Assembly: GCF_036010325.1 (NCBI RefSeq)
Contig: NZ_CP108549.1
Span: 4,216,001 to 4,280,000 of the forward strand
Reading direction: 5' to 3'
Length of the DNA stretch: 64,000 nucleotides
DNA from: Streptomyces sp. NBC_01210
Lineage (GTDB): Bacteria; Actinomycetota; Actinomycetes; Streptomycetales; Streptomycetaceae
Shown: piece by piece, positions 1 to 64,000 of the stretch
Position numbering within the stretch: position 1 is the first letter of the stretch
How the letters are laid out: each line of letters begins with the position of its first letter
Program-made: the position numbers and the translations under genes
Notes under the pieces: model-generated
Database searches by the model: none
What the model was told of the DNA's origin: nothing
Seen by the model: only the letters and a program-made list of their open reading frames with translations

Positions 1-856
1 ACGGCGACTTGCTGTCCCCGTCCGAAGCGGAGTCCTTGCCGGTCGGGACCCGCTCCACCCCGCTCTGCTTCCCCTCCGAGCCGAACATCAGCGCTTTCCC
101 GTCCAGCGTGTACGTGACCGACTCGGCCTGCCCCTGAAGCGGCGCGCTCACCCGGTGGTCCGCGCCGAGCTTGCCGTCCTTCCACACGTATCCGCGCGCG
201 CTGAAGTACGAGCGCAGCACCAGCTCCTTGCCGTCGGGCGAGAAGGCCCCGTCCGTCACCCACGGCACCTCCCCGATCCGCCGGAAGACATTGGTCCCGG
301 AGGCGGTGAGTGTGGCGGGGCCCTCGTACAGTCCGCCGCCGCCGTCGTTCTTCGATGCGATGTAGACCCGGCCGGTCTTGGGATGGACCATCAGCGCCTC
401 GGCGTTGCGCGCGCCGTCCGCGTACTTGACGGTGTACTGCGTCGCCCGGACGGTCATGTCCTTGAGGGCCTTGGGCTCGGGGAACTTGTAGATCCAGACA
501 TGGTCCCAGCTGCCGTTGAGGTTGTCGCCGATGTCGCCCACGTACACGTTCCCGTCGGGCCCCACCGAGATGGCCTCCATGTCGCGGGGCTTCCCGACCC
601 CCTCCAGAGTGACCGTCGCGACAGTCTCGCCGGTCTTGGAGTCGACGGCGAAGACGCGCGGCTCGTCCTGGTCGTTGTGCGTCCAGTAGATCCCGGGGTG
701 CGCGCGACTGGCCGCGAGCCCGCTGGACTCCGTGATCCTCGGGTCCTTGATCGTGAAGCCGGAGTCGTCGGAGGCGGCGGGGCCCGCGGCGAGCAGCACA
801 ACGGTGGCGGCAACTCCGATGGCGGCGGAACCGGTGACGTACGGAAGCGAACGCAT
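1..856 (-). CDS. Secreted beta-propeller-like protein (3' end outside window)
   Basis: The reading frame runs leftward from an ATG preceded by a G-rich ribosome-binding site and leaves the window after about 285 codons, so the C-terminus is missing. The N-terminus (MRSLPYVTGSAAIGVAATVV, then an Ala/Pro stretch) is a signal peptide ending near residue 29. The mature part has repeated blade-like phrases such as GVGKPRDMEAISVGPDGNVY and VTDGAFSPDGKEL. These are typical of WD40/NHL-type propellers that are often annotated as secreted esterase-like or hypothetical proteins. Enzymatic function cannot be assigned. The gene is divergent from the SGNH hydrolase gene. Confidence 0.8.
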   Translation of the reverse strand, partial: MRSLPYVTGSAAIGVAATVVLLAAGPAASDDSGFTIKDPRITESSGLAASRAHPGIYWTHNDQDEPRVFAVDSKTGETVATVTLEGVGKPRDMEAISVGPDGNVYVGDIGDNLNGSWDHVWIYKFPEPKALKDMTVRATQYTVKYADGARNAEALMVHPKTGRVYIASKNDGGGGLYEGPATLTASGTNVFRRIGEVPWVTDGAFSPDGKELVLRSYFSARGYVWKDGKLGADHRVSAPLQGQAESVTYTLDGKALMFGSEGKQSGVERVPTGKDSASDGDSKSP

Positions 857-994
857 GCCCCCCAGCCTGCCATCTCGCGCCGACATGATCAGCTCGCGCC
901 GCCGACGGCGTCGCCCCCGCCGCCGCTGTGGCCGCCGTTGTCGCCCTTGCCGCCGTGGCCAGCCTCACATCGCAGATGCGCGGCTTGATCCGAC

Positions 995-1786
995 ATGATG
1001 ACCCCCATGCGTTTCATGTTCGTCGGCGACTCCATGACCATCGGACGCGCCGGCGACTACAGCTGGCGCTACCGCATGTGGCAGCACCTCAGCACATCCC
1101 TCGACGGCCCGCACGAGATCGTCGGCCCGCGGACCGAGCTGTACGACACGGTGGCGAACGCGCCGGTGTCGTACGCGTACGCCGACCCCGCCTTCCCCGC
1201 CGAGGCCCGCCGCCACCTGTCCGGCTGGGGCGAAGGCTGGCTGCACATGGCTCCGCTGATCCGGGAGACGGTCACGGCGGAGAAGGCCGACATCCTGCTG
1301 GTCTCGCTCGGCCTGATAGACCTCGGCTTCTACACGGACAGCACCCAAACCGCCCTGAACGCCCGCCAGTTCATCGCCGAGGCCCGCGCGGCCAACCCGC
1401 ATGTGCGGATGGTCCTGCTGCCGGTCATCCCGAACATACGGGCCCGGTCGGACGCCCCGTTCGCGGCGGAGTGCGCCCGCTTCAACGAACTCCTGGCGAA
1501 GGCGGTCGCGGACCTGGACACCGCGGCCTCGCCGATTCTGCTGGCGTCGCCCCCGGAGTCGTACGCCCTCGACACGGACACGTACGACGGGACACACCCG
1601 GGCCCGACGGGCGAACACAAACTGGCGGGGGCGTTCGCGGGGGCGATGCACGAGGCGTGGGGGCTGGGCGGGCGGTACGGGGCCGTGGTTGTGCCGTCAC
1701 AGCGGGGTGCTGCCCACCATCAGAACCTTGATCGCGACGCGGGATCCGTCGATCTCGTACGTGGCGCGGTAAGCACCCACCCGTAA
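995..1786 (+). CDS. SGNH/GDSL-family hydrolase (esterase-like)
   Basis: The 263-residue protein opens with MRFMFVGDSMTIG, the block I GDS motif carrying the nucleophilic serine. Near the C-terminus YDGTHPGPTGEHKLA supplies the block V DxxH pair. Members hydrolyse ester or acyl bonds on carbohydrates, lipids or cell-wall polymers, and the substrate is not evident here. No signal peptide is seen, so it is probably cytoplasmic. The start could be 995, 998 or 1010. The last 30 or so codons run antisense through the 3' end of the toxin gene, an unusually long tail-to-tail overlap of 90 bp, so the natural C-terminus may have been altered by the neighbour's arrival. Confidence 0.85.
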   Translation: MMTPMRFMFVGDSMTIGRAGDYSWRYRMWQHLSTSLDGPHEIVGPRTELYDTVANAPVSYAYADPAFPAEARRHLSGWGEGWLHMAPLIRETVTAEKADILLVSLGLIDLGFYTDSTQTALNARQFIAEARAANPHVRMVLLPVIPNIRARSDAPFAAECARFNELLAKAVADLDTAASPILLASPPESYALDTDTYDGTHPGPTGEHKLAGAFAGAMHEAWGLGGRYGAVVVPSQRGAAHHQNLDRDAGSVDLVRGAVSTHP

Positions 1787-1951
1787 CCGCCGCAGCCCGG
1801 TCCCACCGAGCTTGCTGCTCGCGACAGGCTCAGGATCAAGAGCGAGAGCGTTGATCGCCTGTACCAGGGGTCTGACCGCGTCCCCGTCACGCGCCTTGAG
1901 CCGCCTCAGCCCACTGGCCGCCGCGGGCTCCCAGATGATCGTCAACCTCAT
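1697..1951 (-). CDS. RelE/ParE-type toxin
   Basis: The 84-residue protein has the compact RelE/ParE fold signature. It starts MRLTIIWEPAAASGLRRLKA, has a middle LGGTGLRRLRVGAYRATYEI (the G-x-R-RxGxYR core) and ends VAIKVLMVGSTPL. RelE toxins cleave ribosome-bound mRNA, whereas ParE relatives poison gyrase, and sequence alone does not decide. The start overlaps the stop of the upstream antitoxin gene by 4 bp (ATGA), so the pair is translationally coupled in antitoxin-toxin order. Confidence 0.85.
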   Translation of the reverse strand: MRLTIIWEPAAASGLRRLKARDGDAVRPLVQAINALALDPEPVASSKLGGTGLRRLRVGAYRATYEIDGSRVAIKVLMVGSTPL

Positions 1952-2289
1952 GAGGCGATGCCCTTCAGCATCTGCTCGACCTCGGCCTGCGTGTGGCCCG
2001 AGCCGCCAGAGCGCATGACGCGGAGGGAAATTGCGAGATCCGCGAAGTCGAGCGCCCGCTCCTTGTCCTCCGTGCCGGACGCGCTGTCGACGAGAGCCTG
2101 CGTCCACCAGGCGTCGAGGAACGCCACGAAGTCCGGCCCTTCGGACAGCGTGGCCAGCTCACGGTCCAGGTCAGGGAGCCGTTCGGGCTTCAGGGCCGCA
2201 CGAATCCCCTTGAGGTTGCGCGGAACCATGTCCCCCGTGAAGCCGAGGTCCTGCCGGGCCTCCACCAGGATGTCGCTCCATGTCGCCAT
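1948..2289 (-). CDS. Putative antitoxin of the RelE module (DUF6247-like)
   Basis: This 113-residue acidic, mostly helical protein begins MATWSDILVEARQDLGFTGD behind a good ribosome-binding site (AGAGGGG). Its middle, LKGIRAALKPERLPDLDREL followed by a FLDAWW phrase, resembles the DUF6247 family of small actinobacterial proteins, many of which sit directly upstream of RelE toxins. It lacks an obvious ribbon-helix-helix or AbrB DNA-binding motif, so neutralisation of the toxin is inferred from the ATGA overlap with relE. It lies 55 bp downstream of a helix-turn-helix gene on the same strand and may share its transcript. Confidence 0.7.
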   Translation of the reverse strand: MATWSDILVEARQDLGFTGDMVPRNLKGIRAALKPERLPDLDRELATLSEGPDFVAFLDAWWTQALVDSASGTEDKERALDFADLAISLRVMRSGGSGHTQAEVEQMLKGIAS

Positions 2290-2344
2290 GCCCCTACCCC
2301 TCTTCTGGACTGTCCGGCGGGCTACGGCAGCAGCGTAGGGCGCG

Positions 2345-3259
2345 CTACGCACCGGGGACGCCTTCCTGCAGGAGTGTCCGCCAGGACACGACTCTGGCCG
2401 GTGGCCGGGGACGGGAGGCCGGGCCGATGCGGCACGGGCCGCAGTGGGTCTCGTCCCCCACCGGGCGGAAGACATGGTCCTCCCCCGGCCCCTCGCAGAT
2501 CACCAGCCCGTGCGGCGCGCGAGCAGGGGCCTCAGGGGCGGCCGGGAGCTTGTGGAGCAGCCGGTAACGGAGGAAGCCCACCGCCGAGCGGATGCCGTCC
2601 GCCGGGAGGCCCGTCGTCAGGGCGTGCCGCAGCTCGGCCGCCGGAATGCCGCGTCGCAGCCACTCCGCCGCCGCGTCCGCCAGCCCTCGCGCCTCCCGTA
2701 CACCGATGAGAAGTTGCCGGTTGGAGTGGCGCAGCGACAGCAACACCCTCTCGGCAGCAGCAAGTTCGGCCTCCGGCTCGCCTTCGGGAGCGGGAGCGGC
2801 AGCATCCGGGGCTTCGGAGGGTGGGTGGGGAAGGTTCTTCTCCCGTTCTTCTTTGGGAGGAGCGCCGACGATCCGTTGGTCCGGTTCACCGACCGTCGGG
2901 GTCCGCTCGTTCGGCGGCTCCTCGGGCGGGGCCCCGTTCCGGAGCCGGGACGCCTCCTCACGCGTGAGGGTGACGTTCGAGAGGAGCTGGTCCGTGGACC
3001 AGCGCCCGCCTTCGCCCTGCCACCGCCAGACGTGCAAATACCCGCAGGCTTCGAGGAGTTCCTTCGCCCGCTGGTAGGCGCGGGTCTTCATACCCAGCTT
3101 CGCCGCGTGATCGCCGAGCGGCCGTGCCGACTCGCACTCGGGGAGGCCCTGTACGTACAGGAGGAGGATCTTCGCGTCGCTGCTCAGCCCTGGATGGCGT
3201 ACGACGTCGTGCGAAGCCTTCGTGAAGCGCCGAAGGGGCGCGATAGCATGCCGAAGCAT
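2345..3259 (-). CDS. Helix-turn-helix domain protein with proline-rich linker
   Basis: The 304-residue protein starts at an ATG that has AAGGAG nine bases upstream; a GTG 21 bp further upstream would add seven residues but lacks that site. Residues 1-110 (RFTKASHDVVRHPGLSSDAK, then a helical segment) look like the winged-helix N-terminal domain found in many Streptomyces proteins distantly related to replication-initiator/DnaD-like factors. Residues 115-175 are a Pro/Glu/Ala-rich linker and the rest is helical with a CGPC pair near the end. A DNA-binding role is inferred, but its target is unknown. Confidence 0.65.
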   Translation of the reverse strand: MLRHAIAPLRRFTKASHDVVRHPGLSSDAKILLLYVQGLPECESARPLGDHAAKLGMKTRAYQRAKELLEACGYLHVWRWQGEGGRWSTDQLLSNVTLTREEASRLRNGAPPEEPPNERTPTVGEPDQRIVGAPPKEEREKNLPHPPSEAPDAAAPAPEGEPEAELAAAERVLLSLRHSNRQLLIGVREARGLADAAAEWLRRGIPAAELRHALTTGLPADGIRSAVGFLRYRLLHKLPAAPEAPARAPHGLVICEGPGEDHVFRPVGDETHCGPCRIGPASRPRPPARVVSWRTLLQEGVPGA

Positions 3260-3355
3260 CCCGGTGGACTCCTTTTCCACTCGGTGGTGAAGGTCCTCGG
3301 ATGGTGTTGGCGCACCGCCGGGGACCGCCCCGTTTTACGGAGCGTGATGACGCGA

Positions 3356-3754
3356 TCACCGTACAGCACACATGACCGTCTCGTGCAACAACTCCGGTTC
3401 CACGAACGGAGTTTCGATTGACGGGCGGGACCGCCAGTCCAGCGGCCACGTCAGCCCGTCGAACGCCGGCACCCCGACGAAGGCGGCACTGCGCCCGTAC
3501 CGACTCAGCGCCCGCGCGCCCGCCGGCCAGGTGTACGCGGAGACGGATTGCGGGGGCAGCAGGAAGTACATGTTCCGCTCACCCGTGGCCTCGCGGACGA
3601 TTGGCCCGGCGCGGAAATCCGTGAACTGCATGAGCTCGTAAGCCACTTGCTCGGCCAGCACGCCCGCGATGCGTACGGCGTCGAAGTGGATGCCCGCGTG
3701 ACGCAGGGCGTGTCCGGATGCAGGCACCCAGGTGGGGGCACTTTCTCGGTTCAT
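3356..3754 (-). CDS. Hypothetical protein, divergent from an XRE regulator
   Basis: The 132-residue protein begins MNRESAPTWVPASGHALRHA. It contains ERNMYFLLPPQSVSAYTWPA and a C-terminal TWPLDWRSRPSIETPFVEPE. No catalytic motif is certain. Proteins of this type are common in Streptomyces as partners divergent from XRE/DUF397 pairs, and the YFLLPP-type phrase faintly recalls N-terminal primase/polymerase-like domains, but that is only an impression. There is no signal peptide or membrane segment. Confidence 0.6.
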   Translation of the reverse strand: MNRESAPTWVPASGHALRHAGIHFDAVRIAGVLAEQVAYELMQFTDFRAGPIVREATGERNMYFLLPPQSVSAYTWPAGARALSRYGRSAAFVGVPAFDGLTWPLDWRSRPSIETPFVEPELLHETVMCAVR

Positions 3755-3816
3755 GAAGGAGACGATTCCGCGCCGGGGTTCAATGTGACCAGCACCACAC
3801 GAGGGTCGTGCAGGTC

Positions 3817-3845
3817 TGTGCACTCGGGGAGGACGTTGTGCACTC
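3817..3845 (+). promoter_or_regulatory. Direct repeat of TGTGCACTC, candidate operator
   Basis: The 9-bp word TGTGCACTC occurs at 3817-3825 and again at 3837-3845, exactly 20 bp apart (two helical turns). The pair brackets the ribosome-binding site and GTG start of the XRE regulator. The position suggests an autoregulatory site; protein binding is inferred. Confidence 0.35.
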
Positions 3846-4647
3846 CAGTGAACGAGGTTCGAGGTCGTTCGGCGCGTTGCTGCGCTTCCACCGCGAACGG
3901 GCCGACTTCTCGCAGGAGGCGTTGGCCGGGCGCATCGGGTTCTCCAAGTCCCAGGTGGCGATGGTGGAACGGGGAGAGCGGCAGCCGAGGGGCAAGTTCG
4001 TGCCGTACGCGGATGAGGTCCTGGGTGCACAAGGTGCACTGGTCGTCGTGGCGGCGAAGGAGTTCGAGGACAACGGGCTACGGCCATGGACCGAGGACTA
4101 CCTGATCGAGGAGCAGAAGGCGGCTGCCCTCCACGCGTACCAGAACCATGTGATTCCCGGCGCGCTGCAGACCGAGTCGTACGCACGGGCGGTCTTCAAC
4201 TGCAACTACTGCCCGCCGCTGGAGGACGAGGAGATCGAGAAACGAGTGGCGGCCCGACTCGAACGGCAGAAGCTCTTCCGTCGCAAGCCCACACCCATCG
4301 TCAGTTACGTACTGGAGCAGAGCACGCTCACCCGGCCTCTCGGCGGCCCTGCCGTCCTCAAGGAGCAGTTGCACCACATCCTCGACGTCGGCCGACTTCG
4401 CCATGTCGAGGTCCAAGTCGTGCCTCATGACCGGCAGACCCACGCCGGACTCGCCGGGCCCATGATCCTGCTGGAGACAGCTGAGCGACGCCAGCTCGCT
4501 TACGTCGAAGGGCAGAACGGCGGCTACTTCGTGACCGAACAGCCGGACCTAGGTGACATGTTCGGTCGATATGGCATTCTGCGGGCTCAGGCACTCACTC
4601 CCGAAGAGTCCGCGAAACTGATCGAGCAGGTGGCAGAGGGACTATGA
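3838..4647 (+). CDS. XRE-family regulator with DUF5753 domain (Scr1-type)
   Basis: The 269-residue protein starts at a GTG with GGGAGG seven bases upstream. Residues 10-65 form a helix-turn-helix (FGALLRFHRERADFSQEALA, IGFSKSQVAMVERGER). The remaining 200 residues are the DUF5753 ligand/partner-like domain (HVIPGALQTESYARAVFNCN, LEQSTLTRPLGG, HVEVQVVPHDRQTHAGL, then FVTEQPDLGDMFGRYGILRA). Such regulators pair with a downstream DUF397 protein in Streptomyces development and antibiotic control loci and have been described as Scr1-type toxin-antitoxin-like systems. The stop overlaps the DUF397 start by 4 bp. Confidence 0.88.
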   Translation: MHSSERGSRSFGALLRFHRERADFSQEALAGRIGFSKSQVAMVERGERQPRGKFVPYADEVLGAQGALVVVAAKEFEDNGLRPWTEDYLIEEQKAAALHAYQNHVIPGALQTESYARAVFNCNYCPPLEDEEIEKRVAARLERQKLFRRKPTPIVSYVLEQSTLTRPLGGPAVLKEQLHHILDVGRLRHVEVQVVPHDRQTHAGLAGPMILLETAERRQLAYVEGQNGGYFVTEQPDLGDMFGRYGILRAQALTPEESAKLIEQVAEGL

Positions 4648-4892
4648 GCACGGACCTGAAGTGGTTCAAGAGCAGCTACAGCAGCGAGCAGGGCGAATGC
4701 GTCGAGGTCGCCGTCGACTGGTTCAAGAGCAGCTACAGCGGCGACCAGGGCGAGTGCGTCGAGGTCGCCACCTGCCCCGCCGCCATCCATGTCCGTGACT
4801 CCAAGGACACCACCCGCCCCGCCCTCACCCTCTCCCCCACCGCCTGGACCGCCCTCATCGAGACCGTCAGGCGTACGCCGCCCACCCGGTGA
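4644..4892 (+). CDS. DUF397 protein with an internally duplicated N-terminal half
   Basis: The 82-residue DUF397 protein is coupled by ATGA to the XRE regulator. The signature segment WFKSSYS(S/G)(E/D)QGECVEVA occurs twice in tandem, starting near residues 6 and 25, and is followed once by the usual VRDSKD...W block. Ordinary members are 55-75 residues with a single copy. The duplication is also clear at DNA level (nearly identical 51-bp segments near 4659 and 4719). DUF397 proteins are small partners of XRE/DUF5753 regulators. The 3' end overlaps the convergent MBL gene by 26 bp. Confidence 0.85.
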   Translation: MSTDLKWFKSSYSSEQGECVEVAVDWFKSSYSGDQGECVEVATCPAAIHVRDSKDTTRPALTLSPTAWTALIETVRRTPPTR

Positions 4893-5763
4893 TCGCAAAC
4901 TTCGACCCGTCGCGACGGACCTCCACCGCGCCCGCTCCCCCGAAGTGCGCCGGGACCACCAACTCCCCCTTGTCCGCCGCGCGTTCGAGGACGCTCCTCC
5001 TGCTCGCCGCCGCGCGCTCCGCGTCCTCGTCGAAGCAGCTGTTGCAGGACGGTTCGAGGATCTGCACCGGGCTGTGCAGCAGATCGCCGACGAACACCGC
5101 CCGGTCGCTCCCGGAGGCCAGCCTCAGCACTGCCGAGCCCGGGGTATGGCCGGGCGCGGACTCGAGCGTGAGGTTGGCGTCAATGCGGTGGGTACCTTCC
5201 CACAGCACCGCCTGGCCGGAGCGGTGCACCGGCTCGATGCTGTCGGCAAACACCAGCCGCTCGAACTCCCGGCGCTCGGGACCACTTCCGGAGCCGTCCG
5301 GGCCGAAGTGAGCGTTGTCGGCCGCCGGAAGCAGGTAGCTGGCGTTCGGGAAGGCAGGCACCCACTCGCCGTCCTGCTCGACGGTGTTCCAGCCGACGTG
5401 ATCCGCGTGAATGTGCGTGTTGACCACGACGTCGACCTCCTCCGGCCGCACTCCGGCCCGGTCCAACCGACTCAGGAAGTCCGTCTTCAGGTTGTCGAAC
5501 GGCGGGGCACCAGGCCGCATCCGACCGTTGCCGACCCCCGTGTCGACCAGGACCGTCACCCCCTCGCTGCGCAGCACCCAGGTCTGCACCGTGGCGACGA
5601 AGCTGTCACTGTCCGGCTCCCAGAACTCCGGCGCCATCCACTCCTTGTTGTCGCTCCAGACCTCCCCCGGGCAGTCCGGGACAATCTCCCGGGTGGGGCC
5701 GAACGGCCCCTGCAACTCCCTGACCCTGATGACCTCGACGTCGCCCATCATGATGCGGTCCAC
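4867..5763 (-). CDS. MBL-fold metallo-hydrolase
   Basis: The 298-residue protein has the metallo-beta-lactamase metal-binding motif HIHADH at about residues 117-122, the preceding strand GVTVLVDTGVGNG, and a downstream SAPGHTPGS histidine plus a PAHFGG-type final histidine. It is cytoplasmic by appearance. The family includes lactonases and other hydrolases, and the substrate is unknown. A GTG at 5763 is chosen because AGAGG lies eight bases upstream; the GTG at 5772 sits on top of that site. Divergent from an AraC-type regulator, which may control it. Confidence 0.85.
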   Translation of the reverse strand: MDRIMMGDVEVIRVRELQGPFGPTREIVPDCPGEVWSDNKEWMAPEFWEPDSDSFVATVQTWVLRSEGVTVLVDTGVGNGRMRPGAPPFDNLKTDFLSRLDRAGVRPEEVDVVVNTHIHADHVGWNTVEQDGEWVPAFPNASYLLPAADNAHFGPDGSGSGPERREFERLVFADSIEPVHRSGQAVLWEGTHRIDANLTLESAPGHTPGSAVLRLASGSDRAVFVGDLLHSPVQILEPSCNSCFDEDAERAAASRRSVLERAADKGELVVPAHFGGAGAVEVRRDGSKFAITGWAAYA

Positions 5764-5894
5764 GGTCGCCACCTCTCATCGGCTGCTCTGTCCCGGTCGA
5801 GCCTAGGAAAGGCGCGATGAGCGGCTCAATGCCTGTGCTGCTCAATCGGATACGCGCACGACTCAGCGGTGGTGCGAATCGCTACGCTGGCGCG

Positions 5895-6848
5895 ATGGAT
5901 GTCGTCAGTGACGCGATCTCGGCCGTCCGCATCGGGCGCCCCTCGTCCAACCGGGTCCGGATAGTCGGCACTTGGTGCTCCCGCTTCGACGCATACGACG
6001 GAGCAGGCTTCCACGTCGTACTGGAAGGCAGCTGCTGGCTCCAGCCCGACCGCGGCGCCGCGGTCTCCCTCGGCGCGGGCGATGTGGTGCTCCTGCCGCA
6101 CGGCGCGGGCCATGTGCTCGCCGACAGCCCCGCCGACCGGCGCGTGCTCGAGGCGGCGGTCCCCTTCGAGCGCTGGGTCGACGGACACGGACTACGGATG
6201 GCCGCGCCTCCACCACCGCCCGCGGACGCACCTTGCACGGCGGAGCTGCTGTGCGGCAAGTACCGGCTCGACCGCAGCCATACGCACCCCCTGATGGCGG
6301 AGCTGCCGGACGTCGTCCATCTGCCGAACCGCGTCGGCAGCCACCCGGAACTGCGCGCGGCGATCGACCTGCTCGGCCGGGAGATCGGCGCCCACCGCCC
6401 CGGCACGGGCGTGGTCGTCCCCGGGCTTCTCGACCTGCTGCTCGTCTACATGGTGCGGGCCTGGATGACGGACGGCAGGGCCTACGGCGCCGGCGGCTGG
6501 CCCGCGGCGCTGAACGACCCGGTGGTGGCTGGGGCACTGCGCCTGCTGCACGAGGATCCGGCCCAGCAGTGGGGCAATGATCAACTCGCCGCGCAGGTAG
6601 GCGTATCCCGGGCCACTCTCGCGCGCCGGTTCACCGCTCTGGTCGGCCGGCCACCGATGGCCTATCTGGGCTGGTGGCGGCTGACCCGTGCGGCCGCGCT
6701 GCTGCGGGAGACCCAGGAGCCGCTGGACATCATCGCCCGTCAGGTCGGCTACAGCTCGCCGTATGCCCTCTCCCATGCCTTCAGCCGACAGTTCGGCACG
6801 ACGCCGGGGCGATTTCGTGCGCAAGCGGCGTCACCGGTGAGTGGGTGA
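5895..6848 (+). CDS. AraC-family transcriptional regulator (cupin sensor)
   Basis: The 317-residue protein has an N-terminal AraC_binding_2/cupin-like sensor (about residues 10-150, with GAGFHVVLEGSCWLQPD and LGAGDVVLLPHGAGHVL). It is joined to a C-terminal double helix-turn-helix (about 220-310: QLAAQVGVSRATLARRFTAL and DIIARQVGYSSPYALSHAFS). A TACGCT box at 5884-5889 sits just upstream of the ATG without a ribosome-binding site, so the transcript is probably leaderless. Upstream in-frame starts are less likely. Divergent from the MBL hydrolase gene, the obvious candidate target. Confidence 0.87.
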   Translation: MDVVSDAISAVRIGRPSSNRVRIVGTWCSRFDAYDGAGFHVVLEGSCWLQPDRGAAVSLGAGDVVLLPHGAGHVLADSPADRRVLEAAVPFERWVDGHGLRMAAPPPPPADAPCTAELLCGKYRLDRSHTHPLMAELPDVVHLPNRVGSHPELRAAIDLLGREIGAHRPGTGVVVPGLLDLLLVYMVRAWMTDGRAYGAGGWPAALNDPVVAGALRLLHEDPAQQWGNDQLAAQVGVSRATLARRFTALVGRPPMAYLGWWRLTRAAALLRETQEPLDIIARQVGYSSPYALSHAFSRQFGTTPGRFRAQAASPVSG

Positions 6849-6875
6849 CGCCGCCTCGCGGTCCGTACCCGGCCG

Positions 6876-7343
6876 TCAGAAGACGAACGGGCCGGGTGTC
6901 TGCGCGGACGTGGCATTGCACGTCACGCTGATGCCGAAGACCACGACCGTCAGCGACTTCCCCTCCAGGCTGTCGCCCGCGGCGACAGTCCCGTTCAGCG
7001 GCCCGGTGGACACCGGGCTGCCGGCCGGAATCGCGGGGTTGGCGTTGCCGGTGAACGTCGCCGTGTCCGAGCCGTTCTTGGTGAGCGTGAGGGTGGACTT
7101 GACGGAGTTCGCCGAGAGGTCGATGGGCGAGGTGATGGCCGAGGTGGACACGCTGATGGTCGCGGCCGTGCCGTCCTGAGTGGCGGTGAGCGTTGCCGTG
7201 CCCGAGCCGAACGACCCGCAGTCGAACGAGAGGGTGGCGGTGTCCGGCGTCACCGCGTTCGCGGCTGGTGCCATCACGAGCGCGCCTGCGGCCAGTACGC
7301 CGATGCTCGCTAATACGCCGAATCCGAGTCTGCCGTGCTTCAT
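6876..7343 (-). CDS. Small secreted protein, Ser/Thr-rich
   Basis: The 155-residue protein has a clear Sec signal peptide (MKHGRLGFGVLASIGVLAAG, cleavage near APAANA). It is followed by a beta-rich Thr/Ser mature domain with two cysteines (LSFDCGSFGSG and SVTCNATS) that probably form a disulfide. No catalytic motif is visible. It is tail-to-tail with the AraC gene and divergent from another small secreted protein. Function unknown. Confidence 0.8.
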   Translation of the reverse strand: MKHGRLGFGVLASIGVLAAGALVMAPAANAVTPDTATLSFDCGSFGSGTATLTATQDGTAATISVSTSAITSPIDLSANSVKSTLTLTKNGSDTATFTGNANPAIPAGSPVSTGPLNGTVAAGDSLEGKSLTVVVFGISVTCNATSAQTPGPFVF

Positions 7344-7649
7344 GGGGTCCCGCCTTCGTGTGGGGGTGTACGGGATGCCGTCGCCGGCTGCCGCTGCGCG
7401 CGGCCTGGGGCGGTGGGGTCCCCGTGTCTGATGGGCAGTCAGCGACTGCTGTCATTGCGGCATGCACACCTCAAGAACACAAGGCCGGTCCCATGAACTG
7501 TGACCGGCACCGGCCAAATCCAGCCGCGGCATCGCCACTCCCCGTACGTGCGACCGGACACCAACTGCCTTGACAGAAAGGGTCTGTTGTAAATCAGCCA
7601 ACGGAACTACTCTGACGCGATCACAACGCCTGCAGGAAGGCTCCACACC
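7344..7649. other. Intergenic region between two secreted-protein genes
   Basis: No gene is seen. Toward the plus-strand gene there are a TTGACA at 7570-7575, a TTGTAA at 7587-7592 and a TACTCT at 7608-7613, plus the ribosome-binding site AGGAAGG before the ATG at 7650. TTGTAA/TACTCT has a short 15-bp spacer, so the promoter assignment is weak. Confidence 0.4.
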
Positions 7650-8063
7650 ATGCGCAAGCTCGCCCGCATCGCCGCAGTCGCCGGCGCCGCCGCCGCCATC
7701 GCCCTCGGCAACGTCTCCAGCGCTCAGGCCGCGAGCACCTGGTACGCCTACGCGCACACCTCCGGCACCGCGTACGGCACCTTCACGGACGACGGTGACG
7801 AGTTCAGAGCCTGCGACACCAAGGCGGATGGTCTCGGCGTGTGGCTGAAGGTCACCGCCACCTGGTACGCCGGTCCCAACGATGTGCCGTACACCGGAAG
7901 CTTCGAGCGCTACTTCACGCCGAACGCCGGCAACTGCTCGACCTACCACCACGGCAACCTCGTCGAGGACCGCACGGTCAAGCTGACCGTCTGTCTCGGC
8001 AACACGGTCAACGGCAGCACCAGCCGCTTCGACTGCGGCTCGACCATCACCGCCACGTCCTGA
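7650..8063 (+). CDS. Small secreted protein with four cysteines
   Basis: The 137-residue protein has an Ala-rich signal peptide (MRKLARIAAVAGAAAAIALG, cleavage near SSAQA). The mature domain is aromatic- and Thr-rich with cysteines in DEFRACDTK, NAGNCSTYH, KLTVCLGN and RFDCGS, consistent with two disulfides. The family is widespread as hypothetical secreted proteins in Streptomyces, and I do not recognise a catalytic site. A hairpin follows the stop. Confidence 0.8.
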   Translation: MRKLARIAAVAGAAAAIALGNVSSAQAASTWYAYAHTSGTAYGTFTDDGDEFRACDTKADGLGVWLKVTATWYAGPNDVPYTGSFERYFTPNAGNCSTYHHGNLVEDRTVKLTVCLGNTVNGSTSRFDCGSTITATS

Positions 8064-8105
8064 CGCTCCCCGACTACGCACCGAGTCGAGCCGTGCGGTC
8101 CGCGC

Positions 8106-8139
8106 GAGGCGTGGCCGCGCGGCCGTGCGGCCACGCCTC
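8106..8139 (+). terminator. Hairpin terminator candidate
   Basis: Arms GAGGCGTGGCCGC and GCGGCCACGCCTC form a perfect 13-bp stem with an 8-nt loop, 43 bp after the stop of the secreted-protein gene. There is no T-tract, as is common in Streptomyces. It may also serve the convergent gene. Confidence 0.65.
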
Positions 8140-8281
8140 CCGCATGCGGACCGCGATGCTGCTGCAACCATCGTGAGGCTCCCTCGTCCGATCGGCCGGA
8201 CCGTCTCCTCACCATGCGCCGCGGGCCGTCGCGCCCGCAGGGCCCGGGCCGCCGAACGGGTGACCCGCGGCGGCCGCGCCA

Positions 8282-8785
8282 CTACGCCCTGGTCAGCCGG
8301 TTCGCGAACGTCGACATCGTGTACGTGCCGATGCCCATGACCACCTCCAGCGCGTTCTGCTCCGTATAGCCGCGCGCGAGGAACGCCCGCAGCTCCTCGT
8401 CACCCACGCCCCCCGCCGTACGCAGCACCTCCAGCGCGAACTGCCGCACCGCTTCCAGCCGTTCGTCGTCGAGCGGCTTCTGCTCGCACAGTGCGGCGAT
8501 CAACTCCTCCTCCGCGCCCAGCGACCGCAGCTTGCCGGTGTGCATGGCGACGCAGACATGACACTCGTTGCGCGCCGCGACCGTCATGACGACCACCTCG
8601 CGCGCGACCGGATCCAGGGTCGTCTGCTCGAACATGGCGCTGAGCTTCAGGAAGCCGTCCAGCAGGTGCGGTGACGCGGCGAGCCTGGCGACCGCGGACG
8701 GCAGATGGCCCAGGTGCTTGATGGTCGACTCCATGGAGCGACGCGACGCGGCCGGAGCCGATTCCAGGGTGTGTTCGGTGAACAT
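8282..8785 (-). CDS. Carboxymuconolactone decarboxylase / AhpD-like protein
   Basis: The 167-residue helical protein carries the AhpD-type active-site phrase ECHVCVAMH (E74, C75, C78, H82). This is the redox CxxC with its proton-relay Glu and His found in alkylhydroperoxidase-like CMD proteins. A likely role is thiol-dependent peroxide or electrophile detoxification. The start has a strong ribosome-binding site (AGGAGCC). It is divergent from a MarR regulator with only 24 bp between the starts, and shares an operator with it. Confidence 0.88.
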   Translation of the reverse strand: MFTEHTLESAPAASRRSMESTIKHLGHLPSAVARLAASPHLLDGFLKLSAMFEQTTLDPVAREVVVMTVAARNECHVCVAMHTGKLRSLGAEEELIAALCEQKPLDDERLEAVRQFALEVLRTAGGVGDEELRAFLARGYTEQNALEVVMGIGTYTMSTFANRLTRA

Positions 8786-8796
8786 GTGGTGGCTCC

Positions 8797-8821
8797 TATA
8801 ATCGACAACGTGGTTGACGAT
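8797..8821 (+). promoter_or_regulatory. Leaderless MarR promoter with overlapping palindromic operator
   Basis: A perfect TATAAT (8797-8802) lies eight bases before the MarR GTG start, with TTCGGT 17 bp upstream as a poor -35. The arms ATCGACAAC (8801-8809) and GTTGACGAT (8813-8821) form an inverted repeat with one mismatch around the start codon. A further GTTGTCGA half-site lies at 8837-8844. Binding here would block both divergent genes. Confidence 0.6.
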
Positions 8822-9325
8822 AAAAAGGTAAACCAGGTTGTCGAAACGCGCAACGGCCTTGCCGACACGCCGGGTTACGAGCTGCCCCTGCTCCTCTTTG
8901 CCGGGTTCAGGTCCCTGATCGACCGGCTCCACGCCGAGCTGGCCGAGCAGGGCCACCCGGACGTCCGGCCCGCGCACGGCTTCGCCATGCAGGCGATCGG
9001 CGCGGGCGGCGCGACCGCGAGCGAGATCGGACGGCGGCTCGGCGTCTCCAAACAGGCGGCCGGCAAGACGGTCGACCGGCTCGTGGCACTCGGCTATGCC
9101 GTACGCGCCGACGACCCCGCCGACGCCCGCCGCAAACTCGTCCGCCTCACCCCGCACGGCATCGACGCGCTGACCCGTTCGGCCGCGATCTTCGACGAAC
9201 TGCGCGCGGAGTGGGCCCGCACGCTGGGCGCGCGGCGCGTGGTCGAGATGGAGGAGGCGCTGCGTACGGTCGTCCCGGCGGAGGCGTTCCGCCTCGACGC
9301 CGCGGGCTGGTTCGGCGGCGCGTGA
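8810..9325 (+). CDS. MarR-family transcriptional regulator
   Basis: The 171-residue protein has the MarR winged helix: HGFAMQAIGAGGATASEIGR, the recognition helix VSKQAAGKTVDRLVALGYAV and the wing DPADARRKLVRLTPHG. MarR proteins repress a neighbouring gene and release DNA on ligand or oxidant binding, and the target here is most likely the divergent AhpD-like gene. The GTG start follows a leaderless-type promoter and lies inside the palindrome, which implies autorepression. Confidence 0.87.
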   Translation: MVDDKKVNQVVETRNGLADTPGYELPLLLFAGFRSLIDRLHAELAEQGHPDVRPAHGFAMQAIGAGGATASEIGRRLGVSKQAAGKTVDRLVALGYAVRADDPADARRKLVRLTPHGIDALTRSAAIFDELRAEWARTLGARRVVEMEEALRTVVPAEAFRLDAAGWFGGA

Positions 9326-9418
9326 CGCCTTCTCGACACCGGCGTGTCCCGGTCACCGTGCGTATCGTTGTACTGCGCGGCTGCATGCGACCCCGCTGCA
9401 GCGGGGAGGAGCGCCACG

Positions 9419-10006
9419 ATGACCGTCGTAGAGAGCGGCAGGATCGACATGGCCGACGACAACGCCGAGCGCTTGGACGAGTGGTTCGAGAGGCTTGAGC
9501 AGATGCCCGTCCCCGAAGGATTCAAGGTTGAGATCGTCGGGGGGAACATCTTCATGTCGCCGCAACCGCAGACCCACTGGGAAATCATCTTCGACATCGC
9601 CCAGCAACTGAATGCCGCATACCCCCGGAATCGGCTGGCAGCCGACGTCCGCATCGACTTCCCCGGGCATCTCAACGGCTTCGCCTGTGATGTGGCAGCG
9701 ATGGCAGAACGATCGGTGAAGGATCAGAACGGGCGTTGGCGCTACCAGGACATCGAGTTCGTAGCCGAGGTCATCTCCAAGAACACCGCCACCAATGACT
9801 ACGGCCCCAAAAAGGCTGCCTACGCCGACGCAGGCGTCCCCGTCTACCTCATCGTCGACCCGTACACAGGCAGGTCCCATCTTCACACCCAGCCCAAGGA
9901 GGGGGACTACCTCAGTGAGCTGACCGTCGGCTTCGGCGCACCGCTCGACCTGACCGGCACTCCCGTAGGACTCACCCTCACGACCGACGAATTCCCCCGC
10001 GACTGA
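9419..10006 (+). CDS. Uma2-family (DUF820) restriction-like nuclease
   Basis: The 195-residue protein starts at an ATG behind GGGGAGGAG. It has the PD-(D/E)XK-like features of the Uma2/DUF820 family: EIVGGNIFMSPQPQTHWEII, GFACDVAAM, DIEFVAEVISKNTATNDYGP, KKAAYADAGVPVYLIVDPYT. These supply the D, E-V-x-S and K residues of the fold. Uma2 proteins occur in many paralogues in Streptomyces, and their biological substrate is unsettled. Apparently monocistronic, 51 bp before an aldo/keto reductase gene. Confidence 0.87.
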   Translation: MTVVESGRIDMADDNAERLDEWFERLEQMPVPEGFKVEIVGGNIFMSPQPQTHWEIIFDIAQQLNAAYPRNRLAADVRIDFPGHLNGFACDVAAMAERSVKDQNGRWRYQDIEFVAEVISKNTATNDYGPKKAAYADAGVPVYLIVDPYTGRSHLHTQPKEGDYLSELTVGFGAPLDLTGTPVGLTLTTDEFPRD

Positions 10007-10057
10007 CCGCCGGCCATCCTTGCCTGGAGCGTGCTCCAAGGCGTTGGCTTGGTAGCC

Positions 10058-11053
10058 ATGAAGTACACACAGCTCGGACGTACCGGACTCAAGGTCAGCC
10101 GACTCGTCCTCGGGACGATGAACTTCGGGCCTCAGACCGACGAGGCCGACAGCCACACGATCATGGACGCCGCGCTCGGCGCAGGTATCAATCTCTTCGA
10201 CACCGCCAATGTCTACGGCTGGGGCGAGAACAAGGGCCGCACCGAGGAGATCATCGGCAGCTGGTTCGCCAAGGGCGGCGACCGTCGCGACAAGGTCGTC
10301 CTCGCCACCAAGGTCTACGCGAACATGGGCCCCGAGGGCGACGTCTGGCCCAACTACGACCGGCTCTCCGCACTCAACATCCGCCGCGCGGTCGAGGCGA
10401 GCCTCAAGCGGCTGCGGACCGACCACATCGACATCTACCAGTTCCATCACATCGACCGCCGCACGCCGGTCGAGGAGACCTGGCAGGCCATCGACACCCT
10501 GATCCAGCAGGGCAAGATCATTTACGCGGGCTCGTCCAACTTCCCCGGCTGGCGGATCGCCCAGACCAATGAGACGGCCCGCCGCCTCGGCTCGTACGGG
10601 CTGGTCAGCGAGCAGTGCCTGTACAACCTCGCCGAGCGCCGCGCCGAGATGGAGGTCATCCCGGCCGCGCAGGAGTACGGCCTCGGGGTCATCCCCTGGT
10701 CGCCGCTGCACGGCGGGCTGCTCGGCGGTGTGATCCGGAAGGAGCGCGAGGGCGGGGCGGGGCGCAGCGCGTCCGGACGCTCGGCGGACGCGCTCGCCAG
10801 CACCGAGGTGCGCGCGCAGATCCAGGCGTACGAGGACCTGCTCGACAAGCACGGCCTTCAGCCCGGCGAGGTGGCGCTGGCCTGGCTGCTCAGCCGGCCG
10901 GGGGTCACCGGGCCCATTGTCGGCCCGCGTACGGCGGACCAGCTGGCCTCCGCGCTGCGCGCCGTCGAGCTGGAGCTGAGCGAGGAGCTGCTGTCCGCGC
11001 TGGACGAGGTCTTCCCGGGGCCGGGGCCCTCGCCGGAGGCCTTCGCCTGGTGA
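10058..11053 (+). CDS. Aldo/keto reductase
   Basis: The 331-residue (alpha/beta)8 barrel has the catalytic tetrad in order: Asp and Tyr in NLFDTANVYGWGE, Lys in VVLATKVYA and His in DIYQFHHIDR. NADPH-binding phrases SPLHGGLLGG and PIVGPRTADQLA follow. It belongs to the YajO/oxidoreductase-type subfamily that reduces aldehydes and ketones, but the substrate is unknown. No strong ribosome-binding site precedes the ATG. Confidence 0.9.
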   Translation: MKYTQLGRTGLKVSRLVLGTMNFGPQTDEADSHTIMDAALGAGINLFDTANVYGWGENKGRTEEIIGSWFAKGGDRRDKVVLATKVYANMGPEGDVWPNYDRLSALNIRRAVEASLKRLRTDHIDIYQFHHIDRRTPVEETWQAIDTLIQQGKIIYAGSSNFPGWRIAQTNETARRLGSYGLVSEQCLYNLAERRAEMEVIPAAQEYGLGVIPWSPLHGGLLGGVIRKEREGGAGRSASGRSADALASTEVRAQIQAYEDLLDKHGLQPGEVALAWLLSRPGVTGPIVGPRTADQLASALRAVELELSEELLSALDEVFPGPGPSPEAFAW

Positions 11054-11126
11054 CGGGCGAAGGCGTGGTCGGTCAGGGCTTGGGCGTGTTTCCGGAAGTC
11101 CCGCCGCCCGCAGCACGCCCCAGGGG

Positions 11127-11216
11127 CTACTGACCGACCACTGCCGCCACGGCGACGATCGCGAACATCAGCACAAGCACACCGGCCATGATCTGGTTTC
11201 TGGTCTTGGGATTCAC
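11127..11216 (-). CDS. 29-residue single-span membrane peptide
   Basis: A GTG-initiated frame encodes MNPKTRNQIMAGVLVLMFAI followed by VAVAAVVGQ. A polar, basic N-terminus is followed by one hydrophobic helix of about 20 residues. It lies 9 bp downstream of thpR on the same strand. Near-identical micro-ORFs are, to my recollection, retained at this spot in other streptomycetes. The ribosome-binding site is weak, so this is moderately confident. Confidence 0.5.
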   Translation of the reverse strand: MNPKTRNQIMAGVLVLMFAIVAVAAVVGQ

Positions 11217-11225
11217 GGAACGAGG

Positions 11226-11822
11226 TTAACTCGCCCGTTCGGGTGGACTTGACCCCGTCCCGCCTCCCAGCGGCCAACTGCCCACCGTCTCGTACCGCGG
11301 CTGCTCGCCCCGTACGCCGCTGACCGGCAGATTGCTGCGTACGAGCGCGAGCTCGGCCACCTCCCAGGGCGTGCCCTCGAAGGTGTCCAGCCCCTCGACG
11401 TACGGACGCAGATCGGCCTCGTCGCGGCTGCGGGCGATCGTGAGGTGGGCCTGATAGCGGCGGTGCTCCTCCATGCCGATCCCGGCCCGCCGCGCCGCAG
11501 CGTCGGCGCGTTCCGCGAGCAGGCGCATCTCCTCCAGGCCGCCGGCGGCCCCGACCCACAGGGCCCGCTGCCCGAACCGCCCGCCGCCGTGGAGGCGCAG
11601 GGCGAACGGGTGGGTCCTGCGGGCGGCCCGCCCGAGCCGCTCGTGCAGCTCGGGCAGCAGCGCGTCCTCCACCTCGCCCATGAAGGCGAGCGTGAAGTGC
11701 CAGCCTTCCCGGCCGGTCCAGCGCAGCCGGTCCGCGGCGGGGAGGGACCTCAACCGGTCGACGGCGAGAGCGAGTTCGCCGACTGCCGGGGCGGGCGGCA
11801 GTACGGCGGCGAAGAGTCTCAT
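11226..11822 (-). CDS. thpR: RNA 2',3'-cyclic phosphodiesterase (2'-5' RNA ligase family)
   Basis: The 198-residue protein belongs to the 2H phosphoesterase superfamily. It has two H-x-(T/S)-x motifs, HFTL at residues 42-45 and HLTI at 126-129, and begins MRLFAAVLPPAP as is typical of ThpR. The enzyme hydrolyses 2',3'-cyclic phosphates on RNA ends and can ligate tRNA halves with 2'-5' bonds in vitro. The C-terminal tail (GGGTGSSPPERAS) is low complexity. A micro-ORF follows directly. Confidence 0.88.
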   Translation of the reverse strand: MRLFAAVLPPAPAVGELALAVDRLRSLPAADRLRWTGREGWHFTLAFMGEVEDALLPELHERLGRAARRTHPFALRLHGGGRFGQRALWVGAAGGLEEMRLLAERADAAARRAGIGMEEHRRYQAHLTIARSRDEADLRPYVEGLDTFEGTPWEVAELALVRSNLPVSGVRGEQPRYETVGSWPLGGGTGSSPPERAS

Positions 11823-11845
11823 GACCCGAGTCTGTCAGCCCCGAC

Positions 11846-11960
11846 GGTCCGGGTCGGACAGCCCGACGGGTTCCGGTCAGGCCGCCCGACAGGTCCCGGG
11901 CAGGCAGTCCGACGGCCCCGGGCAGGCCGCCCGACAGGTCCTGGTCAGGCGGCTGTCGCC
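11846..11960. repeat. Degenerate 22-23-bp tandem repeat
   Basis: Four to five imperfect copies of a unit resembling GGTCCCGGGCAGGC(C/A)G(C/T)CCGAC lie between thpR and the 3' end of the MFS gene, the last copy entering the coding end. It is GC-rich and of unknown function, probably a minisatellite. Confidence 0.6.
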
Positions 11961-13261
11961 AGCTGCTCCCTCGGTACGAACTCCAGATGCCGGCGCCCCG
12001 GCCGCAGATCTATTTTGAGGCGCAGCCCGCCCACACGGGCGAGCATCACGCCGACTCCGATCGCGGCGACCAGCGCCACCGTGCCGCCCGCCGCGAAGCC
12101 GATCCGCGGTCCGTATGTGTCGGTGACCCAGCCGACCAGGGGCGCGCCCAGTGGCGTACCGCCCACGAAGACCATCATGAACAGGCTCATCACGCGCCCT
12201 CGCATGGCGGGTTCCGTCGCCATCTGGATGCTGGAGTTGGCCGTGACGTTGACCGTGAGGCCGAACATCCCGATCGGCACCATCAGCACCGCGAAGATCC
12301 AGAACCGCGGCGCGAACGCGGTCACGATCTCAAGGACACCGAAGAGCACGGCCGCGCCCACCAGCACCCGCAGCCGCGAGGCGCGGCGCCGGGCCGCGAG
12401 CAGCGCGCCCGCCAGGGAGCCGGCCGCCATCAGGGTGTTGAGCAGGCCGTACGTACTCGCACCGGAGTGGTAGACGTTGTTGACGAAGGCCGAGAGCCAG
12501 ATCGGGAAGTTGAAGCCGAAGGTGCCGATGAAGCCGACGAGGACGATCGGCCAGATGAGTTCGGGCCGGCCCGCGACGTACTTCAGTCCTTCCCGCAGCT
12601 GGCCCTTGCCGCGCGGCGCGCGCTCGACCTTGTGCAGCTCGCTGTTGCGCATCAGCAGCAGGCCCGCGATGGGCGCGATGAAGGACAGGCCGTTGAGCAG
12701 GAAGGCGTAGCCGCTGCCGACAGCCGTGATCAGGACACCGGCGACGGCGGGGCCGACGAGGCGTGCGGACTGGAAGTTCGCGGAGTTCAGGCTCACCGCG
12801 TTGCCCAGCTGCTCCGGGCCGACCATCTCGGCGACGAAGGACTGGCGCGCCGGGTTGTCGACGACGGTGACCAGGCCGATGACGAAGGCCGTGAGATACA
12901 CGTGCCACACCTGGACATGGCCGCTGAGGGTGAGCACGGCGAGCGCCAGGCCGGTGAGGCCCATCGCGAACTGGGTGGCCAGCAACAGCCGGCGCTTGGG
13001 CAGCCGGTCGGCGAGCACTCCGCCGTAGAGGCCGAAGAGCAGCATGGGCAGGAACTGCAGCGCGATGGTGATACCGACGGCGGACGCGGATCCGGTCAGG
13101 GTCAGCACCAGCCAGTCCTGGGCGATGCGCTGCATCCAGGTGCCGGTGTTGGAGACGACTTGCCCGGTGGCGAAGAGCCGGTAGTTACGGATCTTCAGCG
13201 AGCTGAACATGGTTGTAGGAGCTGGTGCGGGTGCGGAGTCTGCTCCGGGTCCCGGACTCAA
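11945..13261 (-). CDS. MFS transporter (EntS/MFS_3-like exporter)
   Basis: The 438-residue protein has about twelve hydrophobic segments. It shows the MFS signature between TM2 and TM3, GGVLADRLPKRRLLL, and the early phrase RNYRLFATGQVVSNTGTWMQ typical of the MFS_3/EntS drug-siderophore exporter group. The start is a TTG at 13261 with GAAGAGG upstream; an ATG at 13210 (MFSSLKIRNYRLF) is an alternative that lacks a ribosome-binding site. It follows a MarR gene by 39 bp and is probably co-transcribed, so a drug-efflux or metabolite-export role under MarR control is inferred. Confidence 0.88.
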   Translation of the reverse strand: MSPGPGADSAPAPAPTTMFSSLKIRNYRLFATGQVVSNTGTWMQRIAQDWLVLTLTGSASAVGITIALQFLPMLLFGLYGGVLADRLPKRRLLLATQFAMGLTGLALAVLTLSGHVQVWHVYLTAFVIGLVTVVDNPARQSFVAEMVGPEQLGNAVSLNSANFQSARLVGPAVAGVLITAVGSGYAFLLNGLSFIAPIAGLLLMRNSELHKVERAPRGKGQLREGLKYVAGRPELIWPIVLVGFIGTFGFNFPIWLSAFVNNVYHSGASTYGLLNTLMAAGSLAGALLAARRRASRLRVLVGAAVLFGVLEIVTAFAPRFWIFAVLMVPIGMFGLTVNVTANSSIQMATEPAMRGRVMSLFMMVFVGGTPLGAPLVGWVTDTYGPRIGFAAGGTVALVAAIGVGVMLARVGGLRLKIDLRPGRRHLEFVPREQLATAA

Positions 13262-13300
13262 AAGGGTTCGCCTCTTCCATGGTGCGGTGATTAGCGGTGA

Positions 13301-13756
13301 TTAGAGGTGTGCGAGCTTCTCCAGTACGGGGGCGGCTGCGCGCAGCTTGGCCCACTCGTCATCGTCCAGCCCTTCGGCGAGCGAGGCCAGCCAGGCATTC
13401 CGCTTGCGGCGGCTCTCCTCGAGCATGGCTTCCGCCTGCTCGGTCTGGCTGACCACCTTCTGCCGGCGGTCGTCGGGGTGCGGCTCGAGCCGGACCAGTC
13501 CCTTGGCCTCGAGCAACGCCACGATCCGGGTCATGGACGGCGGCTGGACATGCTCCTTGCGGGCCAGCTCACCGGGGGTGGCATGGCCGCACAGGGCAAG
13601 CGTGCCGAGCACCGACATCTCGGTGGGGCTCAGCGATTCGTCGACGCGCTGATGCTTCAGGCGTCGGCCCAGCCGCATCACGGCTGAGCGCAGGGAGTTC
13701 ACGGCGGCGACGTCGGCGTCATTGCCATGGGACAGGTCAGGCATGTTTGTTAGCAT
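13301..13756 (-). CDS. MarR-family transcriptional regulator of the MFS operon
   Basis: The 151-residue protein has a MarR fold: SPTEMSVLGTLALCGHATPG, the recognition helix KEHVQPPSMTRIVALLEAKG and the wing HPDDRRQKVVSQTEQAE. It is the first gene of a MarR-MFS pair, so it likely represses its own operon. ATG codons at 13756 and 13744 are both possible; a TATGCT box 10 bp before the second suggests a leaderless start there. The upstream sequence is AT-rich relative to the surroundings. Confidence 0.87.
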   Translation of the reverse strand: MLTNMPDLSHGNDADVAAVNSLRSAVMRLGRRLKHQRVDESLSPTEMSVLGTLALCGHATPGELARKEHVQPPSMTRIVALLEAKGLVRLEPHPDDRRQKVVSQTEQAEAMLEESRRKRNAWLASLAEGLDDDEWAKLRAAAPVLEKLAHL

Positions 13757-13911
13757 AACTCATTACCCAACCTAAAGACCAGTCGATTCTCCACACGCCG
13801 ACCAGGATGTCGGCCACAATGTCGGCCAGGAGATCATTTCGTCACTCATATGAGTGAGCCACATCCGGAAAGTGACACAGCGGCTGCGGGCATCCGGCAA
13901 CCCTGGCTGAT

Positions 13912-14094
13912 ATGGGATCGACAGTCCTCAGCCTGCGGATAGACGGTGAGCTACTCGACCGGCTCAGGCACCATGCCGCCAGACGCGGAATGAGCGTCCA
14001 GGACTATGTGGTCCGGACGCTCATCCGCGATGACTTCGACGAACGCTTCCAGGCGGCCGTCGAGGAGACAGAGAAGTTCTACGGCCTTACGTGA
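13912..14094 (+). CDS. Ribbon-helix-helix protein (Arc/CopG type)
   Basis: The 60-residue protein begins MGSTVLSLRIDGELLDRLRH, a beta-strand plus helix. The second helix is GMSVQDYVVRTLIRDD, the classical ribbon-helix-helix arrangement of antitoxin-type repressors. No toxin gene is adjacent: downstream is a convergent permease gene overlapping by 8 bp. It may be an orphan antitoxin or a small regulator. Confidence 0.75.
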   Translation: MGSTVLSLRIDGELLDRLRHHAARRGMSVQDYVVRTLIRDDFDERFQAAVEETEKFYGLT

Positions 14095-15541
14095 GACCCA
14101 GCGCGGGCATCGCGTAGTAGAAGACGAACACCGCGGACACCACGTACATGGCCACGGGCACCTCACGGCCCCGTCCGGCCACCAGCCTCAGCAGGCTGAA
14201 GGTGATGAAGCCGATGCCGATGCCGTTGGTGATCGAGTACGTGAACGGCATCATCACCATCGCCAGGAAGGCCGGCACGGCGACGGTGAAGTCGTCCCAG
14301 TCGATGTCCCGGACCGAACCGGCCAGGATCAGGAAACCGACCGCCAGCAGCGCCGGCGTCGCCGCCTGGGACGGGACCATCGTGGCGAGCGGCGTGAGGA
14401 ACAGCGCCACCGTGAACAGCGCACCGGTGACGACGGACGCCAGGCCGGTACGGGCCCCCTCGCCGACGCCCGCGGTGGACTCCACGAAGCAGGTGGAGGC
14501 CGAGGACGAGGTCGCGCCGCCCGCGGCGACGGCGATGCCGTCGACGAAGAGCACCTTGTTGATGCCGGGCAGCCTGCCGTCCTTGTCCAGCAGCTTGGCC
14601 TCGTCGCCGACGCCGAGGATCGTGCCCATCGCGTCGAAGAAGCAGGACAGCAGCACGGTGAAGACGAAGAGAATGCCGGTGAGGTAGCCGACCTTCCCGA
14701 AGCCGCCGAACAGGCTGACCTTGCCGACCAGACCGAAGTCGGGCGACGCCACCGGGTTGCCGGGCCACTCGGGCGCGGTCAGGCCCCAGGACGGGACCGT
14801 CGCCACGGCATCGATGACCATCGCGACGATCGTCATCGCGACGATGGAGATGAGGATCGCGCCCGGCACCTTGCGGATGATCAGCGCGAGCGTGAGCAGC
14901 GCGCCGAGGATGAAGACGAGGACCGGCCAGCCGACGAGGTGGCCGCCGACGCCGAGCTGCAGCGGCACGGGGGTGTTGGCGGCGTCCGGGATACGGGAGA
15001 CGAAGCCGGAGTCGACCAGGCCGATCAGCATGATGAAGAGGCCGATGCCGATCGCGATGCCCTTGCGCAGGCTGCGCGGCACGGCGTTCATGACACGCTC
15101 GCGCAGTCCGGTGGCGACCAGCAGCATCACGACGAAGCCGGCGAGGACGACCATGCCCATCGCGTCCGGCCAGGACATCCGGGGCGCGAGCTGGAGGGCG
15201 ACGACCGTGTTCACACCGAGGCCGGCCGCGAGCGCGATCGGGACATTGCCGATCACGCCCATGAGCAGGGTGGAGAAGGCCGCCGTCAGCACGGTGGCGG
15301 TGACCAGCTGGCCGCTGTCGAGCTGATGGCCGTACATGTCCTTCGCGCTGCCGAGGATGATCGGGTTCAGCACGATGATGTACGCCATCGCGAAGAAGGT
15401 GGCGAATCCGCCGCGCACCTCGCGGGCGACCGAGGAGCCGCGCTCCGAGATCTTGAAGAAACGGTCCAGGCCGCCGGACGGTCGGCGGGGGGCCGGGGGC
15501 CGGTCTGCGGAGTCGACCTTGGCGGTGGCCGAGGGGGGCAT
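14087..15541 (-). CDS. NCS2-family purine/xanthine-type permease
   Basis: The 484-residue protein has about 12-14 membrane segments and AzgA-like NCS2 signatures: EVRGGFATFFAMAYIIVLNP, ALAAGLGVNTVVALQL, the SSASTCFVESTAGVGEGART core and DIDWDDFTVAVPAF. Relatives take up adenine, guanine or hypoxanthine by proton symport. The ATG at 15541 has GAGG six bases upstream. The gene is probably monocistronic, preceded by an unusually AT-rich leader. Confidence 0.9.
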   Translation of the reverse strand: MPPSATAKVDSADRPPAPRRPSGGLDRFFKISERGSSVAREVRGGFATFFAMAYIIVLNPIILGSAKDMYGHQLDSGQLVTATVLTAAFSTLLMGVIGNVPIALAAGLGVNTVVALQLAPRMSWPDAMGMVVLAGFVVMLLVATGLRERVMNAVPRSLRKGIAIGIGLFIMLIGLVDSGFVSRIPDAANTPVPLQLGVGGHLVGWPVLVFILGALLTLALIIRKVPGAILISIVAMTIVAMVIDAVATVPSWGLTAPEWPGNPVASPDFGLVGKVSLFGGFGKVGYLTGILFVFTVLLSCFFDAMGTILGVGDEAKLLDKDGRLPGINKVLFVDGIAVAAGGATSSSASTCFVESTAGVGEGARTGLASVVTGALFTVALFLTPLATMVPSQAATPALLAVGFLILAGSVRDIDWDDFTVAVPAFLAMVMMPFTYSITNGIGIGFITFSLLRLVAGRGREVPVAMYVVSAVFVFYYAMPALGLT

Positions 15542-15774
15542 GCGGAACCTCAGTCGTACGGGGAGGGGGCGGGGACAGAAAAGACAACGACAGTAAAAAA
15601 CTGGCCAGACTTGTATCTTCCAACAAGCAAAACCAGTCATCTGTAAGCAGTTTCAGTATGAATACATAAGGCAAAGATTTCTATCTCCGCGCGTAGACCC
15701 TTGGGCCGCCCGGCCCTTGCCCGGCTGCCGACCGGCCCCGTGGCCTCGGCATAGGCGCCGCCTACACTGTGCGC
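15542..15774. promoter_or_regulatory. AT-rich divergent promoter/leader region
   Basis: Between the permease and the DUF2530 gene lies a conspicuously A/T-rich block (about 15575-15690) in an otherwise very GC-rich region. It contains several TTGNNN/TANNNT-like words on the minus strand (for example TTTGCC and CATACT), but no single promoter is convincing and I see no recognised purine riboswitch fold. On the plus strand TACACT (15763-15768) serves DUF2530. Confidence 0.4.
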
Positions 15775-16062
15775 ATGGCGAAGTGGACCCCCAAGCACGA
15801 GGCACCCGAGCCCCTGGAGGGGCCCGTCGTCGCCACCATCACCGGCGGCACGATCCTCTGGTTCGTCCTCTTCCTCGTCCAGATCCCCTTCTACGGCTGG
15901 TTCGACGACCGTGACCTGATGTGGTGGGTGTGGACGTGTCTGGCCGGTGGCGGACTCGGGCTGATCGGCATCTGGTACGTACGCAGGCGGGACGTGGCGA
16001 TCAAGCGCGCCAAAGCCGCCGAGGCGGCGGAGCCGGGTTCCTCTGCCGCTGCGAGCGACTGA
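15775..16062 (+). CDS. DUF2530 membrane protein
   Basis: The 95-residue protein begins MAKWTPKHEAPEPLEGPVVA. It has two membrane spans (TITGGTILWFVLFLVQIPFY and WWVWTCLAGGGLGLIGIWYV) and an Ala/Lys-rich cytoplasmic tail, the pattern of the actinobacterial DUF2530 family. A TACACT box six bases upstream of the ATG and the absence of a ribosome-binding site indicate a leaderless transcript. Function unknown. Confidence 0.85.
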   Translation: MAKWTPKHEAPEPLEGPVVATITGGTILWFVLFLVQIPFYGWFDDRDLMWWVWTCLAGGGLGLIGIWYVRRRDVAIKRAKAAEAAEPGSSAAASD

Positions 16063-16189
16063 AGCAAGCGACTGATCAAATGCCCCTTACCGCGCCCGTA
16101 CTGCCACAGGACCATTCGCGTCCTACCGAGGTCTGATCCCCGGCGCACTCGGCGGGTGAACCGGCCCCTCCGGCCGTACCGTCGAAACC

Positions 16190-18649
16190 ATGACGCAGCG
16201 GGCGAGAATCGACGCGGACGGCCCCGAGCCCGGCGGACCGACCATCGACGCGGGCTCCGAACTCGACCCCGTACACCCGATGAAGCTGCCCCGGTCCGCG
16301 ATCGCAGTCCCGGCCACCGGGCTGACGACGGCCGAGGTCGCCGAGCGGGTCGCCCGCGGTGAGGTCAACGACGTTCCCGTACGCAGCTCCCGCTCCACCA
16401 CCGAAATCGTCCGCGCGAACGTCTTCACCCGCTTCAACGCGATCATCGGCGTGCTGTGGGCGATCATGCTCCTCGTCGCGCCGATCCAGGACAGCCTGTT
16501 CGGCTTCGTGATCATCGCCAACACCGGTATCGGCATCATCCAGGAGCTGCGCGCCAAGAAGACCCTCGACGGGCTCGCGGTCCTCGGCGAAGCGAGGCCG
16601 ACGGTACGGCGCGACGGAGAGGCGGCCGAGATCTCCACGTCCGAGATCGTGCTCGGCGATCTCGTCGAACTCGGGCCCGGCGACAAGGTCGTCGTGGACG
16701 GCGAGGTGGCCGAGGCCGACACCATGGAGATCGACGAGTCGCTGCTGACGGGCGAGGCCGATCCGGTCATCAAGCACCCCGGGGATCCGGTGATGTCGGG
16801 CAGCTTCGTGGTCGCGGGCGGCGGGGCGTTCACGGCGACGAAGGTAGGGCGCGAGGCGTACGCGGCGCAGCTCGCCGAGGAGGCATCCCGCTTCACGCTC
16901 GTCCACTCCGAACTGCGCAGCGGCATCAGCACGATCCTCAAGTACGTGACCTGGATGATGGTCCCGACCTCGATCGGGCTCATCATCAGCCAGCTCGTCG
17001 TCAAGAACAACAACTTCAAGGACTCGGTGGCCAGGACCGTCGGCGGCATCGTCCCGATGATCCCCGAGGGCCTTGTGCTGCTGACGTCGGTCGCCTTCGC
17101 AATCGGCGTCATCCGGCTCGGCCGCAAGCAGTGCCTGGTGCAGGAACTGCCCGCCATCGAGGGCCTCGCGCGGGTGGACGTGGTCTGCCTCGACAAGACG
17201 GGCACGCTGACCGAGGGCGGTATGGACGTATCGGAGCTGCGGCCGCTGGACGGCGCGGACGAGACGTACATACGGAAGGTGCTGGGCGCGCTCGGCGAGT
17301 CCGACCCACGGCCGAACGCCTCGTTGCAGGCGATCATCGACGCGTATCCGGACAGCGAGGAGTGGCGCTGCACGGAGTCGCTGCCCTTCTCGTCGGCGCG
17401 CAAGTACAGCGGCGCGGCCTTCAGCGAGGGCGACGGCGACAACTCCACCTGGCTGCTGGGCGCGCCGGATGTGCTGCTCCCGGCGGCCGACCCGACGCTG
17501 GGCGAGATCGGGCAGCTCAACGAGCAGGGCCTGCGGGTGCTGCTGCTCGCGCGGGCGGCGGGCGACCTCGACGCGGTGGACGTAGCGGCGGAGGCGAGGC
17601 CCACAGCGCTGGTGGTGCTGGAGCAGCGGCTGCGTCCCGACGCGTCCGACACGCTCGCGTACTTCGCCGACCAGAACGTCAACGCGAAGGTCATCTCCGG
17701 CGACAACGCGGTGTCGGTGAGCGCGGTGGCGGGCAAGCTCGGCCTGCCGGGCGCTGCCAACACGGTGGACGCGCGCCGGCTCCCCACGGAGCAGGCCCGG
17801 ATGGCCGACGCCCTGGACGCCAACGCGGTCTTCGGCCGGGTCACGCCGCAGCAGAAGCGCGACATGGTCGGCGCGCTGCAGTCCCGCGGTCACACGGTCG
17901 CGATGACGGGTGACGGCGTGAACGATGTCCTCGCACTCAAGGACGCGGACATCGGCGTCTCGATGGGGTCGGGCTCGGAGGCGACGAAGGCGGTCGCGCA
18001 GATCGTGCTGCTCGACAACAGCTTCGCGACGCTGCCGTCGGTGGTGGCGGAGGGCCGGCGGGTCATCGGCAACATCACGCGGGTGGCGACGCTGTTCCTG
18101 ACGAAGACGGTGTACTCGGTGCTGCTGGCGGTGCTGGTGGTGTGCAGCCAGGTCGAATACCCCTTCCTGCCCCGTCATCTGACGCTGCTCTCGACGCTGA
18201 CGATCGGTATCCCGGCGTTCTTCCTGGCGCTGGCCCCCAACAAGGAGCGGGCGCAGCCGAACTTCGTACGCAGGGTGATGCGGTACGCGATCCCGGCCGG
18301 CGCGATCGCGGCCGCGGCGACGTTCGTCACGTACCTGCTGGCCCGCCACTACTACAGCGGCCCGGGCGCCCTGGACGCAGAAACGAGCGCGGCGACGCTG
18401 ACGCTGTTCCTGGTCTCGATGTGGGTCCTGGCGATCATCGCCCGCCCGTACACCCTGTGGCGGGTGTGCCTGGTGGCGGCGATGGGGGTCGCCTTCCTGA
18501 TCGTGCTGGTGGTGCCGTGGCTGCAGAACTTCTTCGCCCTGAAGCTGGTGGGCACGACGATGCCGTGGGCGGCGGTGGGAATCGCGGCGGCGGGGGCGGG
18601 GCTGCTGGAGGTGGCGTGGCGGTGGGTGGACCGGAGGTTCGCGGCGTAG
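16190..18649 (+). CDS. Cation-translocating P-type ATPase (HAD-IC)
   Basis: The 819-residue P-type ATPase has an actuator domain with DESLLTGEADP (TGEA near residue 186 in place of the usual TGES), a transmembrane core motif IPEGLVLLTSVAFA, the phosphorylated aspartate in CLDKTGTLTEGG (D335), and the hinge motif MTGDGVNDVLALKDADIGVS. About eight to ten membrane helices are expected. The transported ion is not clear; PEGL places it nearer to P2-like/MgtA-type transporters than heavy-metal pumps with CPx motifs. The start follows TACCGT and is probably leaderless. Confidence 0.88.
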   Translation: MTQRARIDADGPEPGGPTIDAGSELDPVHPMKLPRSAIAVPATGLTTAEVAERVARGEVNDVPVRSSRSTTEIVRANVFTRFNAIIGVLWAIMLLVAPIQDSLFGFVIIANTGIGIIQELRAKKTLDGLAVLGEARPTVRRDGEAAEISTSEIVLGDLVELGPGDKVVVDGEVAEADTMEIDESLLTGEADPVIKHPGDPVMSGSFVVAGGGAFTATKVGREAYAAQLAEEASRFTLVHSELRSGISTILKYVTWMMVPTSIGLIISQLVVKNNNFKDSVARTVGGIVPMIPEGLVLLTSVAFAIGVIRLGRKQCLVQELPAIEGLARVDVVCLDKTGTLTEGGMDVSELRPLDGADETYIRKVLGALGESDPRPNASLQAIIDAYPDSEEWRCTESLPFSSARKYSGAAFSEGDGDNSTWLLGAPDVLLPAADPTLGEIGQLNEQGLRVLLLARAAGDLDAVDVAAEARPTALVVLEQRLRPDASDTLAYFADQNVNAKVISGDNAVSVSAVAGKLGLPGAANTVDARRLPTEQARMADALDANAVFGRVTPQQKRDMVGALQSRGHTVAMTGDGVNDVLALKDADIGVSMGSGSEATKAVAQIVLLDNSFATLPSVVAEGRRVIGNITRVATLFLTKTVYSVLLAVLVVCSQVEYPFLPRHLTLLSTLTIGIPAFFLALAPNKERAQPNFVRRVMRYAIPAGAIAAAATFVTYLLARHYYSGPGALDAETSAATLTLFLVSMWVLAIIARPYTLWRVCLVAAMGVAFLIVLVVPWLQNFFALKLVGTTMPWAAVGIAAAGAGLLEVAWRWVDRRFAA

Positions 18650-18732
18650 GAGGCCCTTGCCCATTGCGTAGCGCCCTCTCGGCGAACATGGGCCGCCCTG
18701 TCGATGCGGAACCGCCCCCGGTGTCCTTCTCT

Positions 18733-19260
18733 TCACCGTCCCGGCGCTTCCACCGCCACTTCCGCCCAGATGGTCTTGCCAACGGGAACGCGCGGCGTCA
18801 CACCCCAGCGGGCGGCCAGGACGTCCACGAGGAGCAGTCCGCGCCCTGACTCGTCGTCGGAACACGGTGTTGGCACACTGGTCGGCGGCTGCTCCGAAGA
18901 AGCGTCCGAAACCTCGATACGGATCAGACACCGCCGCGCATCCGAGCTGAGGCGAAGTCGGAAGTCCCGCCCTGGCACCCGCCCGTGGCGTACGGCATTG
19001 GTGGCGAGTTCCCCCACCAGCAGGGCGACGGTGCACGAGACGTCCGACGCGGCCGGGTGCCCCCATTCATCCATGCTGCGCACCGTGAGCCGCCGGGCGA
19101 GCCTCGCGCCTCGGGGTGTCGAGCTGAACTGTGCAGCGAACTCACGGAGTTCATCCTCGGAGTCATGCGCCTTCCCGTCGAGCGGCCGCACGGCTGCTTC
19201 CCTCTCGCGGTCCGGGCCGTCGCCCGACGTGGTCATGGTCTTCAGCACGGTGTCGCCCAT
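18733..19260 (-). CDS. RsbW-like ATP-binding protein (HATPase_c_2)
   Basis: The 175-residue protein shows the GHKL ATPase N-box LLVGELATNAVRHGRVPG and the G-box DDESGRGLLLVDVLAARWG of anti-sigma-factor-type serine kinases abundant in Streptomyces. ATG 19260 is used, and ATG 19236 is possible. It is divergent from an XRE/DUF397 pair, forming the triad (HATPase, XRE, DUF397) seen in abaA-like regulatory loci. A partner sigma or anti-anti-sigma factor is not adjacent, so its client is unknown. Confidence 0.85.
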   Translation of the reverse strand: MGDTVLKTMTTSGDGPDREREAAVRPLDGKAHDSEDELREFAAQFSSTPRGARLARRLTVRSMDEWGHPAASDVSCTVALLVGELATNAVRHGRVPGRDFRLRLSSDARRCLIRIEVSDASSEQPPTSVPTPCSDDESGRGLLLVDVLAARWGVTPRVPVGKTIWAEVAVEAPGR

Positions 19261-19397
19261 TCCAGTCCGTCGATCCCTGGCACGACCCACAACGTGTGCG
19301 GGTCGTGACGTTCCGTGTTCAAGAATCGGCCGACGGCCCTACGCTCGGAAGGTGATGAGGCCTTACGTCGCAAGCGGTAAGGAACGGAAGTGAGCCC

Positions 19398-20342
19398 ATG
19401 GCCAAAGGAATTCAGCCCGACGCGTCAATGGCAGCCCTCTTCGGCTCACGCGTCCGCAGACTCCGTACGGCCGCCGGGCTGACCCAGGCCGAACTGGGCG
19501 CGAAGACGCATGTGGTGAGCACCCGGATCACGCAGATCGAGCGGTCGTCCGGGGCGAAGCCGACGCTGGAGCTGGCGCGGGCGCTGGATGCGGCCCTCGG
19601 GGCGGACAACCTGCTGGTCGACCTGTGGCCCTATGTCTACCGGGAGGCGTTCCCCGACTGGTCGCGGGCGTTCATGGCGCATTCGGCGCGAGCCGTGTCC
19701 ATCGGGCAGTACGCGGCGCATGTCGTGCCCGGTCTTCTGCAGACCGAGGCGTACGCACGCGCCCTCCTCAGCGTCGGCCGCTCACTCACGGGCGAGGAGC
19801 AGTTGGAGGAACGCGTGACCGCACGGCTCGCCAGGCAGAAACGGCTGCACGCTCCCGACCGCCCGGAACTCTGGGTGGTGCTCGACGAGTCGGTGATCCA
19901 TCGTCCGGTCGGCGGAACGGGCGTGATGCGCCGGCAGTTGGTGCGGCTGCTGGAGGCTGCCGAGGAGCGTCATATCACGGTGCAGGTGCTGCCGTTCGAC
20001 CAGGGAGCGCATGACGCGCTCGGCGGCTCCCTGACCGTGCTGTCCCTGCCCGACGGCACCAGGGTGGCCTACACGGAGGGCGCGCATTACGGCCAGCTTG
20101 TCGAGGATCCGCCCGAGGTCAATGACCTCACCCTGACCTACGATCGGCTGCGGGCGGCCGCGCTGCCCCCGCTCATGTCGCTCGACATGATCCGGTCCGT
20201 GATGGAGGGCAACTACCGTGCAGCGACTGTCCCGTCCCGATCTGAACGGCGCCGCGTGGCGCAGCAGCAGCTACAGCAATCAGGAGGGGGGCGACTGCGT
20301 CGAGGTGGCGGACGGATTCCCCGGCGTCGTGCCCGTCCGTGA
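19398..20342 (+). CDS. XRE-family regulator with DUF5753 domain and read-through tail
   Basis: The 314-residue protein has a helix-turn-helix at residues 15-65 (LRTAAGLTQAELGAKTHVVS, then TRITQIERSSG). The DUF5753 domain follows (VVPGLLQTEAYARALLSVGR, LDESVIHRPVGGTG, ITVQVLPFDQGAHDALGGSL, VAYTEGAHYGQLVEDPPEV). After residue 273 the frame continues into the next gene: the final 41 residues, rich in Arg and Gln, are an out-of-frame reading of DUF397 DNA. Relatives normally stop at or near the DUF397 start codon, so the stop seems to have been lost here. Confidence 0.87.
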   Translation: MAKGIQPDASMAALFGSRVRRLRTAAGLTQAELGAKTHVVSTRITQIERSSGAKPTLELARALDAALGADNLLVDLWPYVYREAFPDWSRAFMAHSARAVSIGQYAAHVVPGLLQTEAYARALLSVGRSLTGEEQLEERVTARLARQKRLHAPDRPELWVVLDESVIHRPVGGTGVMRRQLVRLLEAAEERHITVQVLPFDQGAHDALGGSLTVLSLPDGTRVAYTEGAHYGQLVEDPPEVNDLTLTYDRLRAAALPPLMSLDMIRSVMEGNYRAATVPSRSERRRVAQQQLQQSGGGRLRRGGGRIPRRRARP

Positions 20343-20433
20343 CAGCAAGGCCCCGAACCGTTCCGCCCTGGTATTCCCGGAAGCCTGCTGGGCCTCGTTC
20401 ATAGGCGAGTTGAAGGCCGCCGACCGGTCCTGA
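20218..20433 (+). CDS. DUF397 protein
   Basis: The 71-residue DUF397 protein begins at a GTG with GGAGGG nine bases upstream. It shows the family motifs AAWRSSSYSNQEGGDCVEVA, VPVRDSKAP and a final ACWASFIGELK. It is the small partner of the XRE/DUF5753 protein encoded by the overlapping upstream gene, which shares 125 bp with it in another frame. Confidence 0.88.
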   Translation: MQRLSRPDLNGAAWRSSSYSNQEGGDCVEVADGFPGVVPVRDSKAPNRSALVFPEACWASFIGELKAADRS

Positions 20434-20565
20434 GTCGACCAGGATTCGGTGCGGGCGTCGGCCTCCCGGAGCCTCCGGAACCTCGTGCGCGGGGGTCCGG
20501 CAGGCCACGAACTCCCCCAAAGAACCTGGGGTAAAGAACCACCTGCCCTCCTTCCCCTCCCACTC

Positions 20566-20583
20566 GTCACCCGGACGGGTGAC
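20566..20583 (+). terminator. Short hairpin after the DUF397 gene
   Basis: Arms GTCACCC and GGGTGAC with a GGAC loop form a 7-bp perfect stem about 130 bp after the DUF397 stop. It is a weak terminator candidate lying before the promoter-like sequence of the truncated helix-turn-helix gene. Confidence 0.35.
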
Positions 20584-20675
20584 TGGCTTGCGGGGGGAGT
20601 TGGCGGTTACGTTCGCCGCAACAACCTCAGGCATATGACGGCCCCCGGCCAGGACGGCAATCCTGATCGAGGGCC

Positions 20676-20945
20676 TCACCGATCAGGAAGTAGCACCTTC
20701 CCGATGGCTGAACCGCAGTCTAACGCGCCCCTGCGCGCCGACGCCGGAGCACCGACCTCCGGCGTGATCCACGTCCGTACGCGCCTCACCGCCGACTTCA
20801 CCGTCGATCCGGTTGTACCGGCCGCTGCGGGTGACATCTTCCAGCGCAGCCAGCGTCCGGGCAGGCGGGTGAAGCCGCTGATCATCCACGCCATCTGGGC
20901 GGCGGTGACGGCGATCTGGACAGCGGACAGCACGGACACGTGCAT
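20676..20945 (-). CDS. Short protein at the island edge, probably truncated
   Basis: A frame beginning MHVSVLSAVQIAVTAAQMAW has a good ribosome-binding site (GGAGG nine bases before the ATG) and lies 69 bp downstream of gpsA. The first 40 residues are hydrophobic/amphipathic and end RLPGRWLRWKM. Beyond about 20806 the frame reads antisense through the broken helix-turn-helix gene, so the 89-residue product is probably a chimera of a truncated island gene and host DNA. Function unknown. Confidence 0.4.
   Translation of the reverse strand: MHVSVLSAVQIAVTAAQMAWMISGFTRLPGRWLRWKMSPAAAGTTGSTVKSAVRRVRTWITPEVGAPASARRGALDCGSAIGKVLLPDR
20704..20805 (+). pseudogene. 5' fragment of a Streptomyces helix-turn-helix protein, cut by the island
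   Basis: Thirty-four codons starting at ATG 20704 encode MAEPQSNAPLRADAGAPTSG and then VIHVRTRLTADFTV. This matches the conserved start of a family of Streptomyces winged-helix proteins in which this stretch is followed by a VGNHLAQHRELS-like segment, according to my memory of the family. Here the match stops abruptly after the Val at 20803-20805 and unrelated sequence follows. The rest of the gene is absent from the window. This break marks the left edge of the accessory island. Confidence 0.65.
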
Positions 20946-21014
20946 GGCAGGAGCCTCCGGGTGGGGAGGGTGAAGGTGAGAGGTGGGCGGCCCCGCGAGG
21001 CGGGGCGCCGGGGG

Positions 21015-22028
21015 TCAGCGCTCGGGCTTGGGGGGCCGCTGCATCAGCGCGGCGGCGGCCTCGTCGAGGGTGACCTTCTCGTGCAGCAGGGCGGAGATCA
21101 CTTCCGTGATCGGCATCTCCACGCCGTGGGCGTGAGCCAGGGCGAGGATCGCCTCCGCGGACTTGACGCCCTCGGTGGTCTGCCGGGTGGCGGCCGTCGC
21201 CTGTTCGACGCTCAGGCCGTGACCGAGGTGGGTGCCGAAGGTGCGGTTGCGGGAGAGCGGGGAGGAGCAGGTGGCCACCAGGTCGCCCAGGCCGGCAAGG
21301 CCGGCGAGGGTGGCCGGGTGGGCGCCCATGGCCACAGCCAGCCGGGTGGTCTCCGCCAGCCCGCGGGTGGTGAGCATCGCCGCGGCGTTGTCGCCCAGGC
21401 CCATGCCCGAGGCGATGCCGACCGCCAGGGCGATGACGTTCTTCACCGCGCCGCCCAGCTCGCAGCCGATCACGTCGGTGCTGGTGTAGGGCCGGAAGTA
21501 GGGGGTGTGGCACGCCTGCTGGAAGCGGCGGGCGGCGTTCTCGTCGGGGCAGGCGATGGTGGCGGCGGCGGGCTGGCCGTTCATGATCTCAGCCGCGAGG
21601 TTCGGGCCCGACAGCACCGCGACCCGGTCCGCGCTCACGCTGGTCACCTCGGTGATGACCTGGCTCGCCCGTTCCCCGCTGCCGAGTTCGATGCCCTTCA
21701 TCAGCGACACGATCACGGTGTCGGGCCCGATGTGGGGCGCCCACGCGGCGAGGTTGGTCCGCAGGGACTGCGCGGGGATGGACAGCACCAGGTAGTCCGC
21801 GCCGTCCAGCGCGGCGGCCGGGTCGGTCGTGGCCGTCAGAGATGCGGGCAGCTCGACGTCCGGGAAGTAGCCGGGGTTGCGATGCGTCGCATTGATGGCG
21901 TGGGCGATCTCGTCCCGTCGGGCGTGCACGATGACGGGGCTGCCGGCGTCGGCCAGGATCTTGGCGACGGCGGTACCCCAGGACCCGGCCGAGAACACCG
22001 CCGCACGGGCGGAACGGTGCTGGCTCAC
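21015..22028 (-). CDS. gpsA: NAD(P)-dependent glycerol-3-phosphate dehydrogenase
   Basis: The 337-residue protein has the normal GpsA length. It has an N-terminal Rossmann motif (FSAGSWGTAVAKIL), the SLMKGIE and SGPNLAAEI blocks, the catalytic-Lys segment CELGGAVKNVIALAVGIASG, and the GDL/SRNRTFG substrate loop near residue 260. It interconverts dihydroxyacetone phosphate and sn-glycerol 3-phosphate. The start is a GTG with GAGAGGG upstream. Its island location suggests it is a pathway-dedicated paralogue supplying a glycerol-phosphate unit rather than the housekeeping lipid enzyme. Divergent from the dioxygenase gene. Confidence 0.88.
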   Translation of the reverse strand: MSQHRSARAAVFSAGSWGTAVAKILADAGSPVIVHARRDEIAHAINATHRNPGYFPDVELPASLTATTDPAAALDGADYLVLSIPAQSLRTNLAAWAPHIGPDTVIVSLMKGIELGSGERASQVITEVTSVSADRVAVLSGPNLAAEIMNGQPAAATIACPDENAARRFQQACHTPYFRPYTSTDVIGCELGGAVKNVIALAVGIASGMGLGDNAAAMLTTRGLAETTRLAVAMGAHPATLAGLAGLGDLVATCSSPLSRNRTFGTHLGHGLSVEQATAATRQTTEGVKSAEAILALAHAHGVEMPITEVISALLHEKVTLDEAAAALMQRPPKPER

Positions 22029-22223
22029 TGCGCGGCCCTCTCGCCGGACGCGGGCCCGTCACCGGGGCGGCGGTCGGGCCGGGACATCCTATCGGCCGCG
22101 CCGGACCCGGCCGGAACGTCCGCGGGGCGTCGCAGTCCCGGACACCGCCACCGGCGGCAAGCGGATCGTCGTCCGCCTGCCCCTGGTCCCCGCCGAGAAC
22201 CCCAAGAGAGAAGGAAGCCCCGC

Positions 22224-23144
22224 GTGTTCATCGACATCCCGAGCGGACTCGAAGCCGCTCTGATAGACCGTTCTCTCCCGACATGGGAACTGGACGGTTC
22301 GTTCCTGGCGACGTCCACCATGGAGCGGTACCGGACCGAGCTGAAGGGCACCCCGCAGTTCGAGGAGACCACCGCGACGCTGCGCCACGCGCTGACCGGA
22401 GAGGGCGGCGGATACGCCGTGCTGCGCCTGGGAAACCTCGCCAAGGCGCTGGGGACCGACGACGACCGGTTCCTGCGGCTGGCGACGGCCTTCGCGGCCG
22501 AGGTGGCGGTCCCCTTCTCGCCCTTCCCGCGGTGGCCCCTGTGGAAGGACATCGGGGTCAAGGTCGACAAGGACCCCGGCAAGTCCAGCGGCATCGGGTA
22601 CAACGCATTCCACATGGACCTGGTGAACGGAACCTTGCCCCCGGACTACACCACGCTCCTCTGCGTTCGCCCCGACCCGCTCGGCGGCGGCCCCAGCATC
22701 CTCTCCGACGCCCACGCGGCGGTGGCGCGGCTGTCGGAGGACAGCCGCGCCCTCCTGGCCGAGACGGCCTACAACTACGGGACCTTCTTCGACCTGCACG
22801 GCGTCGGCGAGGAGTACAAGCCGTTCCCGATCCTGGACGGCTCCGACCCGGGCGGGGGGTTCGTCCGCTTCACCGCCAAGATGCTGGAGAGGTCCCAGCT
22901 CGGCCAGGCGCACGCCGACGCCGCCCGGGAGCTCGCCGACGAGCTCGTCCGGGGGCAGGTCTCCTTCATGCTCCAGCCCGGGGACTACCTCATCGTGAAC
23001 CAGCGCCGCTTCCTGCACGGTCGGGAGGCACTCCACAGCGGTCAGGAGACCGTCCCGGTCGCCGACCGGCGGCTACTCCTCCAGTTGTTCCTCCGCGCGA
23101 GGGCCGGCGACAGCTCGGCCTGTGCCGGCCGACGGCACCGGTGA
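22224..23144 (+). CDS. TauD/clavaminate-synthase-like Fe(II)/2-oxoglutarate dioxygenase
   Basis: The 306-residue protein starts at a GTG behind GAGAAGGAAG. The iron-binding facial triad is visible as HMD (H130, D132) and a distal His (H265, RRFLHGRE), with ADRRLLLQLFLR supplying the 2-oxoglutarate-binding Arg. The spacing and the phrase RPDPLGGGPSILSDAHAAVARLSE resemble clavaminate synthase and amino-acid beta-hydroxylases. It likely hydroxylates or desaturates an island-specific intermediate. It shares a 195-bp divergent promoter region with gpsA. Confidence 0.87.
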   Translation: MFIDIPSGLEAALIDRSLPTWELDGSFLATSTMERYRTELKGTPQFEETTATLRHALTGEGGGYAVLRLGNLAKALGTDDDRFLRLATAFAAEVAVPFSPFPRWPLWKDIGVKVDKDPGKSSGIGYNAFHMDLVNGTLPPDYTTLLCVRPDPLGGGPSILSDAHAAVARLSEDSRALLAETAYNYGTFFDLHGVGEEYKPFPILDGSDPGGGFVRFTAKMLERSQLGQAHADAARELADELVRGQVSFMLQPGDYLIVNQRRFLHGREALHSGQETVPVADRRLLLQLFLRARAGDSSACAGRRHR

Positions 23145-23263
23145 CCCACCGAGTCCCGCCCCCGGGTCCAGCCCCCGAGCACGCGGCATGGCCACGGGGC
23201 GGGGCCCGGTCGGGCACCCCCGGAAACGGTTGCGCACCGGGCTCCTCGGGCCCGTGCGCGGAT

Positions 23264-24038
23264 CTAGATACGCGAGTTGCGCAGCGACTGCCACACAGCG
23301 CCGGCCAGCGCCCGCGTCGCCCGTGGGACCGACAGATGCTCGTGCTCGCGGTACAGGGCCCAGTTGTATTGCACGAGCGACAGTTTGTTGGAGGACAGCG
23401 ATCCCGCCTGGTGGGTCCTGTACACCGCAAGCGGCTCAGCCAGGCCCCGGGCGTCAGCGCCGTCCCGCATGATCGACAGCCAGAGAGCGTAGTCCTGGCG
23501 CTTGCGCAACTCCGGCATCAGCCTCGTGCCCAGGACATTGCGGTCGTACATGGCGGTGAGAGCACCGATGTGGTCCTGGACCAGCATCGCGCGGTAGTCC
23601 ACGAGCTCCCGCGCATGGACCACCCGCCCGTTCGGGACCCAGTCGGTGCTCTCGCCGTCGTAGGCGGCGTCCATCTTGAAGTACGAGGTGAACGTCAAAG
23701 GCGCAGTGGCCTCCACAGCGAAGGCGAGCTGCTTCTCGGTCTTCTCCGGAAGCCACATGTCGTCGCTGTCGAGAAAGGCGATGTAGTCCCCCGCGGGCCC
23801 GCTCGATCGCGAGGTTGCGGGCCCGGCCCGCACCGCCCCGTTCGGGTGCCGACTTCGGCAGGACGCGCTTGTCCTGCTCGGCGAACTCGCGGAGCAGGTC
23901 CATGGAGCCATCGGAGGACTGGTCGTCGGTGACCAGCAGCTCCAGGTCGCTGTGGGTCTGCGTGAGCACCGATCGGACGGCTGCGCCGAGGGTGGCCGCC
24001 GAGTTGTACACGGGCATCACGACAGACACCAGGGGCAC
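23264..24038 (-). pseudogene. Glycosyltransferase family 2, single-base frameshift
   Basis: From GTG 24038 (AAGGAG seven bases upstream) the frame encodes a GT-A start, VPLVSVVMPVYNSAATLGAA, with the nucleotide-binding DDQSSDGS. It goes out of frame at a run of five C (23788-23792). One frame over, the protein continues GDYIAFLDSDDMWLPEKTEK (the DxD-like motif) to a normal C-terminus. Removing one C restores an intact protein of about 257 residues. Whether this is a real mutation, a slippery-run phase variation or a sequence error cannot be decided here. The donor and acceptor are unknown. Confidence 0.8.
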
Positions 24039-24104
24039 AGCGCTTCTCCTTGCCAGACCAGGAACGACGGTCCATTCAAGCACCGCAATCGAGTAGGAGC
24101 TGCC

Positions 24105-25361
24105 ATGCAGATAGTTGTTGCTGGTCAGGGCTACGTAGGGCTTCCACTGGCCGTGCGCGCCGCAGAGGTGGGTCACCGTGTCGTCGGCTACGATGTGGAC
24201 CCGCACCGCGTCCAGCAGCTCGCCGCCGGCCAGTCCTACGTGGAGGACGTGGCCTCCTCGCGGCTGCGCGCAGTGCTGGACTCCGGGGTCTACTCCGCGA
24301 CCGCCGATGCTGCCGCGCTGGCCGGCTTCGACATCGCGGTGATCACCGTGCCGACCCCGCTGCGGGACGGCGTGCCCGACCTGACCTACATCGAATCCTG
24401 CGCCCGGACGCTGGGCGAGCACCTTCGCCCCGGTGCGACGGTGGTTCTGGAGTCCACGACCTATCCCGGCACCACCGAGGAACTGCTGCTTCCGATCCTG
24501 GAGAAGGCGTCGGGCCTCAAGGGCGGGGTGGACTTCCTGGCCGGATTCAGTCCTGAGCGTATCGCTCCGGGGAACAAGCGGTGGTCGTTCGACGGGACGC
24601 CGAAATTGGTCTCCGGAATCGACGCCAAATCACTCGATGTGATCAAGGGTTTCTACGACGGCATCTTTCAGACCACGGTTCCGGTGTCCGGGACCAAGGT
24701 CGCCGAGCTGGCCAAGCTGATCGAGAACGTCTTCCGGTTCGTCAACATCTCCATGGTCAACGAGATGGCGATGCTGGCCGCTTCCCTCGGCGTGAACATC
24801 TGGGAGGCGATCGACGCCGCCGCGACCAAGCCCTTCGGATTCACGCGGTTCACCCCAGGGCCGGGAGTCGGCGGGCACTGTCTGCCCGTCGACCCGTTGT
24901 TCCTCTCGTGGAAGGTCCAGCAGGAGCTTGGCGTCCCTTTCCGGTTCGTGGAACTCGCCGACGACGTGAACCGGCACATGCCCGACTACGTCGTCCGGCG
25001 TCTCGTGGAAGCACTTGACAAGCGCGGCATGCCCGTCAGCGGATCTCGGATTCTGCTGCTTGGCCTGACCTACAAGTACAACGCCACCGACCTTCGCAAT
25101 TCCCCTTCGGCACGTGTCGCCGAACTTCTCATCGACCTCGGCGCCGAGGTCCGCGGCGCCGAACCCAACATCCCGGACGGCGACAGCACCAAGCTGAACG
25201 TGCCTCGGGTCGATGCGAGCCCGGACGAGGTCGCAGCCGCTGATGCAGTGGTTCTTCTCATGGACCACCCGCGATTCGACCTCCCGATGATCGAGAAATG
25301 CGCAACCTATGTTCTCGACTGCCGAAACCGCCTTTCCAGGCCGAACGTCGAGACTCTTTAG
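24105..25361 (+). CDS. UDP-sugar 6-dehydrogenase (UDP-glucose/GlcNAc dehydrogenase family)
   Basis: The 418-residue protein starts MQIVVAGQGYVGLPLAVRAA (NAD-binding GxGxxG) behind TAGGAG. It has VPTPL and ESTTYPGTTEELLLP blocks, SPERIAPGNKRW, and the catalytic cysteine C259 in GPGVGGHCLPVDP. The C-terminal UDP-binding part follows (LGLTYKYNATDLRNSPS). The SPER and GGHCLPVDP wording is closer to WecC/TviB-type UDP-HexNAc dehydrogenases than to UDP-glucose dehydrogenases. It oxidises a nucleotide sugar to the uronic acid, presumably the donor for the neighbouring glycosyltransferases. First gene of a three-gene operon. Confidence 0.88.
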   Translation: MQIVVAGQGYVGLPLAVRAAEVGHRVVGYDVDPHRVQQLAAGQSYVEDVASSRLRAVLDSGVYSATADAAALAGFDIAVITVPTPLRDGVPDLTYIESCARTLGEHLRPGATVVLESTTYPGTTEELLLPILEKASGLKGGVDFLAGFSPERIAPGNKRWSFDGTPKLVSGIDAKSLDVIKGFYDGIFQTTVPVSGTKVAELAKLIENVFRFVNISMVNEMAMLAASLGVNIWEAIDAAATKPFGFTRFTPGPGVGGHCLPVDPLFLSWKVQQELGVPFRFVELADDVNRHMPDYVVRRLVEALDKRGMPVSGSRILLLGLTYKYNATDLRNSPSARVAELLIDLGAEVRGAEPNIPDGDSTKLNVPRVDASPDEVAAADAVVLLMDHPRFDLPMIEKCATYVLDCRNRLSRPNVETL

Positions 25362-25413
25362 CTTCTCGAAATCCCCCGGACCCGCCGCCAATCCTCCATC
25401 CCCGGGAGTTGTC

Positions 25414-26802
25414 TTGCGCGACGAATGGGAAAACGCCCACACGGACTACACCATGCCCGCGCAGCGTCAAATTCCTGCCTCGCTGGCCGAAAGTGAGAGC
25501 GACTGGCGCCACTACCTGGAGCGCTCAACCCCCAACGGCTGGCTGATACGGCATAACGCGATGACCGAAGCGCTCGTCAGCGGAAAGCCGATGTACCTGC
25601 TGCACACCACCAAGGACATCGACGCCATCCGCATCAGCCGGCAGTTGCACGTCTCCACCGGATGCCTGGTCGGAGCCCTGTACTGCTCGCCTCTCGTCAG
25701 TCAGCGTGAGGGACTGCGCCCCAACAACCTCGGCACCTACCTGATGCGGACGAAGCCTTCCACCACGCCCATGGTCTTCGAGGTCATCCCGGACGCCCCA
25801 ATCCGGCCCAAGGGCGTCGACTACCTGCATCTCGGTGCCATCCACCTGCGTACCTACGAGCGCTACCAGAGCTTCCTGACCCTGGCCGAGAACGACCAGC
25901 TCGACCACGCCGTGCTGACCGGGCTGCGTTCCGCGGCCGTGTTCCTCGACGCCGCCCTGCGCAACGCCGCCGGCCATGCCACTCCGGCACCCGAGTTCAT
26001 CGACCAGTTGTCCGACGCCGTGGCCCACGTGCCGTTCCTCGGCTACCTGTACTTCGAGGTTCTGTCCGAATACCTGATGCTCCACTCCGTTACTCCGGAG
26101 ACCAAGACCTATGCTCAGGCGGGAGAGCTGAACAACTGGCTCTACAAGCGACTCGCCTTCGCCGCCGTGGACGGCATGGACCAGTTGTTCGACCTGGCCC
26201 GTTTCAATCCGCGCTATCACCGGCTCGTCCAGCTCATCGAAGGCATGGAACCAGCTCTCGGCCAGGGAGTCACCGAGTACGTCCGGCGACGACTGTCCCA
26301 CCTGTTCGCCCGGACCGCGCTGCACCCGTCCCAGGATGCGGCGTCGGTCACCTTCCTGGGCGCTGATCTCAGCACGCTCCGGAACGTCGCGCCTGGACTG
26401 ATCGGGCAGATGATCTTCCGCGAGATCCGCTACATGCCGCGCTACCAGCAGCTCTACCACTGCTTCGAGAAAGCCAAGGCTCTTGAAGCATGGGACTACT
26501 GGAACAGCGAGGGAATACCCACACCCTTCAACGGAGTCCTCCCCAAGGGAGAGATAGGGATAAATCCCGTCTACCCCAGGTCGACAGTCAGAGCATGGAC
26601 GGCAGAACAGGACAGTAAGGGCTGCTTACATCCGGCCGAGGAGGTCTCGGCCGTCTTCACGCCGCACCTGGCGTCGTGGTGGGCGCCACCTCGTCAGCGC
26701 GAGATGCGGAACGCCACCGATGATTCACGAGTCGAGTTGGCCCTGGGAGCCCCATCTCCGATTCCCACCCGACGGTCATCCATTAATGGAGTTTCCGCAT
26801 GA
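25414..26802 (+). CDS. Unrecognised protein between sugar dehydrogenase and GT4
   Basis: The 462-residue protein starts at a TTG with GGGAG upstream, or alternatively at ATG 25453 without one. Notable phrases are PMYLLHTTKDIDAIRISRQL followed by HVSTGCLVGALYCSPL, an Asp/Pro-containing VIPDAPIRPKGVDYLHLGAI, and a long helical middle. The N-terminal H-T...I...L...S-x-G-C-L pattern faintly recalls ADP-ribosyl-/phosphotransferase-like folds, but I cannot name the family. A leucine at 26626-26628 is encoded by the rare TTA codon, implying bldA-dependent translation. The stop overlaps the GT4 start by 4 bp, so it very likely acts in the same pathway. Confidence 0.75.
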   Translation: MRDEWENAHTDYTMPAQRQIPASLAESESDWRHYLERSTPNGWLIRHNAMTEALVSGKPMYLLHTTKDIDAIRISRQLHVSTGCLVGALYCSPLVSQREGLRPNNLGTYLMRTKPSTTPMVFEVIPDAPIRPKGVDYLHLGAIHLRTYERYQSFLTLAENDQLDHAVLTGLRSAAVFLDAALRNAAGHATPAPEFIDQLSDAVAHVPFLGYLYFEVLSEYLMLHSVTPETKTYAQAGELNNWLYKRLAFAAVDGMDQLFDLARFNPRYHRLVQLIEGMEPALGQGVTEYVRRRLSHLFARTALHPSQDAASVTFLGADLSTLRNVAPGLIGQMIFREIRYMPRYQQLYHCFEKAKALEAWDYWNSEGIPTPFNGVLPKGEIGINPVYPRSTVRAWTAEQDSKGCLHPAEEVSAVFTPHLASWWAPPRQREMRNATDDSRVELALGAPSPIPTRRSSINGVSA

Positions 26803-27908
26803 CCACCAAACTCCTGAACATCTTGACCGGAATCAACCGCACCTCCGTGCCTTCGTCCGGGAGCATGATCCTCGTCAACGATCTCTACGGCGCGATGCCT
26901 GACACCCATACGACCTTCCTGGGCAGGGCGCCGGTCGATCAGGCTTGGAAGGCCGCGTTCGATCATCTGATCACCCTCTCCACGACGAAACGCCCTCACG
27001 GCCCCGACTTCGACCCCTACGTTGACGAGTTGACACGTGAGGTCGGTGCGCTCATCGAGAAGATCCAGCCGAACGCCATTCACGCCCAGTACCTCGGGTT
27101 CGCTCTCAGCCTGGCCTTCACCCGAACGGCCGGCAACATCCCGATCATCGCCATCGCCCACGGCCCCGACGTGATGGTGGCCGAGCGCAGCGCATCGGAA
27201 CGCGAGGCCATGAATGAAGTTGCTGCCGCAAGCGCCGCGATCGTCGCCCCGACCTCCGCCCTCGCCGACCGCATCGACCGTCTCACCGGACGCCGATTCA
27301 CCGATCGACTCACCGTCATCCCGTGGGGTATCCGTTTGAGCGATGCCCGGGTACGCGATCAACCGCCTACTGGAATCGGACCCCTGTCTCTGGTGCACGC
27401 CGGTCGCCTGGACGACAACAAATCCACGATCACCGCCGTCGAAGCCCTCGCATTGACCGATCAGCCGCACCACTTGACCGTGATCGGCAAAGGACCCCTA
27501 CGAGAGCATCTGGAACAGCGGGCTATCGAACGCGGGCTGCGGGACCGGGTCCATTTTGTTCCGTTCCTGCCCCGCGCCGAACTGTGGCGCCGTCTGCCGA
27601 ACTTCGACGCCTTCGTCTTCACGACCAGAGGTCTGGAGGCGTTCGGGCTTGTCCTCCTTGAGGCCCAAGCCCACGGACTCCCGGTTGCCTACTCCGAGCT
27701 TCCCGGTGTGAGGGAAATTCTCGGGAGCGCTGGCGTTGCCTACACTCCTGGCAACCCGCGCTCGCTGGCCGTGGCCCTAGACGAGCTGGGCCGGGACTTC
27801 CACCGGCGCAAGGCCCTGGCCAAGGTGGCTCTCAGCAACGCGCGCCGATACGACATCAGTACCACCGGCCGCCAGCTTCGCGAACTGACGCTCCGCGTTA
27901 CCTCCTGA
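26799..27908 (+). CDS. Glycosyltransferase family 4
   Basis: The 369-residue GT-B enzyme has an N-terminal acceptor domain, an AHGPDVMVAER hinge and SLVHAGRLDDNKSTITAVEA at the start of the C-terminal Rossmann domain. LTVIGKGPLREHLEQ and the E-x7-E donor motif in EAFGLVLLEAQAHGLPVAYS follow. It transfers a sugar with retention of configuration, likely the product of the upstream dehydrogenase. Coupled by ATGA overlap to the unknown gene, with GGAG 7 bases upstream of the ATG. Confidence 0.88.
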   Translation: MTTKLLNILTGINRTSVPSSGSMILVNDLYGAMPDTHTTFLGRAPVDQAWKAAFDHLITLSTTKRPHGPDFDPYVDELTREVGALIEKIQPNAIHAQYLGFALSLAFTRTAGNIPIIAIAHGPDVMVAERSASEREAMNEVAAASAAIVAPTSALADRIDRLTGRRFTDRLTVIPWGIRLSDARVRDQPPTGIGPLSLVHAGRLDDNKSTITAVEALALTDQPHHLTVIGKGPLREHLEQRAIERGLRDRVHFVPFLPRAELWRRLPNFDAFVFTTRGLEAFGLVLLEAQAHGLPVAYSELPGVREILGSAGVAYTPGNPRSLAVALDELGRDFHRRKALAKVALSNARRYDISTTGRQLRELTLRVTS

Positions 27909-27959
27909 CCCCGGTGTTTCGAGACCGGCCTCGGGACTGGTGAGGTCGCGCGTTCAGGT

Positions 27960-28212
27960 GTCGCGTATTCCGGCTTCGCCTTCGACCGCGACGGCTTGCT
28001 CGTCCTGCGCGGCGCCCTCGCCCTCGAGGTCCGCGACCGCGTAGGCGAGGCGCCGTTCGGCTCGTGGCTACCGACCGGACCTCGGGCCGGGACCGCTCGG
28101 TCGACAGCAAGGACGGCTTCCGCGCCGTCGTCGCCCTGGACGACGCCGAGCGCCGCCCCGGCTCGCTGACCGATCACCCGACCCTGACCGTACCCCCGCG
28201 AGAGACTGGGCC
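27960..28212 (+). pseudogene. Remnants of a phytanoyl-CoA dioxygenase-like gene
   Basis: Two short reading-frame pieces in different frames are visible. About 27971-28050 encodes FAFDRDGLLVLRGALALEVR, the classical PhyH N-terminal phrase. About 28058-28198 encodes VDSKDGFRAVVALDDAERRP and GSLTDHP, resembling the PhyH ALDDA...G.L...PGSH block but without the metal-binding histidines. Most of the gene is deleted. The pieces indicate that a second Fe/2-oxoglutarate oxygenase once lay here. Confidence 0.45.
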
Positions 28213-28401
28213 GTGACTTCCTCCACCACCTCGTACACGCCCGAAGAGCTGTTCGCGTCCACCGCGCCGTACTACGCCGCCCACCGGCCCCGCCACGCGC
28301 CCGAGTTCTACACCCTGCTCGGCGACCACTGCGGCCTCGACGGCACCCAGCGGGTGCTCGCCCTCGGCGCCGGCCCCGGCATCATCGCCACCCACCCCTG
28401 A
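28213..28401 (+). pseudogene. N-terminal fragment of a class I SAM-dependent methyltransferase
   Basis: A GTG-initiated 62-residue frame reads SYTPEELFASTAPYYAAHRP and then RVLALGAGPGIIATHP. This is the leader helix and motif I (LGAGPG) of a SAM methyltransferase, after which a stop removes the whole catalytic domain (about 200 residues). It is non-functional as an enzyme. Confidence 0.6.
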
Positions 28402-28483
28402 CGACACGCGCGTTGCCGCCTGGCCGACGACCTCGTCATGCGGCCAGGCCGCAGTGCAGTCTTGAGACACTCCCAGGCTGGAA

Positions 28484-29047
28484 CAGGTTGGGTGGACGAG
28501 CTGATCGCCGTGCACGAGGCGGCGCAGGGAGTTCCCGCACGAGCGGGTGCACTCCACCCTGCGGGTCTACCTCGCCAACGACCGCCTCGATGAGCAGGCG
28601 CCGGTGAACCGGCCCGGGCTCACGCCGGTCGCCAAGTGGATGGATCGCTGCTTCGACTGCTTCGCCCTCACCGTCGGCGCCTACATTCTGCCGACCTCCC
28701 TACTGAAGGAGCACGGGGCCTGGTACACCTGCGCAGCGTTCAACGTGCCGGAGAAGCTCGCGTTCGGAAACCTGCTGCGCGAGCGCGCCACCGACGTCAT
28801 CGCCCGCGCCAACTCCTCCGCCTACGTAGCCCGGGTGCGGGCCGGCGGCGGACTCAAGGCCCTCCACGACGTCGTTCCCCGCTCCTACACCGAGCAGACG
28901 ACGTGCACCAGCTTCTGCGACTCCTGCACACTGCTGATCGACCGTCACGACGCAGCCACCGGTGCCACGACCGGCCACCGTACCGATCCGGTCATCCCCG
29001 TCGCCTCCCTGCTGAGCCGCACGAACGCGGCGAGGGCTGTCCGGTGA
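28484..29047 (+). pseudogene. C-terminal fragment of a cysteine-rich enzyme, possibly radical SAM
   Basis: A 166-codon open frame (from a GTG at 28547) encodes DRCFDCFALTVGAYILPTSL and ends with TTCTSFCDSCTLLIDRH, a CxxxCxxC-type cluster that could bind iron-sulfur. Upstream, WVDELIAVHEAA is in another frame and joins across a frameshift near 28520 to RREFPHERVHSTLRVYLAND, so the gene is the tail of a larger broken one. The radical-SAM/SPASM assignment is a guess from cysteine spacing. The final TGA overlaps the ACP GTG. Confidence 0.45.
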
Positions 29048-29328
29048 CCGTGGAAACCGCAGGCGTGACCACCGAGGCGCTGGTGTGGATTACCGGGAAG
29101 CCCCGCGAGGCGTGTGCACGCCCCGAGGCCCTCCTGGAGCGGGACCTCGGAGTGGACAGCCTGACCCTGGTCGAACTGGTGGAGACCCTCCAAGACCGAC
29201 TCGCCATTACTGTCCCCGACGAGGTGACCGCCCGTGTCCGCATGGTCGCAGACTTGCAGGATGCAGTGGGCCGGCTCGTGGCCGCCGCAGCCTCCTCGTC
29301 CGCGACGACTTCAGGGACCAGTACATGA
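29044..29328 (+). CDS. Acyl carrier protein
   Basis: The 94-residue acidic helical protein carries the phosphopantetheine attachment motif DLGVDSLTLVELVETLQDRL with Ser39 and the following ITVPDEV loop. The GTG start overlaps the preceding TGA and the stop overlaps the FabV ATG, so ACP and FabV are translationally coupled. This indicates that an acyl chain is carried and reduced on this ACP. It has an Ala/Ser/Thr-rich tail of unknown role. Confidence 0.85.
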   Translation: MTVETAGVTTEALVWITGKPREACARPEALLERDLGVDSLTLVELVETLQDRLAITVPDEVTARVRMVADLQDAVGRLVAAAASSSATTSGTST

Positions 29329-30539
29329 GCGAACGCGTCATCTCCCCCCGCAACCGTGGCTTCCTCTTCCTCGACTCCCACCCGGCCGGCTGCGAACGCC
29401 TGGTGGAAGACATGTGGCAAGCCGTCCCCGCCCCCACGGCACCAGTTGCCCAGCGGGGCCCGGTGGCACTGATCATCGGGTCCTCTGCCGGATACGGGCT
29501 CGCCGCCACCATCGCCGGGCTCGCCCGCGCCGGGATCCGCGGCATCGGCGTCTGCTTCGAGAAGGCACCCACTGAGCGGCGCACCGGCACGGCCGGCTGG
29601 TACCGCACCGCCGCCACCGCCGAACTCGCCCGCCAGCACGGCCGGGAGATGGTCTTCCTCAACGGTGACGCCTTCTCCGACACGATGAAGAACCAGGTAG
29701 CCGACCTGATCGAAAAACGATACAGCGGCAGACTGGACTACCTGATCTACTCGGTGGCCGCTCCTCGCCGCACCGACCCGGACACCGGTGCCACGTACGC
29801 CTCTGTCCTCAAGCCGATCGGCGACGCCTACCGCACCAAAACGCTCGTCTTCGACGACCAGGGCACGCCGGAGGTACGGGAGGTTGAGACCGGGCCGGCC
29901 GAGGGCGACGACGTCGAGCAGACCATCGCCGTCATGGGCGGCGTCGACTGGGAGCGGTGGATCGACCACCTCGCCGACCGCGAGCTGCTCGCCGACGGCT
30001 TCACCACCGCCGCCCTGTCCTACATCGGCTCCTCACTGACCGCGGCGATCTACCGGCAGGGCACCATCGGAGCCGCCAAAGCACACCTTGAGCAGACGGC
30101 CCGCACCCTGAATGAGCGCCTGGACAAGCTGGTCGGCGGGCGGGCGGTGACCTCCGTCAACGGCGCGGCTGTCACCCAGTCCTCCACCGCTATCCCCGGC
30201 ATTGCCCTCTACGTCGGCCTGTTGCGCGGTGTCCTCGGCGACGCAATGGTGCCGCCGATCGCGCAGCTCACCGAAGTGTGGGACCAGCTCACCGGCGTTC
30301 GGCCTCCCGAACTGGACAACGAGGGACGCGTACGGCTCGACACCTGGGAGCTGGCCCCCGACGTTCAGGCAGCCGTCACCGAACGCTGGCAGCAAGTCAC
30401 CACCGACACCATCACCGAACTCGCCGAACTCGGCTGGTTCCAGGCTGAAGTCCGTCGCCTGTACGGCCTCTCCGTACCCAGCATCGACTACGCCGCTCCG
30501 GTCGAAACCCACATCCCCTGGCCCGACCCCACTCTCTGA
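29325..30539 (+). CDS. fabV: Enoyl-ACP reductase FabV
   Basis: The 404-residue protein matches the length of FabV, the large triclosan-insensitive enoyl reductase. It begins VISPRNRGFLFLDSHPAGCE, has the cofactor segment ALIIGSSAGYGLAATIAGLA and the YSVAAPRRTDP block. The active-site Y-x8-K is at Y243...K252 (AAIYRQGTIGAAK). It reduces the trans-2 double bond of acyl-ACP with NAD(P)H. Streptomyces primary metabolism normally uses FabI/InhA-type reductase, so a FabV beside an ACP suggests a dedicated acyl pathway in the island. Confidence 0.9.
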   Translation: MSERVISPRNRGFLFLDSHPAGCERLVEDMWQAVPAPTAPVAQRGPVALIIGSSAGYGLAATIAGLARAGIRGIGVCFEKAPTERRTGTAGWYRTAATAELARQHGREMVFLNGDAFSDTMKNQVADLIEKRYSGRLDYLIYSVAAPRRTDPDTGATYASVLKPIGDAYRTKTLVFDDQGTPEVREVETGPAEGDDVEQTIAVMGGVDWERWIDHLADRELLADGFTTAALSYIGSSLTAAIYRQGTIGAAKAHLEQTARTLNERLDKLVGGRAVTSVNGAAVTQSSTAIPGIALYVGLLRGVLGDAMVPPIAQLTEVWDQLTGVRPPELDNEGRVRLDTWELAPDVQAAVTERWQQVTTDTITELAELGWFQAEVRRLYGLSVPSIDYAAPVETHIPWPDPTL

Positions 30540-30558
30540 CGCCCCTTGGAGGAACGCC

Positions 30559-30912
30559 ATGCGCCTGCCGTCCAACGACACTCTCATCAGCTGGCAGCAG
30601 CAGCTCGAACAGGAACTGGCCCGCTTCGCGGACACCGAACTGCGCCAGGCCACCGGCCGGATCAGCGAGCCGGACGTTCACGATGCCGCCGCGGCCTACC
30701 TGACCCGCCCCAGCAAGCGGCTGCTCGGCATGGCGTTCCTCCACGCCGCCCACACCCTGGGCGTCGATGCCCACCGCGATGACTTGGTCGCCGTGGCGGC
30801 CGCGCTGGAGATCCGGCACGGTGCGATTCTTCTGCACGACGACATCGTCGACGGAGACACCCAGCGCGGCGGCCACCCCACCGCCCACCACACCCTGCGT
30901 GCCGCCGGACGC
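30559..30912 (+). pseudogene. Truncated polyprenyl diphosphate synthase
   Basis: From an ATG with TTGGAGGAA upstream, about 118 codons encode the N-terminal third of a trans-prenyl synthase. They include RPSKRLLGMAFLHAAHTLGV and the first Asp-rich motif LLHDDIVDGDTQRGGHPTA. After HHTLRAAGRR the sequence departs into a Pro/Arg-rich reading of antisense host DNA; the second Asp-rich motif and most of the fold are missing. The truncation marks the right edge of the island. Confidence 0.75.
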
Positions 30913-30979
30913 CGGCCGGCCCGGCAGCGTCAACGGGGCACAGGGAGCGCCCGTGCCGCCGGGCCCCGGGTCGCAACCG

Positions 30980-33900
30980 CTACGCGTCGAACCAGCGGTC
31001 CCGCGCCAGTTCCTCCGTGCGGGACGGGTCCTCCAGCAGTGCCGCCACCTCGAAGCGGCGCGGCCACTGGCCCGCCGCCCAGGCCAGGCCCGCCGCCACG
31101 CCCTCCAGGGTCGATGCGTGGATCACGCCGTCCTGGGTGCGCCGCCAGTCCAGTTCGACGCCGCCCGCCACCAGCTCCTCGTGCTCGACGTACGTCGCAG
31201 GGGTGCCGCTCCCGAGCAGGACGTGGACCGACTCCGGGACCTCGTGTTCCTCGCCCTCCGTGGTCACCTCCGCCGAGACCGCCTCGCCCAGGCGGCGGAC
31301 CTGGAACAGCTCCGCCAGCTCCGCCGCCCGTGACGGCGCCACCGGCAGCAGCGGCAGGCCCGCCGTCAGCGGGAGCAGATCCGGCGCGTCCGCCACCACC
31401 GCGTCCGAAGCGTCGACGACCCGTACCTCGCCGTCGACGACCGCCCGCAGCTCGTCAGGGAGCGTGACCTGATCCGGGTCGAGGTACGCCAACGCCGTGT
31501 ACAGGGCGTGGAGTTGCGCACCGGACACCTCGCGAGAGGGATCTGCGAGCCGGCCGAGCAGCTCCGCCGCCCCGCCCGGTTCTTCCAGCAGCGCGGCCAA
31601 CGACGTGCGCACGCCCAGCGCACGCAGCACCTGCACGTCCTCGAAGCCCGTCGCGTCCGCCGTGTCGTACAGACCGGCCAGCAGCGGATCGCCGCCCGCC
31701 GCCCGCAGACCCGCCGGGCGGCGCCCGTCCAGCACCGGATGGTCCCGCAGCCACCACGCCGTGTACGGGCGCACGGTCTCCGTCGTCCCGTCCGGGAGCA
31801 GGATCCGTACGGACTGGGTCAGCGCGTCCCGCAGCGGCGGCTGCGCCAGCAGCGCCAGCGCGCGGGGCCAGCAGTCGTCGTCCACCAGGTCCAGATCCCG
31901 TACGGCGACGATCTCCGTGGCGACCGGCGGCACCGGCGTCTGAGGCAGCCGGTCGAGCACGTCCTCGCACCACACGTCGACCGCGTCCAGCAGACCCGCG
32001 TCGTCGGGCTCGGCGAAGTCCCCTTCGCGGGGCTCAAGTTCATCGGGGTCGAGGACCACATCCGTGGCCCGCACGAGAGCGAAGTTCGCCAGCACACCGC
32101 ACGCGGCCAGCGGCTGCTCGCCCCACCGCTCGGCCAGCTCGCCGTCGCAGAGCGCCAGTTCGTCCTCGCGCATCACCGAGGCGAACGGGCTGCCCGGCAG
32201 CACCAGTTCACCCGCAGGAGCGAACTCGCCGTCCTCGTCCGGCAGCGCCAGCGCGCCCAGCCACGGCTCGTCCCCGGGCTCGATGCCCGCATCCCGTACC
32301 AGCGCCAGCACCGTCTCGGCGAGCTCCTCCGCGTCCAGCGCGGCACCGTCCCCGACTCCGTCGTACCAAACCTCGCCGGCGTCCAGCGAACCGGCCACCG
32401 CCGCTCGCACCTGCGGCGTCGTCAGCACGGCGCGCGGCGTCGCGGGCAGCGCGCCCAGCTTCTCCAGGAGCGGATGCGCGGCCTCCGGGTGGACCACCTT
32501 CAGCCCGAGCCGCGCGAGATGCGGCGGGGTCTCGGCCAGCGGCAGCAGCGTCTGGCGGGGCCCGATCGTCGTACGCCCGTCGGCAAGCGGCACCGGCAGC
32601 CCGGTCAGCCTGTCCGGGTCGACCCCGGCGAGGCTGTCGTACAGCCGCTGCCACCAGCCGGGCTCGCGCTCAAGACCCGCGAGCCGGTCGATCGCCTCGG
32701 TCAGCGGCACCCGCGCCACGCCGAGCGTGCGCAGCTCCACGCGGCGCTCGAGACCCGCGGGCAGCAGGCTCGGCAGCACCTCGGCCAGCACACGGACGGT
32801 ATCCGCGCCCGCGCCCTCCAGGACCTCCGCCTCGATCGGCCGCAGCCCGGCGGAGACATCCTCACGGTCCGGCAGCCCGGTGTCCCCGGACCACTCGCCG
32901 GACACATCGCGCGGCAGCGCCGCCTCCAGGAACGCCGTACGCGGCAGCAGCCGAAGGATCGCCTCCCGCAGCGCGCCGTCCAGCGCGCCCTTGCCCAGCG
33001 GACCGGGCACCAGGTCGATGGTGCCGACGGTCACCGGCTGCCAGCTGCCGAGGAGTTCGGCGTACGCCCCGGCCGCCTTCCGCACCAGGAAGTCGGTGAG
33101 CGGCCCGGGCGCCGGGTGGCGGCGGGTGGTGTCCAGCGGCAGCGAGGCGATCAGCAGCGCGGGCACGCCGAGAGGTTCGTCGGTGGGCGTGGGCGCGTGC
33201 ACCACAGGGGCGGTACGCGGCCGGGCCGGCGCGCCCTCCTCGTCCACGGGCACGGCCCAGGTGACGGTCCAGTACGGCCGCAGCCGCTCCTCGACGGGCC
33301 GGTCCGCGAGCAGCGCGGGCTCGATGGCGCCGCCGTGGCTCACCACCCGCCAGCGCCGGTCGCCCTGCACGCTGTCCTCGATGTGGACGTACGGGCCGTG
33401 CTCGGAGCGCCTCAACACCCGTACGCCGCCCGGGGTTTCGACGACGATCTCGGTCAGGCCGGTCAGCGTGAGCAGCAGCGCGTCGTCGATCCCGGCGAGC
33501 AGCCGCTCCACCAGATCGACCGCGGCCCCGTCCCGCAGCGGCAGCACGACGACCGTGTCGTACCCCTCGGGAGCCGTACCCTCGGCAGGCAGCGGCAGGC
33601 GCAGCAGCGGTACGTGTCCGTCGCGGCGGCGCAGCTCGTCGCCGAGCCCGGGGCTCGCCTTGGCCGCCTGCTGGGCCAGTTCCCTGGCCTCGGCCAGGGA
33701 CCAGCGCACGCCTCCGTGCCGGCCGATGACGGCGGGCTCGTCGCTCACCGCGAGGACGGCCGCGAAGCCGACGCCGAAGCGGCCGACGGCGGCCTCGTGG
33801 CCTTCGCGCTTGGCCGAGGCCCGCAGCGTGCTCAGCGATTCGACGCCGGTCGCGTCGAGCGGCGCGCCGGTGTTCGCGGCGGCGAGGACAGCGGGCTCGT

Positions 33901-34144
33901 CGCCCGTGCCGGGCCGCAGGGTCAGCCGGAGCCGGCCCGGCACGCGGGCGCGGGCCGCGGCGTCCGCGGCGTTCTGTGCGAGTTCGACGACAAGGCGGTC
34001 ACGGTAGCCGCCGAGGGCCAGATCCTCCTCGGCGTTGGCGTCCTCACGGAAGCGGGCGGGACTGGCCCCCCACGCGTCGAGCACCCCGCGCCGCAGCCGC
34101 GCCGTCCCGAACGGGTCCGCCCACTCGGTCGTCCTGACGCTCAC
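30980..34144 (-). CDS. Sacsin N-terminal ATP-binding-like (Hsp90-type ATPase) protein
   Basis: The 1054-residue protein starts at a GTG with GGAG seven bases upstream. Residues 40-150 form a GHKL/Hsp90-like nucleotide-binding domain: RLVVELAQNAADAAARARVP (N-box), ANTGAPLDATGVESLSTLRA and VGRFGVGFAAVLAVSDEP. The remaining 900 residues lack known domains and are Leu/Arg/Glu-rich. Large proteins of this class are conserved in actinomycetes; a chaperone-like role is inferred from the ATPase fold only. The 3' end abuts the island. Confidence 0.82.
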   Translation of the reverse strand: MSVRTTEWADPFGTARLRRGVLDAWGASPARFREDANAEEDLALGGYRDRLVVELAQNAADAAARARVPGRLRLTLRPGTGDEPAVLAAANTGAPLDATGVESLSTLRASAKREGHEAAVGRFGVGFAAVLAVSDEPAVIGRHGGVRWSLAEARELAQQAAKASPGLGDELRRRDGHVPLLRLPLPAEGTAPEGYDTVVVLPLRDGAAVDLVERLLAGIDDALLLTLTGLTEIVVETPGGVRVLRRSEHGPYVHIEDSVQGDRRWRVVSHGGAIEPALLADRPVEERLRPYWTVTWAVPVDEEGAPARPRTAPVVHAPTPTDEPLGVPALLIASLPLDTTRRHPAPGPLTDFLVRKAAGAYAELLGSWQPVTVGTIDLVPGPLGKGALDGALREAILRLLPRTAFLEAALPRDVSGEWSGDTGLPDREDVSAGLRPIEAEVLEGAGADTVRVLAEVLPSLLPAGLERRVELRTLGVARVPLTEAIDRLAGLEREPGWWQRLYDSLAGVDPDRLTGLPVPLADGRTTIGPRQTLLPLAETPPHLARLGLKVVHPEAAHPLLEKLGALPATPRAVLTTPQVRAAVAGSLDAGEVWYDGVGDGAALDAEELAETVLALVRDAGIEPGDEPWLGALALPDEDGEFAPAGELVLPGSPFASVMREDELALCDGELAERWGEQPLAACGVLANFALVRATDVVLDPDELEPREGDFAEPDDAGLLDAVDVWCEDVLDRLPQTPVPPVATEIVAVRDLDLVDDDCWPRALALLAQPPLRDALTQSVRILLPDGTTETVRPYTAWWLRDHPVLDGRRPAGLRAAGGDPLLAGLYDTADATGFEDVQVLRALGVRTSLAALLEEPGGAAELLGRLADPSREVSGAQLHALYTALAYLDPDQVTLPDELRAVVDGEVRVVDASDAVVADAPDLLPLTAGLPLLPVAPSRAAELAELFQVRRLGEAVSAEVTTEGEEHEVPESVHVLLGSGTPATYVEHEELVAGGVELDWRRTQDGVIHASTLEGVAAGLAWAAGQWPRRFEVAALLEDPSRTEELARDRWFDA

Positions 34145-34170
34145 GCTGTGACTCCGCTCTCTCCGGTTGA

Positions 34171-34228
34171 CCCGCAGTCTGCGTGCGGACCATGGGCGGC
34201 CCGCAGTCTGCGTGCGGACCATGGGCGG
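34171..34228. repeat. Perfect 29-bp tandem duplication upstream of the sacsin-like gene
   Basis: Two exact copies of a 29-bp unit (34171-34199 and 34200-34228) lie just upstream of the sacsin-like start. Each contains the palindrome CGCAGTCTGCG and a CCATGGG. It is either a recent duplication or a pair of regulatory boxes. Confidence 0.8.
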
Positions 34229-34349
34229 CCTGACCGTGACCCCACGTGCCGTGCACCCGCGGTCGACCCGCCCACTGCTTATGCGGCCGAAGGTACCGCG
34301 AACTGCGCGCTCAGCACTCCGCAGGAACCCGCGAGCTGTCGGAAGCGGA

Positions 34350-35294
34350 CTACGAGTGGCCGAGATCCTCCGACTCGCCGTCCGGCTCCGAGGAGACCGA
34401 ACCGCCTTCGCGGGCCGGACGCAGCGGGAACTCGTCCGTGCCCATCGAGTCGAAGACATGCGGCGCCGGCTGCGGCGGCTTCGGCATCACAGCCGCCTCG
34501 GAGTGCGCGCCGCAGCCGTACGACAAGGACACGACGCGCCCGTCCGCCGGTGAGAACTCATTCGCGCAGATACCGAAGGCCTGCCGCAGGGAGCCCGCCA
34601 GCGGAACGAGGAAACCGCAGCTCGCACAGGACGCGGGGGCCGCCTGCGCCATGGGGGTCTGCGCGCCGAAGGACTCGTCCCAGCGGTCCGCGGCGACGTG
34701 CAGCCCGTACCGGGACAGCACGCGGGCCCGGCGCATGCCGAGCTCCTCCGCGACCGACGCGATCGCACCGCGGCCGTTGGCGACGCTCTCGTCGATGGGC
34801 CTGCGCTCGGTGAGTTCCGCGTCCTCCGCCTCGACCCGCTCGACCAGGTCGTGGGACGGCGGCACGGTCTCGGCGACCACGGAATTCGGCGGGGGCACGT
34901 CCTCGCCCGTGAAGCCGGGCTCCAGCCGCAGATCCTCCGCCTCGGTGGGCAGCAGATCGCCGGGGCCCAGGTCGCCGGGCCGCAGCCGCTCGCTCCACGG
35001 CACCCACTCGGGCGCGAGCAGCGAATCGGGGCCGGGGAGCAGGACGGTTTCGTCCAGCGTGACGATCTTGGCGCGGGAGGCCCGCGTGACGGTCACCGCC
35101 CAGCGCCAGCCGCGGTATCCGAGTTCCTTGGCCTCGAAGAAGTGCGTGACCACACGGTCACCCTCCGCGACCAGGGATACATGCTCGCCGACCACCCCAG
35201 GGGCCGCGGCCTCTTCGGCCGCCGACCGGGCAAGGTCTACCGCCTCGGCGCACAGGCGGTCAGGGGTCCGGCTTCGCGTCGTCGCTGCACTCAC
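34350..35294 (-). CDS. DUF3027 protein
   Basis: The 314-residue protein has the DUF3027 core VGEHVSLVAEGDRVVTHFFE, ELGYRGWRWAVTVTRASRAK, DETVLLPGPDSLLAPEWVPW and a CASCGFLVPLAGSLR zinc-like pair near the C-terminus. This family is restricted to actinobacteria and usually lies beside the same neighbours (cold-shock gene, MFS gene, futalosine genes). Function unknown. The GTG at 35294 is chosen from codon bias and family length. Confidence 0.82.
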   Translation of the reverse strand: MSAATTRSRTPDRLCAEAVDLARSAAEEAAAPGVVGEHVSLVAEGDRVVTHFFEAKELGYRGWRWAVTVTRASRAKIVTLDETVLLPGPDSLLAPEWVPWSERLRPGDLGPGDLLPTEAEDLRLEPGFTGEDVPPPNSVVAETVPPSHDLVERVEAEDAELTERRPIDESVANGRGAIASVAEELGMRRARVLSRYGLHVAADRWDESFGAQTPMAQAAPASCASCGFLVPLAGSLRQAFGICANEFSPADGRVVSLSYGCGAHSEAAVMPKPPQPAPHVFDSMGTDEFPLRPAREGGSVSSEPDGESEDLGHS

Positions 35295-35596
35295 AGGTCT
35301 CGCTTCTCTCCTACGCCGTCTCACGGGTGCGCCGGCCGATTCGCGAGGTACGGGCCGCAGGCGGAGCGGACCAGGGGGCCGCATCGACGTCCGCGCCCAG
35401 ACCAACCTGTCTCGGGCACACCTATCGTCATCCATTCTGCGGGATGCCGAAGAGGCGCGCGGCCGAGAACTACCGCCGGTGGCGCGCTACGCACGCTACC
35501 CCCTCTGTCGCTCCCCGCCCACATGCCCGCCCCAACAAGGGGCGAACAACGGCGCATCGCGGTTCGCCTCGGCAGGGCTTGGGGCACTATGACGGG
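35295..35596. other. Divergent intergenic region (DUF3027 / MFS)
   Basis: No gene is convincing. A GATAGG-like -10 on the minus strand near 35410-35425 could serve DUF3027, and CACTAT at 35585-35590 lies seven bases before the MFS GTG, suggesting a leaderless transcript. Nothing else was recognised. Confidence 0.4.
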
Positions 35597-36946
35597 GTGG
35601 CAGCCGTGAGGTCGTCCGAAGGACCCGGTGCGCTCAGCAGAGCAGGCCGGGCGGTCGGCCGCGCCCTGCATCTGCCGTTCACCGGAACGGCGCGCGGCAT
35701 CCGCAAGGCGACGCACGCGCACGGCGCGGGCGAGTCGGGGCTCGGGAAGCTGATCGAGCTGCATGCCGTGAACGGCGCGGGCGATGTCATGATCACCGTC
35801 GCGCTGGCTTCCACGGTCTTCTTCTCCGTACCGACGGACGAGGCACGCGGCCGTGTCGCGCTCTACCTCGCCATCACGATGGCGCCCTTCATCCTGCTGG
35901 CCCCCGTCATCGGACCGCTTCTGGACCGCATCCCACACGGCCGCCGAGCGGCGATGGCGGGCGCGATGCTCACCCGAGCGGTACTGGCCGTGACCATGTC
36001 GGGCGCGGTGGCGACGGGCGGCCTCGAGCTGTATCCGGCGGCGCTGGGGGTGCTCGTCGCGTCGAAGGCGTACGGAGTGGTGCGCAGCGCGGTCGTGCCC
36101 CGGTTGCTGCCGCCGGGCTTCTCCCTGGTGAAGGCCAACTCCCGGGTGACGCTGGCGGGGCTGCTGGCGACGGGTGTCGCGGCACCGATCGGGGTGGGGC
36201 TGCAGAAGGTCGGGCCGCAGTGGCCGCTGTACGGGGCGTGCGCGCTCTTCCTGCTCGGGACGTACTGGGCGTTCACGATGCCGGCCAAGGTCGACTCGGC
36301 GAAGGGCGAGGCCAAGGCGCACATGCTCACCCACGGCGAGAAGAAGCCCAGTCTGCGTACGGTCGGACCCTCCGTACTGCACGGGCTGGAGGCAAACGCC
36401 GCCTTCCGCGCGCTCTCCGGATTCCTGATCTTCTTCCTCGCGTTTCTGCTGCGCGAGCATCCGCTGCCCGGGCAGAGCGCGGCGGTGTCCCTCGGGATAG
36501 TGGGTGTGGCGGCCGGCGTCGGCAACGCGCTCGGCACGACGGTCGGAGCCTGGCTGAAGGCCCGCGGCCCGGAGATGATCATCGCCACGGTGCAGGCGGT
36601 GGTGCTGGCCGCGGCGATCGCCGCGGCGGTGTTCTTCGGCGCGGGCATGGTGGCGGTGCTGGGCGCGACGGCGGGTCTGTGCCAGGCGCTGGCGAAGCTG
36701 TCCCTGGACGCGCTGATCCAGCGGGACGTCCCGGAACAGGTGCGTACCTCCGCGTTCGCCCGCTCCGAGACGCTGCTGCAGATGGCCTGGGTCGCGGGCG
36801 GCGCGATCGGCATCGCGCTGCCGCTGAACGGAACGCTGGGCATGTCGGTCGCGGCGGGAATCGTCGCGCTCGGCGCGCTGACGACGGTGAGGGGCCTCCT
36901 GGCCGCGGCCCGCCACGGCGGCATGCGACGTGCTCGGGTGGCCTGA
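35597..36946 (+). CDS. MFS transporter
   Basis: The 449-residue protein has a long cytoplasmic N-terminus and about ten to twelve membrane segments. The MFS loop motif is PVIGPLLDRIPHGRRAAMAG, and VIQRDVPEQVRTSAFARSET-like wording (LIQRDVPEQVRTSAFARSE) is typical of the YkuC/MFS_1-type actinobacterial exporters next to DUF3027. Substrate unknown. A GTG nine bases downstream is an alternative start. Confidence 0.85.
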   Translation: MAAVRSSEGPGALSRAGRAVGRALHLPFTGTARGIRKATHAHGAGESGLGKLIELHAVNGAGDVMITVALASTVFFSVPTDEARGRVALYLAITMAPFILLAPVIGPLLDRIPHGRRAAMAGAMLTRAVLAVTMSGAVATGGLELYPAALGVLVASKAYGVVRSAVVPRLLPPGFSLVKANSRVTLAGLLATGVAAPIGVGLQKVGPQWPLYGACALFLLGTYWAFTMPAKVDSAKGEAKAHMLTHGEKKPSLRTVGPSVLHGLEANAAFRALSGFLIFFLAFLLREHPLPGQSAAVSLGIVGVAAGVGNALGTTVGAWLKARGPEMIIATVQAVVLAAAIAAAVFFGAGMVAVLGATAGLCQALAKLSLDALIQRDVPEQVRTSAFARSETLLQMAWVAGGAIGIALPLNGTLGMSVAAGIVALGALTTVRGLLAAARHGGMRRARVA

Positions 36947-36949
36947 GGC

Positions 36950-36993
36950 GCGGTACGCGGGCACAGCGGTACGCGGGCACAGCGGTACGCGGG
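36950..36993. repeat. 16-bp tandem repeat after the MFS gene
   Basis: Two exact copies of GCGGTACGCGGGCACA (36950-36965, 36966-36981) and a third partial copy follow the MFS stop codon directly. Confidence 0.75.
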
Positions 36994-37090
36994 GGCGACA
37001 CGTACAGCGCGGCACGCCGGGGCGACGCGCCAGTGCCTTGACCGCATGCGCTGCCATTGGCGCGTCCTTCGGCCGCGCCGGCCTCAACCG

Positions 37091-37120
37091 CCGTACGGGC
37101 CTGATTCGAGGCCCGTACGG
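37091..37120 (+). terminator. Hairpin terminator candidate upstream of DUF2771
   Basis: Arms CCGTACGGGCCT and AGGCCCGTACGG form a perfect 12-bp stem with a GATTCG loop, between the MFS gene and the DUF2771 gene. There is no T-tract. Confidence 0.55.
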
Positions 37121-37185
37121 TCAACCCTCGCGGCACGCCGTACCCGGGCGTCGCGGGGCGCGGGGGGCCCGATAGCCTTCGGACC

Positions 37186-37665
37186 ATGACCGTTGCGTTC
37201 TTCTCGGGCAAGCGCCGCCGGGCCGCTGCCGCTCTCGGTGCCGTCTCCGCCGGGCTCCTCGTACTCTCCGCCTGCGACAAGCCGACACCGCTCGCGACCG
37301 TGACGGTCGGGACGGACTCGGTGCACACCGAGGCGACCTGCTACAACGACGGCAAGGCCATCAAGGAGTCCTTGATCCAGAGCTGCCTGAACAAGAAGGC
37401 CGAAAAGGTCGTCAAGGTCGCGATGGACGACAAGGTCCGCTTCGGCGTCGACCCGGAGATCGCGGACCACGGCTGGACGCTGTTCATCGGCGGCCAGCAG
37501 GCCGAGCAGGAGCCGTACAAGAAGTCGTACCGGACCATTCCGGGCAACGCCTTCTTCGCCTCGCAGACCGGTGAGACCTCGAACAAGGCCCAGGTCAGCA
37601 TCGTGGAGACGAACGGCAAGAAGCTCGTCGGCATCTGGCACTTCCAGCTCGAAAAGGACTCCTGA
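37186..37665 (+). CDS. DUF2771 lipoprotein
   Basis: The 159-residue protein has a lipoprotein signal peptide with lipobox LVLSAC (lipidated Cys about residue 30). It is followed by TVTVGTDSVHTEATCYNDGK and a beta-rich domain ending KKLVGIWHFQLEKD, matching the actinobacterial DUF2771 family. It is extracytoplasmic and membrane-anchored, with no known activity. It lies just ahead of mqnB-mqnD and may be co-transcribed with them (16-bp gap). Confidence 0.87.
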   Translation: MTVAFFSGKRRRAAAALGAVSAGLLVLSACDKPTPLATVTVGTDSVHTEATCYNDGKAIKESLIQSCLNKKAEKVVKVAMDDKVRFGVDPEIADHGWTLFIGGQQAEQEPYKKSYRTIPGNAFFASQTGETSNKAQVSIVETNGKKLVGIWHFQLEKDS

Positions 37666-37681
37666 CCCGGAGGACCGTGCC

Positions 37682-38365
37682 GTGCGCGTACTGGTGGTGA
37701 CCGCGGTGACGGCGGAGGCGGACTCCGTCGCCGCGGGGCTGACCGGTCCCGTACTCGACACTCGGCAGCTGCCCGGCGGGTACGCGCTGTCCCGCCACGG
37801 CACCGTGGACGTGCTCGCCGCCGGTGTCGGACCCGCCGCCGCCGCGGCCGCGACCGCCACCGCGCTCGCCCTCGACGCCTACGACCTGGTCGTCTCCGCC
37901 GGGATCGGCGGCGGCTTCCAGCCCCACGCCCCCATCGGCGCGCTTGTCGTCGCCGACGCGATCGTTGCCGCCGATCTCGGCGCCGAGACCCCCGACGGCT
38001 ATCTGCCCGTCGACGAACTCGGCTTCGGCCGCAGCACCCATCGTCCGCCGGCCGCACTGTCCCAGCAGACGGCGGACACACTCGACGCCGTGTACGCGCC
38101 CGTCCTCACCGTCTCCACCGTGACCGGCACCGCCGCCCGCGCCGCCGAGCTGAGGAACCGTCACCCCCGTGCCGCCGCCGAGGCGATGGAGGGCTTCGGC
38201 GTAGCGGAGGCCGCCGCCGCCCACTCCGTGCCGGTCCTCGAAATCCGCGCGGTCTCCAACGCCGTCGGCCCGCGCGACCGCGCCACCTGGCGCATCGGCC
38301 AGGCACTGGACTCGCTGCGGTACGCCTTCCAGCTGCTCAACCCACTCCTCGAGGAGTCGCCGTGA
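37682..38365 (+). CDS. mqnB: Futalosine hydrolase
   Basis: The 227-residue nucleoside phosphorylase-like protein starts at a GTG with GGAGG eight bases upstream. It has VLVVTAVTAEADSVAAGL, DLVVSAGIGGGFQPHAPIGA and the catalytic region AAAEAMEGFGVAEAAAAHSV with VLEIRAVSNAVGPRDR. MqnB cleaves futalosine to dehypoxanthine futalosine and hypoxanthine in the alternative (futalosine) menaquinone pathway. It overlaps mqnD by 4 bp; the pair corresponds to SCO4327-SCO4326 of S. coelicolor. Confidence 0.92.
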   Translation: MRVLVVTAVTAEADSVAAGLTGPVLDTRQLPGGYALSRHGTVDVLAAGVGPAAAAAATATALALDAYDLVVSAGIGGGFQPHAPIGALVVADAIVAADLGAETPDGYLPVDELGFGRSTHRPPAALSQQTADTLDAVYAPVLTVSTVTGTAARAAELRNRHPRAAAEAMEGFGVAEAAAAHSVPVLEIRAVSNAVGPRDRATWRIGQALDSLRYAFQLLNPLLEESP

Positions 38366-39201
38366 CCCTGCAGATCGCGTACTCGCCCTGCCCGAACGAC
38401 ACCTTCGTCTTCGACGCCCTGGCGCACCGCCGGGTGCCCGGCGCGCCCGCCCTCGATGTGACCTTCGCGGACATCGACATCACCAACGGCATGGCGGAGC
38501 GCGGTGAGTTCGACGTGCTGAAGGTCTCGTACGCCGTACTGCCGTGGGTCCTCGACGAGTACACGCTGCTGCCCTGCGGCGGCGCGCTCGGCCGCGGCTG
38601 CGGTCCGCTGGTGCTCACCAAGCAGCCCGGCACCGATCTCACCGGGAAGACCGTCGCCGTGCCGAGCGAGCGCTCGACCGCGTATCTGCTCTTCCGGCTG
38701 TGGGCCGCGGACATCGTCCCGGGCGGCGTCGGCGAGGTCGTCGTGATGCCGTTCCACGAGATCATGCCGGCCGTGCGCGACGGCAAGGTCGACGCCGGAC
38801 TCGTGATCCACGAGGCGCGGTTCACCTACCAGAACTACGGACTGCACTGCCTCGCCGACATGGGCGAGCACTGGGAGTCGACGACCGGCCTGCCCATCCC
38901 GCTGGGCGCGATCATCGCCAAGCGGTCGCTGGGCGCCGAGACCCTGAAGCTGCTGGCCGATTCCATCCGCACCTCGGTGCGGATGGCGTGGGACGACCCG
39001 ACGGCCTCGCGGCCGTACGTACTCGAGCACGCCCAGGAGATGGACCCGGTCGTGGCCGACCAGCACATCGGGCTCTACGTCAATGAGTTCACCGCCGACC
39101 TCGGCGACGACGGGCACGCGGCGGTACGCGGACTGCTCACGCGCGCCGCGGCCGAGGGACTCGTACCGCCCCTCGGCCGCGATGCGCTCAGTTTCGTGTA
39201 G
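38362..39201 (+). CDS. mqnD: 1,4-dihydroxy-6-naphthoate synthase
   Basis: The 279-residue periplasmic-binding-protein-like enzyme begins MTLQIAYSPCPNDTFVFDAL (the SPCPNDT signature). It contains LKVSYAVLPWVLDEYTLLPC, GCGPLVLTKQPG and VDAGLVIHEARFTYQNYGL, whose His-Glu is in the active site. It converts cyclic dehypoxanthinyl futalosine to 1,4-dihydroxy-6-naphthoate for menaquinone synthesis. The GTG start overlaps the mqnB stop. Confidence 0.93.
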   Translation: MTLQIAYSPCPNDTFVFDALAHRRVPGAPALDVTFADIDITNGMAERGEFDVLKVSYAVLPWVLDEYTLLPCGGALGRGCGPLVLTKQPGTDLTGKTVAVPSERSTAYLLFRLWAADIVPGGVGEVVVMPFHEIMPAVRDGKVDAGLVIHEARFTYQNYGLHCLADMGEHWESTTGLPIPLGAIIAKRSLGAETLKLLADSIRTSVRMAWDDPTASRPYVLEHAQEMDPVVADQHIGLYVNEFTADLGDDGHAAVRGLLTRAAAEGLVPPLGRDALSFV

Positions 39202-39228
39202 CCGCTGCGTACAGCCGCCAGGGCTGCC

Positions 39229-39612
39229 CTAGACGTCCAGCTGGTCCGCTACCGCCCGCAGCAGGCCCGCGATCTTGCCGCCGTGCACCTTGTCGGGGTA
39301 CCGGCCGCGCTCCAGCATCGGCGTGATGTTCTCCAGCAGGGTCGTCAGGTCCTGCACGATGGACGCCAGCTCGTCGGGCTTGCGACGCTGGGCCGCTGCC
39401 ACGGAGGGGGTCGGGTCGAGAACTGTCACCGAAAGTGCCTGGTCACCACGTTGTCCTGCCACGACGCCGAACTCGACGCGCTGGCCCGGCTTGAGCGCGT
39501 CGACCCCCGTGGGGAGCACCGACGAGTGAACGAAGACGTCGCCGCCGTCGTCGCGGGAGAGAAAGCCGAAGCCCTTCTCGCTGTTGAACCATTTGACCTT
39601 GCCGGTAGGCAC
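39229..39612 (-). CDS. Cold-shock domain protein with C-terminal extension
   Basis: The 127-residue protein has an N-terminal cold-shock domain (GKVKWFNSEKGFGFLSRDDG with RNP1 KGFGFL and RNP2 VFVHSS). It has an extra C-terminal 60 residues (RRKPDELASIVQDLTTLLEN, then a GGKIAGLLRAVADQLDV helix), roughly twice the length of a standard CspA. It likely binds single-stranded nucleic acid, and the extension may mediate interaction. The GTG start has GAGGA five bases upstream. Convergent with mqnD. Confidence 0.88.
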   Translation of the reverse strand: MPTGKVKWFNSEKGFGFLSRDDGGDVFVHSSVLPTGVDALKPGQRVEFGVVAGQRGDQALSVTVLDPTPSVAAAQRRKPDELASIVQDLTTLLENITPMLERGRYPDKVHGGKIAGLLRAVADQLDV

Positions 39613-39792
39613 GTCTGTCCTCGTCCTCGTACTCGTTGGGTCGCTTGCGGCGCCTGAACTCGGGCACCGAAAACGGCTCTGGATAGCACTACAGCGGGTC
39701 GTCTGACCCGCCACCCCCAAGGCTAATGGTCCAGGGGCTGGTGACAAGACGTCGCCGAACGGTTCCTCCGCGCAAGGAACTACCCTGGCCGG

Positions 39793-40029
39793 ATGACTGC
39801 TACTCCTCCCGCACCCGGTGACGGGCTGGTGCGCGTCGGCGCGATCGTCTTCATCGTCGGCGCTGTGGCCACTCTGGTCACCCTTGCCCCGCTGTTCCTG
39901 GGGACCGAGCCCTTTCCTTCGATCGCGTACGCGGTCTGCATGCTGATGGGCGTGGGGTTCCTGATCGCCGCGGCGGGTGTACTGCGCTCGATCGCCGCGC
40001 AGCGCCGACAGGCCAAATCCGCGTTCTAG
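39793..40029 (+). CDS. Small two-span membrane protein
   Basis: The 78-residue protein has two hydrophobic segments (VGAIVFIVGAVATLVTLAPL and AYAVCMLMGVGFLIAAAGVL) and a basic C-terminal tail. A TACCCT box before the ATG and no ribosome-binding site suggest a leaderless transcript. Function unknown. Its stop codon overlaps the stop of the convergent HAD gene by 4 bp. Confidence 0.8.
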   Translation: MTATPPAPGDGLVRVGAIVFIVGAVATLVTLAPLFLGTEPFPSIAYAVCMLMGVGFLIAAAGVLRSIAAQRRQAKSAF

Positions 40030-40703
40030 TTCCGGCTGGTTCCGGCTGGTCCGGGCTGGTTCCGGTTGGTTCCTGCCAGTTCCTGCCAGTTCCGGCTGTA
40101 GCCGCGCAGCCAGTCCGGGAACGCTGTCAGATCGTCCAGGATCACGTCCGCGCCGGCCTCACGCAGTTCCGCCGCGTCGCACGGGCCGGTCGGCACGGCG
40201 ACCGCGAGTGCCTCGGCCGTGTGCGCGCCGCGTACGTCTCCGGTGTGGTCGCCGACGTACACGCTCGCGCCGTGCTCACGCAACGCCTCCGCCTTGGCCT
40301 CCGCCCACAGCCAGCCGATGACCTCGTCCGGAGCGATGCCCAGGTGGGCGAGGTGGAGTTTGGCGTTCGGCTCATGCTTTGCGGTGACCACGATGGCGCG
40401 GCCGCCGAGCTCCTGGACGGCGGCGACGGCCTCGCGGGCGCCGGGCAGGGCGAGGGTCGGCTCGATCGCGTACGTGGGGTAGATCTCGCGGTAGCGGTCG
40501 CCCATCTCCTGTATCTGCTCCTGGGGGAACCAGTGCGCCAGCTCCAGTTCGAGAGGCGGCCCGAGCCGGGTGACGGCCAGGTCGGCGTCGATCCACACCC
40601 CGGTCTCGGCCGAGAGCGCACGGTACGCGGCGTGGATGCCGGGCCGGGAGTCGATCAGCGTCATATCGAGGTCGAAGCCGACCGTCAGCGGATGCGTAGC
40701 CAT
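40026..40703 (-). CDS. HAD-family hydrolase (phosphatase-like)
   Basis: The 225-residue protein has HAD motif I GFDLDMTLIDSRPG (nucleophile Asp), a cap domain, motif II IVVTAKHE, and the motif III-IV region SVYVGDHTGDVRGAHTA. The substrate is probably a small phosphorylated metabolite and cannot be specified. The C-terminal 23 residues (NWQELAGTNRNQPGPAGTSR) are encoded by a DNA minisatellite and are unlikely to be part of the fold. Confidence 0.85.
   Translation of the reverse strand: MATHPLTVGFDLDMTLIDSRPGIHAAYRALSAETGVWIDADLAVTRLGPPLELELAHWFPQEQIQEMGDRYREIYPTYAIEPTLALPGAREAVAAVQELGGRAIVVTAKHEPNAKLHLAHLGIAPDEVIGWLWAEAKAEALREHGASVYVGDHTGDVRGAHTAEALAVAVPTGPCDAAELREAGADVILDDLTAFPDWLRGYSRNWQELAGTNRNQPGPAGTSRN
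40029..40098. repeat. Seven-copy 10-bp minisatellite at a convergent gene end
   Basis: Seven contiguous variants of GTTCCGGCTG (two exact pairs, plus GTCCGGGCTG, GTTCCGGTTG and GTTCCTGCCA) cover the 3' end of the HAD gene up to its stop. Ten is not a multiple of three, so copy number changes would shift the frame of the C-terminus. Confidence 0.85.
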
Positions 40704-40864
40704 GGGGGCCATTGTGCCCATCCGGCCGCGCGGGCCCGATGCCGAGACTCAGCCAGGCCTTACCAGCCCCGGGCCTGCTCGCCCGGGAGCAGAACGCACA
40801 CGGTGAAGGCGGCCGTGGGCGGTATCCGGGCCCCCGACGCGCCCAAGCGCTTCACCGTTCTGAG

Positions 40865-41947
40865 TCACCGCCTCCGCGCCCGCCACACCAGGAAGAGGGC
40901 GGTGGCGACGGCCGCCCCCTTCACGACCCACGGCCAGGTCCCGGTGAGCGCGTCGCGCATCCCGTTCTCCGGGATCGGTTCGCCCCAGCGGCCGTTCACC
41001 CGGCCCCAAAGCCAGACCAGCCCGCCCACCGCGACCGCTCCCGGCAGGCCTGCCACCGCCCATTTCGCCTCGGCGCGGGACAGCTTGCGCGAGGCGTACG
41101 CGAGGAGCCAGCCGCCGCCGAGCGCAAGCCAGGAGCCGAGGACGGCGCCCGCGACGAGGAGCGCGGCGGCGAGCAGCAGGAAAGGGTTGGCGAGGCCCGT
41201 CCGTACGGACTGCGGCCCTGCACCCGCGGTACGGCGGCGGAGCCGCGGACGCCACCGGCGCGGTTCGGCCTCCGCCTCCACCGCGTCGTCGTCCTCGGCC
41301 TCCTCCTCGTACTCCTCCTGGTATCTCTTCCCGGCCTGCTCTGCGCCCCGCGCTGCCAACTCCTCCTCGGACGGCGGGGGTTTGAGTATTTCGGGGATCT
41401 CCACACCGCCGACGAACCCGGCGACACTCTCGCCCGCGCCGAACGGCCCCGGCTCGATCCGCCACCAGTCGGGCTCGCTGCCGGACGGGCCGAGCTCGTC
41501 CATCCCGGCGAGATGGGGCGGCGAAGCGCCGTACGTCATCGGCGGCCCGTCCGCAGCCCCGTGTCCCGGTACCGATCCCGATCCCCGTGCCTGTCCCGCC
41601 TCCGACGCCGACTTGCGCGGTCGCGGGATCCGGAGCCGAACCCGCCGCTGCGGTACGTCGGTCTGCGGTACGTCGGTCTGCGGCCCGGCCGGCCGTGGCC
41701 TCGGCACCGAACCGCCGCCGTCCTCCGACGCGGCCGCGACCACCTCGTCCGGCGTACCGAGCCGGCCGAGGATACGGCGGACGGCGGACGGGCTGTCGCC
41801 GCCGAACCCGGCCCGCTGCCGGTCGATCTCGCTGCGCAGCGACGACACCAGCCGCATCCGGGTGCCGGACGGCAGCTGGTACTGCTGAGCCAGGTCGCCG
41901 ACCCGGCTCAGATAGTCGTAGACGAGCTGGTCGCTCTCGATCCCCAC
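40865..41947 (-). CDS. Multidomain membrane protein with HAAS-like N-terminal helices
   Basis: In the 360-residue protein, residues 1-70 (YDYLSRVGDLAQQYQLPSGT, RILGRLGTPDEVV) look like a HAAS/DUF1700-type signalling helical domain. The middle 150 residues are disordered, Pro-rich, with an acidic stretch EEYEEEAEDDDAVEAEAE and a PQTDVPQTDVPQ repeat. The C-terminus has three to four membrane spans (NPFLLLAAALLVAGAVLGSW and others). HAAS domains often associate with PadR-type regulators, but none is adjacent. Function unknown. Confidence 0.7.
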   Translation of the reverse strand: MGIESDQLVYDYLSRVGDLAQQYQLPSGTRMRLVSSLRSEIDRQRAGFGGDSPSAVRRILGRLGTPDEVVAAASEDGGGSVPRPRPAGPQTDVPQTDVPQRRVRLRIPRPRKSASEAGQARGSGSVPGHGAADGPPMTYGASPPHLAGMDELGPSGSEPDWWRIEPGPFGAGESVAGFVGGVEIPEILKPPPSEEELAARGAEQAGKRYQEEYEEEAEDDDAVEAEAEPRRWRPRLRRRTAGAGPQSVRTGLANPFLLLAAALLVAGAVLGSWLALGGGWLLAYASRKLSRAEAKWAVAGLPGAVAVGGLVWLWGRVNGRWGEPIPENGMRDALTGTWPWVVKGAAVATALFLVWRARRR

Positions 41948-42039
41948 CGGCGTTCCCCTGACGTTCCCTGCCGGGCCGCCCTGTCTCCCGGGCCCGCCCT
42001 GTCCCCGACGGTAGCGCTCCAGGCACTACCGTGGGGCGG

Positions 42040-44781
42040 ATGGGGACCATGCCCGAAGGAAGCAGTCCGAGCAGTCCAGGCAGCCCGCGCACGCTCGCCG
42101 AAGCCCTGCGCACCCGCGGCGACGAGGAGCTCGCCGTACTGCTGCGCGCCCGCCCCGATCTGCTGAACCCCGTGCCGAACGACCTGACGCAGCTCGCCAC
42201 CCGGGCCGGCACCCGCGCCTCCGTCGTACGCGCCCTGGAACGTCTCGACCGGTTCACGCTGCAGACCGCCGAGGCGCTGGCCGTGGCCCCCGACCCCGCC
42301 TCGTACGACACCCTGCTCGCGCTGCTGACCGGCTACGAGGGCGACGCCACGATCGAGGCGGCCCTGCCGCACGCCGTCGGCGTGCTGCGCGCGCAGGCCC
42401 TGGTCTGGGGCGGCGACGACCGGCTGCGGCTGGTGCGCACCGCGCGCGAACTCCTCGCCCCGTCCCCCACCCGTCCCTCTCCGACCGGCCTGGGGCCGAC
42501 CGTCGCCGAGGCCACCGCCGGTATGTCGCCGACCCGGCTGCAGGAGATCCTGGCGGCTGCCGGGCTGCCGTCGTCGCACGACCCGGTCTCCGCGGTCGCC
42601 GCGCTGACCTCGCTGTTCACGGACCGAACGCGGATGGAGTCGCTGCTGGACACCGCACCGCCCGATGCGCTGACGGTCCTCGACCGGCTGGTCTGGGGCC
42701 CTCCGTACGGAGAGGTGACGGCCAACCCCACGCCACCGGTGCGGTGGCTGCGCGACCGTGGGCTGCTGCTGCCCGCGTCACCGCGCACGGTCGTGCTGCC
42801 GCGCGAGGCAGCGCTGCATCTGCGGGCCGGCCGCGCGCATCGCACGCCGGAGCCGGTGCCGCCGGCGGTCACGCCGGCCGCGACCGCGTCGATCACCGCG
42901 GGCCGTCCACAGGTTGTGGACAGTACGGCGGCGGGCCAGGCGTACACCGCGCTCTCGACGGTCGAGGACCTGCTGAAGGACTGGCACGAGGGCGGCCCTG
43001 CGGTGCTCAGATCCGGCGGTCTGTCGGTACGTGACCTCAAGCGCGCGGCCACCGCACTGGACACCACCGAGCAGATGGCCGCGTTCTGGCTCGAACTCGC
43101 TTACGCAGCAGGCCTGTTGGCGTCCGACGGCGAGGCGGACGAGCGGTACGCGCCAACGCCCGCGTACGACGAGTGGCTGACCCTCCCCTCGGCGGAACGG
43201 TGGGCACCCCTCGCCGGCGCCTGGCTCAAGGCGACCCGCACACCGGGCCTGGTCGGCAGCCAGGACGCCAAGGGCCGTACGCTCTCCGCCCTCGGCCCGG
43301 ACCTTGACCGCTCGGCGGCACTGGAGGTCCGCCGCCGGGTCCTCGAGCTCCTGGCCGCACTCCCGACGGGCACGGCACCCGACCCGGAGACGGTGCTGGC
43401 CCGGCTGCGCTGGGAACGCCCGGTGCGGGGCGGTGGCGCGGCGGGCCCGGACACGAACGCGGCCCGGAGCGCGGCGGGCGGCCCGACGGACCTGCGCTCA
43501 CGGATCGCGGCGTGGACGCTGATGGAGGCGGAGGTGCTGGGCGTCACCGGCCGCGGGGCGCTGTCGACGCACGGACGGGCGCTGCTGGGCGGCACGGGCC
43601 CGACGGGGTCGGGTGACGGCGCGCGGACGCCGACGGGCGCCGAAGCGGAGACCGGCCCAGGCGCGGGTTCCGAAGCGGAGACCGGCCCAGGCGCGGGTTC
43701 CGAAGCGGAGACCGGCCCAGGCGCGGGTTCCGAAGCGGAGACCGGCCCAGGCGCGGGTTCCGAAGCGGAGACCGGCCCAGGCGCGGCCGCCGAACCCGCC
43801 CCGCACGGCGCGGTCACACCCGGCTTCACCGGCGAGCCCGACGCGCACGCCGCCGCCCGCGCCCTCGCGCCGCTCCTCCCCGCGCCGCTCGATCACGTCC
43901 TTCTGCAGGCCGACCTCACCGCCGTTGCCCCCGGGCCCCTCGATCGGCCGCTCGCCGAGACCCTCTCCGTGCTCGCCGACGTCGAGTCCAAGGGCGGCGC
44001 GACCGTCTACCGCTTCACGCCCGGCTCCGTACGCCGCGCACTCGACGCCGGGCGGTCCGCCTCCGAACTGCACACCTTCCTCGCCACGCACTCCCGCACC
44101 CCGGTGCCGCAGCCGCTCAGCTACCTCATCGACGACGTGGCCCGCCGCCACGGCCATCTACGGATCGGCGCCGCCTCCGCCTACGTACGCTGCGACGACG
44201 ACGCGCTGCTCGGCGAGATCCTCGCCGACAAGCGGTCCCAGGGCCTGCGGCTGCGCCGGCTGGCCCCCACCGTGCTGGCGGCCCAGGCCGATCCCGCGAC
44301 ACTCCTCGAGGGGCTGCGCACCATGGGCTACGCGCCGGCCGCCGAGTCCGCGGAGGGCGATGTGCTGATCACCCGCGCCCACGCCCGCCGCACCCCGCCC
44401 CGCACCCCGCCCGTCCCGGTCCCGGACGGACCGCCCCTGCCCGACGGGATACTGCTCGGCGCCGCGGTGAAGGCGATCAGGGCGGGCGACCTCGCGGCCA
44501 CCGTCGTGCGCAAGCCCGTTCCGGAACCTGCGAGGAACGGCGAGCTCCCCCGTACGACCTCCGCCGAGACTCTCGCCACCGTGCAGGCCGCGGCGCTGAC
44601 CGGCTCCGCCCTCTGGATCGGCTACGTCAACGCGGACGGCGCGGCGAGCCAGCGCGTCATCGCACCCGTACGCGTCGAGGGCGGATTCGTCACGGCGTAC
44701 GACCACACCGCGGACGAGGTCCGTACGTACCCGCTGCACCGCATCACCGGCGTCGCCGAACTCGCGGACGACCCCACCTGA
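42040..44781 (+). CDS. Helicase-associated (XPB partner) domain protein
   Basis: The 913-residue protein starts at an ATG with TACCGT seven bases upstream (leaderless type). Its N-terminus (LAEALRTRGDEELAVLLRAR and PNDLTQLATRAGTRASVVRA) and its C-terminal helicase-C-like region (SYLIDDVARRHGHLRIGAAS, LLGEILADKRSQGLRLRRLA) match the large actinobacterial proteins found beside XPB helicases. A 30-bp minisatellite encodes five EAETGPGAGS-type repeats near residues 535-585. It likely works with the downstream XPB helicase in DNA repair, but the activity is unproven. Overlaps the VanZ gene tail-to-tail by 38 bp. Confidence 0.8.
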   Translation: MGTMPEGSSPSSPGSPRTLAEALRTRGDEELAVLLRARPDLLNPVPNDLTQLATRAGTRASVVRALERLDRFTLQTAEALAVAPDPASYDTLLALLTGYEGDATIEAALPHAVGVLRAQALVWGGDDRLRLVRTARELLAPSPTRPSPTGLGPTVAEATAGMSPTRLQEILAAAGLPSSHDPVSAVAALTSLFTDRTRMESLLDTAPPDALTVLDRLVWGPPYGEVTANPTPPVRWLRDRGLLLPASPRTVVLPREAALHLRAGRAHRTPEPVPPAVTPAATASITAGRPQVVDSTAAGQAYTALSTVEDLLKDWHEGGPAVLRSGGLSVRDLKRAATALDTTEQMAAFWLELAYAAGLLASDGEADERYAPTPAYDEWLTLPSAERWAPLAGAWLKATRTPGLVGSQDAKGRTLSALGPDLDRSAALEVRRRVLELLAALPTGTAPDPETVLARLRWERPVRGGGAAGPDTNAARSAAGGPTDLRSRIAAWTLMEAEVLGVTGRGALSTHGRALLGGTGPTGSGDGARTPTGAEAETGPGAGSEAETGPGAGSEAETGPGAGSEAETGPGAGSEAETGPGAAAEPAPHGAVTPGFTGEPDAHAAARALAPLLPAPLDHVLLQADLTAVAPGPLDRPLAETLSVLADVESKGGATVYRFTPGSVRRALDAGRSASELHTFLATHSRTPVPQPLSYLIDDVARRHGHLRIGAASAYVRCDDDALLGEILADKRSQGLRLRRLAPTVLAAQADPATLLEGLRTMGYAPAAESAEGDVLITRAHARRTPPRTPPVPVPDGPPLPDGILLGAAVKAIRAGDLAATVVRKPVPEPARNGELPRTTSAETLATVQAAALTGSALWIGYVNADGAASQRVIAPVRVEGGFVTAYDHTADEVRTYPLHRITGVAELADDPT
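43642..43791. repeat. Five-copy 30-bp in-frame minisatellite
   Basis: Four exact and one diverged copy of a 30-bp unit encode EAETGPGAGS each (last copy changes to EAETGPGAAA). Length is a multiple of three, so copy number can vary without shifting the helicase-partner frame. Confidence 0.9.
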
Positions 44782-45373
44782 ACGCCTTCACACGCTCGAC
44801 AGGCTTCACACGCCTGGCAGGCTTCACACGCTTGGCAGGCTTCACACGCCTGCCGGGCTTCACACGCCTGCCGGGCTTCACGCGCCTGACGGGCCTGGCA
44901 GGCCTCTTCGCTGTCGCATGCGCGAACCTGCGCCCCAGCAGCAGATAGCCCAGCAGCGCACCCGTCGTGTTGAGGATGACGTCGTCCACGTCGAAGGCCC
45001 GCCCCTCCACCAACGCGCCCTGCGCCAGCTCGACCAGCGCCATCACCAGCACGGTGAGCGCGATCACCCGCACCATGCGCATCGAGCGCGGTACGAAGAC
45101 GGGCAGCAGCACACCGAAGGGCACACCCAGCAGCAGATTGCCGCCGACCTGCTTGCACGCGGCCAGGAAGGTGTAGTCCTCGGCGTACTGGCGCAGCGAC
45201 GAGCCGGGCCTGAGGTTGGCCGTGGCGATGTCCGCGGAGGCGTGCGAAGGGGCGAGGGTCAGTCTGGCCAGTACGGCCGAGAAGGCCACCAGCGCCAGAA
45301 AGGCCACCACCACGGCGCATACGCGCAATGCTGTCCTGCCCCACGATGTACGGGGCTGTGCTCCCGTTGTCAT
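44744..45373 (-). CDS. VanZ-family membrane protein with repetitive basic tail
   Basis: In the 209-residue protein, four membrane segments surround the VanZ core (NLLLGVPFGVLLPVFVPRSM, LVELAQGALVEGRAFDVDD, VILNTTGALLGYLLLG). VanZ relatives are linked to glycopeptide/teicoplanin tolerance and to other envelope functions. The last 50 residues are a tandem RRVKP(G/A)-type basic repeat encoded by an 18-bp minisatellite, probably a cytoplasmic tail. Divergent from the XPB helicase. Confidence 0.82.
   Translation of the reverse strand: MTTGAQPRTSWGRTALRVCAVVVAFLALVAFSAVLARLTLAPSHASADIATANLRPGSSLRQYAEDYTFLAACKQVGGNLLLGVPFGVLLPVFVPRSMRMVRVIALTVLVMALVELAQGALVEGRAFDVDDVILNTTGALLGYLLLGRRFAHATAKRPARPVRRVKPGRRVKPGRRVKPAKRVKPARRVKPVERVKAFRWGRPRVRRRR
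44784..44891. repeat. Six-copy 18-bp minisatellite in the VanZ gene end
   Basis: Six copies of a unit close to GGCTTCACACGCCTGGCA (44784-44801 and every 18 bp) encode RRVKPG-like hexapeptides on the minus strand. Confidence 0.9.
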
Positions 45374-45549
45374 GGAGCTGCGGGTACCCCCGCCGCCCCT
45401 GGTCAGGCCCGGACGTTGCCGATCTTCGAGTGGAGGGACGTGAGACGGACGCGAAGGGGCAGGCCGGCGGCATCCGGCTGCTCATCCACTCCGGTCCGGG
45501 TGCTCAGTACGGCACACTGGAGGTTTGGCCATACCGAAAGGGCGCAGGT

Positions 45550-47193
45550 GTGAACGGACCCCTCATCGTCCAAAGCGACAAAACTCTCCTCCTCGAGGTG
45601 GACCACGAGCAGGCGGACGCCTGCCGTCGCGCCATCGCGCCCTTCGCGGAACTGGAGCGTGCCCCCGAGCACATCCACACCTACCGGGTCACCCCGCTCG
45701 GCCTGTGGAACGCCCGCGCCGCCGGGCACGACGCCGAGCAGGTCGTCGACGCGCTCGTGGCGTACTCCCGCTACCCCGTCCCGCACGCCCTCCTCGTCGA
45801 TGTCGCCGAGACGATGGCCCGCTACGGCCGGCTCACCCTCTCCAAGCACCCCGTCCACGGGCTTGTGCTGACCACCACCGACCGCCCGGTGCTCGAGGAG
45901 ATCCTGCGGTCCAGGAAGGTCCAGCCGCTGGTCGGGACCCGGATCGACCCGGACACAGTCGCCGTCCATCCCTCCGAGCGCGGCCAGATCAAGCAGACGC
46001 TGCTGAAGCTGGGCTGGCCGGCCGAGGACCTCGCCGGTTACGTCGACGGCGAGGCGCACCGTATCGATCTGGACGAGACGGGCTGGGGGCTGCGCCCGTA
46101 CCAGAAGCAGGCCGTCGAGGGCTTCTGGCACGGCGGCTCGGGTGTCGTCGTACTGCCCTGCGGCGCCGGAAAGACGCTGGTCGGAGCCGGTGCGATGGCG
46201 CAGGCGAAGGCGACGACGCTGATCCTGGTGACGAACACCGTCTCCGCGCGGCAGTGGAAGCACGAACTGGTGAAGCGCACCTCGCTGACCGAGGACGAGA
46301 TCGGCGAGTACAGCGGTACGCGGAAGGAGATCCGCCCCGTCACCATCGCCACGTACCAGGTGCTGACGACGAAGCGGAAGGGGATCTATCCCCATCTGGA
46401 GCTCTTCGACTCCCGCGACTGGGGCCTGGTCATCTACGACGAGGTGCATCTGCTGCCCGCGCCGGTCTTCAAGTTCACGGCGGATCTGCAGGCCAGGCGC
46501 CGGCTCGGGCTGACCGCGACGCTCGTACGCGAGGACGGCCGCGAGTCGGACGTCTTCTCGCTCATCGGGCCGAAGCGTTTCGACGCGCCCTGGAAGGAGA
46601 TCGAGGCGCAGGGCTATATCGCGCCCGCGGACTGTGTGGAGGTACGGGTCAATCTCACCGACTCCGAGCGGCTTGCGTACGCGACCGCCGAGACGGAGGA
46701 GAAGTACCGTTACTGCGCGACGACCGAGACCAAGCGCAAGGTGACGGAAGCGCTGGTGCGGAGGTTCGAGGGCCAGCAGATCCTCGTCATCGGCCAGTAC
46801 ATCGACCAGCTCGACGAGCTGGGCGAGCACCTGAACGCGCCGGTCATCAAGGGTGAGACGTCGAACGCGCAGCGCGAGAAGCTCTTCGACGCCTTCCGCC
46901 AGGGCGAGATCTCGGTGCTCGTCGTCTCGAAGGTCGCGAACTTCTCGATCGACCTGCCGGAGGCGACGGTCGCGATCCAGGTGTCGGGCACCTTCGGCTC
47001 CCGCCAGGAGGAGGCGCAGCGGTTGGGACGTGTGCTGCGGCCGAAGGCGGACGGTCACCAGGCCCACTTCTACTCGGTGGTCGCGCGGGACACGATCGAC
47101 CAGGACTTCGCGGCGCACCGCCAGCGGTTCCTGGCGGAACAGGGGTACGCGTACCGGATCGTGGACGCGGACGAGCTGCTGGCGAGCGACTGA
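45550..47193 (+). CDS. XPB-type superfamily 2 DNA helicase
   Basis: The 547-residue protein starts at a GTG with AAAGGG upstream. An N-terminal damage-recognition-like domain is followed by helicase motifs: Walker A VVLPCGAGKTLVGAG, Walker B/DEVH IYDEVHLLPAP, motif III LGLTATLVREDGR and the RED motif characteristic of XPB. VI-type RLGRVLRPK follows. Bacterial XPB unwinds DNA 3'-5' and is thought to act in repair or transcription-coupled processes. It lies next to its helicase-associated partner gene. Confidence 0.92.
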   Translation: MNGPLIVQSDKTLLLEVDHEQADACRRAIAPFAELERAPEHIHTYRVTPLGLWNARAAGHDAEQVVDALVAYSRYPVPHALLVDVAETMARYGRLTLSKHPVHGLVLTTTDRPVLEEILRSRKVQPLVGTRIDPDTVAVHPSERGQIKQTLLKLGWPAEDLAGYVDGEAHRIDLDETGWGLRPYQKQAVEGFWHGGSGVVVLPCGAGKTLVGAGAMAQAKATTLILVTNTVSARQWKHELVKRTSLTEDEIGEYSGTRKEIRPVTIATYQVLTTKRKGIYPHLELFDSRDWGLVIYDEVHLLPAPVFKFTADLQARRRLGLTATLVREDGRESDVFSLIGPKRFDAPWKEIEAQGYIAPADCVEVRVNLTDSERLAYATAETEEKYRYCATTETKRKVTEALVRRFEGQQILVIGQYIDQLDELGEHLNAPVIKGETSNAQREKLFDAFRQGEISVLVVSKVANFSIDLPEATVAIQVSGTFGSRQEEAQRLGRVLRPKADGHQAHFYSVVARDTIDQDFAAHRQRFLAEQGYAYRIVDADELLASD

Positions 47194-47215
47194 AGGGTGT
47201 TGTGGGCCTAGGGCC

Positions 47216-47605
47216 CTAGCCCGTCGGGAGGTTCACGAGGATGGCGATCGTCATCAGCCCGCTGCCTCCGGAGGCCACTGCCAGCCAGCCACGCGCCGCC
47301 CGGAAACGGGGGCGCGCGGGCAGTCCCCATGTCACCAGGAGCATGGCCACCGCGGCGAGCCAGAAGACGGGTGCGGCGACGAGCGACTGGTTGAGCGCGT
47401 CCGAACAGTGGTCGGGGCCGCAGCTGTCGGTGGCCATCGGCGAGAGCCCGATGAAGAACATGTCGATCATCAGCAGTGGGACGAGGAGCACGCCCGCGAC
47501 GATGCGCACCACGATGGCCTTGCCGTCGTGTGTGCGCGGGTCGCGCGCCGGCGGCAGAGCGTCGGGAAGCCAGGGGCCGGGGGTCGTCCCGGTGCGGTTC
47601 GTCAT
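47216..47605 (-). CDS. Small integral membrane protein coupled to GT87
   Basis: The 129-residue protein has three hydrophobic segments (IVAGVLLVPLLMIDMFFIGL, AAPVFWLAAVAMLLVTWGL and ASGGSGLMTIAILVNLPTG) and two cysteines in DSCGPDHCSDA. The start overlaps the GT87 stop by 4 bp, so it is translated with it. Function unknown. Confidence 0.75.
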   Translation of the reverse strand: MTNRTGTTPGPWLPDALPPARDPRTHDGKAIVVRIVAGVLLVPLLMIDMFFIGLSPMATDSCGPDHCSDALNQSLVAAPVFWLAAVAMLLVTWGLPARPRFRAARGWLAVASGGSGLMTIAILVNLPTG

Positions 47606-48825
47606 GGACGACAGTCAACCTCCGGGCGTCCGGCCGGCACCTCGGGCGACGTACTCAGATCGTCCGTGCGCAGGTACTCACCTCGGGGCCCGGGAAGTGT
47701 CAGGGCGGACGCGGTCCGCCCTCCCGCGTACGCCAGCAGCGCGATCCCCAGCAGCGGGTAGGGCGATGCCAACGACTGCTGCCACCAGGGGAGTCGGAGG
47801 GCCGGCTCGCCGTGGTGCGGGACCAGCCAGAGCGTACGGGCCATGAAGACCGCGGCCACGGCGGCTGCCGTACGGGTCCGGCCCTCGGCGATCAGGACCG
47901 CCAGCAGCGGTACGCACCACACCCAGTGGTGCGACCAGCTGATCGGCGAGACGAGCAGCGCGGTGTACGCGACGGTCAGCACGCCCCACCGCTCCGGCAC
48001 CCGGCGGGCGATCCACAGGCCCGCCACACCGGTCACCGCCGCCGCGAGCAGCCATACCGTGCCCGGGTCCGGGGTGTGCAGCACCCGCGCGAAGAGCCCT
48101 TGCAGCGACTGGTTTTCGGTGGCCCAGGCCTTGTCGGCCCGGCCGGTCCCGAAGATGCGCCGGGTCCAGAATTCGGCGCTGGCATGCGGGAGTACGAGTG
48201 CGCCCAGCAGCACCGTGGCGGTGAAGGAGGCGAGCGCGGTGAGCCCGGCCCGTACCCGGCCGGTGATCAGGAGATGGACGATGAACACGGCGGGCGTGAG
48301 CTTCACTCCGGCCGCGACGCCGAGCGCGAAGCCCTTGCCGATGGCTTCCTCGTCCCGCGACAGGTCCCACAGCACCAGGCAGACGAGTGCAAGGTTGATC
48401 TGCCCGAAGAGGAGGGTCTGGAAGACCGGTTCGAGCCAGAGGCCGGCGGCGATCGCGGCGATGACCAGCGGGGTCCGCGCCGGGAGCCCGGCGAACCGGC
48501 AGGAGAGGCGCACGAGTAGAGCGAGCAGAGCCGCGTTCCCGACGACGAAGACCACCTTGAGCGCCGGAACGGGCAGCCAGGTGGTCGGTACGAAGAGGAT
48601 CGCGGCGAAGGGCGGACAGGTGGCGGGAAGTCGCCAATCGGTGACCGTGAGTCCGTAGAGATCGATGCCGTTCGCGACGGCCGCCCCCTCGACCCGGTAC
48701 ACGAGGGTGTCGGCCACGGGGATGCGCTGGGCGACGCAGAGCGCGGCGAGCGCGGTGAGGGAGAGTGCGAGGGCGACGACGGTTACTGCGGTGAGTAAAC
48801 GAGGGGTCACGTTCCGGTACTTCAC
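47602..48825 (-). CDS. GT87/DUF2029-type membrane glycosyltransferase
   Basis: The 407-residue protein has about ten membrane segments, a D-rich luminal loop after TM1 (VADTLVYRVEGAAVANGIDL YG region), and the GQINLALVCLVLWDL, GVAAGVKLTPAVFIVHLL and SPISWSHHWVWCVPLL blocks of the GT87 polyprenyl-phosphomannose-dependent mannosyltransferases (PimE-like). It likely adds a mannose to a cell-envelope glycolipid or glycoprotein. The start is a GTG. Confidence 0.85.
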   Translation of the reverse strand: MKYRNVTPRLLTAVTVVALALSLTALAALCVAQRIPVADTLVYRVEGAAVANGIDLYGLTVTDWRLPATCPPFAAILFVPTTWLPVPALKVVFVVGNAALLALLVRLSCRFAGLPARTPLVIAAIAAGLWLEPVFQTLLFGQINLALVCLVLWDLSRDEEAIGKGFALGVAAGVKLTPAVFIVHLLITGRVRAGLTALASFTATVLLGALVLPHASAEFWTRRIFGTGRADKAWATENQSLQGLFARVLHTPDPGTVWLLAAAVTGVAGLWIARRVPERWGVLTVAYTALLVSPISWSHHWVWCVPLLAVLIAEGRTRTAAAVAAVFMARTLWLVPHHGEPALRLPWWQQSLASPYPLLGIALLAYAGGRTASALTLPGPRGEYLRTDDLSTSPEVPAGRPEVDCRP

Positions 48826-48917
48826 GGCCGCGACCCTACTAGTGGCTCGGCCGAAGACGGTCGAGCAGGTCGAGCAGGTCGCGTAGGGCGACCAGTTCGA
48901 GCAGGTGGTTCGGCTCC

Positions 48918-49112
48918 TCAGTGGCGGCGGACTCCGGCCTCCTCGGCGTACTCACCGAGGACCGCGACGCTGAAGACGGCCTCGGCGAAGACCTTTACCG
49001 CGCGGAGTGCGTTGCCGACACGGTGCGGGGAGTGGGGGGCGGCACCGGTGGCGGTGGCGCCGCGATGGGGGTGGGGTACGTGGCCGCCTGGGGTGAAGGT
49101 TGCTGTGCTCAT
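48918..49112 (-). CDS. 64-residue conserved-type small protein
   Basis: An ATG frame encodes MSTATFTPGGHVPHPHRGAT, then HRVGNALRAVKVFAEAVFSV and ends AVLGEYAEEAGVRRH. A His/Pro/Gly-rich start is followed by a hydrophobic amphipathic helix. GGAG lies close before the ATG. Similar micro-proteins occur in several streptomycetes as hypotheticals. Divergent from the HelD-type gene. Confidence 0.6.
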   Translation of the reverse strand: MSTATFTPGGHVPHPHRGATATGAAPHSPHRVGNALRAVKVFAEAVFSVAVLGEYAEEAGVRRH

Positions 49113-49245
49113 GTCTCCATGATGGTTCCAGGGCCTGCTCGGCGCATCGATCTGCGGACTGACCCGTGAGGACGCCCGCGTACGACTCCAGACATAGGTC
49201 ATCCCCTACGGGGAGGACGGCCGCGGCTCTCCGCGTGAAAAACCA

Positions 49246-49275
49246 TTCGCCCGCGATCCACGCTCTGACTACAAT
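49246..49275 (+). promoter_or_regulatory. Possible promoter of the HelD-type gene
   Basis: TTCGCC (49246-49251) and TACAAT (49270-49275) with an 18-bp spacer lie about 140 bp upstream of the GTG start, in the 306-bp gap between the small protein and HelD genes. Four near-copies of CCTGCCGTGATC follow at about 49340-49385. No rifamycin-associated element was recognised. Confidence 0.4.
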
Positions 49276-49418
49276 CGCCCGTCTTGCCCGCCTCCCCCTG
49301 GGGAGCGCCGCCGCCCGGACGGAAACCGGCCGGTCCGCCATGCCGTGATCCCTGCCGTGATCCATGCCGGGGTCCCTGCCGTGATTCCGACCCACGCCGT
49401 ATCCGCCGGAGGCAACCC

Positions 49419-51587
49419 GTGCCCGCGCACATCCCTGAACCCACCGAGCCCAGCTCCGCCGAGCCCGGCTCCCTCGACCCCGGCTCCCTCGACCCCGGCT
49501 CCGTCGATCCGCTGGGGCGCGAACGGGCCCATCTCGCCGACTCGCGTGCCGCGCTCCGCGCGATGCGCGAGGACGTCCAGGCACTCGACATCCGCGATGT
49601 CACCGCGAACTGGGTCAACGCCGCCGTCCTGGGGGCCCAGATCGAGGAGCGCATCAAGGCGCTCGCCGATCTCTCCCACACGCCGCTCTTCTTCGGCCGG
49701 CTGGACTATCTGCATGTGGTCGGCGCGGAACAGGCGGAGGGCGCATCGGGAGAGCGCTTCTACATCGGCCGCCGCCATGTCCACGACGCGGACGGCGAAC
49801 CGATGGTCATCGACTGGCGCGCGCCGGTCTCGCAGCCGTTCTACCGGGCGTCGAAGAAGGACCCGCTGGACGTCGGCCTGCGGCGGCGCTTCGGCTACAC
49901 GGGCGGCGACCTCACGGCATACGAGGACGAGCATCTGACCGACCCGGCCACCGATACGTTCTCCGGTTCCGCCGGGGGGTCACGGACGAGCAAACTGCTC
50001 CAGGCCGAGATCGAACGCCCGCGCGTCGGCCCGATGCGGGACATCGTCGCCACGATCCAGCCGGAGCAGGACGAGATCGTACGGTCCGGGCTCGGCGGCA
50101 CCGTGTGTGTCCAGGGCGGTCCGGGCACCGGAAAGACCGCGGTGGGCCTGCACCGGGTCGCGTATCTGCTGTACGCGCACCGTGAGCGGCTTGCCCGGAC
50201 CGGGACGCTGGTGATCGGGCCGAACCGTTCCTTCCTCCACTACATCGAGCAAGTGCTGCCCGCGCTCGGAGAGTTGGAGGTCAAGCAGGCGACGGTCGAC
50301 GACCTGGTAGTGGCGCCGCTGCTGGAAAGACACAGTGAGGTACGCGGCACGGATGCGGCGGACGCGGCGGTCATCAAGGGCGATGCCCGGATGGCGGAGG
50401 TGCTGCGCCGGGCGGTCCGCGCCCATGTGACGATGCCGACCGAGCCGCTGATGGTGGTGCGCGGCTCGCGGCGGTGGCGGGTCCCCGCGTACGAAATCGA
50501 GGAGATCGTACGGGAGTTGCTCGATCGCGACATCCGCTACGGCGCGGCGCGCGAGGCTCTTCCGCAGCGGATCGCGCATGCGGTGCTGGTACGTATGGAG
50601 CAGGCGGGCGAGGCGCCGGACGACCGGGTGCAGGACGCGGTGGCGCGCAATCCCGCGGTGAAGGCGGCGGTCAAGGCGGTGTGGCCGCCGGTGGACCCGG
50701 CGAAGCTGGTACTGCGGCTGCTGTCGGACGCGGAGTTTCTGGCGGAGCACGCGGAGGGGCTGCTGAATGCGGACGAACAGAAGACGGTGCTGTGGGCGAA
50801 GCCGGCACGTAGCGTGCGGGCCGCCACGTGGTCTTCCGCGGATGCGGTGTTGATCGACGAGGCGAACGATCTGGTGCAGCGCACGCACTCACTCGGCCAT
50901 GTCGTGCTGGACGAGGCGCAGGACCTGTCGCCCATGCAGTACCGCGCGGTGGGCCGGCGCTGCACGACGGGCTCGGCGACGGTTCTCGGCGATCTTGCGC
51001 AGGGCACCACGCCCTGGGCGACGGCGAGTTGGGCCGACGCGCTCGTGCATCTCGGCAAGGCGGATGCGGTGGTGGAGGAGCTGACGGCCGGTTTCCGCGT
51101 GCCGCGCGAGGTGATCGCGTACGCCTCGCGACTGCTGCCGCACATGTCGCCGGGCCTGGCGGAGGTCCGGTCGGTCCGTGAGTCGCCGGGCTCCCTGGAG
51201 GTACGGGAGGTGGCGGACGTCGCCGGTCTGGACACGGCGGTGGTGACCGCCTGTACCGAGTCGCTGCGCCACGCGGGTTCGATCGGCCTGATCGCCGCGG
51301 ATGCCCGGATCCCGGCGCTGGCCGAGGCCCTGACGGCGGCCGGCCACGCATTTCTCTCGCCCGGCGAGGAGACGACCGCCGAGTCCCGCCTCACCTTGGT
51401 CCCGGCGTCGCTCGCCAAGGGCCTGGAGTACGACTACGTGGTGCTGGACGAGCCCGCCGCGGTCGTCGACGGCGAGCCCGACGAACGGACCGGCCTGCGT
51501 CGGCTCTATGTGGCCCTGACCCGGGCAGTATCAGGACTGACCGTCCTGCACGCCGCCCCGCTGCCCGGTCAACTCGGCGGTCAGTAG
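49419..51587 (+). CDS. HelD-family RNA polymerase-associated ATPase
   Basis: The 722-residue protein starts at a GTG behind GGAGG. Residues 1-40 are a Pro/Ser/Asp repeat tail. Residues 40-110 form the coiled-coil N-arm, followed by LFFGRLDY and FYIGRRHVHDADGEPMVIDW. A UvrD-like ATPase follows: Walker A GGPGTGKTAVGLHR near residue 235, Walker B VVLDEAQDLSPMQYRAVGRR, and RLYVALTRAVSGLTVL. HelD proteins dissociate or recycle stalled RNA polymerase and in some actinomycetes confer rifampicin tolerance. No rifamycin element was seen upstream. Confidence 0.87.
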   Translation: MPAHIPEPTEPSSAEPGSLDPGSLDPGSVDPLGRERAHLADSRAALRAMREDVQALDIRDVTANWVNAAVLGAQIEERIKALADLSHTPLFFGRLDYLHVVGAEQAEGASGERFYIGRRHVHDADGEPMVIDWRAPVSQPFYRASKKDPLDVGLRRRFGYTGGDLTAYEDEHLTDPATDTFSGSAGGSRTSKLLQAEIERPRVGPMRDIVATIQPEQDEIVRSGLGGTVCVQGGPGTGKTAVGLHRVAYLLYAHRERLARTGTLVIGPNRSFLHYIEQVLPALGELEVKQATVDDLVVAPLLERHSEVRGTDAADAAVIKGDARMAEVLRRAVRAHVTMPTEPLMVVRGSRRWRVPAYEIEEIVRELLDRDIRYGAAREALPQRIAHAVLVRMEQAGEAPDDRVQDAVARNPAVKAAVKAVWPPVDPAKLVLRLLSDAEFLAEHAEGLLNADEQKTVLWAKPARSVRAATWSSADAVLIDEANDLVQRTHSLGHVVLDEAQDLSPMQYRAVGRRCTTGSATVLGDLAQGTTPWATASWADALVHLGKADAVVEELTAGFRVPREVIAYASRLLPHMSPGLAEVRSVRESPGSLEVREVADVAGLDTAVVTACTESLRHAGSIGLIAADARIPALAEALTAAGHAFLSPGEETTAESRLTLVPASLAKGLEYDYVVLDEPAAVVDGEPDERTGLRRLYVALTRAVSGLTVLHAAPLPGQLGGQ

Positions 51588-51612
51588 CGCGACTCGCCCT
51601 ACGTAGCCGCGA

Positions 51613-51652
51613 GTGTCGTGCCCGGCGCCCTACGGGGCGCCGGGCACGACAC
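51613..51652. terminator. 18-bp perfect hairpin between convergent genes
   Basis: Arms GTGTCGTGCCCGGCGCCC (51613-51630) and its exact complement (51635-51652) enclose a TACG loop. It lies between the convergent HelD-type and collagen-like genes and can serve both. Confidence 0.85.
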
Positions 51653-51705
51653 CTCATGTCAGGTTCCGACATACAGGGCATGCCGCCCGTCGGTACCCGC
51701 TCGCG

Positions 51706-52575
51706 CTAGGGGACGAACTGGTTCTTGACCAGCGTCCACGTTCCGTTGCAGTCGACGGTGGCTGCTTGGAACGCCGGGTCTGTCGTGCCCGGGGGAGGAT
51801 CGACGGCTTCGTCTCCACGATCGACGTCGCAGAGCGTCTCCCAGACCTCCCCGCTCGTGGTGATGACCTCGACGAACACCTGGTTGGGGGTTCTCTCGTC
51901 GATCGTGGCGTCGCAGGCGCCCTCGATCGTCACCGGCGGGTCACCGAGCGTGGTGATGTCCGTCCAGTCGAACGGGTCGACCTGGGGCGTGAGCCCCCTG
52001 GCCCCGACCCAGATTGTCCCGTCGTTGACAGCAGCGAAGACCTGCGTCTGCCCGTGAATGTTGGAGTTGATGCTGTGGCACGTCCCATCAGCACCATCAG
52101 CACCGGTCGGTCCGGTCCCACCCGTCGGCCCTGTGTTACCGGTCGGCCCTACGCCACCGGTCGGCCCGGTGTCACCGGTCGCCCCGTTGATCCCGTCAGC
52201 CCCGGTCGGTCCGGTCGGCCCGGTGTCACCGGTCGCCCCGTTGATCCCGTCAGCCCCGGTCGGTCCGGTCGGCCCGGTGTCACCGGTCGGGCCGGTCGGA
52301 CCCGTCGGCCCGCGGCGCCCGTCCTTTCCCTTCTTCCCGTCCTTCCCGTCCCGTCCTTCCTTACCGCGAAGTCCTCGAGGCCCGGGCTGGTCCATCGTGG
52401 TCGTCGGGGCATTCACTCCCGCAACGACACGGGACTGCCCCACGGCGGTGTGGGCGGCGGCCTGTACGGGTACCGAGGCCGCTCCCAGCGCGGCGGTCAG
52501 CAGCGCAAGCATGCTGCCGGTCACCAACTTCTTGCGAAGAAACGCGCGCGGCAAGCTCCTGTTACCAGGAATCAT
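51706..52575 (-). CDS. Secreted collagen-like protein
   Basis: The 289-residue protein starts at an ATG behind GGGAGAG. The signal peptide ([20 protein letters not shown], cleavage near PVQA) is followed by about 45 residues of linker and then roughly 30 Gly-X-Y triplets ([20 protein letters not shown] and similar), including two exact 54-bp tandem copies. A C-terminal globular domain with four cysteines follows ([24 protein letters not shown] and [17 protein letters not shown]). A Thr/Pro-rich collagen helix without hydroxylation is the expected fold. The role may be surface adhesion or spore-sheath-like structure, by inference. Confidence 0.88.
52169..52276. repeat. 54-bp tandem repeats in the collagen-like domain
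   Basis: Two exact copies (52169-52222, 52223-52276) and a partial third encode six Gly-X-Y triplets each, so copy-number change would lengthen the collagen helix in frame. Confidence 0.88.
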
Positions 52576-52726
52576 CCGACTCTCCCTTTGGTCCTTTGGT
52601 CCTTGGCGGAGACTTGTTGAACGTCGACCCGCTACTGCGTGGACAATCGGAGCAAGAGGGATAAATCTTGACCTTTCACCTCCGCGTATCACCTGCCCGG
52701 TCGAGGTATTTGCGCCGAAAGTGCAC

Positions 52727-52767
52727 CACACGCCGGAAAGGCTGAAAATCAGCCTTTCCGGCGTGTG
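52727..52767 (-). terminator. 19-bp perfect hairpin after cutC
   Basis: Arms CACACGCCGGAAAGGCTGA and TCAGCCTTTCCGGCGTGTG enclose an AAA loop, 26 nt downstream of the cutC stop on the minus strand. It separates cutC from the collagen-like gene. Confidence 0.85.
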
Positions 52768-52792
52768 AGCGGGGCCCGAGGCGGGCCCCGGT

Positions 52793-53491
52793 TCACCCGT
52801 CCAGCGCCTCCCGCCATTCCCGCACCGCCGGTGCCGCCACCGGGGCCGACCAGCCGCCCGGCCGCGCCGCGCCGCCGATATGGAACGCGTCCACGCCCGC
52901 CGACCGCAGCGCCGGCAAGTGGTCGAGGCGCAGGCCACCGCCGACCAGGATCTGCGGCTCGTAACCCGGTTCACCCCGTCGCGCCGCCTCCGCCAGCAGC
53001 GTCGGAAGCCCGGCGTCGACACCCTCGGCCGCGCCCGCGGTCAGATAGGTGTCCAGACCCGGCAAATCCGCCAACTGCTTGCGCAGCGCATCGCGGTCCG
53101 CCGCCCGGTCGATCGCCCGGTGGAACGTCCACCGGCAGCCGTTCAGCTCCGCCACCACCCGCTCCACCGCGACCAGATCGGGGTTGCCGTTCTCGTCCAG
53201 GAACCCGAGCACGAACTCCTCCGCACCCTCCGCCCGCAGCTCTCGCGCGGCCCGCACCAGCGCGTCCACGCCGCTCACGTCACCCGCGGCGAACCCGTCG
53301 GCGAGGCGCAGCATCACGCGCAGCGGGATGTCGACGGCCGCGCGGATCCGGGCGTATGTCTCCCGGGTCGGAGTCAGCCCGTCGGCCGCCATGTCGGTGA
53401 CGAGCTCGAGCCGGTCGGCCCCTCCGGACTGGGCGGCGACCGCGTCCTCCGTGTCGAGAGCGATCACCTCCAGGACTGCACGGTTGCTCAT
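52793..53491 (-). CDS. cutC: Copper homeostasis protein CutC
   Basis: The 232-residue (alpha/beta)8-barrel protein begins [20 protein letters not shown] with [20 protein letters not shown] typical of CutC. It continues [40 protein letters not shown] and a final IGGAARP. CutC was originally linked to copper tolerance, but its biochemical role is still unsettled. The ATG has GGGG upstream. Confidence 0.88.
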
Positions 53492-53857
53492 GAAACCCCA
53501 TTCCTTCAGGGAGACGACTACGGCTCATACAGGTCTAGTCCAATCCCAGCCTAATACGCATGTACGACGAAGGCAGCTGCACCGCGCTTCCACGGGGCTT
53601 CCGCACAGGATCACCACGTGGCGCCGTATACGGCCTGGGGGTATATGGGTGACGCTGCTCGCCGTACACACCGATGAGGACGAGTCCGAAGTCCTGCGGC
53701 CGGCAGGCGCGTTGGAGCACGCGTCCGAGCATCCCGTCGCGCCGGAGGGCGCCAAGGACGAGGCCGTGGCCGCAGGCCGTACCGCGATCGTCGTTACCGT
53801 CACCGTCACCTGGGACGTTGCGGCTTCAAGTCGGCCCGGCGGATCCGTAGGTGCGGC
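53492..53857. other. Intergenic region between cutC and DUF6479
   Basis: No gene is firmly supported. A plus-strand frame from a GTG at about 53649 encodes LLAVHTDEDESEVLRPAGAL with codon bias like real genes, but it runs on through the antisense of DUF6479 and has no family I know, so it is not called. A GTATAC/GGGTATATGG stretch near 53625-53645 is unusual in GC. Confidence 0.35.
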
Positions 53858-54292
53858 TCAGCCGCCCGGGCCGCCGCTTCCGGACGCGCCGCCACTCCCG
53901 CCGGGGCCACCGCTTCCGCCCTGGCCACCGCTCCCGGACGCGCTGCCACTGTCCTCCCCGGGCGGAGGCGCGGCCTCGGGCTTCATGCTGGGGCTGTGCG
54001 TGCTGTGGGTCTTCATGTTGTACGGGAGGAGCCGCCCGCCGTCATGCGGGAAGTCGTCCTCGTCCGGCTCACGAACCTCTTCGATGTGCGTCGGATGGTC
54101 GGGCGGCTTCGGCTGCTCCTCGGGACGCGGCGGGACCCGCTGCTGATCCCGCCGTCTCCCGTCAAACCACATGGCGCCCGCCAGGAGCGCGATGAGGAAG
54201 ACTCCGAAGATGAAGGGCACGGCTCCCTTCAGCTGCTCAGCGACCGCGAGGTCGGAAACCGGGCTGTTCTGGGCGAGCATCAAGGCGTTCAT
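53858..54292 (-). CDS. DUF6479-type small membrane protein
   Basis: The 144-residue protein begins MNALMLAQNSPVSDLAVAEQ, has one membrane span VPFIFGVFLIALLAGAMWFD, then a charged region RRDQQRVPPRPEEQPKPPDH and a glycine/serine-rich repetitive C-terminus. This matches the DUF6479 family of single-span Streptomyces proteins. GGAGG lies eight bases before the ATG. Function unknown. The Gly/Ser tail is low complexity and may be disordered. Confidence 0.78.
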   Translation of the reverse strand: MNALMLAQNSPVSDLAVAEQLKGAVPFIFGVFLIALLAGAMWFDGRRRDQQRVPPRPEEQPKPPDHPTHIEEVREPDEDDFPHDGGRLLPYNMKTHSTHSPSMKPEAAPPPGEDSGSASGSGGQGGSGGPGGSGGASGSGGPGG

Positions 54293-54372
54293 AGGGTCTG
54301 CCTCCGCACACCACCGGAATGGCACACATGCCCTTTGCCCCATTGTCGCCCCTCCCCACCGTCACCACCGCT

Positions 54373-55026
54373 TCAGCCGAAGAAGACCAGCTCCTTCTCG
54401 TTCGCTCCGGTGAGCTCGTAGCGCGTGCCGGTCAGCGGGCGGCCTGCCAGCAGGCGGATCAGAGTCGGGGCCGCTCCGGTGTACGTGGCGGGGTCGGGGC
54501 TGTCCGCGCCGAGGACGATCGGGCCGTCCCGGCCGTCCAGCCGGGCCAGCAGCGGCATGGTCCTGCGGGCCCTGGTGAGCCCGGCCAGCAGCTCCAGCGC
54601 GTACCCGAGGCCCTCGCCCGCGTACGCTCCCGGCTCACCGAACGCCTCCCGTACGTCGCCGACGTGCACCCATTCGCCGAGTGCGATGCCGTCCAGCAGC
54701 CCATGCTCCGCCTTCGCGATGACCGGCCCGGCCTCGGTCATACCGCGCTCCAGCTCGTCCACGACACGGGAGTTGGACCACTCGGCCCGTTCGGCGATAT
54801 CGCGGTCATTGGACTCGGGGCTGAACACACCCTCCTCGAACCGCCCCTCCACCACCCGCATCAGCGCCGCGCCGCAGTGCGCGAGCACATGGCGCACGGT
54901 CCAGCCGGGACAGCAGGTACGGAGGGCGAAGTCCTCGTCGGGGCGGGCACGCAGCAGCGGGACAAGGGCGTCGCGCTCGGTGCGCAGCAGCCGGCCGGGA
55001 AGCTCGGGATCGCGTACAGATTCCAT
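54373..55026 (-). CDS. Mycothiol-dependent maleylpyruvate isomerase-like protein
   Basis: The 217-residue protein has a DinB/MDMPI N-terminal bundle: LVPLLRARPDEDFALRTCCP, WTVRHVLAHCGAALM and ERAEWSNSRVVDELERGMTE, with the C-terminal MDMPI_C-like half (ATYTGAAPTLIRLLAGRPLT). Family members catalyse mycothiol-dependent isomerisation or thiol transfer, and a metal site built from His residues is expected. The substrate is not known. Confidence 0.82.
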   Translation of the reverse strand: MESVRDPELPGRLLRTERDALVPLLRARPDEDFALRTCCPGWTVRHVLAHCGAALMRVVEGRFEEGVFSPESNDRDIAERAEWSNSRVVDELERGMTEAGPVIAKAEHGLLDGIALGEWVHVGDVREAFGEPGAYAGEGLGYALELLAGLTRARRTMPLLARLDGRDGPIVLGADSPDPATYTGAAPTLIRLLAGRPLTGTRYELTGANEKELVFFG

Positions 55027-55074
55027 GGCGCCCAGCCAACCGCATCCGAGGGGGCCCCGCTCTAGAGTCGCCCC

Positions 55075-55722
55075 ATGACCGACGACTTCGTGGACCTGCG
55101 CGCACGCTGGAACCGGACCCTCCTCGCCGCCCGCCACGGCGCCGGCGCACCGGACCCGCTGCCGTACGCCGAGAATCTGCTCTCGCGCTGGTCGGAGCCG
55201 CAGCGCCGCTACCACACGGTCGATCACCTGACGGCGGTGCTGAACCATATCGACGTACTGGAGGAGCACGCCGCGGATCCGGACCTGGTCCGCCTCGCGG
55301 CCTGGTTCCACGACGCGGTCTACCTCCCCGACCGCTCCGAGAACGAGGAACGCTCCGCCCACCTGGCGGAACGCGCCCTCACCGAGGCCGGGTTGATCCC
55401 CGCCGCCACCGCCGAGGTCGCCCGGCTGGTCCGCCTCACAGTCACCCACGCGCCTGAGATCGACGATCTGAACGGCGCGGTCCTGTGCGACGCGGACCTG
55501 GCCATCCTGGCGGCGCCGCCGGAGCCGTACGCCGCGTACAGCGCGGCCGTACGCGAGGAGTACGCCTTCGTCCCGGACGACGCCTTCCGCGCGGGCCGCG
55601 CGGCGGTGCTGCGCCAGTTGCTCGGCCTGCCGCGACTGTTCCGTACGCCGCACGGGGAGCGGGAGTGGGAGTCGCGTGCGCGGCACAACCTGGCGACAGA
55701 GCTGAAGCTGCTGGCGTCCTGA
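55075..55722 (+). CDS. HD-domain metal-dependent phosphohydrolase-like protein
   Basis: The 215-residue protein has the HD-superfamily pattern: RRYHTVDHL, LAAWFHDAVYLPDRSENEER and a third VTHAPEIDDLNGAVLCDADL. Together they supply the H...HD...D metal ligands. It resembles the predicted metal-dependent HD phosphohydrolases of streptomycetes that begin DDFVDLRARWNRTL. Substrate unknown. The start follows a CTAGAGT-type box with no ribosome-binding site, so probably leaderless. Confidence 0.85.
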   Translation: MTDDFVDLRARWNRTLLAARHGAGAPDPLPYAENLLSRWSEPQRRYHTVDHLTAVLNHIDVLEEHAADPDLVRLAAWFHDAVYLPDRSENEERSAHLAERALTEAGLIPAATAEVARLVRLTVTHAPEIDDLNGAVLCDADLAILAAPPEPYAAYSAAVREEYAFVPDDAFRAGRAAVLRQLLGLPRLFRTPHGEREWESRARHNLATELKLLAS

Positions 55723-55872
55723 CCCGCGTCCTCGACGTCCGGCGCGCGCGGAACGGCGCGCGCGGGAGCGCGTGCCGAGGTCTGATTCACCGCCTCCTGC
55801 TCGGAGATCACCCGATCGTGCGACGCCGACGCAAGCGGCCGGATTCGCCCGCCTGACTCGCGCCGGGCGCCC

Positions 55873-56139
55873 TCAAGCGGGGCGCCCCTTGCGTCTGCGC
55901 AGCCCCGCCTTCGTCAGCAGCACGACCACCTCGCGGCTGGACACCTCCACCGCGCCCGCCCCCACCGCGTCGGCATACCGGTGCGACGGCACGTCGTAGT
56001 GGTCCCGCTCGAAGGCCCGCGGCGGGCAGCCGATCGATGCCGCGAACGCGTGCAGCTCCTCGTACGAGACATCGCTGACCAGGTGCGACCACAGCCGGCC
56101 GTGGCCCGGCCAGGTCGGCGGGTCGATGTACACCGTCAC
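55873..56139 (-). CDS. DUF4031 protein
   Basis: The 88-residue protein starts at a GTG and begins VTVYIDPPTWPGHGRLWSHL, the diagnostic phrase of DUF4031. It continues HAFAASIGCPPRAFERDHYD, VPSHRYADAVGAGAVEVSSR and a basic RRRKGRPA tail. It is 4 bp overlapping with the upstream gene. Function unknown, though a nucleotide-related role has been suggested for related folds. Confidence 0.85.
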   Translation of the reverse strand: MTVYIDPPTWPGHGRLWSHLVSDVSYEELHAFAASIGCPPRAFERDHYDVPSHRYADAVGAGAVEVSSREVVVLLTKAGLRRRKGRPA

Positions 56140-56492
56140 GAGAGGCCGCCGACCGGCGCCACCACGACGCCCGCCTTCGCGCAGACCCAGTGCGGGTCCG
56201 GGCCCAGCTCCGGTTCGACGTCCAGCGCGTGCGGGTCGCCGGCGTCGCAGACCGGGCACAGCGGCCATCTTCCGTGCCGCTCGAGCAGCGCGTCCTGGAC
56301 GTCCTGGGCCACCAGGCCGGCGATGTACTCGACGCCCTCCGGCCACTGCTCGACCCACCAACGGCGGTGCGTCACCGCGTCCTCGACCAGCGAGACGACC
56401 GCCGCGTCGGCCACATCGCGGGCGGCCAGGTCGGCGAGGACCAGCGCACGCGCCGCGTGCAGGGCCTGCTCGAGTGGGTTCGCGTCGTCCAT
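56136..56492 (-). CDS. Hypothetical protein coupled to DUF4031
   Basis: The 118-residue protein starts MDDANPLEQALHAARALVLA. It has RRWWVEQWPEGVEYIAGLVA in the middle and a C-terminal CPVCDAGDPHALDVEPELGP with a second cysteine in HWVCAKAG, suggestive of a zinc-binding knuckle. The ATGA-style overlap with the DUF4031 gene indicates a common function. Unknown family. Confidence 0.7.
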   Translation of the reverse strand: MDDANPLEQALHAARALVLADLAARDVADAAVVSLVEDAVTHRRWWVEQWPEGVEYIAGLVAQDVQDALLERHGRWPLCPVCDAGDPHALDVEPELGPDPHWVCAKAGVVVAPVGGLS

Positions 56493-56572
56493 GAAGCCAT
56501 TGTCACCCCACCCACTGCGCTGCCGGCCGGCGGTCCACTCCCGGCCGCCGGTCCACCCCGGACCAAAGGGGG

Positions 56573-56635
56573 TTGACGACAAAGGAATTCCGAAAATATC
56601 TTTCAAGGGTGACCAATCCAGTGAAGGAAATTTTC
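56573..56635 (+). promoter_or_regulatory. RpiR operon promoter with palindromic sites
   Basis: TTGACG (56573-56578) and TATCTT (56597-56602), spacer 18 bp, form a good housekeeping promoter directly before the RpiR GTG. Three AT-rich palindromes overlap it: GGAATTCC (56584-56591), GAAAATATCTTTC (56592-56604) and GAAATTTTC (56627-56635). They are likely RpiR operators. Confidence 0.55.
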
Positions 56636-57526
56636 AGCGTCGACGCTCCGCCCGCCCCCGCCGCCCTCGCGGCCAAGGTCCGGACCCTCGCGCCGTCCAT
56701 GACCCGCTCCATGCAGCGGGTCGCCGAAGCCGTCGCCGACGACCCGGCCGGCTGCGCGGCCCTCACGGTCACCGGCCTCGCCGAGCTCACCGGCACCAGC
56801 GAGGCCACCGTGGTCCGCACCGCCCGGCTCCTCGGCTATCCCGGCTACCGCGACCTGCGCCTCGCGCTTGCCGGGCTCGCCGCCCACCAGCAGTCCGGCC
56901 GCGCGCCCGCCGTCACCGCCGACATCGCCGTCGACGACCCCATCGCGGACGTCGTCGCCAAGCTCGCGTACGACGAGCAACAGACCCTCGCCGACACGGC
57001 CGCGGGGCTCGACACCGTACAGCTGGGCGCCGCCGTGGCCGCCGCCGCGACCGCCCGCCGTATAGACATCTACGGCGTCGGCGCGTCCTCCCTCGTCGGC
57101 ATGGACCTCGCCCAGAAGCTGCTGCGCATCGGCCTGATCGCGCACGCCCATACCGATCCGCACCTCGCCGTCACCAACGCCGTGCAGCTCCGCTCCGGCG
57201 ATGTCGCCATCGCCATCACCCACTCCGGCTCCACCGGCGATGTCATCGAGCCGCTGCGCGTCGCCTTCGACCGGGGTGCGACGACGGTCGCGATCACCGG
57301 CCGCCCGGACGGGCCCGTATCGCAGTACGCCGACCATGTGCTGACCACCTCCACCGCCCGCGAGAGCGAGCTGCGGCCGGCCGCGATGTCGTCCCGCACC
57401 AGCCAACTACTCGTAGTGGACTGCCTGTTCATAGGCGTGGCGCAGCGCACGTACGAGACGGCGGCCCCTGCCCTGGCCGCTTCGTACGAGGCGCTCGCCC
57501 ACCGGCACAGCCCCCGCACCCGCTGA
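56609..57526 (+). CDS. MurR/RpiR-family regulator (SIS domain)
   Basis: The 305-residue protein has an N-terminal RpiR helix-turn-helix (VRTLAPSMTRSMQRVAEAVA, LAELTGTSEATVVRTARLLG). A SIS sugar-phosphate-binding domain follows (RRIDIYGVGASSLVGMDLAQ, GDVAIAITHSGSTGDVIEPL). A GTG start at 56609 gives VTNPVKEIFSV. It is the first gene of a murQ-PTS operon and should repress it until N-acetylmuramate 6-phosphate binds the SIS domain, by analogy with E. coli MurR. Confidence 0.87.
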   Translation: MTNPVKEIFSVDAPPAPAALAAKVRTLAPSMTRSMQRVAEAVADDPAGCAALTVTGLAELTGTSEATVVRTARLLGYPGYRDLRLALAGLAAHQQSGRAPAVTADIAVDDPIADVVAKLAYDEQQTLADTAAGLDTVQLGAAVAAAATARRIDIYGVGASSLVGMDLAQKLLRIGLIAHAHTDPHLAVTNAVQLRSGDVAIAITHSGSTGDVIEPLRVAFDRGATTVAITGRPDGPVSQYADHVLTTSTARESELRPAAMSSRTSQLLVVDCLFIGVAQRTYETAAPALAASYEALAHRHSPRTR

Positions 57527-57579
57527 GCACTCCGATCACCCCCCTCCCCCCACGGACCGAGAAAGCTGAGCCGCTCTTC

Positions 57580-58509
57580 ATGACCTTCTCCTACGGTGAA
57601 CTCCGCGCCGAGCTGGCCACCCTCACCACTGAGGCGTTCCGGCCCGAACTCGCCGAGATCGACCGGCTCCCCACCCTCGAGATCGCCCGGATCATGAACG
57701 GCGAGGACGAATCCGTCCCCGCCGCCGTCGCCGCGCAGCTGCCGCGGATCGCCGCCGCGATCGACGACACCGCCGAGCGGATGTCCCGCGGCGGCCGGCT
57801 GGTCTACGCGGGCGCCGGCACGGCGGGGCGCCTCGGCGTACTCGACGCGAGCGAGTGCCCGCCCACCTTCAACACCGACCCGACCGAGGTCGTGGGCCTG
57901 ATCGCGGGCGGCCCGTCCGCCATGGTCAAGGCGGTCGAGGGTGCCGAGGACAGCAAGGAGCTGGCCGCCGCCGACCTGGACGCGCTGAAGCTGACCGCGG
58001 ACGACACGGTGGTCGGGATCTCCGCCTCGGGCCGTACCCCGTACGCGATCGGCGCAGTCGAGCACGCCCGCTCCATCGGAGCGCTCACCATCGGCCTGTC
58101 CTGCAACGCGGACAGCGCACTCGGCGCGGCCGCCGACCACGGCATCGAGATCGTCGTCGGCCCCGAACTGCTCACCGGCTCCACCCGGTTGAAAGCCGGT
58201 ACGGCGCAGAAGCTGGTCCTCAACATGATTTCGACGATCACGATGATCCGGCTCGGCAAGACATACGGGAATCTGATGGTGGACGTCCGCGCCTCCAACG
58301 AGAAGCTGCGCGCCCGCTCCCGCCGGATCGTCGCGCTGGCCACCGGCGCGTCGGACGAGGAGATCGAGGCCGCCCTCGCCGCGACCGACGGCGAGGTGAA
58401 GAACGCCATCCTCACCATCCTCGGCTCGGTCGACGGCCCCACCGCCGCACGGCTCCTGACCGAGAGCAAGGGCCATCTGCGCGCGGCACTGCAGTCCGCC
58501 CGCCGGTAA
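57580..58509 (+). CDS. murQ: N-acetylmuramic acid 6-phosphate etherase
   Basis: The 309-residue SIS-domain enzyme shows the MurQ signature GRLVYAGAGTAGRLGVLDAS followed by ECPPTFN (catalytic Glu in DASE). It also has LIAGGPSAMVKAVEGAEDS, TVVGISASGRTPY and the second acidic segment TGSTRLKAGTAQKLVLNMIS. It cleaves the lactyl ether of MurNAc-6-P to GlcNAc-6-P and lactate during peptidoglycan recycling. It lies between the regulator and the PTS gene. Confidence 0.93.
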   Translation: MTFSYGELRAELATLTTEAFRPELAEIDRLPTLEIARIMNGEDESVPAAVAAQLPRIAAAIDDTAERMSRGGRLVYAGAGTAGRLGVLDASECPPTFNTDPTEVVGLIAGGPSAMVKAVEGAEDSKELAAADLDALKLTADDTVVGISASGRTPYAIGAVEHARSIGALTIGLSCNADSALGAAADHGIEIVVGPELLTGSTRLKAGTAQKLVLNMISTITMIRLGKTYGNLMVDVRASNEKLRARSRRIVALATGASDEEIEAALAATDGEVKNAILTILGSVDGPTAARLLTESKGHLRAALQSARR

Positions 58510-58550
58510 CCACCGACTGAACGTCCCCCCACAGCAAGGCACTCCGCACC

Positions 58551-60095
58551 ATGGCAACAGACGCCCCCAACGCTCCTGACGCCCCCAACACCCCGGACGG
58601 CCCGGACGCCCTCAACGGCCCCAACGGCCCGGACAAGAACAGCGCCGTCGCCGCCGCCATCCTCCCCCTGGTCGGCGGCGCCCGGAACATCACCAGCGTC
58701 GCGCACTGCATGACCCGCCTCCGCCTCGGGCTGCGCGACTCCTCCCTCGTACAGGAAGAGGCGCTGAAGGCGCTTCCCGCGGTCATGGGCGTGGTCGAGG
58801 ACGACACGTACCAGATCGTGCTCGGCCCGGGCACGGTCGCCCGGGTCACCCCGGAGTTCGAGGCGCTCGTGGCAGCGGCCCCCAGGACCGCCGATGAGCT
58901 GGCCGACCGGGGCGCCGCCATCAAGGCGGCCCGGAGGGCGAAGAATTCGACGCCCTTCAAGCTCTTCCTGCGCCGTATCGCGAACATCTTTGTCCCGCTG
59001 ATCCCGGCCCTCATCGGCTGCGGCATCATCGCCGGCCTCAACGGCCTGCTGGCCAACCTCGGTTGGGCCCCGGCCGTGGTGCCCGCGCTCGCCGCGACGG
59101 CCTCCGGTTTCATGTCGCTGATCGCGGTCTTCGTCGGCTACAACACCGCGAAGGAGTTCGGCGGTACGCCGGTCCTGGGCGGCGCGGTCGCCGCGATCAT
59201 CGTCTTCCCGGGCGTAGCGAAGATCACCGCCTTCGGTGTCCATCTCTCCCCCGGCCAGGGCGGCGTCCTGGGCGCCCTCGGCGCGGCGGCGCTCGCGGTG
59301 TACGTGGAGAAGTGGTGCCGCCGCTGGGTGCCGGAGGCCCTGGACGTCCTGGTCACGCCGACCCTCACGGTCCTCGTCGCCGGCCTGGTGACTCTCTTCG
59401 GCCTGATGTTCGTGGCCGGTGAGATCTCCACCGCGATCGGCGAGTTCGCGAACTGGCTGCTGGCAGGCGGCGGCGCGGCCGCGGGCTTCGTCCTCGGCGG
59501 TCTCTTCCTGCCGCTGGTGATGCTGGGCCTGCACCAGGCGCTGATCCCGATCCACACCACGCTCATCGAGCAGCAGAGCTATACGGTCCTGCTCCCGATC
59601 CTCGCGATGGCGGGCGCCGGGCAGGTGGGCGCGGCGGCCGCGGTCTACGTCCGGCTGCCCCGCAACACCTCGATCCGCAGCACCATCAAGTCCGCGCTCC
59701 CGGCGGGCTTTCTGGGCGTCGGCGAGCCGCTGATCTACGGCGTCTCGCTCCCGCTGGGCCGACCGTTCATCACGGCCTGCGTCGGCGGCGCGTTCGGCGG
59801 CGGCTTCGTCGGCCTGTTCAACATGCTGGGCGACAAGGTCGGCTCCACGGCGATCGGCCCCTCGGGCTGGGCGCTGTTCCCACTGCTCGACGGCAACAAG
59901 GGCCTGGGCGAGACGATCGGGGTCTACGCGGCCGGGCTGCTGGTCGGTTACGTCGTCGGCTTCCTGGCCACGTACTGGTTCGGCTTCACCGAGCCGATGC
60001 TCAAGGAGCTCAACGTGGACGGAGAAGCCTCTACGCCCGTGGCCTCCGACGCGACGTCGGCCGCCGCCGCGAAGGAACAGGCCGCCCGGGTCTGA
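58551..60095 (+). CDS. PTS EIIBC component, N-acetylmuramic acid type
   Basis: The 514-residue fusion begins with a Pro/Asn/Asp repeat tail (residues 1-28). An EIIB domain follows, with the phosphorylated cysteine C53 in [13 protein letters not shown]. The EIIC transporter has about ten membrane segments ([46 protein letters not shown]). There is no EIIA, which is normal for MurP-type systems that borrow EIIA-Glc. Position after murQ points to MurNAc uptake with phosphorylation. Confidence 0.9.
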
Positions 60096-60116
60096 CACAT
60101 CTGGCGAGGCTCCTGT

Positions 60117-60231
60117 TGGGGCTCCGCCCCAAGTCCCGCTCCTCAAACGCCGGAGGGGCTGTTGTTCAAGCCCGTCCGGCGATTGAGGACACGGCCGAAG
60201 GCCGTACGGGGGCCTGGGGGCGCAGCCCCCC
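60117..60231. repeat. Streptomyces-type intergenic palindromic element
   Basis: It begins with GGGGCTCCGCCCC. The near-perfect inverted repeat CCTCAAACGCCGGAGGGGCT (60141-60160) / AGCCCGTCCGGCGATTGAGG (60169-60188), 18 of 20 matching, follows, then a GGGGGCCTGGGGGCGCAGCCCCC stem-like tail. This composition recurs widely in Streptomyces genomes between genes. Confidence 0.8.
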
Positions 60232-60325
60232 CCGCCTGCTCCTTGATGCCTGCCCCATGCCCACCGACCCGGCGGACCGGGGCGCCCGTCGCGCCCACGC
60301 CTGCCGGGGATGTCAGGATGGTCCT

Positions 60326-60823
60326 ATGACGACCAAGGTCTACTTCGACATCACCATCAATGACGCCCCCGCCGGGCGGATCAACTTCAACCTGTACGAC
60401 GACGTCGTTCCCAAGACGGCAGAGAACTTCCGCGCGCTCGCCACCGGCGAGAAGGGGTTCGGCTACGAGGGGTCCTCCTTCCACCGCGTCATCCCCGACT
60501 TCATGCTGCAGGGCGGCGACTTCACCCGCGGTGACGGCACGGGCGGCAAGAGCATCTACGGCGAGAAGTTCGCCGACGAGAACTTCAAGCTCACGCACAA
60601 CAGGCCGGGCCTGCTCTCGATGGCCAACGCCGGTCCGAACAGCAACGGCTCCCAGTTCTTCATCACCACCGTGCTGACGCCGTGGCTGGACGGCAAGCAC
60701 GTCGTGTTCGGCGAGGTCGCCGACGAGGACAGCATGGCCCTGGTCAAGAAGATCGAGAGCTACGGATCGCAGAGTGGCCGGACCAAGGCCAAGATCACCA
60801 TCTCCGGCTCCGGCGTCGCCTGA
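60326..60823 (+). CDS. ppiA: Cyclophilin-type peptidyl-prolyl isomerase
   Basis: The 165-residue cyclophilin begins [20 protein letters not shown]. It carries the PPIase signature [20 protein letters not shown] (catalytic Arg in FHR) and [11 protein letters not shown], plus the conserved KHVVFGEV. No signal peptide, so cytoplasmic. It accelerates cis/trans isomerisation of prolyl bonds during folding, and lies next to groEL2. Confidence 0.93.
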
Positions 60824-60886
60824 CGAACCTGCGGGACCTGAGCGGCCGAGAGGTCCGGGTCCCCGCGTGACCACACGCTGAAACGC

Positions 60887-60923
60887 CCGAAGGCGGCACC
60901 CCTGTCAGGGATGCCGCCTTCGG
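60887..60923. terminator. Bidirectional hairpin between ppiA and groEL2
   Basis: Arms CCGAAGGCGGCA and TGCCGCCTTCGG form a perfect 12-bp stem, and the 13-nt loop contains an inner CCCTG/CAGGG stem. It is placed between convergent stop codons. Confidence 0.8.
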
Positions 60924-60952
60924 TTGCGTAACCGGGCTTACTGAGCCGAGGC

Positions 60953-62726
<1,774 letters not shown>

Positions 62727-62735
62727 CGCCAATGA

Positions 62736-62762
62736 TTAGCACTCGCCCTAGGAGAGTGCAAG
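62736..62762 (-). promoter_or_regulatory. CIRCE operator, proximal copy
   Basis: Arms TTAGCACTC (perfect) and GAGTGCAAG (two mismatches) with a nine-base spacer, 9 bp away from the other copy. The four half-sites alternate every 18 bp. Together they provide two HrcA-binding sites for groEL2. Confidence 0.75.
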
Positions 62763-62781
62763 CGACTCTCACGGATCGAAG

Positions 62782-62894
62782 ACCCACGAGCGGACCCACG
62801 GGCGGACGCACGAAGGGACCCGCGGGCAGACGCACGAAGGGACCCGCGAGCGGACCCCGCAGCGGACGCGCAGCGGACCCGCGGGCAGACGCAC
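62782..62894. repeat. Degenerate tandem repeat upstream of the groEL2 operators
   Basis: Three to four imperfect copies of a roughly 24-bp unit resembling GGGCAGACGCACGAAGGGAC lie between the CIRCE sites and the cspA terminator. Confidence 0.65.
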
Positions 62895-62930
62895 GAGGGG
62901 CCCGCATCCCTGGTGGGATGCGGGCCCCTC
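62895..62930 (-). terminator. 16-bp perfect hairpin after cspA
   Basis: Arms GAGGGGCCCGCATCCC and GGGATGCGGGCCCCTC with a TGGT loop lie 34 nt downstream of the cspA stop on the minus strand. Confidence 0.85.
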
Positions 62931-62964
62931 GGCGTGAGTGCGTCGGTGGCCGATCGCGCCGAGA

Positions 62965-63168
62965 TCAGACGGCGAGCTTGACCATATCCGCCTGCGGACC
63001 CTTCTGGCCCTGCGAGATCTCGAATTCGACTCGCTGACCCTCTTCAAGGGTGCGGTACCCGTCCATCTGGATCGCGCTGTAGTGGACGAAAACATCCGCA
63101 CCACCGTCGACCGCGATGAAGCCGTACCCCTTCTCCGCGTTGAACCACTTGACGGTGCCCTGAGCCAT
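62965..63168 (-). CDS. cspA: Major cold-shock protein
   Basis: The 67-residue single cold-shock domain begins [20 protein letters not shown] with RNP1 KGYGFI and RNP2 VFVHYS. It binds RNA and single-stranded DNA, acting as an RNA chaperone. GGGGAG lies upstream of the ATG. It lies between groEL2 and the MoaD-like gene, the arrangement known around SCO4295 in S. coelicolor. Confidence 0.93.
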
Positions 63169-63522
63169 GCCTAACTCCCCTATTACTGGCCCTTGCGCAG
63201 GACCGCACTTCGCGGACCCGGGTCAGACCTCCACCCTCCGACAGGAGAGGGTGTGCGCCGGAACGCGTCGACCGCGGCTGAATGTATCTGCCCAACTGCC
63301 CTCTGCAACAGGTCAATCCGACGAGAAATCCGAGCACGCGTGAACGGATAATTGAACTGAATTCAATAAATTCCGGGGCAAGTCGGGCCCGGCAAATGGC
63401 GCTTAAGAGGCAATTCGATCGAACTTATTGGCTGCTTCTCGATGGGGCCAGGACGCATTCTCATATGCGGCCGGCATAAGCAGCGGCGGGGCCTTCCCCA
63501 ACTGTACCGCGCTCAACCATAC
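63169..63522 (-). promoter_or_regulatory. Long cspA leader and promoter region
   Basis: No gene is seen in 354 bp. A minus-strand TTGCAG/TACATT pair (spacer about 16 bp, near 63285-63310) could be the promoter, giving a leader of over 100 nt with several short inverted repeats. An AT-rich block lies at about 63350-63450. Long structured leaders are typical of cold-shock genes. Confidence 0.45.
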
Positions 63523-63563
63523 AGAATTGCCCCCTCCGCTTCTCTTGCGGAGGGGGCAATTCT
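63523..63563 (-). terminator. 17-bp perfect hairpin after the MoaD-like gene
   Basis: Arms AGAATTGCCCCCTCCGC and GCGGAGGGGGCAATTCT enclose a TTCTCTT loop, 16 nt downstream of the MoaD-like stop. Confidence 0.85.
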
Positions 63564-63579
63564 GGTGACGCTGCGTAGC

Positions 63580-63855
63580 TCAGCCGCCGGCGACGGCAGG
63601 AATGATCGAAACGCCCGCACCGTCCGGCGTCGCGGTCTCAAGACCCTGCTCGAAACGGACGTCGTCGTCATTCACGTACACGTTCACGAAGCGGCGCAGC
63701 TTGCCCTGGTCGTCCAGGACGCGCGCGGCGATGCCCGTGTGGTTCTTCTCCAGGTCGGCGATCACCTCGGAGAGCGTCGCGCCCTCCGCCGGGACCTCGG
63801 CCTGACCGCCCGTGTACGTACGGAGAATGGTGGGGATGCGGACGTTCACGCTCAT
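63580..63855 (-). CDS. MoaD/ThiS-type sulfur carrier protein
   Basis: The 91-residue beta-grasp protein starts SVNVRIPTILRTYTGGQAEV, has the LDDQGKLRRFVNVYVNDDDV block and ends IIPAVAGG, the diglycine that becomes a thiocarboxylate. CysO-like and MoaD-like proteins look alike; here linkage to thrC rather than moaE or thiG makes the exact pathway uncertain. Located 23 bp downstream of thrC, likely co-transcribed. Confidence 0.87.
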   Translation of the reverse strand: MSVNVRIPTILRTYTGGQAEVPAEGATLSEVIADLEKNHTGIAARVLDDQGKLRRFVNVYVNDDDVRFEQGLETATPDGAGVSIIPAVAGG

Positions 63856-63878
63856 GGTGTTCTGCCTTCCGTAGGTAG

Positions 63879-64000
63879 TCAGCTGGCCAGGCCGGCGTCG
63901 CGGAACGCGTCGAGGCTCGGGCGGATGGTCGCCGTGGGTCCGGTCGTCGGAGCGACCGCATCGAGGGTCTTGAGACCGTCGCCGGTGTTGAGCACGACCG
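63879..64000 (-). CDS. thrC: Threonine synthase, 3' end only
   Basis: The last 39 codons of a minus-strand gene are in the window: VVLNTGDGLKTLDAVAPTTG and then PSLDAFRDAGLAS. This is the usual C-terminus of Streptomyces ThrC, a PLP enzyme making threonine from O-phosphohomoserine. The rest lies beyond the right edge. Confidence 0.8.
   Translation of the reverse strand, partial: VVLNTGDGLKTLDAVAPTTGPTATIRPSLDAFRDAGLAS

Follow-up and report, generated by a model that had tools for sequence, protein, structure and literature searches.

A probable composite insertion scar of three foreign DNA pieces inside a cut regulator gene of Streptomyces sp. NBC_01210

The main text of PMC6511847 connects TfuA-YcaO gene sets of actinobacteria with thioamidated RiPPs; that main text mentions "glycerol" solely when describing culture conditions and never uses the word "methyltransferase". 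The interval described here lies in a window of 64,000 nucleotides, the whole stretch of DNA that was analysed. In a related plasmid region (L011), TfuA, YcaO, and methyltransferase genes precede gpsA, which resembles those sets, and this was the one time a TfuA gene was encountered near gpsA. However, the corresponding segment of the window (segment A) keeps only gpsA and the ends of its neighbor genes, with neither TfuA nor YcaO. The FabV of the window resembles the enzymes treated in PMC9260719, part of which gives Yx8K as the FabV catalytic motif: it has the Yx8K spacing (Y243-K252) and scores above the NF010177 cut-off (440.5 bits against 403), while staying under that of the narrower equivalog NF043048 (361 against 400). 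The difference is that fabV in the window is found beside an acyl carrier protein (ACP) gene and remnants of radical SAM and prenyl synthase genes. Teichuronic acid-type genes are also similar, in that the C-terminal piece of the GT2 glycosyltransferase matches TuaG and the dehydrogenase falls in the nucleotide-sugar dehydrogenase subfamily, but the scores are far under the cut-offs (133 against 400 for TuaG, 120 against 700 for TuaD). Teichuronic acid-type genes are not known to include a counterpart of the TauD or UNK proteins described below. Streptomyces integrative conjugative elements and transposons are likewise foreign DNA in the chromosome, but the scanned part of the window yielded neither an integrase or transposase nor a tRNA site or long terminal repeat.

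The ten-kilobase interval was interpreted as a composite insertion scar, in which three foreign DNA pieces of different histories lie inside a cut regulator gene (rough probability 0.86). The scar is bounded on one side by a helix-turn-helix gene that has been cut and on the other by a conserved sacsin-like gene, and the sets of relatives switch at 20801-20805, 22123-22135, 28490-28492, and 30899-30977. Chance was ruled out, because the matches between the pieces and their relatives extend over 1.3-6.4 kb. The features, in window coordinates, are:

20704-20805, forward: first 34 codons of the host helix-turn-helix gene
20801-22135, reverse: segment A, sheared plasmid-type fragment with gpsA (matches to L010 and L011)
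20801-20945, reverse: 5' part of the small gene that lies downstream of gpsA; about 138 bp are deleted internally
21015-22028, reverse: gpsA, open frame, 337 aa (NF000942, E 9.4e-136, 452 bits against 257)
22029-22135, reverse: last ~30 codons of the gene preceding gpsA in L010/L011, a methyltransferase or YcaO-methyltransferase fusion
22123-28490, forward: segment B+C, a single piece, collinear with L116
22123-22192, forward: 3' end of a HATPase_c_2 gene, situated ahead of the cassette in L116 and L133
22193-27933, forward: five-gene travelling cassette
22224-23144, forward: TauD/TfdA-family 2-oxoglutarate dioxygenase, open frame (PF02668, E 4.6e-19; HxD)
23264-24047, reverse: GT2 glycosyltransferase, broken
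24105-25361, forward: nucleotide-sugar dehydrogenase (UGD), open frame (TIGR03026, E 6.8e-115; GGHC)
25414-26802, forward: UNK, conserved uncharacterized protein, 462 aa, open gene
26799-27908, forward: GT4 glycosyltransferase, open frame (PF00534, E 2.4e-23)
27977-28490, forward: segment C, remains of two genes, one PhyH and one methyltransferase-like (so labelled by sight only)
28492-30899, forward: segment D, 3' portion of an operon for radical SAM, ACP, FabV, and prenyl synthase proteins (relatives in G249 and G387)
28547-29047, forward: C-terminal remnant of a radical SAM enzyme, six cysteines
29044-29328, forward: ACP, GTG start, DSL serine (PF00550, E 8.3e-07, scanned as 29047-29328)
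29325-30539, forward: fabV enoyl-ACP reductase, open frame (PF12241, E 9.2e-82)
30559-30899, forward: prenyl diphosphate synthase, truncated after ~113 residues
30977-34459, reverse: right-flank gene, with a sacsin-domain match that is weak and below cut-off; present across the genus

A sequence-only reading of this DNA had described foreign, mosaic DNA that interrupts a regulator gene, with intact and broken genes alternating up to about 30.9 kb, and the ORFs, profile matches, and relatives all agreed with this. GpsA, TauD, the nucleotide-sugar dehydrogenase, GT4, ACP, and FabV were open frames with family matches, the GT2 was indeed frameshifted, lying in two overlapping frames where plasmid relatives L007 and L008 have a single one, and the prenyl synthase was truncated as described. 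Profile scans covered ORFs in 21015-30930, with small ORFs and debris covered in part. Expected motifs were present in TauD, the dehydrogenase, GT4, ACP, and FabV; HxD in TauD, GGHC in the dehydrogenase, and the DSL serine in ACP are presumably the motifs of their families.

The cut in the helix-turn-helix gene after codon 34 (20805) is real and is not a natural gene end, because the matches to two intact homologs stop at 20804 (L082, G026:C7) and 20809 (L083, G022:C61), after which the homologs read on. The gene starts at the ATG at 20704, and its residual frame is chimeric beyond the cut, with its stop at 20973 (ORF 20449-20973). At the other end, 78 unassigned nt separate the prenyl synthase remnant from the right-flank gene (30899-30977). 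The search for an empty site succeeded in part: the flanks are 676 bp apart in G030, one of 60 other genomes, but G030 also has no helix-turn-helix gene. A left-flank match at E ≤ 1e-30 was present in 10 further genomes, where the distance between the flanks was 1 Mb or more or the two were on separate contigs.

Segment A matched gpsA regions of Streptomyces linear plasmids, L010 over window positions 20834-22119 and 20801-20837 and L011 over 20834-22135 and 20801-20830, and both gpsA neighbor genes are sheared in the window relative to these records. The neighbor gene under the match was a methyltransferase in 8 of 14 cases and YcaO-like in 2 of 14, among the matches listed. Among chromosomes, the search for segment A covered this genome alone, where the next-best match, at 6.64 Mb, extended over 298 bases at 76%. 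A chromosome, as an alternative to a plasmid, may have been the donor of segment A.

Segment B+C (6.4 kb) was collinear with a Streptomyces inhibens locus (L116) at 94%. The left edge of the cassette was found at 22193-22222 in six loci and the right edge at 27904-27933 in seven, and 29 of the 80 loci compared had all five genes, always arranged as TauD, GT2, nucleotide-sugar dehydrogenase, UNK, GT4. The flanks of the cassette were mostly unrelated between loci; among 27 cassette loci, flanks sharing at least 200 bp were seen in 5 of 351 pairs on the left and 8 of 351 on the right. Judging from the protein families, B would provide a uronate-type sugar donor and the means to transfer it (dehydrogenase, GT4, and GT2), together with an oxygenase and UNK, and its function in the window is probably impaired because the GT2 is broken. 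For TauD, UGD, UNK, and GT4, dN/dS was 0.19-0.43 against four relatives, values that would fit recent function and do not indicate decay. Downstream, the stretch 28229-28490 is 98% identical to G024:C70, and the debris of PhyH and methyltransferase-like genes at 27977-28389, older than the cassette's arrival in the window, had been overlooked in the earlier reading. If the interval were an assembly artefact fusing unrelated contigs, the best relative would be expected to change abruptly within 10 kb, as it does, and the A/B and C/D junctions were seen in no other record. However, the assembly consists of 2 contigs, with 100% completeness and 0.37% contamination, and the junctions internal to B+C recur in independent records (G024, L009, L128, and L116), so that an artefact is very improbable.

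The open gene at 25414-26802, UNK, had also been overlooked. It matched no family in Pfam, NCBIfam, PHROGs, or PADLOC, but 115 relatives were found, and it was present in 19 of 199 genus genomes, its own included, five of these at ≥ 79%. The structure model had a pLDDT of 88.4. No PDB match was obtained at E ≤ 0.001 with the whole model or residues 36-154; an ADP-ribosyltransferase/KptA-like fold was considered, but comparison with the KptA profile (hhalign) aligned 21 columns at a probability of 1.6% (E 0.031), and there was no match to the DarT profile. The model is a confident one, and the UNK family, found with sugar genes, is apparently undescribed.

For segment D, 27900-30990 was scanned against 392 genomes with two candidates scored per genome. 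Only the genome's own sequence matched this interval from end to end, and an intact, vertically conserved gene order is therefore not general. Segment D itself had an end-to-end match in one of 391 other genus genomes, G249 (L076, 9433-11830, 77% to window 28495-30899), and the match to G387 (L077) begins at window position 28492. G249 was the only complete relative of D found; there, a radical SAM gene lies upstream and the prenyl synthase downstream is full-length.

The region 28547-29047, which had gone unrecognized as a radical SAM remnant, was 81% identical to residues 224-391 of the G249 protein. Strong radical SAM matches were confined to G249 and G387 among the 391 other genomes, and at E 1e-30 only the genome's own remnant was found in 345 genomes of the class. 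The complete relatives carry a CxxxCxxC motif (CNDTCVTC in G249, CNDTCKSC in G387), which is absent from the window remnant, a C-terminal part only. The G249 protein matched PF04055 below its cut-off (E 3.5e-05, 24.5 bits against 29.5), and MoaA and other radical SAM profiles gave weak matches, also below cut-offs. In the operon of D, the probable substrate of the radical SAM enzyme is an acyl chain bound to ACP, and FabV would reduce this chain. ACP and FabV are its only whole survivors in the window, and D is apparently a half-decayed remnant of a rare, undescribed gene set in which fabV is best kept.

These relatives also bear on the glycolipid or phosphoglycolipid pathway that had been proposed for the whole interval. 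The enzyme types can be combined on paper, but three of the genes (GT2, radical SAM, and prenyl synthase) are broken, and each segment has other neighbors elsewhere. The donor contexts of GpsA, the uronate/GT set, and the ACP-FabV-prenyl set are three different ones, and no other record examined contained them together. One such pathway is accordingly most unlikely, and the open enzymes of the interval form no single pathway. A gene-dense "biosynthetic island" can instead be three sheared donors, which bears on cluster prediction.

End joining of captured foreign pieces, here or earlier on a plasmid, may have produced the scar; it is suggested because the piece ends lie inside genes and because scanning, as far as it went, detected neither an integrase or transposase nor a terminal repeat. 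The scanned ORFs in 21015-30930 included no integrase or transposase, and the window has no tRNA. No 11-mer was shared in four pairs of junction zones, the outer pair included, a comparison that shorter duplications would escape, and the junction overlaps are short and approximate. Alternatively, A, B, C, and D were joined elsewhere, for example on a linear plasmid, entered the chromosome once, and decayed later. Both the gpsA regions L010 and L011 and three copies of B (L007-L009) are on linear plasmids, and the segments adjoin without recognizable host DNA between them. However, no plasmid match spans both A and B among the matches listed (20 of 41), the C/D junction was in none of the other genomes (392 scanned), and most of the B copies found lie in genome contigs rather than in known plasmids; prior joining was judged a serious possibility at somewhat less than even odds. 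One earlier assembly and serial insertions would leave the same pattern. As a composite insertion scar, the patchwork is ordinary in kind and its parts are apparently undescribed. It draws attention to three apparently undescribed things: the radical SAM-ACP-FabV-prenyl synthase operon, the UNK family, and lone fabV genes with the stub of a lost ACP.

FabV was found in 30 of 199 genus genomes, including this one, two of them weak, and lone fabV genes, present in many related bacteria, sit in unrelated neighborhoods. An eroded ACP stub lay upstream of the lone fabV in 15 of 22 genomes at E ≤ 1e-5, where reversed ACP and each of 10 shuffles gave 0 of 23; at the looser E ≤ 1e-3 the shuffles also gave up to 3 of 23. 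The presence of this stub indicates that lone fabV descends from an ACP-fabV pair. A tentative reading, rather unlikely as a whole, is that streptomycetes carry tight-edged travelling units without their own recombinase (the five-gene cassette, and a 1.38-kb ACP stub plus fabV), that the fabV unit survives from a radical SAM-ACP-enoyl reductase-prenyl synthase pathway, rare and undescribed, and has been retained by itself to bypass the usual enoyl reductase, and that the window is half-way through that decay. The genome carries a FabI (NF005908, 423 bits against 299), and FabV, judging from its family, is the likeliest part to be still useful alone, as an extra enoyl reductase beside it. The median dN/dS of lone fabV was 0.26 (231 pairs).

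The best relative of the island switched at 20801-20805, 22123-22135, 28490-28492 and 30899-30977, and the donor sets differed along it, bearing out the claim of the sequence-only reading that the island is foreign and mosaic. The accompanying proposal that its genes form a single pathway was not borne out. The island is a composite transfer scar, an ordinary kind of object, and no description of its parts was found in a limited literature search, made partly by titles and covering passages of PMC6511847 and PMC9260719. The parental sequences overlapped by about 5 bases at the first junction; at the second the overlap was up to 13 bases and included mismatches. Four pairs of junction zones were compared, and none had an 11-mer in common. 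These short overlaps and the lack of a common 11-mer fit a mechanism in which captured fragments would have been joined by end joining. Streptomyces possesses end-joining enzymes.

The window covers 4.216-4.280 Mb of a 9.08 Mb contig, in a two-contig genome that is 100% complete with 0.37% contamination. The helix-turn-helix gene at the left edge of the island starts at 20704, and its proposed cut after codon 34 is real, because in two loci with intact homologs (L082 and L083) the DNA match to the window stops at 20804 and 20809 and the homologous frames continue past this point. The remaining frame in the window is therefore a chimera, with its stop at 20973. The suggested comparison with a syntenic empty site was successful in part. 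Both flanks were searched for in 60 other genomes, and in one of these, G030, they were 676 bp apart, the left ending at 20539 and the right starting at 30977, but the helix-turn-helix gene had no match inside this gap, so the site is near-empty rather than perfect. In the remaining 10 genomes where the left flank matched at E ≤ 1e-30, the flanks were separated by 1 Mb or more or fell on different contigs. Among the matches listed, with a handful of candidates scored per genome, the right-flank gene was present across the genus and the left flank was matched at length in few genomes.

Segment A (20801-22135) was searched for in the plasmid collection and in the window's own genome. Forty-one plasmid records matched some part of 20400-31000, and 14 of the 20 listed matched the gpsA part; in these 14 listed rows the neighboring gene under the gpsA match was a methyltransferase in eight and YcaO-like in two. 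In segment A, gpsA is complete; the gene before it persists as about 30 codons, and the small gene after it as a start portion with about 138 bp deleted internally. The dN/dS of gpsA was 0.24 between the window and the plasmid region L010. On two Streptomyces linear plasmids gpsA adjoins YcaO and methyltransferase genes: a YcaO-methyltransferase fusion comes before it in L010, and methyltransferase, YcaO and TfuA genes do so in L011. No description of gpsA beside such genes was found in the literature searched, in a limited search made partly by titles.

The next segment contained a five-gene cassette (22193-27933) encoding TauD, GT2, a nucleotide-sugar dehydrogenase, an uncharacterized 462-aa protein (25414-26802) and GT4, followed by debris (27977-28490). 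All or most of the cassette was common to seven plasmid or chromosome loci, with the left edge at 22193-22222 in six and the right edge at 27904-27933 in all seven. The flanks of these loci were mostly unrelated, the exceptions being L007/L008 and L007/L084, which had common pieces further out. Scanning genome-wide for relatives of the uncharacterized protein gave 115, and 80 loci were kept; all five genes were present with order and orientation conserved in 29 of these, two Nonomuraea records among them. The 29 include three loci with split gene matches (L137, L139 and L172) and one with a short GT4 match (L138). With L137 and L172 dropped, flanks of up to 2 kb were compared among the other 27 loci, and only 5 of 351 pairs on the left and 8 of 351 on the right had at least 200 bp in common; on each side, one sharing pair came from opposite ends of a single S. 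lavendulae chromosome. The chromosome of S. lavendulae CCM 3239 carries the cassette at both ends (L136 and L147; NZ_CP024985.1, 3353-20639 and 8671073-8688359).

Segment B, which holds the cassette, had dN/dS of 0.19-0.43 against four relatives, indicating that selection constrained its proteins until recently. Because GT2 is broken, the present strain's copy of the cassette is probably impaired. Plasmid copies are themselves decaying, with a split GT4 in L008 and a partial cassette with an IS4 insertion in L009. Among the 29 loci with all five genes, the uncharacterized protein is interrupted by a stop in L121 and L124; the L132 locus runs into a contig end.

Streptomyces inhibens was collinear with 22123-28490 at 94%, debris included, and the cassette and debris therefore probably arrived as one piece. 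Two remnants make up the debris: a PhyH gene that has lost an internal stretch (the L079 locus has it intact; PF05721, E 9.6e-15) and a short frame resembling a methyltransferase, for which Pfam gave no hit. Positions 28229-28490 were 98% identical to 4538-4799 of a contig in another genome (G024:C70), above any other part of the island against its relatives, which suggests a recent shared source. Just past GT4, at 27919-27976, a stretch of 45-60 bases had 85-93% matches in many genomes of the genus, like a dispersed repeat. Relatives of the uncharacterized protein also occurred outside the cassette context in five loci (L143, L150, L155, L161 and L175), and in three of these (L150, L161 and L175) adjoined a gene of about 250 aa that is HD phosphohydrolase-like by motif; the L161 copy had no Pfam or NCBIfam hit.

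Segment D was matched end to end (28495-30899, 77%) in one genome, G249, where the operon is whole and encodes a radical SAM protein (CNDTCVTC), an ACP, FabV and a complete prenyl synthase. Window positions 28547-29047 are the radical SAM C-terminus, at 81% identity. Against G249, dN/dS was 0.18-0.28 for FabV, ACP, the radical SAM remnant and the prenyl synthase stub, ratios that mostly reflect time before truncation. A radical SAM search of 392 genus genomes gave 68 with a match at E ≤ 0.001: the remnant in the window, G249 (source of the query), G387 (59%) and 65 with only weak domain-level matches of at most 35 bits. Class-wide (345 genomes), only the window's remnant passed E 1e-30. In G387 the radical SAM-ACP pair has a FabI gene downstream in place of fabV (L077:8793-11795; NF005908, 329 bits vs 299). 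The genome of the window likewise encodes a FabI, at 2.168 Mb (423 bits vs 299), so FabV is not its sole enoyl reductase.

fabV DNA of at least 1.1 kb at 73% or more was present in 45 of 391 other genus genomes, counted by eye with two candidates scored per genome and lower-identity rows left out. The upstream 300 bases were read in 23 of these for which a locus was available, mostly the highest-scoring. The ACP of G249 is complete, including DSL; with this genome set aside, an ACP stub preceded fabV in 15 of 22 at E ≤ 1e-5 and 19 of 22 at E ≤ 1e-3. A serine aligned at the attachment position in one of the 15 stubs, that of G064 (HSL); in the other 14 this position lay beyond the alignment, fell in a gap or held another residue. 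A reversed ACP matched 0 of 23 at either threshold; ten shuffled ACPs each matched 0 of 23 at the stricter limit (E ≤ 1e-5), with a maximum of 3 of 23 at E ≤ 1e-3. All 23 aligned FabV sequences were free of internal stops, and fabV dN/dS had a median of 0.26 and a maximum of 0.42 (231 pairs of the 22). Eight larger loci (L195-L202) had in common a unit of 1.34-1.52 kb, mostly about 1.38 kb, for example:

L195, 9524-10901: fabV unit of about 1.38 kb, ACP stub plus fabV

Its right end was mostly about 10 bases past the stop codon. A second common stretch of 300 bp was absent in 27 of the 28 pairs, the exception being L196/L202, which were 97% identical with flanks in common. Unit identities were 86-96% among the seven loci without L199 and 76-78% with it. 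Scans of two fabV loci and two cassette loci found no inverted repeat marking the unit ends, for the cassette loci among the five longest pairs. The fabV gene with its upstream ACP stub occurs with similar edges in unrelated neighborhoods of several streptomycetes, and one genome (G015) has two copies of the unit.
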